A DNA stretch of 38,566 bases, taken from IMG/VR virus record IMGVR_UViG_3300032157_000032, positions 1 through 38,566 of that record; one strand, written 5' to 3'. The first letter of the stretch is position 1; every line of letters begins with the position of its first letter. Below are positions 1 to 38,566 of the stretch, piece by piece. This DNA is from a virus. The notes beneath the pieces were generated by a model that searched no databases, was not told where the DNA came from, and saw only the letters and a program-made list of their open reading frames with translations. Position numbers and translations under genes: made by a program.

Positions 1-127
1 CCCGGAGGCCACCGCGAACGTAATGTAACTAACCCCGTCAATGGCCACCCCCGCGGACGTGTAGCCCAAGCCACCGCCCTCCGCGAAACTGCCATCCTGT
101 CCCAGGTTGCCGCCGTCGCCGCCTGTG
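1..127. repeat. Terminal direct repeat, left copy
   Basis: These 127 bases are identical to 38440-38566 at the other end. The reading frame of the tail tip gene runs through the join without a break and ends at a stop just inside the right end. The simplest reading is a circular assembly with an overlap equal to a common maximum assembler k-mer (127), not a true phage terminal repeat. Confidence 0.95.
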
Positions 128-2274
128 TGGCCGAGGTCTGCGCCCCCGTCCCCACCCAAGGCCGTGCCGCCCGTCTCCCCACCTTGCAGGCCACCCGGGG
201 CGCCGATGCGGTCCCCTGAGGTGTCGTATCCATTGAACCCGGCACCGCCACCGCCTCCCAGGGTGTAGAAGGTACCGGAGGGGATGTCTGTCCCCACTGC
301 GTCCTCACCACCGCCGCCACCACCGCCGATGTCCCCGTAGAGGTAGACCGTGATGGGGTAACGGGTGTACAGGGCGCCGCTGCCATCCTGCCCGGTGCTG
401 GGCCCTGGGTACCCGGCGCCATAACCACCCCGCCCTAATATGTTGGCGTCCGCACTCTCCGCGGTACCCACGTACAGCTCCAAGGTCACAGCGGTGTCAT
501 CCCAGTCCCCCACGACCAGGGAGAATTGGCCATCCACCTGCCCGCCGATCCATGCACCGGGGGACAGGTAGAAGCGAACGGTGCCCCCGTACGGGACGGA
601 GCTGTACAGGGAATCGTACAGCGTCCGCAAATTGAGGTTGAAACGGTCCACGTCTATGAACACGTCACGATCGCTGCCCGGGGTGAACCCGTCAGAGAAG
701 CGAATCTCCTGGGCCGTGTAGTGGGCCATGGCCTCCCGGCGCTCCCGCTCCGTGATAATCACAGGGACCGCCTCTAGGGACCCCTCCGTGTCCTGGAACA
801 GGAAATGCCGCAGGGATACCGCGTCCCCCAGCTCGGGGATGCTGCCCCGTGCCGCCCACAGCGCGAAGGTAATCTCCCGCGGTGGGTCCCGAAACCGGGA
901 TAGCTTCATTTCGTTGTGCCGCGCGGCTGCGGCCCGGTTGTCAATGGTGATCCAGCGGGAGAATACCTTCCCGTAGGCCGGCAGGTCGTTGTAATCGAGG
1001 TTCGCGTCCGCGTCCACCTCAAGCACCTGCCCCGCGAAGTTGGGCTCCTTGTCGGTGCGGTTGGTCACGTCCCGGATACCGTAATAGGTCAGGGACTCCG
1101 ACAGGCGTAACTGCGGCTGCTCCTTGGCCTGGACACTCTCCGCGATAACCACGTCCTCCGTCAGGAGGGTGGCCTCCGCGTCTACGGGGCGGAGGCTGCG
1201 GAACTGCACCACCTGTGCCGCCGGGTCCCACCACAGAGTAACGCCCGCCTGCTCGATCAGCTCGTTTATGAGTTTGTTTACCTCGGTGGGCGCCGCTATC
1301 ACGTTGGTGTACAGGTGGCCGATGTAGCTATCCGCCTCCGCCTGCCACGCGGGCAGGTTGCACCATGCCGCGTCTATCCCCGGGGTGTAGTCCACTAGCA
1401 GCTCGTACACAATATCCGCCACGCTTTGGCTGTCGAACACCTTAACGGCCTGGGCCGTGGCCTCCTCGTCGTGCTCTTGGAGCGTGCTCCCGAACAGGGC
1501 ACGGCCTGTCAGGGTGAGGGTGTCAGCCACGCGGGTATATGACACTACCTCCTTGTTAGAGAGGCATACCCACCCGGCACCCTCGGTGGTCTCCGTGTCC
1601 GCATACTCTGAGTCCCCGATGCCGGTGGGCAGAAGGTCCACAGTGATGCCCACCCCGGTACCGATGGCGGAGGACAACCGCCCCGTACTCGGGAGGGGAC
1701 ACTGGGCCTTTTTGGCGTCGCAAAAGTAGAGAGCGTCCTTTGCCTGAATCGTGATCCCGTGGCCGTCCATAGTGGCCGACGTGATGAAGTAGTGCTCCGT
1801 GTACATGTCGGCAAGGTCCTGCCCCACCGTGCCGCGCAGGACGCGCAAGGGATAACCGTCCATGCTCGGGATACGCGCCCGTAACTTGCCCCAGAAGGTG
1901 CCGCGGGTGAAGGGATCGAAGCCCCTATCCCCCAGGTATTTGTCTATCCAAGAGTCCCCGCTGGGGTGGTCCATACACGAGACCGTCACGCTCCCGCGGA
2001 CGCCCATACTCCGCCCCGGGTCGAGCTTTGGTGACGATGGGGTAACGCTGGTGATGTTGGCCAGGGCGTCATAGGGCAAGTTTGGCGTGGGCTGGCACAG
2101 GCGTAGAGTCAACGTCCCCGCCGTGAAGTTGGCGCGGTCCTGGCATGTGCGGATCACGTTATAGCACTTGACATCCCCGGTCACCCCGATGGCGGCCGTA
2201 CAGGGGGAGGTCCCGTAGGTCAGGGAACACCGGGGTATGTCAATCTCCACCAGGGTTATGGCCTCGTCGGTCAT
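1..2274 (-). CDS. Tail tip / receptor-interacting tail protein (5' part, crosses the circle junction)
   Basis: The frame starts at ATG 2274, in an ATGA overlap with the preceding tail gene, and is open to base 1. Through the circular join it continues for eight more residues to a stop at 38413-38415, giving 766 aa. The N-terminus has paired Cys residues and a CYNV..TCQDRANF segment of a kind often seen in siphophage tail-tip proteins. The middle is beta-rich. Roughly the last 130 residues are very rich in glycine (runs such as GGGGGGGED and FYTLGGGGGAG), as in the glycine-rich tips of tail adhesins and fibres. Position after tape measure and distal tail genes supports a tail-tip or central fibre role. 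The exact function is inferred. Confidence 0.75.
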   Translation of the reverse strand, partial: MTDEAITLVEIDIPRCSLTYGTSPCTAAIGVTGDVKCYNVIRTCQDRANFTAGTLTLRLCQPTPNLPYDALANITSVTPSSPKLDPGRSMGVRGSVTVSCMDHPSGDSWIDKYLGDRGFDPFTRGTFWGKLRARIPSMDGYPLRVLRGTVGQDLADMYTEHYFITSATMDGHGITIQAKDALYFCDAKKAQCPLPSTGRLSSAIGTGVGITVDLLPTGIGDSEYADTETTEGAGWVCLSNKEVVSYTRVADTLTLTGRALFGSTLQEHDEEATAQAVKVFDSQSVADIVYELLVDYTPGIDAAWCNLPAWQAEADSYIGHLYTNVIAAPTEVNKLINELIEQAGVTLWWDPAAQVVQFRSLRPVDAEATLLTEDVVIAESVQAKEQPQLRLSESLTYYGIRDVTNRTDKEPNFAGQVLEVDADANLDYNDLPAYGKVFSRWITIDNRAAAARHNEMKLSRFRDPPREITFALWAARGSIPELGDAVSLRHFLFQDTEGSLEAVPVIITERERREAMAHYTAQEIRFSDGFTPGSDRDVFIDVDRFNLNLRTLYDSLYSSVPYGGTVRFYLSPGAWIGGQVDGQFSLVVGDWDDTAVTLELYVGTAESADANILGRGGYGAGYPGPSTGQDGSGALYTRYPITVYLYGDIGGGGGGGEDAVGTDIPSGTFYTLGGGGGAGFNGYDTSGDRIGAPGGLQGGETGGTALGGDGGADLGHTGGDGGNLGQDGSFAEGGGLGYTSAGVAIDGVSYITFAVASG

Positions 2275-3122
2275 ACCACGCCCTGGAATGAGAAGGCCGC
2301 GTCCATGAGGGCCACGCCCGTGCCTTGGTTAGTGAGGGTGGGCGCGGAGCCTGGGGGAATCCACCCGAATCCTACCTCCAGCGGGTAGGAGGTCGGCCGC
2401 CACGCGAAGAAAAACGGGATGCGCCGGGCCGTGGTGCCCATGCCCACCGCCTCCTTGAGAAACGGGGCCATGTGGCTGCGGGCCCAGGCCGCTGTGAGAT
2501 TCTTTTGGGTCACCTGGGTGGTGGGGTTGGCCCGCCGCGCGACAGCCCCCAGGAATTGCCCGGACTCCGATATGCCCACGCTGGAGGTGTTTTCGTAGCT
2601 GTAGCGGATCGGCGTATGCCCGCCGTAGATGTTCCGCTGCAACACCATGACAAGTCCCAGGTACAGGACGGCCATTTCCGGAGCCTCACTGCCCGGGGTG
2701 ATGGCGAGGCGCCAGTAGCGGTGAGCCTCCCTGTCGAAACGCTGCATCAGTGGCGAGTCATCCGTGGGCGCGATGGCGTCCGCGTGCTCGTCCCAAGTGG
2801 CTCCGTCGCTGGACACCTCCACCTGGATGGTGGCTCCGGTGCTGCCCAGGTTGTGCCGGGCGATGCCGATGTAATCACACTGGAGGGCCGCGCCCAAGTC
2901 CACGGTGATGTACTGCGGGTCCGTGCTCGTGCCCTTCCACATTTCCGACGTGGTCTCATTGGATAGGTTGGTAACTGGGAAGCCCACCTCCTCCTCGTCG
3001 GCCGTGATGTTGTCGAAGGTGATGCGGGTCCGGTAGCCAATGAGGGGCCCGTCCTCGCGGAAGTCCCCGGATGAGCCACTGATAAGGACACCGGAGGAGA
3101 TATAAATACTCACGATGCCCAC
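2271..3122 (-). CDS. Tail protein with discoidin (F5/8 type C)-like domain
   Basis: 283 aa, starting 13 bases inside the end of the tape measure gene and ending in an ATGA overlap with the tip gene. Residues about 35-155 show a discoidin-like pattern: an N-terminal segment ending NLSNETTSEMWKG, then QYITVDLG, CDYIGIARHNLG, a strand with VSSDGATW, and YWRLAI. Such jelly-roll domains bind carbohydrate or other strands and occur in phage distal tail and baseplate proteins. The place between tape measure and tip protein fits a distal tail or baseplate hub component. No catalytic motif is visible. The domain call is from pattern alone. Confidence 0.65.
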   Translation of the reverse strand: MGIVSIYISSGVLISGSSGDFREDGPLIGYRTRITFDNITADEEEVGFPVTNLSNETTSEMWKGTSTDPQYITVDLGAALQCDYIGIARHNLGSTGATIQVEVSSDGATWDEHADAIAPTDDSPLMQRFDREAHRYWRLAITPGSEAPEMAVLYLGLVMVLQRNIYGGHTPIRYSYENTSSVGISESGQFLGAVARRANPTTQVTQKNLTAAWARSHMAPFLKEAVGMGTTARRIPFFFAWRPTSYPLEVGFGWIPPGSAPTLTNQGTGVALMDAAFSFQGVV

Positions 3123-4798
3123 TCCACCCGGCCGCCGTCGCGGACGTGCTCTGAAACCCGTTCCACCAGTGTCTTGACCATGCGCGGGGTAAGGAGGGCG
3201 TCAGGGCCCGCGCCCTCAAGACGGAGTACCCCGCCAGTCGGTGAGCCCCCGCTCCCGCCACCACCACCACCGACTGGCGCCACCGGGGTGGCCGGGGTGG
3301 CCGCCTGACTCGGGGCAGTGCCGGAGCCGAACTTGGTCTTGCTGATTGCCGCAATTTGGGCGGCGCCGGCCACCGCTTGGGCCGCCGCCATGGCGAACGA
3401 CAGGGGCGGGGGGTATGCGGCCAGTGCCTTGGTGACGCCTTGGGCAGTGTTGACCACCGCACTGGCCATAGCCGCAGCCTTATTGATCTCGAACATAGCC
3501 CTGTTTTCCCGGGCCACCCCGGCGGTCATGGCGGTAAGGGACTCCGCCACATTGCCGGCCTTCTGGTCCCACGTTTGTGCGTGGTACAGGGCGGACTCAT
3601 CCAGAGTCGCCATTTCCATGTCCGTCGTGATGGCGGAGGCGTCGATATACGCCTGCACCATTTCATCTATGTGGGTCTGGGTGGCATCCAGCTCCGCGCG
3701 TCGGGCGGCGTCCAGCATGATGGCGCGTTGCTCTTGGTAAATCCGTTCCTTTTCCAGGGCCGCCGCGCGGGCCTCATCCACCACCACGATGTCCGCCAGC
3801 TCTTGCGCGGCCTGGGCGTGCTCGATAGGCCCCAAGGCCAGCAGGGCCTTTTTCGTCTCAATCTCCAGCTTGAGGGTGTCTATCTCTTTTTGCAGCGCTG
3901 CGGCTGCCCGCGGGTCCGTGGGCAGCGACAGTCCCATGCCGAAGTTGGTAGTGACTGCATTCTTTTGCTGGGTGGAAATGAGTTTCACCAGCTTGGCATT
4001 CATGGCCTCCAGCGAGTCCGCGGCCGGCTCGGCCTCACCACGGAGGGCGCCGATAAGGGTGGTAAGCCCTTGCAGGCCAGCTGTGATGGCCGGCGCCACC
4101 ATGGCCAGCAATTCGACCACTGCTGACTTGATACCCAAGGCCGCGGTACCCGCCGCGTCCCCCATATCGTCCACCGCCTTGATGGCATCGGCGGACACCG
4201 GCCCGCCCATGCGTTCAAAATTCGCGCTTATTTCCTCCTGCCCTTCCGCAAATGTCTGAATAAGGGGCAATGCCTCCTTACCAGACTTGCCGAACAGCTC
4301 CACGGCGTAGGCGGCCCGCTCGCCAGGGTCGGCCACTTGGGCAATGGCCTCCGCGATGGCGCTAAATTGCTGGTCCGGGGACAGGGACCGTAGCTCCTCC
4401 AGGTCCAGCCCCAGCTCCGCCACGGCCTGGGAAATTTCCTTATTACCCTTGGCCGCCTCCACCAGTTGGGTTTGCATCTTCCCCACCAGGGAGGTGATGC
4501 CGTCCACACTGCTGCCGGTCTGGTCCGCGGCATATCGCAGGAATTGCAGCTCCTCCGCTGCCATGCCCGTCTGGTCCGCGGCCTTCTGTACCGAGTCCGC
4601 AAACTCCAGGGCCTCCCCCACCAGCTTGGTGAATCCCAGGCCCAGCCCCAGGACGCCCGCGACGCCCAAGAGCTTGCCCTTCAGGTCCTCCATTACCTTG
4701 CCGGTGTCCAGGGTCTCCTTGCGAGCGTCGGCCAATCCGCGCTTAAGGTCGGAAACGTCCGCGCCTACGCGAAGGAGGATGTCATCTGTTCCGGCCAT
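3110..4798 (-). CDS. Tail tape measure protein
   Basis: 562 aa. The N-terminus (DDILLRVGADVSDLKRGL) is typical of tape measure proteins, followed by a hydrophobic glycine/leucine segment near residues 40-60. Long alpha-helical stretches and a block of alanine-rich hydrophobic helices around 430-480 follow, then a Pro/Thr/Gly-rich linker and a short C-terminal domain ending VEWAS. The protein sets tail length and probably helps DNA entry. At 562 aa it is short, which suggests a short siphovirus tail of roughly 80-90 nm by the usual 1.5 angstrom per residue rule (an inference). It follows the chaperone pair and overlaps the T frame by 17 bases, the classic order. Confidence 0.9.
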   Translation of the reverse strand: MAGTDDILLRVGADVSDLKRGLADARKETLDTGKVMEDLKGKLLGVAGVLGLGLGFTKLVGEALEFADSVQKAADQTGMAAEELQFLRYAADQTGSSVDGITSLVGKMQTQLVEAAKGNKEISQAVAELGLDLEELRSLSPDQQFSAIAEAIAQVADPGERAAYAVELFGKSGKEALPLIQTFAEGQEEISANFERMGGPVSADAIKAVDDMGDAAGTAALGIKSAVVELLAMVAPAITAGLQGLTTLIGALRGEAEPAADSLEAMNAKLVKLISTQQKNAVTTNFGMGLSLPTDPRAAAALQKEIDTLKLEIETKKALLALGPIEHAQAAQELADIVVVDEARAAALEKERIYQEQRAIMLDAARRAELDATQTHIDEMVQAYIDASAITTDMEMATLDESALYHAQTWDQKAGNVAESLTAMTAGVARENRAMFEINKAAAMASAVVNTAQGVTKALAAYPPPLSFAMAAAQAVAGAAQIAAISKTKFGSGTAPSQAATPATPVAPVGGGGGGSGGSPTGGVLRLEGAGPDALLTPRMVKTLVERVSEHVRDGGRVEWAS

Positions 4799-4991
4799 AC
4801 TTCACCTTATTGTCCTCGAACCATGCATCTAGCTCGTCCAACTCCGCCTTGGTCATGGCGCCGCTGGTTTTGCGTGCCTGCTCCAAGGAGTCCGCCTGTA
4901 GCCACCAAAACTCCTCTAGAGTCATGCCCCAGAATTCAGACGGCGGGATTTTCCAATGCGCCACCGTCAGTCTGTAGGCGTCACGCACCAC
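4782..4991 (-). CDS. Tail assembly chaperone T frame (expressed as G-T frameshift fusion)
   Basis: A 69-aa open segment from a GTG at 4991, lying in the -1 frame relative to the upstream chaperone gene. The -1 frame is open without a stop from the slippery site at 5039-5045 to the stop at 4782, so a frameshift would give a fusion of about 189 aa. The sequence YRLTVAHWKIPPSEFWGMTLEEFWWL matches the pattern of the second half of tail chaperones that read the tape measure. There is no convincing independent ribosome binding site, in keeping with expression only as a fusion. It ends 17 bases inside the tape measure gene. Confidence 0.75.
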   Translation of the reverse strand: MVRDAYRLTVAHWKIPPSEFWGMTLEEFWWLQADSLEQARKTSGAMTKAELDELDAWFEDNKVKYGRNR

Positions 4992-5011
4992 CGCCCACAG
5001 GTCCGGCGGGG

Positions 5012-5350
5012 CTACGTCGCCGTGGTCTGGGGCTCCTCTTTTGGGGGCTCCGGGGTCTCCTCAGGACCAAACATGAGCACCAGGGCGGTGTGGGTGCGGG
5101 TGGCCTCGTTACGGAGGTCTGCCATACGCGCGGACGCCACCACTTGGTCCTCCGTCACGGCCCGGCCGCACACCTTTGCCACGGTGACCAGGGTCACCAC
5201 AGACGCCACCTCATCCACCAAGGCGTTGGGGCGAATGACCGCGGAGGGTAGGATGCCGGCATCCCGGAATGCCTTGAGGGTCCCGAAGGTGAGGGGGAGG
5301 TTAAGCACCTCCCCCAGCACCGTGACCGCGTGCACCGTCTGGCGGGCCAT
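5012..5350 (-). CDS. Tail assembly chaperone G
   Basis: 112 aa between the tail tube and tape measure genes, the position of lambda gpG-type chaperones. The start ATG shares one base with the tube gene stop (TAATG). The protein is a small helical domain (VLGEVLNLPLTFGTLKAFRDAG) with a Pro/Glu-rich tail. Near the end, codons CCC CCA AAA form a -1 slippery heptamer, so part of translation should pass into the T frame. The role, inferred from family and position, is to coat the tape measure protein and recruit tube subunits. Confidence 0.75.
   Translation of the reverse strand: MARQTVHAVTVLGEVLNLPLTFGTLKAFRDAGILPSAVIRPNALVDEVASVVTLVTVAKVCGRAVTEDQVVASARMADLRNEATRTHTALVLMFGPEETPEPPKEEPQTTAT
5039..5045 (-). 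other. -1 ribosomal frameshift slippery heptamer C CCA AAA
   Basis: On the minus strand the heptamer CCCAAAA falls exactly in the zero frame as C CCA AAA (X XXY YYZ) at codons 103-104 of the G chaperone. A slip of -1 re-pairs CCC and AAA and moves into the open T frame. The zero-frame TAG stop is 25 bases further on. Confidence 0.75.
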
Positions 5351-5754
5351 TAGGCCGGGGCCCCGATGGTGAAGGCACCGGAGGAGCCAAAGGAGTAATC
5401 GAAGGACGTTGCGTCCTCCAGCTCCCCGGCCACCTCGGCCGCCGTGAACTTGAATGACCCCTCAATTTCCACCACGCCCGGTACCACGAAGCGCATGGAT
5501 AGGGTTTCCTCATTCTCCGAACGGGCCAGGAGGGTGATGTCCTTCAGGAGGCCGGACAGTTTGAGGTCACAGGACCGGAGACTGTCCACGTCATCCAGGT
5601 AGGCGCGGAATCCATTGTCGTCATCCGTGGTGCTGTCAATTGGCTCCTTGTTGATTGAGATTGACTTGGACTTGAGAGCACCCACGGCCACCTCCTCCGT
5701 GGAGGACGGCGGGGTGTAGTACACGAGGACCTTTCGGCCGGAAACGGCAGGCAT
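5350..5754 (-). CDS. Major tail tube protein
   Basis: 134 aa, beta-rich, starting MPAVSGRKVLVYYTPPSS. It sits just after the tail terminator gene and just before the chaperones, which is where tube proteins lie. Segments such as KSISINKEPIDSTTDDDNGFRAYLDDVDSLRSC and RFVVPGVVEIEGSFKFTAAEVAGE are typical of TP901-1/lambda gpV-like tube proteins (first strands, a central loop, then insertion strands). The small size suits a tube subunit without an extra C-terminal Ig domain. No other tube candidate exists in the window. Confidence 0.8.
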   Translation of the reverse strand: MPAVSGRKVLVYYTPPSSTEEVAVGALKSKSISINKEPIDSTTDDDNGFRAYLDDVDSLRSCDLKLSGLLKDITLLARSENEETLSMRFVVPGVVEIEGSFKFTAAEVAGELEDATSFDYSFGSSGAFTIGAPA

Positions 5755-5772
5755 TTTGGTTACTCCAGTTGG

Positions 5773-6174
5773 TTACGCGGTAGTCGGGGCAATGTCATCT
5801 AACAAGACGGTCACCCGCACCATTGCCCGGGTGGTGCGACCGTCGTCCAAAATGTCGGTGGAGGGCTGACTGGTCCACAGGTCCACGAGGGTGGCGGCCC
5901 CCTCCAGGTCCAGCCCCTCACCATGACCAAGAGTGCTGCGGATCGCGTCCGCCAAGACCAGGGCCTCACGGGTGCCTAGGTAGCCGCTTATCACGGTCAC
6001 CTCAATGGCCACCCGGCCTCCGTCGCTGTCCGACGTGTCCCACTGGTCCCCGCTGGCCTCGGCCACCAGCACATAGGGCATGGTGGCGTCTTGGGGGACT
6101 TGACTGTACACCTGGGCAGGGGCCAAGGCCGATGCCAAGGCGTTCACTATGGCTGCGTGTAGGGTAGCGTTCAT
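5773..6174 (-). CDS. Tail terminator protein (DUF3168-like)
   Basis: 133 aa. Pattern NATLHAAIVNALASAL..VYSQVPQDATMPYVLV.EASGDQWDTSDSDG with later TLVDLWTSQ and a C-terminal strand is that of DUF3168 tail completion proteins. These form a ring that ends tail polymerisation and joins it to the head. The ATG overlaps the gp10-like stop as ATGA, and the tube gene follows after 18 bases. Assignment is from family pattern and position. Confidence 0.8.
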   Translation of the reverse strand: MNATLHAAIVNALASALAPAQVYSQVPQDATMPYVLVAEASGDQWDTSDSDGGRVAIEVTVISGYLGTREALVLADAIRSTLGHGEGLDLEGAATLVDLWTSQPSTDILDDGRTTRAMVRVTVLLDDIAPTTA

Positions 6175-6632
6175 TTGCTGCGCGCCTTACGAATCTCGGC
6201 AATCAGCCGCGCGCGGAGGGCTGCCTCCAGCCGCTTGACCACGCTCCTGTCGAAGTCCCCCCGCGCCTGCTGGAGGATGGGCTCTTGGTAGTTGGCCGCC
6301 GGCATGGTGCCGCGGCTCGCGCCCTTTTTCGTGCGGCGTGCCTTGGTGCCCTTCTCCACGATATGGGAGTGATACCCCCGGCCGCTGGTGGACCCGTCGC
6401 GGGAGATATACACCTTGGCCCCGCCCCCCGCCATTGACTTGGCCTTGGTGGCCCGCTTGAGGTTCCCGGTAGCCCCGCGGGGCGTGGCGCTCCGCAGCTT
6501 GTCACGGGTCTCCGCGGCGAATCGGTAGAAGGCGGTACGTGCCGCGGCCTTCGCGTACTTGATATGTGGGGCCGGTTCCAGGGCCCTTATCATGCCGTCA
6601 ATACCCGCGTGCCTGAGGCTTAGTTTTATCAC
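6171..6632 (-). CDS. HK97 gp10-like head-tail joining / tail completion protein
   Basis: 153 aa from GTG 6632, chosen because it makes a GTGA overlap with the preceding gene; longer in-frame extension is antisense-like low-complexity sequence. The core RSATPRGATGNLKRATKAK carries the conserved G-x-TGxLkxs motif of the HK97 gp10 family, and the C-terminus is helical and basic. The protein belongs to the connector set between head closure and tail terminator. Confidence 0.8.
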   Translation of the reverse strand: MIKLSLRHAGIDGMIRALEPAPHIKYAKAAARTAFYRFAAETRDKLRSATPRGATGNLKRATKAKSMAGGGAKVYISRDGSTSGRGYHSHIVEKGTKARRTKKGASRGTMPAANYQEPILQQARGDFDRSVVKRLEAALRARLIAEIRKARSK

Positions 6633-6976
6633 AGCACTTCCCCCGCCACCGCCTCCAGCTCTTGGAACACGGACTGGGCTGTAACCGGGGACACCCGGCG
6701 GATGTTGTACGTCACCCCGTTGTGTACCAGTGTGTCCGTGGTCTGGATGCCCAGGGCCGCGTAGACCACAAATAGCACCTCGGACACGGACGCCAGCCCG
6801 TCTCCCACAAGCCGCTCCGCTCCGCGCAGGGGGCGGACCTTGGCATAGTGGAACAGGGACACATTGGCCGGGTTGCGGACGTCCGTCTCCGTGAATCCGC
6901 CCGCCCCGTCTGTCACCCGCGTGGGGCGGGTGAAATAGAAGGGCTCGCACAGATCGTTGGCGTTGTAGTGCTCCAT
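6629..6976 (-). CDS. Head closure / head-tail adaptor protein
   Basis: 115 aa from ATG 6976, which shares a base with the previous gene stop (TAATG). A beta-rich small protein (FYFTRPTRVTDGAGGFTETD ... DTLVHNGVTYNIRRVSPV) with the strand pattern of SPP1 gp16-like head-tail adaptors. Its position between a gp6-like connector and a gp10-like protein supports this. Confidence 0.7.
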   Translation of the reverse strand: MEHYNANDLCEPFYFTRPTRVTDGAGGFTETDVRNPANVSLFHYAKVRPLRGAERLVGDGLASVSEVLFVVYAALGIQTTDTLVHNGVTYNIRRVSPVTAQSVFQELEAVAGEVL

Positions 6977-7290
6977 TAGTCGGTGCTCCCTGCATCCACA
7001 CCTGGAGCCTGGAACTTCAGTAGGGTGTACATGACGTGAGGATTGCCGCGCACCGTCACGTTGTCCCCGTGGAAACGCCGGTCCACCACGTACAGGACGG
7101 CCTGTACCAGGGCGGCCCGGGTAATCTCCTCCTCCCCGAAAGCCGCGTAAAAGTCCTCCATGGAGCCCAGGGAGCAATAAGCCAGTATCTCTCCCTCCGC
7201 AATGTTGGCGAGGTAGGTAAGGCGGGCGTCCTGTGCACTGTGCGTGATGTTCAGGACGGACTTGAGCAATTCGAGTGATACGATTTGCAC
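6976..7290 (-). CDS. Head-tail connector, HK97 gp6-like
   Basis: 104 aa, nearly all helical: VSLELLKSVLNITHSAQDARL is the characteristic start of gp6/gp15-type adaptor proteins that sit under the portal. It follows the portal gene directly. The C-terminus is a short strand region (NPHVMYTLLKFQ). Confidence 0.8.
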   Translation of the reverse strand: MQIVSLELLKSVLNITHSAQDARLTYLANIAEGEILAYCSLGSMEDFYAAFGEEEITRAALVQAVLYVVDRRFHGDNVTVRGNPHVMYTLLKFQAPGVDAGSTD

Positions 7291-7294
7291 GACC

Positions 7295-8911
7295 TTACTC
7301 CTCCACGTCCATTGCTTGGGCCGTGCGGCGGGAGCCGCGGATTACCAGCTCCCAGTACATGGCGCCGGCCTCGGTGCCCGGCTCCGCGCCAATCTCCTCC
7401 CCTGGGTCATAGGCCCGGTGGGTGTCGGGGGTGCCACCCAAGACAGCCCCGGGACGCCACACCCGGGCCCACAAGGCACGCTTGTGACGGACCAAGACGC
7501 CGTGGTGTGGGTAGGCATCCTCCGCCCGCCACTGGCCGCCGTAGGGCGCCACGCGGTCTTGGGGCGAGTCATCGTCGCCGTCCTCCGGGTCCTCCTTGGG
7601 CGCCGGGTCGGTGCTGGCGCCTGGGGCTGGCTGCCCGCCTGCCGGCGGGGGCCCGGCAGCGTCGCGCTTCTGTAGCGCGGACAGGGACCAGTTTTGTTGC
7701 TGCATGTACACATCATCCCCTCCCGTGACGGCAGGAAGGGACCACTTGCGCCGCAGCTCGTTGGGCGCGGCCACGCCCTTGATAAGGATGGCGTCCACCT
7801 CAGCCCGCGTCTTGCTGTCCAGGCGCAGGAGGTTGGCCTCGTCGAATTCTATGGCCGTGTCGGTGGGCAGGCCCAAGCCGTGGTCCAGGAGCTCCTCGAT
7901 GTCCTCGACAATCCACTGGAGGGTGTCCTGATAGTAGGCAATCTGGCGGGCCTCAATGTCCCCGGCCGGTGCCGGCTCCAATCCCACCTTCCACGGGGGC
8001 ACGTCAAACGCGGCGCACACGTCCACCGCGGCCAACTCGGCAATCTCCGCGGCTTGGTTGTCCACGTACTTGGCCATGAGCTGATCCACCTTTATGGATG
8101 CATCCACCACGGCGGCCCGGTGCTTGGGCATGTTGCGCCACGTGTCCGCGATGGTACGGCGCTGCTCGGAGGGGGTGCCCTCCGGGACGGTAATCACGAG
8201 TGGGGGAACCGCCCCGTTTTCCGTGAGGGATGCGGAGTTAGACACCACGCCCTCCCGCGCCCGGCTGGCCGTGATGGCCCGCGACAAGGGCGGGCAGCCC
8301 AAGAGGGGGTGCCCCAGCGGCATATAGGGGTGGTGGATCATGTCCGCCGCGGTAATGTAGAAGGTGTCCTCCGTGATCTTAGCCAAGGGCTCCTTGGATA
8401 CTTGGTACCAGACTTCCCCGGTGTCCGGGGTAATCATCGGGGTAACCCGGGACGGGTCCAGGACAATCAGCTCCTCCACCGTGCCGTTACGCCCGTAGAG
8501 CTTGACCACGTAGGCGTTACCGGCCAGGAGGAGGGAGTACACCCAGGACTTGATAAACAGGCCCCAGGTCTGGAAACGGTTGGGCCGGCGGATAAGGCGG
8601 CTCCACAGTTGGTGCTCCCCCTCCTGCCATATGCCCGAGACCAGACGCTTGACACATGCGCCCATCTTGCCGATGTCCCCCGCCACCCGGCGGATGCAGG
8701 CATAGACAATCGCGGTATTGGTGCCCTCTGCCACGTCACCCGTGGCGGTCTGGGCGTCGTGTTGCTGCCATGCCCCAGGGCGCCAGTCGAAAATGGTCCG
8801 CCACGTGCCGCCGTAGTCCCCCACCATTTCGATGGTCGGCGGGACACGCTTCAGCCGCGGGAGGGCCGCCTGTCGCTGGGTGAATGGGACGTGAAAGCCT
8901 AGGATTTTCAT
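7295..8911 (-). CDS. Portal protein (HK97 family)
   Basis: 538 aa. Typical portal sequence: NTAIVYACIRRVAGDIGKM near the N-terminus, the wing and clip region with YGRNGTVEELIVLDPSRVTPM, and MIHHPYMPLGHPLLGCPPLSRA. The stem and crown region follows, with VPPWKVGLEPA..GDIEARQIAYYQDTLQWIVEDIE. The C-terminus is acidic and Pro-rich (ASTDPAPKEDPEDGDDDSP), then a short domain that may be extra. Portals form the dodecameric DNA gate. The gene lies downstream of the capsid gene, not between terminase and protease as in HK97 and most relatives; a strong hairpin separates the two. Confidence 0.9.
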   Translation of the reverse strand: MKILGFHVPFTQRQAALPRLKRVPPTIEMVGDYGGTWRTIFDWRPGAWQQHDAQTATGDVAEGTNTAIVYACIRRVAGDIGKMGACVKRLVSGIWQEGEHQLWSRLIRRPNRFQTWGLFIKSWVYSLLLAGNAYVVKLYGRNGTVEELIVLDPSRVTPMITPDTGEVWYQVSKEPLAKITEDTFYITAADMIHHPYMPLGHPLLGCPPLSRAITASRAREGVVSNSASLTENGAVPPLVITVPEGTPSEQRRTIADTWRNMPKHRAAVVDASIKVDQLMAKYVDNQAAEIAELAAVDVCAAFDVPPWKVGLEPAPAGDIEARQIAYYQDTLQWIVEDIEELLDHGLGLPTDTAIEFDEANLLRLDSKTRAEVDAILIKGVAAPNELRRKWSLPAVTGGDDVYMQQQNWSLSALQKRDAAGPPPAGGQPAPGASTDPAPKEDPEDGDDDSPQDRVAPYGGQWRAEDAYPHHGVLVRHKRALWARVWRPGAVLGGTPDTHRAYDPGEEIGAEPGTEAGAMYWELVIRGSRRTAQAMDVEE

Positions 8912-8941
8912 TGAGTGCCCTGTTTACCTGCCCTGGAGAAT

Positions 8942-8963
8942 GGGGGCCCTGTTAGGGGCCCCC
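8942..8963 (-). terminator. Strong hairpin between capsid and portal genes (possible attenuator)
   Basis: A perfect 8-bp inverted repeat GGGGGCCC / GGGCCCCC with a 6-nt loop lies in the 78-base gap after the capsid stop. It lacks a clean T tract, so it is more likely a partial terminator or RNA-stability element that keeps portal below capsid levels than a full stop. Function is inferred. Confidence 0.5.
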
Positions 8964-8989
8964 ATGCCATACACTGGCCGTGCCGCTTA

Positions 8990-10420
8990 TTAGGCGGTCG
9001 CCGCCACGCCGTCGTAGCTGGCGGTGTGGACACGCGCCGTCACGATGGTGGAGGTGCGGCGATACTGCCAGTTGACATCCCGGATGGCCTTGATCGCCAC
9101 CATGTCCGTCTGGAACATGGAGACCATGCTCGCCGACTGGGCCGTGGGGGTGACACCCTCGCCGGTCGGCGAGTCGTCGGCCTCGATGGTGGCATCTTCC
9201 GACAGGGCCACACTGATGCCGCTATCGTCGATCACCCACACATCGCTGGGCTTGATCAGGAGCAAGTTACCAGACGCCACGTTGTCCCCGGTCACGTAGG
9301 GCAGACCGTTGAGTACGCCACCGTTCATGGTCACCTGTCCGCGGAATGCCGGCTGGCCATCCAGCGGACTGAGGAGGTGCGCAATCTGGTTTGCCAGGGT
9401 GCGATTGGAGACATACTTCAGGTCTCCATCCGCGTTGAGCCCGGCCACCAGGACGCCCGTGAGGTACGCGAGGTCCGTGTACAGGTTTTCCAGGGAACCA
9501 CCCGCCGACGCCTGACCGGTGATGCCGTTCAAGAGACCGGCCGGGGCGATGTTGTTGGACGCCGCCGTGGCCGAAAAGGCCAGCGTGTCCACCGCCTTGG
9601 AGAGGGCCTTGACCAGTCCGTCACGGAACAGCATTTCCGCGGCCGGGGCACTGCGCTCGATCAGGTCGCGCGACAGGTACGTGAGACCGGCCGCCTTGAG
9701 GCGGGAGAGGTCCACTGAACTGTAGCTGCCGATGGACACCGGAATAGGGCGCTTCTCACCGACGAACCCGCCACCAAAGGCGCCATCCTGTCCCTTGATG
9801 CGAACATCAGCCGGGACGCGGCGGAAACCCATTTGGTCAAACAGGGTCTTGCCGTGCAGGTACTCGATGAAGTCCCCCGTGTACTCCGCGTCCAAGGCCC
9901 GCAGTTCCGCACCGGCTTCACCGGAGAGGATGGCGCCACCCTCGACACCAGCAGCCAGACGGCGGGTGTGGGCCGCGGCGAGCTGGGCCAGCTCGGGACG
10001 GTTGGGGTACAGCGAAGCCATGAGACCGGCCACGTTGAGTACTTCGCCACGCTTGAGGGCCAGACCCGCACGGAGGCGGGCGAGCTGGAGGCGGGCAAAC
10101 GACTGTCCTGGGAAGGCATCGCCGTTGCGCTGCTCGCGTGTGGTACGGAGGACGGTCGGGGCCGCCGGGATGGCCACCGGGGCGACGCCACGGGGGCGGG
10201 CCGGCTCGGCCTGGGCTGCGGCCTGGGCCGCGACACGGGCCGCCTGACGCTCCAGGACACCCTGGGTTTCGTTCAGGGCCGCATCCTCGCCTTCCAGCGT
10301 GGTAATCTCGTTGACTTCCTCGGTCGTGAGGGTGCGCGATTCGGTCTCGACGATGCCGGCCAGGGCGGCCAGACGCTCCGCGATGGCCTTCCGGCGCGCA
10401 ATGATTGCTTGCAGGTTCAT
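8990..10420 (-). CDS. Major capsid protein (HK97 fold)
   Basis: 476 aa from ATG 10420, which has an AGGA ribosome site just upstream and follows the protease gene by 25 bases. The first 120 residues are a helical, Ala/Glu-rich coiled coil (RRKAIAERLAALAGIVETES, later VLERQAARVAAQAAAQAEPA). This is the usual delta or scaffold domain removed by the prohead protease. The rest has HK97 capsid features: the E-loop/P-domain region around GFVGEKRPIPVSIGSYSSVDLSRLKAAGLTYLSRDLIERS, and the C-terminal DMVAIKAIRDVNWQYRRTSTIV segment. The cleavage site is not determined. Confidence 0.9.
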   Translation of the reverse strand: MNLQAIIARRKAIAERLAALAGIVETESRTLTTEEVNEITTLEGEDAALNETQGVLERQAARVAAQAAAQAEPARPRGVAPVAIPAAPTVLRTTREQRNGDAFPGQSFARLQLARLRAGLALKRGEVLNVAGLMASLYPNRPELAQLAAAHTRRLAAGVEGGAILSGEAGAELRALDAEYTGDFIEYLHGKTLFDQMGFRRVPADVRIKGQDGAFGGGFVGEKRPIPVSIGSYSSVDLSRLKAAGLTYLSRDLIERSAPAAEMLFRDGLVKALSKAVDTLAFSATAASNNIAPAGLLNGITGQASAGGSLENLYTDLAYLTGVLVAGLNADGDLKYVSNRTLANQIAHLLSPLDGQPAFRGQVTMNGGVLNGLPYVTGDNVASGNLLLIKPSDVWVIDDSGISVALSEDATIEADDSPTGEGVTPTAQSASMVSMFQTDMVAIKAIRDVNWQYRRTSTIVTARVHTASYDGVAATA

Positions 10421-10445
10421 AGGTCCTCGATGTGTTGATGGATGA

Positions 10446-11333
10446 TTAGCGGGGGATGCGAAAGGCGCCGGGCCGGTTGCTGACGCGCACTGACGGCGCC
10501 AGGACTTTCGCGCCCGCAGGATCACGCACGACCGGCTGCGGGGTTGGGGCCGGCTCGGGGAGCGTGGGCTCCTCGGTTTCCAGCTCCAGAGATTTGGGGA
10601 GGGGGACGCCCGTCAGGGCGGCCACGGTGCGCCGGGCGTCCAGGAGGGCCTTGGCCTTCTCCTTGTCCAGCGGCGCGGACTTCTCGTATACGTCGGCGAA
10701 TCCCAGGGAGACCGCTTGGTCGCCGGTCCACCACGTACCATCCGCCCCGTCCGTGCCATCCAGGGCCTTGGTCCAGGAGTCACGGGGGAACGCCTCTCCC
10801 GTCTTGCCGTGGTAGATGTCCAGCATGGCCTCCCGCAGGGTGTCCAGGACACCGGCCTCCGCACGCAAGGCGCGGGCGTTGCCACAGACACATGACCAGG
10901 GGTTATGAAGCATGACCGTAGTACCGGGCTTCATGGTCACGTGGGGGCTGGCTGCCGCGACCACTGACGCAATGGACGCGGCCACCCCGTCAATGACCAC
11001 CGGGAGTTTGGCGTCCGCGACGCGGGCCGCGATGGCGACGCCCACCGTTACGTCCCCGCCGTTGCTATTGATCCGCAGGACCGCGCGGTATCCCTTCGGG
11101 ATGCGGTCCAGGGCGCGGGCAAAGCCCACATCCGACACTCCCATGCCCAGCCATTCGCAATACATCTGCGGCATGATGTCAGCATAAAGGCGAACCTCCG
11201 CGTGCTCCTCCTCCTCGTACAGCACCACCTCCGGCTCCCCGTAGGTCTGTGGGGTGGCCTCTTGTAGGGCCTTCTGTACGAAACCAAAGGCCCTGTGCAT
11301 GTAGTTGAAAAAGGCGGTGCGGGCGGCATTCAT
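10446..11333 (-). CDS. Prohead protease, ClpP-like serine peptidase
   Basis: 295 aa from ATG 11333 (ATGA overlap with terminase). The ClpP/S14-type core is clear: INSNGGDV (oxyanion loop), PVVIDGVAASIAS with nucleophile Ser120, and VMLHNPWS with His143. The protease would mature the capsid by removing the delta domain of the next gene product. The C-terminal 80 residues are Pro/Glu-rich and could act as a scaffold-like or capsid-targeting tail. Order terminase-protease-capsid is standard, but here the portal is missing from between terminase and protease. Confidence 0.9.
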   Translation of the reverse strand: MNAARTAFFNYMHRAFGFVQKALQEATPQTYGEPEVVLYEEEEHAEVRLYADIMPQMYCEWLGMGVSDVGFARALDRIPKGYRAVLRINSNGGDVTVGVAIAARVADAKLPVVIDGVAASIASVVAAASPHVTMKPGTTVMLHNPWSCVCGNARALRAEAGVLDTLREAMLDIYHGKTGEAFPRDSWTKALDGTDGADGTWWTGDQAVSLGFADVYEKSAPLDKEKAKALLDARRTVAALTGVPLPKSLELETEEPTLPEPAPTPQPVVRDPAGAKVLAPSVRVSNRPGAFRIPR

Positions 11334-12970
11334 ATCAGTTGAATCTCCAAGGATGTAGGAGGAGTCCGACGCGAGTTTAACCATGCGCCGACTGCAATAG
11401 CAACGGCCACGAAGGCATCTATCCGGGCCCTGGGGTGTTTCTTGGCCATGGTGCGCGCGTTGTCGGGACCCTGGGCCACCACATTACCTGCACACATGTT
11501 CAGCACCGGGTTATTTGGGTGCCAGAAGCCACCACCCAGGATGCGGGTCTCCATTTCCCTCAGGATGGGCGTGATAGACGCGGAGCCCATGCCGATAGGG
11601 AGCCAGTAGTTTTCTAGGGTGGGCTTGGCCATGCCGGCCTCGCGGAGGCAATCCTGGAAATGGGCCCAGCCCCAACGGTCGAAGCCTGCCTTGGCCACGG
11701 TGCGCTCCTGCCATAGCCGGCGCACGTAGGTGGCCACCGTGGGGTAGTCGATTGCCTTACCGGGGACGGCTTGGAGGTGCCCCTGTCGCACCCACGTGTC
11801 ATATGGGACCTTATCACGGAGAGACCGCTCCCCAAGGCCGTGCTGGGGAAGCCACGCTTGCGCCCACAGGTTGAGGATGCCCGGCTCCTCCTTGGTTTCC
11901 CAGCACGCCCCCAAGGCCGTCAGGTCCCCCACGCTGGACAGGTCCAGCCCCAGGTAGATGGGCACGCCCTTGGGTGGTAGGGCCAGTCCCGGCTTGGCCC
12001 GGATGTTCCACAGGGGCCGCGAGACAAACAGCGCCGACTGCTCCACCCGCTGATTTAGCGTCAGGTTGCGGTAGGTGGGCTCAAATGACGGGAGCCGCCG
12101 GGCCTTTAGTGCGTCCTTCCGCAACTCCTCCAAGTTGCACAGGACACCCGCCTCCGGGTTGGCCGCGTACAGGGCCGCGTCGCTGAATGGATATGCCGGG
12201 TCCGGCGGGGTGGCCCACGCCTCCGGGGGCTTGCCCAGCTCGGGGACGCCCTCCTCCCTCTCCTTGCTGGCCACCGACAGGAACAGGATAACGTCCTCAT
12301 CGTCAGGGCGGCGCAGGGCGTCATCTATCAGCAGGGAGAATAGGTCGCCGTCATTCGCGGCCTGGGTGCTGATCCACACCGACAAGGGGCTTGTGTGCGC
12401 CTTCATGCCGGTCTCGATGGCGTCTATCAGTTTGTCCGTGGGGCCCTCGATGGCGCCCACCTCATCATGCACGGCCACCGCCGGGGACCCGCCTAGTTTG
12501 GTTTTAGCGTCCCGGGACAGCGCGGTGTAGCGGGTGCCCAGCTCCTGGACCGCGTATTCCTTGCGGTGCTCGCGCAGCTCCACCACCGCGGACAACGTGG
12601 GACTGGCCTCAATGCTGTTCGCGCAGTAGTGGTAGGTGATGGCCGCCTGATCCTTGACGCGGGCGGTGGTCACCACTTGTTGGTACTTGCGCGCCTCGGG
12701 GCCGATTGTGTGTAACTGCACAATCATGGACGCCTTGGCCGTCTTGGCATTCTTGCGCCCTTCACTGCAAATGAAGTGGCGGGGTAGCCGGTCCTCCCAC
12801 TGGTACAGGCAACGGAACTGGGCCTTTTGATAGTCGGTTAGCCGGAGGGGCTGTCCGGCCTTGGGGCCGTCCGGGATGTAGCAGTGCCGCTCCAGCCACC
12901 GGATATTGCGCCGGGCCCGCTTACTCCACGGTGGCAGGGGCCGGGCGCCGGGGGCGTTACCGTATATCAA
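11330..12970 (-). CDS. Terminase large subunit
   Basis: 546 aa packaging motor. The ATPase has a variant Walker A SEGRKNAKT (residues 69-77), of the RKN[GA]K[TS] type found in the HK97/Terminase_1 group, and Walker B AVAVHDE ending at Asp169-Glu170. The RNase H-like nuclease starts at YLGLDLSSVGDLTALG (first catalytic Asp) and ends near KHPRARIDAFVAVAIAVG (late Asp). Coupled to both neighbours by ATGA overlaps. The P27-type small subunit next to this group suggests packaging that cuts at a cos site, though no cos site was located. Confidence 0.93.
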   Translation of the reverse strand: MIYGNAPGARPLPPWSKRARRNIRWLERHCYIPDGPKAGQPLRLTDYQKAQFRCLYQWEDRLPRHFICSEGRKNAKTAKASMIVQLHTIGPEARKYQQVVTTARVKDQAAITYHYCANSIEASPTLSAVVELREHRKEYAVQELGTRYTALSRDAKTKLGGSPAVAVHDEVGAIEGPTDKLIDAIETGMKAHTSPLSVWISTQAANDGDLFSLLIDDALRRPDDEDVILFLSVASKEREEGVPELGKPPEAWATPPDPAYPFSDAALYAANPEAGVLCNLEELRKDALKARRLPSFEPTYRNLTLNQRVEQSALFVSRPLWNIRAKPGLALPPKGVPIYLGLDLSSVGDLTALGACWETKEEPGILNLWAQAWLPQHGLGERSLRDKVPYDTWVRQGHLQAVPGKAIDYPTVATYVRRLWQERTVAKAGFDRWGWAHFQDCLREAGMAKPTLENYWLPIGMGSASITPILREMETRILGGGFWHPNNPVLNMCAGNVVAQGPDNARTMAKKHPRARIDAFVAVAIAVGAWLNSRRTPPTSLEIQLI

Positions 12971-13371
12971 GCGGTGTCTCCGTCATCCTGGGGGAAGTCC
13001 TCCCACGGGGCTAGGGGTCGGTCCTTCGCCTCACTCCGGTCCTGCCGTGACTGCGGGGTCAGGCGGAGACGGGTCATTAACATGGCGACGTTACGCACCT
13101 CCGCGCCTATCGCCACGTCATAGGCCGTGATGTCCTTAGGCCCGGAGTCCGGGTCGGCGATGGCCACCTCACGCTTGTTGTACAGGACCCGGAGGTAACA
13201 CGCACTCACGACGTAGGCGTGTAGTAGGGGCTCCATCCCGGGGACCAACCAGGAGGCGGACTGTGCCTCTATCGTTTCGTCCCAAAGCTGGGACTGGGCC
13301 TTGGTCAGGGTGGTGGGCTTTACTAGGGCTCGCCGTGCTTTGTGATTCTTGCCCTTCCGTCCCTGCGCCAT
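12967..13371 (-). CDS. Terminase small subunit (P27-like)
   Basis: 134 aa immediately before the large subunit with an ATGA overlap. Basic N-terminus (AQGRKGKNHKARRALVKP), then helices WDETIEAQSASWLVPGMEPLLHAYVVSACYLRVL with the P27-type pattern, and a Pro/Asp-rich tail (RPLAPWEDFPQDDGDTA) common in this family. It would bind the packaging start site. Confidence 0.8.
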   Translation of the reverse strand: MAQGRKGKNHKARRALVKPTTLTKAQSQLWDETIEAQSASWLVPGMEPLLHAYVVSACYLRVLYNKREVAIADPDSGPKDITAYDVAIGAEVRNVAMLMTRLRLTPQSRQDRSEAKDRPLAPWEDFPQDDGDTA

Positions 13372-13610
13372 GCCGTCTCCGCCTTAGTTGGGTGGTGGGC
13401 ATGGACCTTAGCATAAACCGCACGGGAGGGAACCCTGTCATAGTCCCGCGTGGTGGGCCCCTGCCAGACGGCGGAGCCGGGGGTACTCACATAATGGACA
13501 AATTCCTCACAGGCCAAGAGCCGGGAGGCACACCGTTTGGCATGGAGGCAAGGGGAGCACGGACTCCCCTCCTCCATGATGGACACCGCGGTACCTCGGG
13601 GACGGCTCAC
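13323..13610 (-). CDS. Small Cys-motif protein of unknown function upstream of terminase
   Basis: 95 aa from GTG 13610, which forms a GTGA overlap with a 26-aa gene; an internal ATG at 13577 is the alternative start. It overlaps the small terminase start by 49 bases. The pattern CSPCLHAKRCASRLLACEEF followed by RVPSRAVYAKV resembles short proteins found next to terminase genes in other proteobacterial phages, with four Cys that could bind zinc. No function is known to me. Confidence 0.6.
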   Translation of the reverse strand: MSRPRGTAVSIMEEGSPCSPCLHAKRCASRLLACEEFVHYVSTPGSAVWQGPTTRDYDRVPSRAVYAKVHAHHPTKAETAWRRDGRARITKHGEP

Positions 13611-13687
13611 AGGCGATGACGGCGGGCATTATCCAGCCGGTCCCATTCGCGGAGCATGTCCTCCACGGCATTGCGATAGGCGCTCAC
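13607..13687 (-). CDS. 26-aa micro-ORF, translationally coupled on both sides
   Basis: Starts at GTG 13687 in a GTGA overlap with the preceding gene and stops at 13607 in a GTGA overlap with the following gene. The peptide (MSAYRNAVEDMLREWDRLDN plus RRHRL-type basic end) is a single amphipathic helix. The same coupling on both ends as in the rest of this operon is the main reason to believe it. Function unknown. Confidence 0.5.
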   Translation of the reverse strand: MSAYRNAVEDMLREWDRLDNARRHRL

Positions 13688-14016
13688 GACAGCCAAGCGA
13701 ACACCGCGGCCAGGACCAGCGACACCGGGACCATGCGCAGGCCCACCCACACCAGGACTCCATCCTGGGCCGCCGGGTTGAACATTTCATGGTTGGTCAT
13801 CTTCGTCTCCCTGGGGTCCGACATTGGCCCCGTGTTGTAGAGAGTATCGGCTATCTGGGCCCTTACTTGAGTGATGGCCGTCACAGTTTTGTCCCCTGAC
13901 TGGCGCCTATCGGTTGCCGCCAGACGCCCCTCCAAGACGCACAGCTCACACCGGCACGGCGGGCGGTCGGCGAGGCCCGCGGTACACCGGAGGATACCAA
14001 ACTCCGCCCGGCTCAT
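13684..14016 (-). CDS. Unknown protein with Cys-rich N-terminus and C-terminal membrane helix
   Basis: 110 aa from ATG 14016 (ATGA overlap). The N-terminal half has a CRCELC motif, and the last 25 residues (VLVWVGLRMVPVSLVLAAVF) look like one membrane span. Inside the gene, ATG 13800 has a better ribosome site (AGGGAG, good spacing) and would give a 38-aa protein, MTNHEMFNPAAQDG plus the membrane helix. Two nested products, or a fused pair, are both possible. Function unknown. Confidence 0.55.
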   Translation of the reverse strand: MSRAEFGILRCTAGLADRPPCRCELCVLEGRLAATDRRQSGDKTVTAITQVRAQIADTLYNTGPMSDPRETKMTNHEMFNPAAQDGVLVWVGLRMVPVSLVLAAVFAWLS

Positions 14017-14291
14017 CCCTCACCCCCGGCCCGCTTGAGGGCGGCGTTGCCGCAGTCGAAATTGGTATCGGCGCAGTAGTCGAACCCTGGTTCGCCAGCG
14101 CGCTCGCCATAGTCAACGTCGCCGCATGATTCGCATTCGTGAACCGCCTGCGAATTTCCGCAGCCTTCGCCGAACGGACACGCACGGCCACCGATGGACT
14201 TCCAGTTGTGGCCGAGCACTGCGCACTGATGCTCGCCACCGGCCAGCACTACCGCCTCGGCCAAGAGCCGGTTCAGCGACTGCGCGCTCAT
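14013..14291 (-). CDS. Small zinc-ribbon-like protein
   Basis: 92 aa. Contains HQCAVLGHNWKSIGGRACPFG..CGNSQAVHECESCGDVDYG, with several CxxC/CxxxC pairs and a Cys near the end, suggesting one or two zinc sites. Linked by ATGA overlaps to both neighbours. Base use here (14.0-14.9 kb) has more CG/GCG steps and fewer GG/CC runs than the rest of the genome, hinting at separate origin. Function unknown. Confidence 0.6.
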   Translation of the reverse strand: MSAQSLNRLLAEAVVLAGGEHQCAVLGHNWKSIGGRACPFGEGCGNSQAVHECESCGDVDYGERAGEPGFDYCADTNFDCGNAALKRAGGEG

Positions 14292-14665
14292 TCCCGCCCC
14301 TTCGCGTTGAGGGCGGCGTCATTTGCCACTTCGTCATGCAACCATTCGGAAGGGTCATAGCCGAACGCATCACAAAGAACCTGGATCCTGTGGACGTGAT
14401 GCGCGATGAGTGCAACTGCGTCATCGTGGCCAATACCTTGCTCGTCGATTGCCGAAAGCGCGGCGACTTGCTTCGCCAACCCCCTCTCCCGCTCTTTGGC
14501 GCGGGCGAGGTCGGAGGCGATGACGATCATGTATTGCTCTATCTCGGTGATCGCGTCTCTATGCGACGAGAAGCGACTGACGCGGCGAAGCTCCGAAAGA
14601 TTGTCGAACAGCACACGCACGTTGAAATTGTCCAATCGCCGCGCCTTCTCGGTGTTCGTGCTCAT
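14288..14665 (-). CDS. Unknown helical protein
   Basis: 125 aa from ATG 14665, chosen for its ATGA overlap. Mostly helical with a likely coiled coil (TEIEQYMIVIASDLARAKERERGLAKQVAAL). The start MSTNTEKARR is nearly the same as the start of the next upstream gene (MSTDTEKAQQ), at DNA level too, so the two starts are a small local duplication. No function recognised. Confidence 0.55.
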   Translation of the reverse strand: MSTNTEKARRLDNFNVRVLFDNLSELRRVSRFSSHRDAITEIEQYMIVIASDLARAKERERGLAKQVAALSAIDEQGIGHDDAVALIAHHVHRIQVLCDAFGYDPSEWLHDEVANDAALNAKGRE

Positions 14666-14889
14666 GGCTGGCTCCGTGCGGCGCATTTACACGCCTCGAT
14701 ACTTTCGGACCATGTTCCGGCGAATCGCGGCGCAACGGTGCAGCCTGCCGCAAGCCATCTGCCTAACAACCGGCTCATGTCAGAACGCTCGGTACGTTCA
14801 GAGTCCATGGCACCTACGACCGCGCCACAGCGACAAGTTGCGACGAACCCAGTGGGCGGCTGCTGCGCCTTCTCGGTGTCCGTGCTCAT
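14662..14889 (-). CDS. Unknown small Cys-containing protein
   Basis: 75 aa from ATG 14889 (ATGA overlap). Contains TCRCGAVVGAMDSE near the N-terminus and ACKCAARSQP at the C-terminus, which together could form one zinc site. Shares its first ten residues with the following gene apart from three changes. Function unknown. Confidence 0.5.
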   Translation of the reverse strand: MSTDTEKAQQPPTGFVATCRCGAVVGAMDSERTERSDMSRLLGRWLAAGCTVAPRFAGTWSESIEACKCAARSQP

Positions 14890-15086
14890 GCGGTGCCCCT
14901 TTCCGCCGGAACCACCCCGGCACAATGGAACGTCACCGCCGTCTCCCGTATGGCGGCCTCTATATCCTTGGGGCTCGCGTTGGGGAACACGTCCCGCAGG
15001 AGGAGCGCGGTGGCGATTGGGTCCGGGTCCTGTCCCAAGCGGGACAGGGCGGCGTGGAACAGCGGGGATTTTGCGCGCAGGATCAT
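14886..15086 (-). CDS. Unknown small protein
   Basis: 66 aa from ATG 15086, with GAGGGAG about 12 bases upstream; the longer frame to 15260 reads as antisense of the next gene. The sequence (SPLFHAALSRLGQDPDPIATALLLRDVFPNASPKDIEAAIRETAV) is helical with a motif like a small HEAT/UBA-type bundle. No function recognised. Ends in an ATGA overlap. Confidence 0.5.
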   Translation of the reverse strand: MILRAKSPLFHAALSRLGQDPDPIATALLLRDVFPNASPKDIEAAIRETAVTFHCAGVVPAERGTA

Positions 15087-15138
15087 TGGCTGGTTACTCC
15101 CTCGGGGGCCGCGGGCGCCCCCGTTTATTGGTGTGGGG

Positions 15139-15408
15139 TTAGGCGCCGCGCCGGGCGTGGAGGGTGGCCACGATGTCCAGGACCTCCCGATGGCCGCCGT
15201 TGATGGGCTCGGCCGTATGCTGGCACTCGGGGTACAGCTTGGCAGCGGCAGCGAGCGCACCAGCCACGAGGTCTGGACGGCCCACCCAGTTGCACACCAG
15301 CTGTCCGGCGTCCCAGGTGCGTATGATTACGTGGGTGTAGGTGCGGGCCGTCTGGCGGGTGTGGACCACGCCGTCCGCGGTCTGGTGCTTAATGATTGGC
15401 TTGGGCAT
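15139..15408 (-). CDS. Unknown small protein
   Basis: 89 aa with a GGAG ribosome site upstream of ATG 15408. Starts MPKPIIKHQTADGVVHTRQT, has a strand-helix layout (YTHVIIRTW ... DLVAGALAAAAKLY) and no known motif. Second gene of the leftward operon. Confidence 0.55.
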   Translation of the reverse strand: MPKPIIKHQTADGVVHTRQTARTYTHVIIRTWDAGQLVCNWVGRPDLVAGALAAAAKLYPECQHTAEPINGGHREVLDIVATLHARRGA

Positions 15409-15421
15409 GTGCGTTGCTCCC

Positions 15422-15589
15422 TTACTTGGTGATGGGCTCCACGCGGAATGCTGCGCGGGTCAGTTTGCCGTTGGACATCGCCACCAGACGCCCCACCATC
15501 CGCTTGGCCGCGGCTTCCGTCTTGTGCTCGGAGCACAGACCGCCCGTCTGGGTGTTGACTACTCGGTAGCTGTATTTCGTGGTGTCCAT
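15422..15589 (-). CDS. Unknown 55-aa protein, first gene of the leftward operon
   Basis: ATG 15589 to TAA 15422. A beta-alpha-beta type layout: YSYRVVNTQTGGLCSEHKTE, then a basic helix, then KLTRAAFRVEPITK. It aligns along its length with the 58-aa protein at 19051-19227, so the two are probably distant paralogs. A TATACT hexamer lies only eight bases before the ATG, and there is no good ribosome site, so a leaderless transcript is possible. Function unknown. Confidence 0.55.
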   Translation of the reverse strand: MDTTKYSYRVVNTQTGGLCSEHKTEAAAKRMVGRLVAMSNGKLTRAAFRVEPITK

Positions 15590-15594
15590 GGGTA

Positions 15595-15606
15595 GGTAGT
15601 ATACAC
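15595..15606 (-). promoter_or_regulatory. Possible -10 region for the leftward operon
   Basis: On the minus strand TATACT, preceded by TG, ends eight bases before ATG 15589. No clear -35 hexamer is seen 16-18 bases upstream. If used, transcription would start at about the ATG. Weak evidence. Confidence 0.25.
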
Positions 15607-15671
15607 CGACTTACTGACTTGTGTGTGACACGTCTCCCACTTCCCACACTACCGGGGCCCTCCTGGGGGCA

Positions 15672-15681
15672 CGTCACACTT
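15672..15681. promoter_or_regulatory. CGTCACACTT motif, copy 1
   Basis: This 10-bp word lies upstream of the leftward operon and recurs exactly at 19271-19280 upstream of the integrase operon. Its core TCACACTT matches one arm of the palindrome at 16888-16907. It may be a half site for the same regulator. Confidence 0.35.
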
Positions 15682-15694
15682 CGGGATGCGGCGT

Positions 15695-15725
15695 TGTCCT
15701 ACAAAACATAATGGCCTGTCCTACA
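15695..15725. repeat. Paired 9-bp direct repeats TGTCCTACA, 22 bp apart
   Basis: TGTCCTACA occurs at 15695-15703 and 15717-15725, about two helical turns apart, between the divergent genes at 15589 and 15783. A third copy is at 17137-17145. The spacing fits two sites on the same DNA face and suggests an operator for a phage regulator or integrase/initiator arm sites. Confidence 0.4.
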
Positions 15726-15782
15726 TACCCCTAGAAACCGCGGGGGCATAATACCGGCGTACTCACCAGGAGGACGATAAGG

Positions 15783-16100
15783 ATGGACCACCAGACACAG
15801 GCCCCGCCGCGGGTCAAGCAAGATTTTTCCGTAGGTAACACGGTCACCATCGGAGGGGCCAAGTACCGGGTGACCGGTCACAAGCCGGCCCCACGCAAGG
15901 GGGAGGCGGCCATAGTGGAGCTGGTCACCCATGACCTAGCCCGGCGCTATGAGTGGCAGCCCTTCCGGGGACTGCGGGTGATCGGTGCCCCACCCAAGCG
16001 TATCCGCAAGCGAAGGGGTAAGGCCCGGGAGGCCACCACTCCCCAAGTGGTGCGGGTGTCCCTGTGGAGCCGGATGGTCCGGGCCCTGCGGAGGCACTAA
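15783..16100 (+). CDS. Lone plus-strand gene, small basic protein of unknown function
   Basis: 105 aa with a strong AGGAGG ribosome site nine bases before ATG. It is the only believable plus-strand gene. Residues 15-60 look like a small beta barrel (FSVGNTVTIGGAKYRVTGHK ... AAIVELVTHD), of the SH3/KOW-like kind. The C-terminal 40 residues are strongly basic (PPKRIRKRRGKAREA, then a helix ending VRALRRH), consistent with nucleic acid binding. It lies between the start of the leftward operon and the repeat-rich region, the usual place for an early regulator. No helix-turn-helix is visible. A regulatory role is inferred only from position and charge. Confidence 0.65.
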   Translation: MDHQTQAPPRVKQDFSVGNTVTIGGAKYRVTGHKPAPRKGEAAIVELVTHDLARRYEWQPFRGLRVIGAPPKRIRKRRGKAREATTPQVVRVSLWSRMVRALRRH

Positions 16101-16105
16101 GGAGG

Positions 16106-16179
16106 GAGTGGTCCCCGGGGCTCACCAGGGCGCCGGCCAGGGAGGAGGTACCGTCGCCAATCCTCCCCGGGGACCACTC
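16106..16179. repeat. 15-bp perfect inverted repeat with 44-bp spacer
   Basis: GAGTGGTCCCCGGGG at 16106-16120 pairs with CCCCGGGGACCACTC at 16165-16179, starting six bases after the stop of the plus-strand gene. Each arm contains the self-complementary CCCCGGGG. It may be a long stem-loop ending plus-strand transcription, a replication stem or a paired protein site; there is no T tract. Confidence 0.6.
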
Positions 16180-16236
16180 GGGTGTATCCTGCCCCAGGAC
16201 CCAAGGTCCCCGCAAGGGACCACACAGGGGCCAGGG

Positions 16237-16426
16237 CACACTCCCGGATGCCTGTCAAGACCCTCCCCTGATTGGACAATAACAGGCCGTTTATAGGCGG
16301 ACTTCGGGCCCTACCCAAGGGCAAGGTAGCGGGGTACTCCTGCGCCCGGCCTGGGGCTCCTCCGTGGCGTATACGGGCCCCCTGTTATGGTGCATGGCGG
16401 AGGCACACCTGGGACCAGGAGTCAAG
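16237..16426. repeat. Imperfect direct duplication, unit 1
   Basis: Aligns with 16532-16721 at a constant overall offset of about 295 bp. Conserved blocks in order: a CTTGACAGG-N9-GTGTG motif at the left edge (minus strand), CCCTACCC.AGG.CA.GGTA, CTGCGCC, CTCCGTG followed by TATACG, and a second CTTGAC motif at the right edge. Distances between the two edge motifs are exactly 167 bp in both units. Confidence 0.6.
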
Positions 16427-16531
16427 CCCTGTTTCGGTGCAGCGATTACCGCGGGGTGGGTCACAGAATTCCCGGGTGGTCCCCGGCGGGGCCTTGACAG
16501 GGAGCCCGGGGTGTGGGTCCCACAGGTGGCC

Positions 16532-16721
16532 CACAGGGACCCGGATGTGTCAATACCCAAGCAAGTCCCGTGCCACATCCAAGGCCCACCAGAAGCCCCA
16601 GGAGCCGCGATCTCTCCCTACCCTAGGCCAGGGTACCGGGTGGGTACTGCGCCGCTCCTAGGCCCTCTCCGTGCGCTATACGTGGTGTCCCGGTGGTCCA
16701 TAGCCGGGCCCGCCTGTCAAG
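16532..16721. repeat. Imperfect direct duplication, unit 2
   Basis: Second unit of the duplication starting at 16237. The shared blocks include CCCTACCC, GGTACCGGG/GGTAGCGGG, CTGCGCC, CTCCGTG and TATACG. Between the units lies one motif in the opposite orientation (16493-16515). Confidence 0.6.
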
Positions 16722-16772
16722 CCCCGGAGGGTGGGTAAATGTAAGGTTTACTTTACACTGTCGGAAAATCTT

Positions 16773-16794
16773 ACAGTACTGTATGGGTATACAG
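16773..16794. promoter_or_regulatory. Overlapping palindromes
   Basis: ACAGTACTGT (16773-16782) is a perfect 10-bp palindrome. It overlaps CTGTAT-GGGT-ATACAG (16779-16794), an inverted repeat with 6-bp arms. They stand at the start of the AT-richer part of the control region and look like operator sites. Confidence 0.35.
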
Positions 16795-16887
16795 GGGGTC
16801 CGATTTGTGGAGAAACACGCGAATCGTGGTAACCCCCGTGGTTTAACGGCCTCCCTCTCCTAAGGGTTACCCTCCCCCCGGTGGTGT

Positions 16888-16907
16888 AGTGTGATCCAGT
16901 TCACACT
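16888..16907. promoter_or_regulatory. CRP-like palindromic site AGTGTGA-N6-TCACACT
   Basis: A perfect inverted repeat with 7-bp arms and a 6-bp spacer. It contains TGTGA-N6-TCACA, the consensus for CRP/Vfr-type cAMP receptor proteins. It lies 34 bp upstream of a TTGACA box. Binding by a host CRP family regulator is a direct prediction; a phage regulator with a similar site is the alternative. Confidence 0.5.
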
Positions 16908-16941
16908 TTCACAATCTATTTTCTTTTTGTTGCATAGGGTA

Positions 16942-16985
16942 TTGACACCCTACCCTAGGCCATGCTAAAAGCAACCCGGGGTTGC
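16942..16985 (+). promoter_or_regulatory. Sigma70-like promoter with overlapping dyad operator
   Basis: TTGACA (16942-16947), 17-bp spacer, CTAAAA (16965-16970), followed at once by GCAACC-CGG-GGTTGC (16971-16985), a dyad where the start site would be. Layout is that of a repressible promoter. It points rightward toward the integrase terminator, where no plus-strand gene is seen, so it might make a non-coding or antisense RNA. The -10 box is only a fair match. Confidence 0.35.
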
Positions 16986-16990
16986 CGGGG

Positions 16991-17060
16991 TACACCCTAC
17001 TATTACCCTATATGTACCTAGGTATACCTAGGATTACCCGGGTATCCCTCTATGTACCTA
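16991..17060. repeat. Array of about 10-bp phased TACCTA-like units
   Basis: Seven successive 10-bp steps carry degenerate units: TACACCCTAC, TATTACCCTA, TATGTACCTA, GGTATACCTA, GGATTACCCG, GGTATCCCTC, TATGTACCTA. The period matches one helical turn, so the same face is presented each time. TACCTAGG-type words also recur at 16951 and 17178. Resembles short iterons or a multi-site operator. Confidence 0.5.
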
Positions 17061-17061
17061 T

Positions 17062-17080
17062 GTATGTACGTAGTACATAC
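17062..17080. promoter_or_regulatory. 19-bp dyad GTATGTAC-GTA-GTACATAC
   Basis: Perfect inverted repeat with 8-bp arms and a 3-bp centre, directly after the phased array. Its centre is 40 bp from the centre of a second 19-bp dyad of the same layout. Confidence 0.45.
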
Positions 17081-17101
17081 CCTATACATACCGGGGTATC
17101 C

Positions 17102-17120
17102 CAGAAGTACCCTACTTCTG
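17102..17120. promoter_or_regulatory. 19-bp dyad CAGAAGTA-CCC-TACTTCTG
   Basis: Perfect inverted repeat with 8-bp arms and a 3-bp centre, same size as the dyad at 17062-17080 and about four helical turns away. Suggests paired binding of a dimeric protein. Confidence 0.45.
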
Positions 17121-17145
17121 CATAACAATAATCCCATGTCCTACA

Positions 17146-17170
17146 GGTAGGCGCGCGCAAGCGCGCTACC
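17146..17170. other. Stable hairpin with GCAA tetraloop
   Basis: GGTAG-G-CGCGC, GCAA loop, GCGCG-CTACC: a 10-bp stem with one bulged G. A GNRA-type tetraloop and all-GC inner stem suggest a structured RNA or single-strand DNA element. The palindrome CGCGCG also makes it an unusual DNA site. Confidence 0.4.
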
Positions 17171-17292
17171 ATGGATTACCTAGGATGTACAGGGAGGGAG
17201 TGTGGCGGGTAGGTCAGATGGTCGGTATCAGGCACCAGACCCTACCCCTTGCGGGCCTGGACACCCCAAGGCCACCACGTGCCAAGTGTACC

Positions 17293-17323
17293 AAAGAAAA
17301 GGCCCAGGGGGTTAGCCTGGGCC
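17293..17323 (-). terminator. Intrinsic terminator of the integrase operon
   Basis: On the minus strand GGCCCAGG, 7-nt loop, CCTGGGCC, followed by TTTTCTTT. It is about 120 bases after the integrase stop and is the clearest intrinsic terminator in the genome, marking the end of the leftward gene set. Confidence 0.8.
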
Positions 17324-17396
17324 AAGGGTAAGGACCGGCAGGCCCCTATGTGGCAGTCCCCAGGGAGGGAGGGACTAACCTTGTATGACCTTAGTC

Positions 17397-17418
17397 TACA
17401 GGGGAAACGCCCCTGTGG
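17397..17418. other. Hairpin after the integrase stop
   Basis: ACAGGGG-AAACG-CCCCTGT, a 7-bp stem that can extend with imperfect pairs. No T tract on either side, so not a classical terminator; may protect the transcript end or be a site for integrase-related proteins. Confidence 0.3.
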
Positions 17419-17443
17419 ACTACTGCTTGTATGTAGGTGAGGG

Positions 17444-18601
17444 TTACTTCCCCTCCTGTGTGAGTTTCGCTTGGTGCCGCTGGGCCAGCTCCCGGGTGTC
17501 CTGTGCTGCAAGGTGTACGTAGCGGTCTACCGCGTTGGACTTCCACCCACCCAATGCCTTGAGCTGGTGAGCGTTGGCGCCCTGGGATGCCATCGCCGTG
17601 GCCGCGGTATGCCTCAGGGCATGGAACGGCCGGGGCATGTTGAGGCCGGCCCGCTGGAGCGCCTCATGGAGCCTGGGCAGGTAATCGTAACGGCCATACC
17701 GCTTGTGTTTGTGAGACCAGCGGCCGGGGAATACTGGGGTGGCCAGTTGCTCCGCGGTAGGTCCCCAGCAATCCCGGAACCGGCTGGCGTGGTACACCTT
17801 GAGGGCCAGGAGCGCCTCACCGTACACCCAGGCCACCCGGGCCTCCCCATTCTTGGTGTCCTCGAACATGAGCCGGCCTTCCGTCTCACCCAGGTCCACA
17901 TGGCTCCAGGTGAGCCCCAGCAGCTCCCCAGCACGCGCGGCGGTGCTCAGGGCCACCAGGGTGAGGGTGTGGAGCTGAGGGTCCTTGGCGGTCTCCTGGA
18001 GGAGCTTGGCGCGGGCCTGGTCGGCATAGGCTTTGCCCTTGGTCTTGCCCTCGGGGAGCTTGGACAGTCCGGTGAACGGGTTGGCGCCAGGCTGGAGCCA
18101 TTCCCAGTCTCCACACACATGGCCGAACACGGAGGACAGGGCGGCCATGTAGCGGTTCACGGTGGCCGGGGTGCGCTGGTACTGGGGGGCCTCGCCGGCC
18201 GCCTCGGAACGCTTGGAGCCCGGGGTGGCGCGGGCATACTTGCCCTGGAGCAACACCAGGCGCTGGTCCGACAGCCAGCCCCGGCTCACCTCGCCCACCT
18301 TGCGGGTGCCGTGGGTGTTCATCCACCAATCCAGGGTGAACCCGTACATGGCACCATTGCGCATCCTGGGGAGGACCTCGGCGCGCCAACGCTCGATGGC
18401 ATCGGCAATGGTCCGCTTGCGCCCCTCGGTGCCCTTGAAATGGCGGCCTTCCACCATGGCGGCCTCGATGGTCGCGGCCCATGCCTTGGCCAGGCGCTTG
18501 TTGGGGAACGTGGCGCCCTGGGGCGGGAAACCGGCCTTGCGGACCTGGACCTGGACGGAGACGGTGCCGTCCTTGGCGGTGCGGGTGCGGTATGTTGCCA
18601 T
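17444..18601 (-). CDS. int: Tyrosine integrase
   Basis: 385 aa from ATG 18601, which shares a base with the preceding stop (TAATG); the longer frame is antisense-like. An N-terminal DNA-binding domain (RTRTAKDGTVSVQVQVRKAG..., AP2-like), a core-binding domain (about 65-180), and a catalytic domain with Arg223 (AARAGELLGL), Lys250, His327-Ala-Leu-Arg330, Trp353 and the nucleophile Tyr361 (DRYVHL). All catalytic residues are present, so the enzyme should be active. It would recombine attP (19312-19358) with a host tRNA-Lys gene. Three small genes share its operon and a strong terminator follows. Confidence 0.93.
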   Translation of the reverse strand: MATYRTRTAKDGTVSVQVQVRKAGFPPQGATFPNKRLAKAWAATIEAAMVEGRHFKGTEGRKRTIADAIERWRAEVLPRMRNGAMYGFTLDWWMNTHGTRKVGEVSRGWLSDQRLVLLQGKYARATPGSKRSEAAGEAPQYQRTPATVNRYMAALSSVFGHVCGDWEWLQPGANPFTGLSKLPEGKTKGKAYADQARAKLLQETAKDPQLHTLTLVALSTAARAGELLGLTWSHVDLGETEGRLMFEDTKNGEARVAWVYGEALLALKVYHASRFRDCWGPTAEQLATPVFPGRWSHKHKRYGRYDYLPRLHEALQRAGLNMPRPFHALRHTAATAMASQGANAHQLKALGGWKSNAVDRYVHLAAQDTRELAQRHQAKLTQEGK

Positions 18602-18816
18602 TAGCGGGGGTCTCCGTAGCGAACGGTTACCGCCAGGTTGCGCGCCTGGAGGCGCTGGACACACTCCAGCACGCGGGCCACATGGTGAGGAAAGGTGGGT
18701 GTCCACCAGACTACCCAGAGGCTACCGCCGTGGGGGTGGGCCTCCCGGCGGAGGTGAGGACGGTCCGGGGATACACCCGGGGGTGGCATGGTGTAGCGAG
18801 GGCGGCGGGTGGTCAT
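18601..18816 (-). CDS. Unknown small protein upstream of integrase
   Basis: 71 aa with a GGGGAGG ribosome site, ending TAATG with integrase. N-terminus is Arg/Pro-rich (TTRRPRYTMPPPGVSPDRPH); the C-terminal half, WVVWWTPTFPHHVARVLECVQRL, could be a small folded domain. The position just before int is where excisionases may lie, but no winged-helix or AlpA-like motif is clear. Confidence 0.5.
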   Translation of the reverse strand: MTTRRPRYTMPPPGVSPDRPHLRREAHPHGGSLWVVWWTPTFPHHVARVLECVQRLQARNLAVTVRYGDPR

Positions 18817-18819
18817 GGA

Positions 18820-19035
18820 TCAGCCTCCCCGGACCTGGACATAGCCCAGGCCGTTCCAGGCGTACACGGTCACGTCATGGGCCGCGCCCGCCAGCTTGGG
18901 ATTGCCCTCCAGGCCGTCAGCCAGGGCCATGGCGGAGCCTATGGTGTCCGTGTAGGCGTGGTGGCTGTGGTGGCTGTCCCGCCAGGTGACGCGGTACTGG
19001 CGGATGGAATCGTCATGCTTGTAGTTGCGGGGCAT
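18820..19035 (-). CDS. Unknown small protein in integrase operon
   Basis: 71 aa, GGGAGA ribosome site. Sequence IRQYRVTWRDSHHSHHAYTDTIGSAMALADGL followed by strands (HDVTVYAWNGLGYVQV) suggests a beta-alpha-beta fold, similar in layout to the 58-aa protein next to it. No function recognised. Confidence 0.55.
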   Translation of the reverse strand: MPRNYKHDDSIRQYRVTWRDSHHSHHAYTDTIGSAMALADGLEGNPKLAGAAHDVTVYAWNGLGYVQVRGG

Positions 19036-19050
19036 GGTGTTCTCCCTGGG

Positions 19051-19227
19051 TTAGGACTTAGGGATGGGCTGTATCAGGTAACGCCAGTCCTTGGTCAGCC
19101 GGCCCTGTTTGGTGGGCTCCGGCTCCAGCTTGCGGGTGTGGTTGAGGGCCCGGCGGTGGGTGGGGAATTCCGCCACCACCGTGCCGTTGGCCGTGTCGAT
19201 TACCTGGTACCAGTTGCGTGTTTCCAT
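19051..19227 (-). CDS. Unknown 58-aa protein, first gene of integrase operon
   Basis: ATG 19227 to TAA 19051. Pattern NWYQVIDTANGTVVAEFPTH, a helix, then GRLTKDWRYLIQPIPKS. Matches the 55-aa protein at 15422-15589 in key places (Y.V..T.G, E..T, A, LT...R, PI.K). Both are first genes of their transcription groups and both have a CGTCACACTT word upstream, hinting at shared regulation. Confidence 0.55.
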   Translation of the reverse strand: METRNWYQVIDTANGTVVAEFPTHRRALNHTRKLEPEPTKQGRLTKDWRYLIQPIPKS

Positions 19228-19270
19228 GGCCCTACTGTGCCACGGCTGTGCCAGGAGTAAATAGGGGGTG

Positions 19271-19280
19271 CGTCACACTT
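19271..19280. promoter_or_regulatory. CGTCACACTT motif, copy 2
   Basis: Exact second copy of the 10-bp word at 15672-15681. On the minus strand it falls in the spacer of a weak promoter-like pair (TAGGCA, 17 bp, TATTTA) upstream of the 58-aa gene, a good place for an operator. Confidence 0.4.
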
Positions 19281-19311
19281 TGCCTAAGTATGCGCACCCG
19301 TTGGAGTTATT

Positions 19312-19358
19312 TGGTGGGCCGTCCCCGGCTCGAACGGGGGACCTACTGATTAAGAGTC
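19312..19358 (-). other. attP: attP core: 3' half of tRNA-Lys(CUU)
   Basis: Read on the minus strand, these 47 bases run from the anticodon stem through loop CTCTTAA (anticodon CTT), stem TCAGT, variable region, T arm CCCCG-TTCGAGC-CGGGG, acceptor strand ACGGCCC, discriminator A and CCA. The upstream bases do not form the D arm or 5' acceptor strand, and the 5' side of the anticodon stem has a mismatch, so this is a fragment, not a gene. Integration here would rebuild the host tRNA-Lys gene. The integrase operon starts about 85 bases away. Confidence 0.88.
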
Positions 19359-19388
19359 CGTTCACAGCACCCCGGCACACAATCCGGC

Positions 19389-19402
19389 GCCCCGGTTGGG
19401 GC
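19389..19402. other. Small hairpin between attP and the methyltransferase gene
   Basis: GCCCC-GGTT-GGGGC, 5-bp stem. No T tract. The 247-base gap 19228-19474 otherwise holds only the attP core and the upstream region of the integrase operon; integrase arm sites may be here but none is obvious. Confidence 0.3.
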
Positions 19403-19474
19403 TATTCGCAGGGTGTCAGGTGGGGGGCCGTGGTGGGTAACTGTGCCCCCTTGTGTGTCATGGTTGTGCCCAGG

Positions 19475-20185
19475 CTACGCAAAAAGCCGCTCCACGAGGG
19501 GCGCTTTACCGCCTCTCCGCATGGCCACCTGGTGGGGTGTGACCTCCGCCACGAGCCGCCACCCCGGCGGGGCCGCCTCCTCCGAAACGTACACCCGGAC
19601 CTCTCGCGCCCGCTGGCGCCCGGCCCACGCCCAGAATTCCGTGCTGTCGAAGGGCCAGCCCTCTCCGGGGGGCGTGGTGCCCCGGTATGGCGGGTCACAG
19701 TAGAGCACGGCTCCAGGAGGTACGGGGACGTCCTGGTAAGCCCCGTGGCGGAATTCCACATTCCGGAACCCCCTGGCCAGCGTCATGGCCTTGGCGAGCC
19801 CCCGCGCACCCGCACCCGCGTAATACCGGCCCTGGGCGGGGTTGTCCTTTGCGTACCCTCCAAACCATTTCCCCCCGAACGAGCACGCGTACCCCGCGAA
19901 GCATCGCAGGGCGGAGGGGGCAACGTGCCGGAGGGACTTGTACTCCTCCAGGCTCACGGCCTCCGGGGGCTGCCACCCGTCCCGCAGTGCCGCGAAAAGT
20001 AGTGGCAAGTCCTGGTGTAGGTCGCTGGCCAGGACTCTCCCGAAGTGTGGCGCAAGATGGGCCGTCATGGCACACCCGCCCATAAAGGGCTCCACAAGTA
20101 ATTCCCGGGAATGTTGCCCTAGGTCGTTCAAAATAGCGCGGGAGAGGGCTGGGGCTACCCGCCATTTACCCCCGAGGAGTTTCAT
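19475..20185 (-). CDS. DNA adenine methyltransferase, Dam/D12 class
   Basis: 236 aa from ATG 20185. The N-terminus MKLLGGKWRVAPAL is the usual D12-class opening (GGK), followed by the AdoMet motif EPFMGG (residues 32-37), LASDLH, and the catalytic DPPY at 164-167. It would transfer a methyl group to N6 of adenine; GATC is the common target but cannot be shown here. Phage methyltransferases of this kind often protect against host restriction. No matching endonuclease is adjacent, so it is an orphan enzyme. No good ribosome site is seen before the start. Length is slightly below the usual 260-280 aa. Confidence 0.88.
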   Translation of the reverse strand: MKLLGGKWRVAPALSRAILNDLGQHSRELLVEPFMGGCAMTAHLAPHFGRVLASDLHQDLPLLFAALRDGWQPPEAVSLEEYKSLRHVAPSALRCFAGYACSFGGKWFGGYAKDNPAQGRYYAGAGARGLAKAMTLARGFRNVEFRHGAYQDVPVPPGAVLYCDPPYRGTTPPGEGWPFDSTEFWAWAGRQRAREVRVYVSEEAAPPGWRLVAEVTPHQVAMRRGGKAPLVERLFA

Positions 20186-20198
20186 GGGGAGGGGGCGG

Positions 20199-20552
20199 TC
20201 ACAGGGGGTAGTAGGCGCCGCGCGGGGTGGAGCGGTCCACAGGCTCCTCCGGGGCCGGCAGGGCGCGACACTTCGCAATCTCCCGGTCAATGACTGCCAG
20301 CTCCTGGGCCGCCTTTGCCTGGGCCTCCGCCTTGAGGGCGTACAGGGCGCGCAAATGCCCGGCGGTGACCTCCTCCGGCGGGAGGGGCGGGACCGTGACC
20401 TCCAGGACCTCACTGACCCGGACGTAGCCCATACCCAGGGGGCAATTGTCCGGGTCCTGGTGGTGGGTGATGTCCCGGAGTTGCATGGAGTCATACTTGG
20501 GGTTGCGGTACAGGGCCACCTTGCGGATGGCGTCCAATGGCTTGACTTTCAT
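20199..20552 (-). CDS. Unknown helical protein
   Basis: 117 aa from ATG 20552 (ATGA overlap). Starts MKVKPLDAIRKVALYRNPKY, then a long helix with coiled-coil character (VTAGHLRALYALKAEAQAKA...). The end is Pro-rich. Function unknown. Confidence 0.55.
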   Translation of the reverse strand: MKVKPLDAIRKVALYRNPKYDSMQLRDITHHQDPDNCPLGMGYVRVSEVLEVTVPPLPPEEVTAGHLRALYALKAEAQAKAAQELAVIDREIAKCRALPAPEEPVDRSTPRGAYYPL

Positions 20553-20932
20553 TTCCCCGCCTTGGCCCGGCTGATCCGGGCAAACGCCACTAGGTCCATG
20601 CACACCCTGCCCTGTACCTTGGAGAACACCTCGGCGTAGCCATTGCGCGCCCGGTGGCGGTACAGCCACTCCAGGGCGTCCTGGGTCTCGGGGAGGAGGA
20701 TGCCGGCACGGTGGAGGTGTTCCACCTTGAGGGGCACGAGGCTTGGGGCAGTGTCCCGCGGGTCCATTGGTAGGAGGACGCTGGCCGAATCCTCCACCAG
20801 CACCATGGCCACCGGGGACGGGTGGGCCATGCAGCGCATTGGCTGGTGGTGGGTATGGTGGGCGCCCTCACACAGGGACACGCGAGGGGCCCAGGTGGGA
20901 CACTCCGGGCACCGGTATACGTAGAGGCTCAC
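20549..20932 (-). CDS. Zinc-ribbon protein of unknown function
   Basis: 127 aa from GTG 20932, in a GTGA overlap. The start MSLYVYRCPECPTWAPRVSL plus a later CEGAHHTHHQPMRC gives Cys/His pairs for a zinc site. The C-terminal half is helical (EHLHRAGILLPETQDALEWL). Its first residues resemble the start of the FmdB-like protein two genes upstream. Function unknown. Confidence 0.55.
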   Translation of the reverse strand: MSLYVYRCPECPTWAPRVSLCEGAHHTHHQPMRCMAHPSPVAMVLVEDSASVLLPMDPRDTAPSLVPLKVEHLHRAGILLPETQDALEWLYRHRARNGYAEVFSKVQGRVCMDLVAFARISRAKAGK

Positions 20933-21114
20933 CGGCCCGGGTCCTTGGTAGTGGTGCGGACGCATTCGTCCACCAGGCGTTGCTTGTATCTGTGCAGCAT
21001 AGCCGGTCGATCATTACGCCGCGCCCGCCGTATCCTGGCCACGGCTTCCGCAATGATTCCATCCGCCCTGCGTTGGTTGTAGGCGAGGTATAGCCGTAAT
21101 GACGTGTCAACCAC
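20929..21114 (-). CDS. Unknown small basic protein
   Basis: 61 aa from GTG 21114 with GGAGGG just upstream. Helical and basic (LRLYLAYNQRRADGIIAEAVARIRRARRND). Overlaps the preceding gene by 8 bases and the next by 4. Function unknown. Confidence 0.45.
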   Translation of the reverse strand: MVDTSLRLYLAYNQRRADGIIAEAVARIRRARRNDRPAMLHRYKQRLVDECVRTTTKDPGR

Positions 21115-21286
21115 GTTCCCTCCGGGGCGCCGCGGGGTTGCGGACGTGGCCGTGGGGTGCGGATACTTGGCGGAGCATACGTCCCCGGAGGCACGGGCAC
21201 AGCTTGGGGTGGTCCCTGTCCTGGTAGGTGCGTAGGTCCTCCAGCACCCTGCCACAGGCCACACACCTATAAGCGTACAGGGGCAC
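21107..21286 (-). CDS. FmdB-like zinc-ribbon protein
   Basis: 59 aa from GTG 21286, which shares a base with the preceding stop (TAGTG). MPLYAYRCVACGRVLEDLRT with a later CPC and a basic tail is the FmdB/CxxC regulatory zinc-ribbon pattern, though the second Cys pair is CPC and not the usual CPxC. Role not known; members are small putative regulators. Confidence 0.55.
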   Translation of the reverse strand: MPLYAYRCVACGRVLEDLRTYQDRDHPKLCPCLRGRMLRQVSAPHGHVRNPAAPRRERG

Positions 21287-21669
21287 TAACTCGCCTCCAC
21301 GGTGCGCGGGGTGTCCAGGGCTTTGGGTGGGGGTGGTAGGGGCTCGATGCTGCCCGGGACGGCCATGTAGAACGCCCCAAATTTGGGGGCGCCCCAGTCC
21401 CGATCAGGCTCGATCACGTAGCCGGCAGTCACGCCCAGGGGTCTCCCGGTCATCGAATCACATATGTACATGCCCTCCCGGTAGTCCACCACGGTGACCA
21501 GTTCCCCCACCCTGGAGGGGTCACAGGCTGCAAGTACCCGACATAGGGTCCCGATGGGGATGCGCCCGGTCATCGGTCGGCCCCCACCAGTCGGGCAATG
21601 TCGGCCAGGATAAGCGGGGATTCGGTGAGGGCATCCCCAAGGGGCTTGCTCCGCCGTAGTGGGTATCAT
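21286..21669 (-). CDS. Unknown protein, SH3-like beta fold possible
   Basis: 127 aa if started at ATG 21669 (ATGA overlap); ATG 21573 gives a 95-aa form that starts MTGRIPIGTLCRVLAACDPS and looks more protein-like. The core GTLCRVLAACDPSRVGELVTVVDYREGMYICD has the feel of a small beta barrel. The first 32 residues of the long form are Pro/Gly/His-rich and may not be translated. C-terminus is Pro-rich. Function unknown. Confidence 0.45.
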   Translation of the reverse strand: MIPTTAEQAPWGCPHRIPAYPGRHCPTGGGRPMTGRIPIGTLCRVLAACDPSRVGELVTVVDYREGMYICDSMTGRPLGVTAGYVIEPDRDWGAPKFGAFYMAVPGSIEPLPPPPKALDTPRTVEAS

Positions 21670-21848
21670 TCGGTGTCCCTCGCGCCCAGGACCACCATGG
21701 CCAGGTAGCAGCAATGTCGCCATAGCTGGATACGGCTGTGATTGCTGGTACCGCCGCCGGCCAATACTGCAACTAGGAACACCAGGGCAAGCGGGTACCA
21801 GATGGGCCACAGGACGAGGATGACTAGGCACCGCCATAGGGTTTTCAT
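21666..21848 (-). CDS. Small membrane protein
   Basis: 60 aa from ATG 21848 (ATGA overlap with the outer spanin). One long hydrophobic region (MKTLWRCLVILVLWPIWYPL, then ALVFLVAVLAGGG) followed by a more polar tail with a second short hydrophobic stretch (CCYLAMVVLGA). Resembles the N-terminus of the 219-aa protein at 23384-24043 (LVLWP). Could be a holin-type or accessory lysis protein. Confidence 0.5.
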   Translation of the reverse strand: MKTLWRCLVILVLWPIWYPLALVFLVAVLAGGGTSNHSRIQLWRHCCYLAMVVLGARDTE

Positions 21849-22216
21849 AGCTTGCGCCCCTTCCCGTCGAAGCATTGCGCCGGGTCCGTGAGCTGGCACC
21901 ACCGTTGCCCGTATGCCTGGGATGGGAGCTTGGCGGGCTCGGGCTTCACCACGTGGGCGCACCGCGCGTACAGGCCGCGGTACTCCAAGACACAGCCCCA
22001 CAGGGCGGCCTGGAGTTGCTTGGCCGTGGCGGCCTCGGGGATGTCACAGGGTGGTAGTGGCGGACAGGCCAAGGCCCGTGATGGCTCCTCCACGTCCCCC
22101 AGCCGGATGGGCTCGGGGCGGGTGGAGCACCCGGAGCACATGGCGAGGAGGAGGCACAGGACGATGGCCCAAAGGAACAGGCTTACGGGGGTGTCGCTGT
22201 AGGGTTCGCGTGACAT
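21845..22216 (-). CDS. Outer-membrane spanin (Rz1-like lipoprotein)
   Basis: 123 aa. A hydrophobic N-terminal segment LFLWAIVLCLLLAMCSGCS carries a lipobox-like end with Cys residues suitable for lipidation. It is followed by a short Pro-rich region (CPPLPPCDIPEA) and helix ATAKQLQAALWGCVLEYRGL, a pattern of o-spanins. A GGAGG ribosome site precedes the ATG. With the inner spanin at 22384-22764 it would fuse inner and outer membranes in the last step of lysis. Separate, not nested, genes. Confidence 0.65.
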   Translation of the reverse strand: MSREPYSDTPVSLFLWAIVLCLLLAMCSGCSTRPEPIRLGDVEEPSRALACPPLPPCDIPEAATAKQLQAALWGCVLEYRGLYARCAHVVKPEPAKLPSQAYGQRWCQLTDPAQCFDGKGRKL

Positions 22217-22219
22217 GAA

Positions 22220-22384
22220 TTACCCTCCGGCCAGGGCCAAGGCCCCCAAGAGGATGGACAGCACCAGCACCCACCGCAGCCCTCCCGGGCCATCCCGGCG
22301 CACGGTATCCGGGACGCTGGACAGGATCAGACCCAGCGATGCCAGGACCAGGAAGGTAAGGACGGCAATGGTGATGGGGGTCAT
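22220..22384 (-). CDS. 54-aa two-span membrane protein, holin candidate
   Basis: ATG 22384 shares a base with the inner spanin stop (TAATG); stop TAA at 22220. Two hydrophobic segments, TIAVLTFLVLASLGLILSSV and WVLVLSILLGALALAGG, are separated by a charged loop (DTVRRDG). Lies between the two spanin genes. Small two-span proteins in this place can be class II type holins or antiholins. Confidence 0.55.
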   Translation of the reverse strand: MTPITIAVLTFLVLASLGLILSSVPDTVRRDGPGGLRWVLVLSILLGALALAGG

Positions 22385-22764
22385 TAGCGGAAGGTCTCCA
22401 GGTAATCGGGGGGTAGGGGCTTATCCAGACATGCCCACTCAGGCGTATTAGGGGCCTTATGGGCGGTGTTGGCCAGGGCCTTGGCCCGGGTAGCCCTTGC
22501 CTGTGAAAGTAGCGCCTGGGCCTCCTCCGTGCGTCTGGTGGCCATCTGGGCTGCCCTTACCAGGGCGTCCGCGTAGTCCTCGCCACGGCGGGCCCGGGAC
22601 TGGTAGTAGTCGGCCTTATGGGCCGCCAGCTTGCCCCGCATACGCCAGTGCTCAACCAGGGCGCCGGTACCCACCAGGGCCACCGTGGCCACCCCGATGG
22701 CAGCGGCCTTGGCATACCTGCGGTAGGGGCTCAGGCGCCCTGCTACCCATGCCGCGGAGACCAT
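22384..22764 (-). CDS. Inner-membrane spanin (Rz-like)
   Basis: 126 aa from ATG 22764. One membrane segment near residues 20-42 (AKAAAIGVATVALVGTGALV), then a long charged helix (AHKADYYQSRARRGEDYADALVRAAQMA). The end ACLDKPLPPDYLETFR matches the conserved Rz C-terminus (C.ld.pLP.d). Works with the lipoprotein two genes on. Confidence 0.75.
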   Translation of the reverse strand: MVSAAWVAGRLSPYRRYAKAAAIGVATVALVGTGALVEHWRMRGKLAAHKADYYQSRARRGEDYADALVRAAQMATRRTEEAQALLSQARATRAKALANTAHKAPNTPEWACLDKPLPPDYLETFR

Positions 22765-22810
22765 CAAAGCACCCCCGGGCGCGGGGGACGGACAGGCGGG
22801 GGTAACATGG

Positions 22811-23368
22811 TCAGCCTCCCCGCACTTCGCACTTGTGGTCCCGCCATCGCGGGTCCTGGGGCACCACCACCTTACAGCGGAGCCGGCCATCCCCGGAGGT
22901 GGTCAGGGCGATAACCACCGGCTTATCCCCGGGGGCAATCAGGGCGGCGATGGTGATGATTGGCGAGGATGGCACCCCCGTGGTAACGCCCTTGCTGAGG
23001 ACGTTGCTCGGGTCGGACTCCAGGCCGGCGAGACCCGCGTACACCCGGAAGTAGTGGGTGCCGGGGGCGAGGTTGGGCACCAGGAATCGCAGCTCCCGCA
23101 CGCCGGAGGCCGCGGTGGCCCACTCCCCCGTCGTGCCCAGGCGTTGCTCCACGCGGTAGGTGATGCCCGCCCCGGCCGGGATCGGCACCCCGTCACTATA
23201 GGTGGTGACGGCGGCCCACTGGACACAGACGGCATTCCAGGCCGTGGTGGCGGAGCACGGGGTGGACCGGGAGGGCCCGGTCTGTGCGTGGGCGGGACTG
23301 ACCACGTTCCACAGGAACAGGACGGCGGCCAGGGCGTACAGGAATCGGGCACGGACGAAGCGGGACAT
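22811..23368 (-). CDS. Secreted fibronectin type III domain protein
   Basis: 185 aa, GAGGAG ribosome site. Residues 1-29 form a signal peptide (basic start, hydrophobic LYALAAVLFLWNVV, cleavage after AHA). Residues about 45-125 fit an FnIII domain: CVQWAAVTTYSDG, TYRVEQRLG, RELRFLVPNLAPGTHYFRV. The remainder (RLRCKVVVPQD...CEVRGG) is beta-like with two Cys. Among lysis genes, a periplasmic role or cell-surface change by the lysogen are both possible. FnIII domains are common in phages as part of virion proteins, rarely as free secreted ones. Confidence 0.65.
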   Translation of the reverse strand: MSRFVRARFLYALAAVLFLWNVVSPAHAQTGPSRSTPCSATTAWNAVCVQWAAVTTYSDGVPIPAGAGITYRVEQRLGTTGEWATAASGVRELRFLVPNLAPGTHYFRVYAGLAGLESDPSNVLSKGVTTGVPSSPIITIAALIAPGDKPVVIALTTSGDGRLRCKVVVPQDPRWRDHKCEVRGG

Positions 23369-23383
23369 GGGGTACTCCTCGGG

Positions 23384-24043
23384 TCAAATGCGTTTGAATT
23401 GCATGGCGAAGCCACAGCGGGGCTTGCGCATGTCGGTGTCGGGGACGCCCCGCCGGTCCTCGGGCTTGAGTTTCCAGCCGATCCATAGACGGAACTGCTG
23501 GCCCCGGATCACGGGGAACAGGCACAACCCCGAGTAAACACCCTGCCAGCAAAACCATCCAAGGCTGGACCCATAAGACGGACTTGTCGCGGGCCACGTC
23601 CACACTGGAATGTGCTGAATGTGCGCCGGCACAATCGCGGGATTGATCCACGGAATAAACCGCATGTTGTTGGCTGGGTTGCGTAGTGCGCTCCAGCGGT
23701 AGGCGGACCATGCCACGCGGAGCTTGTGACGCCAGCCACCGGAGGGGGACAGGTAGGTGCCGGTGCGATGCTGCCACCACAGGGGACCATAGACCCCGTC
23801 CTCCTCATTACCCCAAAGCCACGTCAGCCACCCACCCCGCCATGCGGCCACGTTGTACGGGAGGGCCATGGGGTACAGGGACCGTGGCGTACCGTCCGCC
23901 GCGTACACCCGGGAGTCCCTGTGCACCCACGCGCGGGTGAGGCACAGGGGGACCAGGATCACGAGACCCACGAGCTGGAGGACCAAGGCCACCGCGATGT
24001 ACAGGGGCCACAGGACCAGGGATGCGAGGATGGCGAGGATCAT
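23384..24043 (-). CDS. Membrane-anchored protein of unknown function
   Basis: 219 aa from ATG 24043 (ATGA overlap). N-terminal hydrophobic region MILAILASLVLWPLYIAVAL continuing to residue 37, then an aromatic-rich domain with GGWLTWLWGNEEDGVYGPLW, WRWSALRNPANNMRF-like YRWSALRNPANNM, and a C-terminal strand region. The W/N/P-rich pattern recalls membrane-linked hypothetical proteins of other phages (DUF7338-like), but this is a weak match from memory. Located in the lysis region. Confidence 0.5.
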   Translation of the reverse strand: MILAILASLVLWPLYIAVALVLQLVGLVILVPLCLTRAWVHRDSRVYAADGTPRSLYPMALPYNVAAWRGGWLTWLWGNEEDGVYGPLWWQHRTGTYLSPSGGWRHKLRVAWSAYRWSALRNPANNMRFIPWINPAIVPAHIQHIPVWTWPATSPSYGSSLGWFCWQGVYSGLCLFPVIRGQQFRLWIGWKLKPEDRRGVPDTDMRKPRCGFAMQFKRI

Positions 24044-24279
24044 GTCTGCTGGTTCTCCGGGGTAACTTGCTTCTGCTGCTGGAGGTGGGTATCCGTGATG
24101 TGGGAGCCGCTGTACAGGGCCAGGATGCTCCCTGCGATGCCCCACCAGCTTGTAGCGTCCAGGAATGGCTCCTTGCCTATCCATGTCATCCACAGCGACA
24201 GGAACGCCATGGCAGTGGCCACCGTGATGATAAAGGCGGTCAGGAGGAACTTGGTTTGCTTGAATGTGGGCACGTTCAC
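24040..24279 (-). CDS. Two-span membrane protein, holin candidate
   Basis: 79 aa from GTG 24279 (GTGA overlap). Segments FLLTAFIITVATAMAFLSLW and WGIAGSILALYSGSH flank a short loop; the tail is polar and Gln-rich (HLQQQKQVTPENQQT). Size, two spans and a polar C-terminus suit a holin close to the endolysin gene. Confidence 0.6.
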   Translation of the reverse strand: MNVPTFKQTKFLLTAFIITVATAMAFLSLWMTWIGKEPFLDATSWWGIAGSILALYSGSHITDTHLQQQKQVTPENQQT

Positions 24280-24416
24280 TGGAGTGTCCTGTGGGGTTTG
24301 TGAAAGTCGGCAAGGTTGTACTGGCGGGGCCTGCGGAGGTGTTGCTCGGCCAGCCGGCGCACCAGCTCCGCCTGCTCCCGTAACTGCCGCAAGGATGCCA
24401 ATAGGGCATCAGCCAT
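24276..24416 (-). CDS. 46-aa helical protein
   Basis: From ATG 24416 with GAGGGTGG upstream. ADALLASLRQLREQAELVRR forms one charged helix, possibly a coiled coil, then a short basic tail. Ends in GTGA. Function unknown. Confidence 0.45.
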   Translation of the reverse strand: MADALLASLRQLREQAELVRRLAEQHLRRPRQYNLADFHKPHRTLQ

Positions 24417-24648
24417 TGGCCACCCTCGCGCGTAACCAGTCGGGCACCATGGTGACCACGATGCCGATAAGGACCAGGGGGCAGCAAGCCACGGCCCACA
24501 CTGCCAAGGCGCCCTTGGTGTACCCAACGCAGTACACGATGTACCCGGACACCGCTAGGATGCCGGTAAGCCCCACGCACAGGACAGCCACGCACAGGGT
24601 GCTGGCTACTACCAGCACGCGGACCACGTTGACGGTAATGGTCATCAT
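24409..24648 (-). CDS. Two-span membrane protein
   Basis: 79 aa from ATG 24648 (ATGA overlap with endolysin). Very hydrophobic: VVRVLVVASTLCVAVLCVGL, a second segment VSGYIVYCVGYTKGALAVWA and a third CCPLVLIGIVVTMVP are possible. Directly after endolysin, so a holin or antiholin is a fair guess. Confidence 0.55.
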   Translation of the reverse strand: MMTITVNVVRVLVVASTLCVAVLCVGLTGILAVSGYIVYCVGYTKGALAVWAVACCPLVLIGIVVTMVPDWLRARVANG

Positions 24649-25169
24649 TTGGTGGACCCTCCCAAGCTGGACCCGGGGTAGTACCGCCAGTCCGGGCAGC
24701 GTATGCCCATGATGGCGTGTACAGCCTCAGGGGACCGCACCGCCACCACCCGGCGAATGTCATACGGGGAAAAATTCACCCGGTTGTCCTGATTGCCCCC
24801 CAGGAGGTGGATAGTACGGGCGGCTGTGTCCACACCAGTAAGGAACCCCACATGATGGCCCCCTGTACGCTCCAGGACCACGATGGACCCATAAGGGGCA
24901 ATGGCGACGGGGCCGACGTGTATCCCCCACTTAATAAACGCCCTGCCCCGGTAGAATGCCTTGGGCGGGGCTAGGCCGGCTGACTGAAGGCACCACGACA
25001 CGAAGGTGGCACACCATGGCGTCTCATCGTCGGACCACCACGCCCCGAGACGGGCCAGCATGGTGGCAATGATGGGGGCGGTGACCTTACCGGGAATCTC
25101 CCGGGTCCCTATCAGGCGCCGCGCCTCGATCATCCAAGGGCAGCTCCGCCGCAGGTCGCTATCGCGCAT
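24645..25169 (-). CDS. Endolysin, TIGR02594-type cysteine peptidase (NlpC/CHAP-like)
   Basis: 174 aa, GGAGGG ribosome site. The pattern PWMIEARRLIGTREIPG near the start, then DDETPWCATFVSWCLQSAGL with catalytic Cys53 and RTGGHHVGFL with His105/106, is the TIGR02594 family found as phage and bacterial cell-wall hydrolases. It would cut peptidoglycan peptides. No signal peptide or anchor is seen, so it needs a holin for release. Surrounding small membrane proteins supply candidates. Confidence 0.8.
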   Translation of the reverse strand: MRDSDLRRSCPWMIEARRLIGTREIPGKVTAPIIATMLARLGAWWSDDETPWCATFVSWCLQSAGLAPPKAFYRGRAFIKWGIHVGPVAIAPYGSIVVLERTGGHHVGFLTGVDTAARTIHLLGGNQDNRVNFSPYDIRRVVAVRSPEAVHAIMGIRCPDWRYYPGSSLGGSTK

Positions 25170-25172
25170 TCC

Positions 25173-25439
25173 CTACCCTCCCTGAGTCGCCACCCACCAG
25201 CGTGCCGCCAGGGTGGCCACGGCGCCCACGATGGTGGCCGTTACTGCGATGGTCTTATACGCCCCTCGGAATGATCCGACAAGTACCTTGGTCTCCTCCT
25301 GGGACTTGGTGAGGGCGTCCACCTTGGCCTCTAGGCGCTTGTGGTCGGCGCGTAGCTGCTCCAAGTGGGCCGCGGCCTTGCCTTGGTCCTGTAGGAACCG
25401 TGCCCAGTTAAATCCGCCGCTCATGCGCACCACCGGCAC
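25173..25439 (-). CDS. Coiled-coil protein with C-terminal membrane span
   Basis: 88 aa from GTG 25439 with GAGG seven bases upstream; ATG 25424 is a second choice. A charged coiled coil (HLEQLRADHKRLEAKVDALT) is followed by a single span (TIAVTATIVGAVATLAARWW). This layout resembles XhlA-type lysis accessory proteins. It directly precedes endolysin. Confidence 0.6.
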   Translation of the reverse strand: MPVVRMSGGFNWARFLQDQGKAAAHLEQLRADHKRLEAKVDALTKSQEETKVLVGSFRGAYKTIAVTATIVGAVATLAARWWVATQGG

Positions 25440-25460
25440 TGTAAAGCCTCAGCTAGGCTC

Positions 25461-25745
25461 TTACACTTGTGGCCCCTCGGGACTCTCCACGGGCCATCCG
25501 TCCTCCCCGATCTGCTCCGGGGCGTTTTCCTGGGCTTGCTTGGTGGCGCTATGGCAGGACGCGCAGAGACTTTGCAAGTTACCTGTATCCCAGAATAGCG
25601 CAGTATCGCCACGATGAGGGACAACGTGGTCCGCGACGGTCGCCGGGACAATGCGAGGCTTACAGTAACGGCACCACGGCTCCTTGCGGAGCTGGGCCGC
25701 GCGGATGCGTCGCCACCGCGTGGTGTTGTACCTCGGGTCACTCAG
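25461..25745 (-). CDS. HNH endonuclease, probable CTG start
   Basis: 94 aa. The frame is closed upstream by a stop and has no ATG or GTG in a sensible place; CTG at 25745 forms a CTGA overlap with the previous stop, copying the ATGA/GTGA rule of this genome. The sequence has RYNTTRWRRIRAAQLRKEPW, CRYC, the core VADHVVPHRGD (Asp39-His40), NLQSLCASCHSATK: a full HNH fold with a zinc site from four Cys. Family members such as HK97 gp74 help terminase at packaging, though here the gene is far from terminase. Confidence 0.8.
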   Translation of the reverse strand: MSDPRYNTTRWRRIRAAQLRKEPWCRYCKPRIVPATVADHVVPHRGDTALFWDTGNLQSLCASCHSATKQAQENAPEQIGEDGWPVESPEGPQV

Positions 25746-25879
25746 GCGTCCCCCACGAGCTTGTCAGCGAATTGCGCCAGCTTCACAGCTTGGTCGGAGC
25801 ACCACTGGGCACCCACGGAGACCGCGTAGGCCACCTCTACCAGGACCCAAGCACAGGTAAATTTCACGGCGTTCAGCAT
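25742..25879 (-). CDS. 45-aa protein with one hydrophobic helix
   Basis: ATG 25879 with GGGAGG upstream. LNAVKFTCAWVLVEVAYAVSVG may be a membrane or amphipathic helix, followed by QWCSDQAVKLAQFADKLVGDA. Ends as CTGA with the HNH gene. Function unknown. Confidence 0.5.
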   Translation of the reverse strand: MLNAVKFTCAWVLVEVAYAVSVGAQWCSDQAVKLAQFADKLVGDA

Positions 25880-25881
25880 GG

Positions 25882-26682
25882 TCAGTCCTCCCAGTGTTTC
25901 ATGGCGTGGGCGTGTATCCAGGGGGTATGCATGGCGCACAGGGCGCCGCGGGGCTTGGAGGCCCCCGCAAAGGACATGTACGTGACCGGATCACTCGGCC
26001 GCAGCTTGGTGTGGTGCCTGGACCATGACCACACCCCCTCATTGGTCCCCCACAACGGCACCTTACCCAAGACGGTGGACAGCCACGCCTGATCGCTGCC
26101 CACATACCTGGGCCATCCCGGTGGGGGGTGGCGCAGCTTGGCGGGAGTGGTGGCCGGGTCGAACTGGTCCCACACCTGCCGACAGGTCCCGGCCCGGAAG
26201 GCAAACAGGGACCCGTGGATGGGGGACACCCGTCCACCCATGGCCATGAAGTCCGGGGGGCTTACCCCGTCATAGAACGGGGCCAGGAGCACCGACAGGG
26301 AACCCATGACCACACTGTCAAGGTCCATTGACAGGATAAGGTCCCCGGGAGCAATCCCCAGGGACGCCTGGGTGGCGGGGTCGAAGATTCGCAGTCTGCG
26401 GTAGCAGTTGGGCTGGCCCTGCCGCTGTGGCAGCCACGGGTAGGCCGGAGCGTGCCCTACCCGCAGGCCGGGTAGCTCACCCCACAAGGGCAGTTCCAGG
26501 ACGCCCAGGGAGGTCACTGCCCGGCGATGCCAGTCGGTGGGGCGGTCGGTAAGGCATACGATCCGCGTCCGCTGGGGAAGGTCCCCGTGGGTCAATAGCT
26601 GGCGGGCAATGTAGGCCACGTCCCGCCGGTCATACACCGGGCGCCAGCCTTTCCACAGCCATAAAATGCAATGCAAGGTCAC
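25882..26682 (-). CDS. Glycosyltransferase, GT-A fold
   Basis: 266 aa from GTG 26682, with GGAGG five bases upstream and a GTGA overlap. The start MTLHCILWLWKGWRPVYD, then IVCLTDRP, LPLWGELPGLRVG, NCYRRLRIFDPAT and LILSMDLDSVVMGSL. The DxD motif at residues 120-122 would bind the metal and sugar nucleotide. Late HTPWIHAHAMKH may supply metal ligands. The acceptor is unknown: cell surface glycan (serotype change, exclusion of other phages), virion protein or modified DNA are options. Linked with ATP-grasp and phosphoesterase genes. Confidence 0.7.
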   Translation of the reverse strand: MTLHCILWLWKGWRPVYDRRDVAYIARQLLTHGDLPQRTRIVCLTDRPTDWHRRAVTSLGVLELPLWGELPGLRVGHAPAYPWLPQRQGQPNCYRRLRIFDPATQASLGIAPGDLILSMDLDSVVMGSLSVLLAPFYDGVSPPDFMAMGGRVSPIHGSLFAFRAGTCRQVWDQFDPATTPAKLRHPPPGWPRYVGSDQAWLSTVLGKVPLWGTNEGVWSWSRHHTKLRPSDPVTYMSFAGASKPRGALCAMHTPWIHAHAMKHWED

Positions 26683-27149
26683 GGGAGCCTCCAGCACTTT
26701 CCGGTGAGTATGTTGGAGACTTGAGACCTCGCCAGTCCTAGCATGGCGCCGATGGTGGTGCGATCTTCCCCGTAAGCATCCATGAGCCGCGCCCGTAGGG
26801 CATCCCGTATCGTGATCCGCGTCAGACCATTATGGCGTTTGTCAGGACGGCCCCGGCTACGGCCTTCCCTGTCTTGTGCGTTCTGCTGGAGCGTGCCTAG
26901 GTACAGATGCTCTGGGGCCACGCATGGGGGGTTGTCGCACTCGTGTAGGACATGAAACCCCGGTGGTACTGGGCCGTGGAACTTCATCCACGCAACTACA
27001 TGCGCGTACCAGTATCTACCCATCCAGCGCAGCACCCCGTAGCCAAAATGGGATGTGCTACGGGTCCACTCTCGACACCCATTAGGCCGCGGGGTGGAGT
27101 GGGCCCAGAAGTCCCGCCACAGCGCGTTTAGCCGATATCCCTTTGGCAC
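26679..27149 (-). CDS. HNH homing-type endonuclease with C-terminal helix-turn-helix
   Basis: 156 aa from GTG 27149, which shares a base with the previous stop (TAGTG). GCREWTRSTSHFGYGVLRW, then the HNH_3 core: HVVAWMKFHGPVPPGFHVLH, CDNPPCVAPEHLYLGT and a late Asn (QQNAQDREGRS). C-terminus TTIGAMLGLARSQVSNILTG is a helix-turn-helix used for site recognition. Such genes are mobile in phages. Sitting between ATP-grasp and glycosyltransferase genes without disturbing the coupling, it may be an insertion that became part of the operon. Confidence 0.8.
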   Translation of the reverse strand: MPKGYRLNALWRDFWAHSTPRPNGCREWTRSTSHFGYGVLRWMGRYWYAHVVAWMKFHGPVPPGFHVLHECDNPPCVAPEHLYLGTLQQNAQDREGRSRGRPDKRHNGLTRITIRDALRARLMDAYGEDRTTIGAMLGLARSQVSNILTGKCWRLP

Positions 27150-28114
27150 TAGCGTCCAGCCCCCAGGTCCTCCAGTAACACCTCCCACTGGTCCCGGCCC
27201 CTGTAGTGCCTCGGGTGGTGCTCCAGGGTGCACAGGTTGATTACCTCCGCGTCATAGTTGGCCCCTGCCAAGTTGCGGGACAGGTTCCACGCCAGCGTCA
27301 CGTCCACCACCAGCCACAGACCGGCGATGCGGTCATACAGCAAGTCCGCCGCGCACCACCGGGATTGGAGGCCGCGGTCGGCCATGTCCAGGAACGTGCG
27401 GACAGCCTTCCGGAGCCGCTCATCCTGTCGGAGCATTTCCAGCGGGATGGGCCGGCACGTACCGGACCCTGAGGCCCGCCAGTCGTGGGGCCGATTCTGG
27501 ACGTGGAACAGCCACCCGTAGTCATCAGTCACGCGGGCAATGCGAAGGGCGGACGTGTTGCCATGGACCATGGACTGCCACAGACACTCCGCGTATTGGA
27601 GCTTATCCCCGTACCGCTTGCCCTGCCCGAACACCTCGGTCAGCTCCGCGTCCACGTCCTTACGTGAGTGGAGGGCTCGGACGGTTTTGGAGCTGGAACC
27701 GAAACGGGCCTTGGACACGATGGGGAGGCCCAGCTCCGCGATGGCGGAGTCCACGGCCTCCTTGCACGGGCGCGTCCCCTGGAATACCCGCCCGCGGGGA
27801 TACCAGTCCTCCAGGCGCCGCATTTGATAGGCGCGATTCTCATAGCACCGGATGTCCTCCGCGGACTGGACGCAGCGGCCACCAGCCTCGATAAACCGCA
27901 GGGACCACGCCCTCCCCTCCTCGGGGTAGAGCTGGTTAACCCGCGCGAACAGTGTCCACCCCTCCCGGACCATGCCCTCCGGGGCGGGGCACCCGGGGCG
28001 GTCCGGGTCAACGTCCCGGGTCTCGACACCCCGGGCCCGTGCCGCGGCCATGAGGGAATCCCCCCACTTACCGGCCAGGACCAGGAGGCGCAGGGGCTTA
28101 CTTGCTGGGGACAT
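27149..28114 (-). CDS. ATP-grasp family ligase-like protein
   Basis: 321 aa. The N-terminus LRLLVLAGKWGDSLMAAARA is a pre-ATP-grasp domain. The ATP-binding part has LGLPIVSKARFGSSSKTVRA (residues about 128-147, Lys and Ser-rich loop) and LQYAECLWQ. The end has CAADLLYDRIAGLWLVVDVTLAWNL in the place of the usual E.N metal motif, somewhat changed. ATP-grasp enzymes join a carboxylate to an amine or thiol with ATP. Substrate is unknown. It overlaps the phosphoesterase gene by 17 bases, and a glycosyltransferase lies two genes on, so they may act in one pathway. Confidence 0.65.
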   Translation of the reverse strand: MSPASKPLRLLVLAGKWGDSLMAAARARGVETRDVDPDRPGCPAPEGMVREGWTLFARVNQLYPEEGRAWSLRFIEAGGRCVQSAEDIRCYENRAYQMRRLEDWYPRGRVFQGTRPCKEAVDSAIAELGLPIVSKARFGSSSKTVRALHSRKDVDAELTEVFGQGKRYGDKLQYAECLWQSMVHGNTSALRIARVTDDYGWLFHVQNRPHDWRASGSGTCRPIPLEMLRQDERLRKAVRTFLDMADRGLQSRWCAADLLYDRIAGLWLVVDVTLAWNLSRNLAGANYDAEVINLCTLEHHPRHYRGRDQWEVLLEDLGAGR

Positions 28115-28931
28115 AGCGGACGGCCTCCTTGGATGCGTTGGGGTACTTGCGGTAATACCTCTTTGCGAGGTACCCCATGGAAACCTCCATCAGGTCATAG
28201 GCCCCGCGGCATACCTCGTGCTTCATGATGATGCCGCGCCAGTGGTGGTTTCCCATGTGCCCCTTGTATTCCTCATTGTGTTGGTAATAGGAGCCTACAA
28301 TCAGGTTACGGTGTACGCTGCCGTCTTGGAGGTACCGCTCCGCGGACTTTTTGCCCTGCTCATGCCCGGCTGTGTGGGAGAAGCCTATCGCCGTCAGGCG
28401 CCGCTCCGCGGCTCCGCCCCAGGGCTTGCCCGTGTTTGGGTGGGGGACGTAGTGCTGGTAACTGATACCGTCGATTTTGACCGGCTTTAGGAATTCGTGG
28501 ACTTCCCACCCATGCCGCACGAGATTGAAGTCGTGATATCCCAGCTTGCCCCGCAGCTCGGGGTTGGCGTTGATGTGGCGCATGATCCGCTGTTCATGGT
28601 TGCCCAGGCAAAACACCAGCCGGGGGCGCCACACCTTGGAGGATCGCGGCCCGTAGTGGCGCCGCTGGCGCTCCTGGGCCGCCCGTATAGGGCGCATGAA
28701 AAGGTCCATGGCGAGGTTTCCCGCCTCGATGTCATCCCGGTATGCGCGGCCCTCCGCGGCCATGGTGCCCTTATCGTAGGAGGATAGGCTCGGCATGTCC
28801 CAGTGGTCCCCGACGTGGACGATAACGTCCGGCTGTTTCTCCGCGAAGTAATCCCCGGCCCACAGCATATGCTCCAGCGGGACCCCGGGCTTGGCTTGGG
28901 TATCGGGCACTATGCCGTGCTTGCGCGCCAT
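28098..28931 (-). CDS. Calcineurin-like metallophosphoesterase
   Basis: 277 aa; ATG directly follows the previous stop (TGAATG). Metal motifs: DTQ (Asp10, in place of DxH), VGDHWD (41-45), LGNHE (110-113), with later SHTAGHEQG as the His motif. Phage enzymes of this group are poorly known; some may act on nucleic acid ends or nucleotides. Overlap with the ATP-grasp gene and nearness to nuclease genes leave both a nucleic acid role and a modification role open. Confidence 0.75.
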   Translation of the reverse strand: MARKHGIVPDTQAKPGVPLEHMLWAGDYFAEKQPDVIVHVGDHWDMPSLSSYDKGTMAAEGRAYRDDIEAGNLAMDLFMRPIRAAQERQRRHYGPRSSKVWRPRLVFCLGNHEQRIMRHINANPELRGKLGYHDFNLVRHGWEVHEFLKPVKIDGISYQHYVPHPNTGKPWGGAAERRLTAIGFSHTAGHEQGKKSAERYLQDGSVHRNLIVGSYYQHNEEYKGHMGNHHWRGIIMKHEVCRGAYDLMEVSMGYLAKRYYRKYPNASKEAVRYVPSK

Positions 28932-29420
28932 TCAAGGCACCCGGTCACAGGCGCAAGCCTCGGGCCGTCCTGCCCCGCAGGTACAGCGCCACGTCCCACA
29001 TTCCCCCGTCCAGTACATGGCAGGCTCCCGCCAGTCGGCGCCCGCGGGGACGTGTAGGGCCGGTCCCAATGTCGGGACCCGGGCCGCGGTGGTCTCCAGG
29101 TGGGCCGTGATGGCCCCCAAGAGGTTGAACAGCCCATGCACGGCATGGAGGTGGGGCTCCTTACCGGGCAGGGCGTCCGCGGTGTTGGGGCTCCACGGAT
29201 CGTGCCCTACCACATGGCGCAGGAGGCCGTTACCCAGCCGCTTGCGCACCTCGGGGAGCTGGCGCCATTCGTTGAACGGGTCGGCGGCCCCCGCCAAGCG
29301 GTGCTTGTGTTGCATGTCATCCATCATGCGGGCCAGGGCCAGTAGGGCCGGGGCGAAGGGACGCAGGGCGTCCAGGAGTGGGGCCTTGCCTACGTCCGTC
29401 TTGTAATCATTCGGCGGCAT
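28932..29420 (-). CDS. dATP/dGTP diphosphohydrolase-like protein (DUF5664 type)
   Basis: 162 aa from ATG 29420 with GAGGGA upstream. The start NDYKTDVGKAPLLDALRPFA, the helix ALLALARMM, and later GLLRHVVGHDPWSP..HLHAVHGLFNLLGAI match the all-alpha phage domain once called DUF5664 (dGTP_diPhyd_N). Such enzymes may change the dNTP pool. The C-terminal 50 residues add a Cys-rich end (CGTWRCTCGAG). Family call from pattern, substrate not shown. Confidence 0.55.
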   Translation of the reverse strand: MPPNDYKTDVGKAPLLDALRPFAPALLALARMMDDMQHKHRLAGAADPFNEWRQLPEVRKRLGNGLLRHVVGHDPWSPNTADALPGKEPHLHAVHGLFNLLGAITAHLETTAARVPTLGPALHVPAGADWREPAMYWTGECGTWRCTCGAGRPEACACDRVP

Positions 29421-29817
29421 TGCTTCCCTCGATCTGTAGAGGTGCCCCGCTGTTTCCCAGACCAGGGAACCCAGCGGCGCGGTAATGGTGGAGGGCGCGG
29501 ACAAGGTGGCAGAATTCCGCGCCCGTGAGTTTGGGGAGGGTGAAGGTCCAGGGCTCATGGTTACCCCGGTGGGCAATGACCGGCAGGAGTTTCCCCGCCT
29601 GCTCCCGGGCCTGACGGAACCATGCCAGCCATGACGGGGACTCGACCCGCTTTACTTCCACGGCCACGGGGAGCCCCGACAGGATCAAGTCATATCCCCC
29701 CATGCGGGACTGGAACGGGTTCCGCTCCACCTGGGTGATGTCTCCCAAGGAGTCCCGGAGGAGCCGGGCCAGCTCTTGCTCCGCAGTCTTGCCCTTGCGT
29801 CTGGCGAACATACCCAC
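29407..29817 (-). CDS. PD-(D/E)XK nuclease, Holliday junction resolvase-like
   Basis: 136 aa from GTG 29817 (GGAGGAG six bases upstream); ATG 29811 is possible. RRKGKTAEQELARLLRDSLG supplies the first Glu, GGYDLILSGLPVAVEVKRVE the D...ExK core. The short size fits archaeal Hjc/VRR-NUC-type resolvases. It likely resolves branched DNA before packaging or takes part in replication repair. Follows the exonuclease gene. Confidence 0.75.
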   Translation of the reverse strand: MGMFARRKGKTAEQELARLLRDSLGDITQVERNPFQSRMGGYDLILSGLPVAVEVKRVESPSWLAWFRQAREQAGKLLPVIAHRGNHEPWTFTLPKLTGAEFCHLVRALHHYRAAGFPGLGNSGAPLQIEGSNAAE

Positions 29818-29820
29818 GGC

Positions 29821-30729
29821 CTACTCCTCCACCGGGGGCGTCCACCGCTCCGGTAGCAGGCGGCCATCCGGCCGGCGCCGCTGGATGTAGACCAGTTGGG
29901 CGGTATGCAGGGCCGCCGCGCGGGCGTCCAGGTACCCACACTTGTCCCGGCCGTACTTGTCCAGGGACCGCTGGTAGGTCGCCAGCACCACCTCCCACAT
30001 GGCCACCGGGCCGTGGTCCACCACCGGCTCCAGGAGGTTAAAGGCGGTGTCATAGCCCACTTGCCAGCACCCGCGTATGTTGTCGGTGGAGTCCCCGGCC
30101 AGGATTTGGGCGTAAAGGCGGAGCTGGGCCCCGCGCTCCGTCACGTCCAGGTGGCCCTTTACCCCGGACTGTTCCAGGACAAGGTGGCGGCCGGGAATCT
30201 GCCTCAGGTCCTTATCCAGGGAGGACACGATATAGCCGGTCTCGGCTTGGGTCAGCTCCGTGGCCCTCATGCCTATTTCGTCATCCGCCTCCCACAAGAG
30301 GGCCACCTTGGCGCCCCACTCATTTATGGCGTGTTGCTTGACGGCATGGAGGTGGTAGGGCCGGTCATTGCGGTCCCGGGCCCACTTGTATGTGGCGTCA
30401 ATCAGGTGGCGGAAATTGACCCGTCCCGACAGGTACAGCTCCGCCCGGACCTTGCCATACCGCTCCTCCGCCGCGGCGATCACGCGGCGAATGCGGGCAT
30501 CGAAAAACCCCGTGGCCTGTTCCACGGGGGACACCTCGCGGGACTCATAGGCCACCAGGGCGCGGCCCTCCGGGATGTCCCGTGTCAGGTCCCGCTTGCT
30601 TTCGTAGGGACCCACGAAAAGGTCCGGGGTGGTCTCCGTGCCCAAGACGTGCCCCAGGTACCGCTTGCGCTCCGCAGCCGCGGAGGCTGCAAACGCCTCC
30701 GAGTCCGCGTCTATCAGGAGCGTCCGCAC
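29821..30729 (-). CDS. 5'-3' exonuclease / flap endonuclease-like (T7 gp6-like)
   Basis: 302 aa. MRTLLIDADSEAFA (Asp7, Asp9), a central LWEADDEIGMRA acidic cluster, VSSLDKDLRQIPG and LAGDSTDNIRGC give the FEN/RNase H metal site in order. The helix-3-turn region lies around GCWQVGYDTAFNLL. In T7-like systems this enzyme removes RNA primers and degrades host DNA. It lies between DNA polymerase and resolvase genes. Confidence 0.88.
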   Translation of the reverse strand: MRTLLIDADSEAFAASAAAERKRYLGHVLGTETTPDLFVGPYESKRDLTRDIPEGRALVAYESREVSPVEQATGFFDARIRRVIAAAEERYGKVRAELYLSGRVNFRHLIDATYKWARDRNDRPYHLHAVKQHAINEWGAKVALLWEADDEIGMRATELTQAETGYIVSSLDKDLRQIPGRHLVLEQSGVKGHLDVTERGAQLRLYAQILAGDSTDNIRGCWQVGYDTAFNLLEPVVDHGPVAMWEVVLATYQRSLDKYGRDKCGYLDARAAALHTAQLVYIQRRRPDGRLLPERWTPPVEE

Positions 30730-30735
30730 GTGGCG

Positions 30736-31344
30736 CTACTCCTGTCCCAGGTCGGGGGCGCCGTCTCCGTCGTTGCGTGGCACGTCGCCCGGCTCGCCCG
30801 GGAGGATGCGCTCACGGATTTGCTTTTGCAGCCACGGCGCCAACTGCTGAAACACCGCGTTTTCACCGTCCTCGGGGGAGTAGGCCAGGAGGGGACGCTC
30901 CGCCTTGGGGGAGGGCATCCCCTTGGGCAGCGGGGCCAAGGTCTGGATGTTGGCATAGGTCTGGTCGCCCTTCTGGGTCTCCACCACGTTGCCCAGGAAT
31001 GCCTTGCCCAGGATGGATGCCACATCGAAGTTACCGGCCTCGCCGGCCTTGAAGCGTTTGCCCATGCCACTCTCGATCAGCTTGCGGAGGGCGGCCTTTT
31101 CGTTCATGGAGGCGGTGAGTGTGGTCCCGATAACCAGCGGGCCCTCCAGCTCCTCATCCCCGCGCTTGTACGTCACCCGCTCTCCGGGCACCTCGAAACG
31201 GATGTACACCTTTCGCTTGGGCGCCGGGTACTGCGCACTGCCCTTCTGCATCCCCATATCCACCACCTGATTACACACCATGAGGTGGTTACCGGCGGAG
31301 ACGTTGGTTCGCTGGCGCTTCTCGCCACCTTCTGAAAACTTCAT
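30736..31344 (-). other. Possible internal translation start: free SSB-like protein
   Basis: ATG 31344 begins MKFSEGGEKRQRTNVSAGNH in frame with the polymerase and has AAAGGAACC nine bases before it. The linker codes for low-complexity His/Thr/Gly residues and reads like an old intergenic gap. Tandem stops TGA TAG occur in another frame just upstream of it. Both a 907-aa fusion and a free 202-aa SSB may be made. Confidence 0.55.
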
Positions 31345-33459
31345 GTGACTGGTTCCTTTGTGGGTGTAGTGGTGGGCCCTATCAGAGCCCTCGCCGAAGT
31401 GGGTGCCGTGGCTGGATTCTGCGGCCAGCTCCACGTTGTAGTCAATGCCGTACACAGCGTGTAGGAATGCCCAGGTAAGCGGGCCGTAAGAGTTTCCGCA
31501 GGTCTCGTGCCATGCCTCTATGTCATCCCGGTGCAGCTCACCCTCCGCGGAGTCATGCACCAACATTACCGGGTACCAGCGGATGCCCAAGCGCCGGCAT
31601 TCATACACGAGACACAGGAAGGACACTGTGGCCATCTCGCCAGTGGCGAAGTATTGAATGGGCAGGTTGCGGACGATGGAGTATAGGGACCGCTTGGTGT
31701 CCGCGTTGACCATGCGCAGGTCCCCGTTATAGCCCTCCTCCCACCCCACCGGCCACTGAAACACCATACCCGTGGGAGAGACGTACTTGCCCGTCCACGC
31801 CACCTCATCATCCCAAGCCGCCTGGGCCGCCGTGATGCCGTGGTAGTGCTCGCCGAACCATTTGTAATAGGCCCGTTCCCGGTCGGTACCGGAGGACCCG
31901 CCGAACAGAGGCTTAAATGTGTGGGCCTTGGCTGCGGAGCGCAGGGCCTTCACGGCCTTGGGATCGGCCTTGTACTGCGCGAACAGGGCACGGTAGGCGG
32001 CATCATCCCGGGCACCGTCCCGGAGAACCTGTCCAGACTGTATGTGTGCGTCGAACTCCGGGTTAGCAATGTCGGCCAAACACTGGGGGCACTGGGACAG
32101 GAACCCGGCCCCGCGGAATTCCGCCTGTGACTGGTCCACCTCGCCGGTGACGTGATCGGCCCGCTTGCACGTAAACACGCCCTTGAGGTGTTGTGGGACA
32201 TTCTGTAGCTGACAGGAGTAGTCCACCCCGGGGATAGGCTTACCTCGGCACGTCAGGCGGTGGGTGGCCGCAACCCCCTGCATTAGCTCCGCGTACACCA
32301 CTCCGCCGGCCTTCTCGCATACCGCGGCGAAGTAGCGGAGGTTTTTGTCCCGCTCCGCGTACAGGTCCATAAGGGCCAAGTGATGCTTGGCCCATAGCTT
32401 CTGGCGTGGGGTGCGGGCGGACTTGGCCAGGGCCGTCATGGCATCCACGGATAGCTGGGGGCGCCCTCCGGGCCAGGACTTGCTACCCAAGGCCGCGGTA
32501 CGCATTTTGTTGCCCTTGCGGTCCACCGGCTCCCGGAATCCCAGTGGCTCCACCAAGGGAGCACCGCGCACGGCGGGCACCTTGCATTTGCCACAACGAC
32601 GGACGCCCTTGTGCCGGCGTAGCGGCTCACGACACTGGCAAGCCGGGTCCCACTGGTACTTGTCATCCTCGGGGGTGTCCGCAGGCCATAGGCCATATAG
32701 GAGGGGCGCCATTTCGTTGACGGATCGCGGGTTAGCTCCCCGGGTAACGTCCCTAAGGGCGGCCTCATGCTCGGCAATCTGCCGGGCGTTACGCTCCACG
32801 TGGGCGGCCACGCGGGCCGGGTCCAGTTGCTTGCCCTCCAGCTCAATCCGTGCCAGCTCCAGCATTTGCATCGAGCGGACGATGGTGAGCCGGACTTGGG
32901 CCTCCGTCATGCGCGCGAGCTGGGCCTCGTACACCGTGCGACAGTCCGCCACGTCCTTACGGTTGCGCTCCATCAGGCGGTCCAGGGGCACCTCCATGAC
33001 CCGCCCCGCCTTTATCATTTCGTCCACCCACGGGTCCTTAGGCGCGCACCCGTACCGCTGGGCCGTGTCGTCCAGGTTGAGCCCCAAGCCCCGGGTGTTG
33101 TTGGCCACCAGCACCCACTCCGCCAGCATGGTGTCCCACCATACGAACTGTCCCGGGTCTATGCCGCGGGTAATGAGGGCCTGGGCCTCATACTTGGCGT
33201 TGTGGGCGATGAGGAGGACGCCGGGACGGGCCACGGCATGGAATCCGCGACACTCGGACAGTGGTTCGTCTGACACGGTGACTATAGGAGGCCACTCGGA
33301 TACCGTCCGCTCCCGGTGTTCCTCGAACCCCACGCACCGGGTGGGGCTGGCCGGGTCTAGGCGCTCCGTCTCGATATCCCACGCCATGCCGGCGCCGGGC
33401 TTGATTGCATCGCGCCACCGCCAGAAGGTGGCCAGGGCGGATAACCCCTGCACCCTCAC
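30736..33459 (-). CDS. Family A DNA polymerase fused to an SSB-like domain
   Basis: 907 aa from GTG 33459 (GTGA overlap). N-terminal DnaQ-like 3'-5' exonuclease: WDIE (Asp28, Glu30), HNAKYE, and NRKDVADC. A four-Cys zinc ribbon (Cys274, 276, 289, 292) is inserted before the polymerase domain. Polymerase motifs: A DQSQAEFR (Asp442), B RSAAKAHTFKPLFGG (Arg507-Lys511), C VHDS (His635-Asp636). The polymerase ends in normal fashion near residue 690. Residues 706-907 are an SSB-like replication domain (KRKVYIRFEV, LTASMNEKAALRKLIES, NFDVASILGKAFLG, YANIQTLAPLPKG) with an acidic end. This second part is normally a separate gene. Confidence 0.9.
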   Translation of the reverse strand: MRVQGLSALATFWRWRDAIKPGAGMAWDIETERLDPASPTRCVGFEEHRERTVSEWPPIVTVSDEPLSECRGFHAVARPGVLLIAHNAKYEAQALITRGIDPGQFVWWDTMLAEWVLVANNTRGLGLNLDDTAQRYGCAPKDPWVDEMIKAGRVMEVPLDRLMERNRKDVADCRTVYEAQLARMTEAQVRLTIVRSMQMLELARIELEGKQLDPARVAAHVERNARQIAEHEAALRDVTRGANPRSVNEMAPLLYGLWPADTPEDDKYQWDPACQCREPLRRHKGVRRCGKCKVPAVRGAPLVEPLGFREPVDRKGNKMRTAALGSKSWPGGRPQLSVDAMTALAKSARTPRQKLWAKHHLALMDLYAERDKNLRYFAAVCEKAGGVVYAELMQGVAATHRLTCRGKPIPGVDYSCQLQNVPQHLKGVFTCKRADHVTGEVDQSQAEFRGAGFLSQCPQCLADIANPEFDAHIQSGQVLRDGARDDAAYRALFAQYKADPKAVKALRSAAKAHTFKPLFGGSSGTDRERAYYKWFGEHYHGITAAQAAWDDEVAWTGKYVSPTGMVFQWPVGWEEGYNGDLRMVNADTKRSLYSIVRNLPIQYFATGEMATVSFLCLVYECRRLGIRWYPVMLVHDSAEGELHRDDIEAWHETCGNSYGPLTWAFLHAVYGIDYNVELAAESSHGTHFGEGSDRAHHYTHKGTSHMKFSEGGEKRQRTNVSAGNHLMVCNQVVDMGMQKGSAQYPAPKRKVYIRFEVPGERVTYKRGDEELEGPLVIGTTLTASMNEKAALRKLIESGMGKRFKAGEAGNFDVASILGKAFLGNVVETQKGDQTYANIQTLAPLPKGMPSPKAERPLLAYSPEDGENAVFQQLAPWLQKQIRERILPGEPGDVPRNDGDGAPDLGQE

Positions 33460-34697
33460 GCCTCCGGCGGGTTAAACATCAGGGTGTGCTGCTCCTCCAC
33501 CGTGATGGGGAACGCTCGAATAACCCCGCTGATTTTGTTTCGGCAGATGGACACCACCCGCTGGTTTTTGGCGCGTAGGTCGGCGTTGACGCCCAATCCC
33601 AGAATCCAGTCCGCGGCCCCCTGTAGACCGGTCTTAGCTCCGTCAATATCGTCCAGGTCCAGGACGGCCTTACCCTCGCCACTGTGCCCGGCTTGGGTGA
33701 TGGCCACCGCGGCGTAGCGGGCCTCATGTGCGTGGGCGCGTAGCTGCATCATCCCGGCCTCCAGGACTTCGTGTAGGGCCTCACCCCCGCCCCTGCCCAC
33801 ATGGCGGAGCTGGTCCACGATCACAAAGTCAGGGGACAGCCGCTCCACCAGATCCCGCACCGCTGGGAAACCATATATGCCGTGGACGATGTGGAGGTTG
33901 TCAGCGCCCCGCGTTTTCGCAAAGGTCATGGACGCCTCCAGGGCTTTGTCCCTCACGTCCTGCCGCTGGTGTGTCAGGGACTCCAAGCGGCCCAGGGTGC
34001 GGTAGGTGGCGTTTGCATACATGAGGCAGGATAGGTAGCGCATCATCAGGGCCTCCCCTGATTCCTCGTTACCGATGTGGAGGACCCGCTTGCCTTGGGT
34101 GAGGTAGGAACACCCAAAATTGACGGCCACCATGGTCTTACCAGACCCCGGGCGCCCGAACACTACCCCCGCGTGGCCCGGGGCAAAGCCCCCGGAGAAA
34201 ACGGCATTGATGGGCGCCGGGTGGATGCGGGTACGGTCCCCCACCTCCCGGCGCAAGTCCTCTAATGTGATCTGGGTCTTATCCTGCTGGAGGGTGGGGG
34301 CCTCGGCCTCCCGCAGCTCCTCCAGGAATCCGTCCACAGGTTTGCCATTCTCCAGGGCCGCGGCCAGTCGGTGACGAATCTCCCGGATGCGCGCCTGCTG
34401 GACAGCGTGGGCCACATTCTCCGGGCTCACGTCCAGCTTGTCCCGGCTCGGGAGCTTGCGCAGGATGTCCACGATAGCCTCCGCCGTCTCCTCCCGCACG
34501 GTGGTGGCCCGGATGATGGCCTCCAGTACCACCGGGTTGACGGACTCCGCCGCCTGCTCCCGGTCATAGTACCCGTCTATTGCCTTGAGGAGCTGGCGGA
34601 CGGTCTCCGACGCCTTGGGCGCCAGGGCCCGGGCTATGACAGTGTGGGCGCGTCGGCTGGCGAGACACGAAGCGAGGAGGTAAGTGTGGTTATCCAT
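33456..34697 (-). CDS. DnaB-like replicative helicase
   Basis: 413 aa from ATG 34697. N-terminal helical domain (about 1-140), then a RecA-fold F4-type ATPase: GRPGSGKT Walker A (181-188), LHIGNEESGEALMMRY, FVIVDQLRHVG Walker B, ITQAGHSGEGK and ICRNKISG arginine-finger region. Shorter than bacterial DnaB (about 470 aa), mainly in the N-terminal part. Overlaps the primase gene by 64 bases and the polymerase by 4, so the three are made together. Confidence 0.85.
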   Translation of the reverse strand: MDNHTYLLASCLASRRAHTVIARALAPKASETVRQLLKAIDGYYDREQAAESVNPVVLEAIIRATTVREETAEAIVDILRKLPSRDKLDVSPENVAHAVQQARIREIRHRLAAALENGKPVDGFLEELREAEAPTLQQDKTQITLEDLRREVGDRTRIHPAPINAVFSGGFAPGHAGVVFGRPGSGKTMVAVNFGCSYLTQGKRVLHIGNEESGEALMMRYLSCLMYANATYRTLGRLESLTHQRQDVRDKALEASMTFAKTRGADNLHIVHGIYGFPAVRDLVERLSPDFVIVDQLRHVGRGGGEALHEVLEAGMMQLRAHAHEARYAAVAITQAGHSGEGKAVLDLDDIDGAKTGLQGAADWILGLGVNADLRAKNQRVVSICRNKISGVIRAFPITVEEQHTLMFNPPEA

Positions 34698-35455
34698 GTA
34701 GTCAACTGCTCCTCGGTCATGTCTTTGATGTCCGGTCCCAGTAGGCGCCGGTAACTGAAATTGTATCGTCTGGCGGCCTCTATGGCTTGGACCGTAGCGT
34801 CTGCGTCCAAGGCCACCACCACCACCCCGGCGTGCCTCCGTAACTCCGCGGCCTTCATGTCCGACAGGGACACCCCCAGCATGGCCACGGCCGACACCCC
34901 CGCCTGCCAGAGGCGCATGGCACTGAATACGTCCTCCACGCACACCACAAGGTTGGTGGTGGCTGTGGCCGGGAACCATGCCTGCCACACCTCCCTACCC
35001 GGGGACGGGTAGGAGCGCACCTTGGGGAGGGTACCGTCCGTCCGCCGTAGCACCCACCCCCTAAAACGGCCTGTGGGCCCATTACAGGGGACGTAGACGC
35101 CCCCGCTACCATGGTACTGCCTCACCCCGAAATGGGCTAATAGGCCCTCCTGTAGCCTATAGCGCGATGTCAGGTAGGCCACCATGCCCGGGTCCAGTGG
35201 GAGGGTGTCCACGTGGAACCCCTGCCGCTGGCCGTTCCTGGGCCCGGTGTAACCCAGTCCCATCCCGGAGGTGGCGTCCCAGGTGCCCCGGAAGGTGCAT
35301 GACGCCCGCCAGCACTTGGCCGTGATGGTGCTCCCGTTGTGCCATGCGGACACGGACCGCTCCCGGGAGTCCCCACCCCCACACTCCGGGCACATGAGGC
35401 CGGAGGCTTGGGATCGGTTGCCTAGCTGGGTGCGAATGGCCTCCAGGTGGTCCAC
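34634..35455 (-). CDS. DNA primase with zinc finger and TOPRIM domain
   Basis: 273 aa from GTG 35455, just after the fibre gene stop; ATG 35503 would overlap that gene by 44 bases. The start MDHLEAIRTQLGNRSQ, then a zinc-binding domain (Cys22, 25, 48, 53: CPEC..., CWRASC). A TOPRIM core follows: LVVCVEDVFSAMRLW (Glu) and VVVALDADA (DxD). This is the layout of the primase half of T7 gp4, with the helicase as a separate next gene. It would lay down RNA primers. Confidence 0.85.
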   Translation of the reverse strand: MDHLEAIRTQLGNRSQASGLMCPECGGGDSRERSVSAWHNGSTITAKCWRASCTFRGTWDATSGMGLGYTGPRNGQRQGFHVDTLPLDPGMVAYLTSRYRLQEGLLAHFGVRQYHGSGGVYVPCNGPTGRFRGWVLRRTDGTLPKVRSYPSPGREVWQAWFPATATTNLVVCVEDVFSAMRLWQAGVSAVAMLGVSLSDMKAAELRRHAGVVVVALDADATVQAIEAARRYNFSYRRLLGPDIKDMTEEQLTTWITTLTSSLRVSPADAPTLS

Positions 35456-35459
35456 TGGG

Positions 35460-37775
35460 CTAGTCCGCAACGTAGGTGCAGGTAACGTGGATTGTAGTGG
35501 CATCGGCCGCCGCAGCGGATGTGGGGTTAAATGTGGATATCGTGCCGCTGGTTGTGTCAGTCATGCTCACATATGCCGCGCGTATGGTGCCGCTGCTAGT
35601 GGCGTTGGCTACACACACGGGTACGGTGGTCGCGGTTTGGCCCAAAATATAAGCCAAGGAAATACTGTAAGTGCCGGTACCCGTGCGGCTGCATGTGTTG
35701 ATGCCGGATCGCGTGGACCCTGTGCCAGAGGACCCTACCGTACAATTCGTGGAGACATTGGTGGACGTGATCTGCGTCGCGAACGTGACAGTCACCTCCC
35801 CAGCTCCCGCAACGGCCACACCGTTGATATAAAGGCCCGTCGCGTTGAGCGTACCGGCCCCTTGGTCCCCACCAGTGGGGGAGCCCACCTGCACCCCTGG
35901 GCCGATGGTCAGGCGGTCCGTACCGCCAGTACCGATGGCCACTTGGTCCGCCGCGGGGAAGCGTACCCCGGTGTTAGCGTCTCCGGTATTAGAGTAGGCG
36001 TAGGCGCTCGTGCTGCCGTCGGGGGCGAGAATCGGGCCGCCCGTTGTTACCGTACCGGTCCCGAGGAAACTGAACGTGGGATTGTTAGTAGCGTTTCCTA
36101 ACGCCACGTCTGACACGGCTATCGAGGCTCCGCGTGTGATGGCAATCGCGTTTCGGTCCACGGCGGAACCATCCGAACTTGTCCCCAAGCGCCAAACGGA
36201 TGCGGTTGCGCCGAGTAGCCAGTCCTGCGACCCCGCGCCTTGATCGGTCTCGCGCCACCCCATGTAAGGGGTCGCGGACTGCAAATATACGGCCGTGCTG
36301 GAGCCGACACCCGACGACGAGAAAATGTGCGGCGCCGTCCACGTGGGCGCAATCGACTGTGACAGCGCCGGAGCGCCGTCGCTGCGCATGTAACTGACGG
36401 CCGAGCCGTTGACCGCTGACAGGCCGATAGTACCCGAAGGATTCGCCCCGACTACTTGCTGTCCGTCGTCGTACAGCGCCGACGCATTGACCGTTCCGGT
36501 GCCTTGCGAGCCTCCGGTCGCGGAACCAACTACCGCCGCCCCCCGCAGGAATATCGTCGGGTTGTCCGTGGTGTTTCCTAAAGTCAGGTCCGTTACCGCA
36601 TTGCCGCTACGGTCAATTTCAAAGGCGGATTTAACCGCAGAGCGCGCATCATCCAACGCGGCTATCGTGTAGGTGCTGCCCTCCGATGAGGTGCGCCACG
36701 TGGTGTTGTCCGCCGCTTGGTCAGTCTCCACAAACCAAAAACCGGGCCGTGCGGACGTAAAATTAGTCCCGTTTGATGCCGTAGGGAGGGCGGTAAACGA
36801 GTGGTTGCCGGTCCACGTCGGCGCGATGCTCTGTGACAGCGCCGGGGCAGCATCGGAACGCATGAATGTGGACGCCACACCGTTGACCGCGGACAGGCCC
36901 ACACTTGCCGTGGGGTTGGCCCCCGTGGCCCCGTTGATCGTGTTGCAGCCCCAGGTGTTGGCCGTGGTGTCATAGGTCACGGCACTGGTGGCCGCGTCGC
37001 AGTCCGTCAGGGCCTTGGATTGCCACGTGGTCCCGTTCGCCACGGCCACCGTGTCATCCGTAACGGTGGACATACCCAAGCCACCCCGAGAGGCGGCCAA
37101 GGTGCCGGACCAGCCCGCCGTGATGCTGGCCGCGTTGACCAGGGCCGTGGATGGTGAGCCTCCCAGCGTCAAGGTCACGTTGGTGTCATCCACGTCAGTC
37201 AGTGCGGCCCCGCTGGGGCTCGCGTTGGTGCCGCAGGAGAAGGCATTGGTGGTGGCGTCGTACTGTAGGACCCCGGTGGAGGAGTCACAGTCGGGCACGG
37301 CCTTGGATTGCCAAGTGGTGCCATTGGCCACCGCCAATGTGTCATCCGTCACCGTGGACATGCCCAGGCCGCCGCGACTGGCCGCGAGCGTGCCGGACCA
37401 GCCTAAGGTCAGGCTGGTAGAATTGATAACCGCCCCGGTGGGGGTACCTCCAAGTGTCAACGTCACGTTGGTGTCATTGGTGCGGGTGATGTTCCCCAAG
37501 CTGGACACCCCGGTACCACCGTTGGCCACCGGCAGGATGCCCGTCACGGAGGCCGCCATGTCGATAAGGGAACACGTCCCCGATTGGTTCAGGTACTCAT
37601 TGGTGGAACATGACGCCCACAGGGCCACCACGTCCGCGGCCGTTGCTGCCGTGGTCATGGGCGTGGAGGTGGAGCCCTTGAGGATACCCGTGGCCGGGCC
37701 GAATACCGGGTAAGTGGTCTGGGCGGCGAGGGGTGCTGCCAGGAGGACCAGGAACAGGGGAAGTAGCTTGCGCAT
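35460..37775 (-). CDS. Fibre-like repeat protein with Sec signal peptide
   Basis: 771 aa. Residues 1-19 are a classical signal peptide (MRKLLPLFLVLLAAPLAA, cut before QTTYP). The mature part opens with YPVFGPATGILKGSTSTPMT and then holds long repeats: a unit DDTNVTLTLGG...GWSGTLAASRGGLGMSTVTDDT seen at about 100-165 and 195-260, and a unit GLSAVNG...MRSD.APALSQSIAPTWT seen at about 295 and 465. The C-terminus is rich in Thr/Ser/Gly. Repeats are as in tail fibres, and the neighbour is a tail protein. A signal peptide is odd for a virion part made in the cytoplasm. DNA between about 36.1 and 36.85 kb differs in base use from the ends. Confidence 0.7.
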   Translation of the reverse strand: MRKLLPLFLVLLAAPLAAQTTYPVFGPATGILKGSTSTPMTTAATAADVVALWASCSTNEYLNQSGTCSLIDMAASVTGILPVANGGTGVSSLGNITRTNDTNVTLTLGGTPTGAVINSTSLTLGWSGTLAASRGGLGMSTVTDDTLAVANGTTWQSKAVPDCDSSTGVLQYDATTNAFSCGTNASPSGAALTDVDDTNVTLTLGGSPSTALVNAASITAGWSGTLAASRGGLGMSTVTDDTVAVANGTTWQSKALTDCDAATSAVTYDTTANTWGCNTINGATGANPTASVGLSAVNGVASTFMRSDAAPALSQSIAPTWTGNHSFTALPTASNGTNFTSARPGFWFVETDQAADNTTWRTSSEGSTYTIAALDDARSAVKSAFEIDRSGNAVTDLTLGNTTDNPTIFLRGAAVVGSATGGSQGTGTVNASALYDDGQQVVGANPSGTIGLSAVNGSAVSYMRSDGAPALSQSIAPTWTAPHIFSSSGVGSSTAVYLQSATPYMGWRETDQGAGSQDWLLGATASVWRLGTSSDGSAVDRNAIAITRGASIAVSDVALGNATNNPTFSFLGTGTVTTGGPILAPDGSTSAYAYSNTGDANTGVRFPAADQVAIGTGGTDRLTIGPGVQVGSPTGGDQGAGTLNATGLYINGVAVAGAGEVTVTFATQITSTNVSTNCTVGSSGTGSTRSGINTCSRTGTGTYSISLAYILGQTATTVPVCVANATSSGTIRAAYVSMTDTTSGTISTFNPTSAAAADATTIHVTCTYVAD

Positions 37776-37788
37776 TGGTAGGAGCCTC

Positions 37789-38403
37789 TTACGGAATGAC
37801 CAAGAGCCGGTTGGCCCCTGTCGATTTTTTGATAACCACGCTCATGTACTGGAGTAGGGTCACGTTGGCAAAGCCGCGGAACCGATTGGAGGCCGCGGAG
37901 TCCGTATCCTCCACCGACAGTGTAACCGTGTTGGTGGCGTGGATGTTGGTGACCACGACTTCCTGTCCGTCCCGGAGGCGACTGGCGTCTATGCCTGTGA
38001 TTGTGGCATTCCCGGATGTGGGGTTGATGTCTAGGACTCCGGTGGCCTCGTTGAGGCTACCGCCGCCGTCCCAGTCATTGGTGGCACCCAGTGCGATGGT
38101 GGTCTCCACGCGGTCCACCGCTATGTGGGTGTCATCGAACAGGACCACATCCTCCAGGGTGCGGACGCTGGCGCCCACGGTCACCTCGATGTCGAAGCGT
38201 CCCGGGCCCTCCGTGTAAAAGGTAATCATGCCATCGGCGGCCGACTCAGTTTGCCCGGTGGGGTCCAACGGGGACCCCCCGGTACGATCTGCGTAGATGT
38301 CCACCGGGTCCCCCGTCTCCGCATCTGTAACCACGACGGTGGCCCCTGGGACAACGTTACCGGAGTCATCCACCGCGGGGGCCTGAAAAATTGCACGTCC
38401 CAT
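37789..38403 (-). CDS. Tail protein, fibre/baseplate-associated
   Basis: 204 aa starting MGRAIFQAPAVDDSGNVVPG; residues 1-75 look like an Ig/carboxypeptidase-regulatory-type domain (ATVVVTDAETGDPVDIYAD ... GMITFYTEGPGRFDIEVTVG), a common N-terminal virion anchor. The C-terminal half is beta-rich (DRVETTIALGATNDWDGG ... TITGIDASRLRDGQEVVVTN ... LLQYMSVVIKKSTGANRLLV) like phage tail-fibre tips. It follows the tip protein by ten bases and precedes the fibre-like gene. Confidence 0.6.
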   Translation of the reverse strand: MGRAIFQAPAVDDSGNVVPGATVVVTDAETGDPVDIYADRTGGSPLDPTGQTESAADGMITFYTEGPGRFDIEVTVGASVRTLEDVVLFDDTHIAVDRVETTIALGATNDWDGGGSLNEATGVLDINPTSGNATITGIDASRLRDGQEVVVTNIHATNTVTLSVEDTDSAASNRFRGFANVTLLQYMSVVIKKSTGANRLLVIP

Positions 38404-38412
38404 ATAACGCCT

Positions 38413-38566
38413 CTAGTTGATCTGGTCGCCGATGATGGACCCGGAGGCCACCGCGAACGTAATGTAACTAACCCCGTCAATGGCCACCCCCGCGGACGTG
38501 TAGCCCAAGCCACCGCCCTCCGCGAAACTGCCATCCTGTCCCAGGTTGCCGCCGTCGCCGCCTGTG
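38413..38566 (-). CDS. Tail tip protein, C-terminal end (repeat copy)
   Basis: This is the 3' end of the gene at 1-2274. Bases 38440-38566 duplicate the left end, and 38413-38439 encode the unique last residues SIIGDQIN plus a TAG stop. The next gene starts ten bases further on at ATG 38403. Confidence 0.85.
   Translation of the reverse strand, partial: TGGDGGNLGQDGSFAEGGGLGYTSAGVAIDGVSYITFAVASGSIIGDQIN
38440..38566. repeat. Terminal direct repeat, right copy
   Basis: Exact copy of bases 1-127. Removing one copy gives a circle of 38,439 bp and restores an intact 766-codon tail gene across the junction. Confidence 0.95.

Follow-up and report, generated by a model that had tools for sequence, protein, structure and literature searches.

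The window, a 38,566-nt viral IMG/VR record analysed at its full length, represents a temperate siphovirus-like phage in which every annotated protein gene lies on the minus strand, among them HK97-type head genes, tail genes, an integrase, and the phage's own polymerase, helicase, primase and exonuclease. The integrase (17444-18706, minus strand) is the basis for the temperate reading; a complete tRNA-Lys(CTT) at 19312-19385 on the same strand, about 600 bases away, is a candidate attachment site, and an orphan DNA methyltransferase matching phrog_56 is encoded at 19475-20494 (minus strand). A DNA polymerase I-like reading frame of 907 amino acids (30736-33459, minus strand) matches phrog_862 through its C-terminal residues 709-853; its tblastn matches in phage RIO-1 cover both the polymerase and putative single-stranded DNA-binding genes, suggesting that the frame may encode a polymerase-SSB fusion. 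Searches by polymerase or terminase returned no close relative of this phage.

Four genes at 25882-28931, all on the minus strand, had been described by a sequence-only reading as a possible new modification pathway, and their individual identities hold up well. They encode a calcineurin-like metallophosphoesterase (MPE; 28098-28931; phrog_221, E 1e-47), a 321-residue ATP-grasp ligase (AG; 27149-28114), an HNH endonuclease of about 156 residues between AG and GT (26679-27149; PF13392, E 4e-14; phrog_1872, E 2e-28), and a glycosyltransferase of about 266 residues (GT; 25882-26682). AG has no Pfam or PHROG match of its own, and its assignment is borne out by its relatives and its predicted fold. 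GT likewise has no confident family match, with a weak hit to phrog_1962 (E 0.008); it carries the DxD motif within 'MDLDSVV', and in an alignment with three relatives D118-L119-D120 and GSDQAW are invariant, pointing to a GT-A type enzyme. The small protein that precedes the group (28932-29420, minus strand) had been taken for a dNTP diphosphohydrolase-like enzyme, an identity that we could not confirm: it has no match in Pfam, PHROG, NCBIfam or tblastn searches. PADLOC assigned none of MPE, AG or GT to a defence system. A CHAP endolysin gene (24645-25439, minus strand) lies just downstream of GT, and the gene before it encodes a small protein that has a single hydrophobic stretch; the two are probably a lysis pair.

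Do these four genes act together? Their tight coupling is real: MPE and AG overlap by 17 nt, AG and HNH by 1 nt, and the GTG start of GT overlaps the HNH stop in the sequence GTGA. However, most adjacent gene pairs that we checked in this genome either overlap or are separated by at most 20 nt, and because such spacing is usual across the window, overlap by itself is no evidence of a common function. What does inform on it is conservation of the arrangement in other genomes, and here the coupling described as conserved proved to be so for AG and GT, and not for MPE or HNH. The four genes are not one unit; the core is AG plus GT, with MPE and HNH as chance neighbours.

MPE is an ordinary full member of the phrog_221 phage metallophosphoesterases, about 45-50% identical to those of many phages, with no feature that sets it apart; its metal-binding residues (D10, D42, N111, H112, H160 and H190) are invariant in the alignment. 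Its relatives occur in 494 named phages and 32 viral loci, often preceded by a 5'-3' exonuclease gene. Neither AG nor GT was found in any of the 32 control loci chosen by MPE, and none of the 28 AG records searched contained MPE, so the expected co-occurrence of three enzymes fails for this one; MPE therefore belongs with the replication genes and is ruled out as a partner of AG and GT. The HNH gene is ruled out as well, as it is not common to the AG-GT cassettes (one weak match among the AG loci), and it is probably an inserted, selfish, mobile-type endonuclease outside any pathway.

For AG, single-sequence searches of viral contigs, genomes and named phages returned nothing, there was no sequence match among 50,697 named phages, and relatives surfaced only through a sensitive search of the open reading frames in GT loci. 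Full-length relatives are now known from about 59 IMG/VR contigs. Limited pattern scans of genome contigs, the second of them with a single pattern, found none, which does not imply absence from prophages. AlphaFold2 run without an alignment gave a pLDDT of 33, and with the relatives' alignment a pLDDT of 84.4 and a pTM of 0.85. Foldseek placed the latter model with 3vpb (E 6e-15), and over the whole chain it aligns to ArgX, LysX and RimK (3vpb, 3vpd and 7qys) with VIA Z scores of 21.8-23.2 across 265-270 residues, the best being 23.2 over 270 residues; known viral ATP-grasps are at most 16% identical to it. AG is thus predicted, on a model, to have the fold of the ArgX/LysX/RimK amino-acid ligases, enzymes that make amide bonds linking amino acids to proteins.

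The catalytic residues tell a more divided story. Two ATP-binding lysines (94 and 135) and a magnesium-binding glutamate (271) are kept in 57 of 57 aligned relatives, and the window AG alone departs from them, with K94R and E271D set against K and E in 27/27 and 30/30 relatives. It retains K135, R191, D257 and nearly all other invariant residues. The ExN magnesium motif is replaced in the family mostly by E-T-[T/S], and by D-V-T in the window. The window protein also forms the longest branch of the AG tree; in the locus of its nearest relative (L141) the order is AG-GT2-methyltransferase-GT, directly before apparent terminase and portal genes.

In most of the contigs that carry it, AG is paired with GT. 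GT relatives are encoded by 198 candidate viral stretches, and a GT alignment search yielded 80 loci, 12 of which carry a full-length AG on the same strand near GT. A first scan with patterns for AG alone recovered 29 contigs (11 already known), in 26 of which a same-strand GT lies no more than about 3 kb away, and a second scan, aimed at a different AG subgroup, added 30 new contigs, with GT in 27. Combined, a same-strand GT of the same family lies within 4 kb in 53 of the 59 AG contigs; among the 6 without one, three are contig ends (L120, L132 and L164), including two of the three misses in the first scan. Gene order varies, with GT before AG in three loci (L126, L135 and L137), and adjacency is kept. 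Distances among the AG proteins track those among the GTs (Mantel r 0.48, p 0.0002), a correlation that may reflect direct co-evolution or shared descent of the phages. AG rarely occurs without GT, whereas the majority of GT loci have no AG; from this asymmetry we argue that AG depends on GT, and on this genomic evidence the two are functionally coupled.

Where does the pair reside? In its relatives the genes upstream of AG match terminase, portal, minor head, head morphogenesis and head decoration families, those downstream match head maturation protease, major head, major tail, tail terminator and tape measure, and by a conservative count the pair lies among head and tail genes in at least 21 of 26 distinct loci. 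The window is different, with the pair between replication and lysis genes, away from the virion genes. Family-2 glycosyltransferases, class I methyltransferases (Methyltransf_24) and NAD-dependent sugar epimerases lie between AG and GT in some relatives. A LysW-type carrier with a C-terminal Glu was sought up to 6 kb from AG in the distinct loci and the window, and none was found. Two further small proteins recur. One, of about 100 residues, has a single hydrophobic stretch and the motif 'PRETVxG' and comes right after AG in several relatives (L137:7840-8139, L140:7822-8127 and L142:7783-8094). The other is a family of about 190 residues present in 8 AG loci, often directly before AG (L139:6399-6992, L144:6438-6965 and L128:8283-8849), which looks like a part of the cassette; two members had no Pfam match, and five upstream neighbours of AG that match phrog_755 (named RNA ligase) possibly belong to it.

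From the conserved gene pair, the predicted ATP-grasp fold and the virion-operon location in relatives, we infer a chemistry, an acceptor and a purpose, and we give about an even chance to the reading that AG and GT form the centre of a cassette with which phages build an amino-acid-bearing glycan as a decoration. GT, as a putative GT-A enzyme with a DxD motif, would move a sugar from a nucleotide sugar. AG, as a carboxylate-amine ligase similar to ArgX, LysX and RimK, would use ATP to activate a carboxylate as an acyl phosphate and form an amide, placing an amino acid on the sugar or on the sugar-carrying protein, and in many phages the additional glycosyltransferases, SAM methyltransferases and sugar epimerases would modify the product further. 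The position of the cassette inside head and tail operons makes a virion protein (head, decoration or tail) the most likely acceptor, and the purpose may be particle shielding or adhesion. That this amounts to an undescribed family of phage amino-acid ligases which, with a dedicated glycosyltransferase, make amino-acid- or peptide-bearing virion glycans, a coat decoration unknown in bacteriophages, is a more tentative proposal, to which we give rather less than even weight.

The main rival places the target in the host envelope: in an infected or lysogenic cell the cassette would alter LPS, capsule or a similar structure, and so exclude superinfecting phages or convert the serotype. In its favour, the window phage is temperate and its pair lies outside the virion genes, the GT family is also found beside other sugar enzymes and sialyltransferase-like genes, and both O-antigen and teichuronopeptide synthesis involve ATP-grasp ligases (PMC4431377). 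Against this, none of the cassette genes that we examined was recognisable as a flippase or as GtrA/B-type, and the relatives' cassettes sit inside virion operons. Such operons are as a rule expressed late. Envelope modification is a possibility that we hold at roughly one chance in four.

A second alternative concerns only the window copy and is compatible with the glycan-cassette reading for the family: the pair here may be decaying, functionless cargo. The K94R and E271D substitutions, the long branch, the HNH insertion and the unusual location all point that way, but both reading frames are intact, nearly all other invariant AG residues are kept, and the DxD of GT is undamaged, and we consider outright decay unlikely. 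Since HNH separates the two genes here, the replication genes lie ahead of them and AG has two invariant residues changed, the activity of the window AG itself is uncertain and may be altered or weak.

Less probable still is that AG alone modifies a host or phage protein by RimK-like or R2K-like peptide tagging, with GT a frequent neighbour in an accessory-gene hot spot. Its best fold matches are indeed protein-modifying ligases, and phage R2K ATP-grasps are predicted to modify host proteins (PMC4431377, PMC7824862). A hot spot, however, poorly explains the adjacency of AG to one GT family, order swaps that preserve that adjacency, correlated distances, and the rarity of AG without GT when GT itself mostly occurs without AG. 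The original idea of DNA hypermodification by MPE, AG and GT draws on the position of the window AG and GT beside the replication genes (polymerase, helicase, primase and exonuclease), but is very improbable given that MPE was not found with AG or GT elsewhere, that the relatives' pairs adjoin virion and not replication genes, and that no thymidylate-synthase-type enzyme (PF00303) was detected in 29 records, some of them fragments, by a search in which 9 of 14 controls gave a match; a search for TET/JBP hydroxylases, in which no control responded, was uninformative.

Although half of the cluster first proposed is thus a chance neighbourhood, the remaining ligase-glycosyltransferase pair, conserved in virion operons across about 59 uncultivated phage contigs, gives particle decoration a concrete marker that can be tested; such decoration could bear on adsorption, on the stability of the particle and on its recognition by immune systems. 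Virion glycosylation is known from only a few phage isolates, and the literature searched describes no ligase with it.

How does the pair relate to known systems? AG shares its whole-length predicted fold with the ArgX, LysX and RimK ligases, together with the second ATP lysine K135, R191 and D257, but it is 13-18% identical to them, has ET[T/S] in place of ExN, and in the window carries R94 and D271; its family is also without a nearby LysW carrier, its partner instead being a glycosyltransferase in a phage virion operon. The R2K clade of phage ATP-grasps (Burroughs 2015, PMC4431377) is similar in comprising phage peptide-type ligases with a predicted modification role, whereas R2K lost the linker lysine that all 57 AG relatives keep, and the available portion of that paper does not report R2K with glycosyltransferases in virion operons; R2K_2 matched 1 of 12 AG family members, weakly (E 0.03). 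Within the open-licence literature searched, as far as its accessible text goes, no virion operon that pairs an ATP-grasp with a glycosyltransferase is described. For glycosylated virions themselves, the cluster F1 mycobacteriophages Che8 and Rita carry glycans on capsid and tail-tube proteins and encode glycosyltransferases, and the available text of the two reports mentions no ATP-grasp ligase (PMC11256854, PMC12619734).
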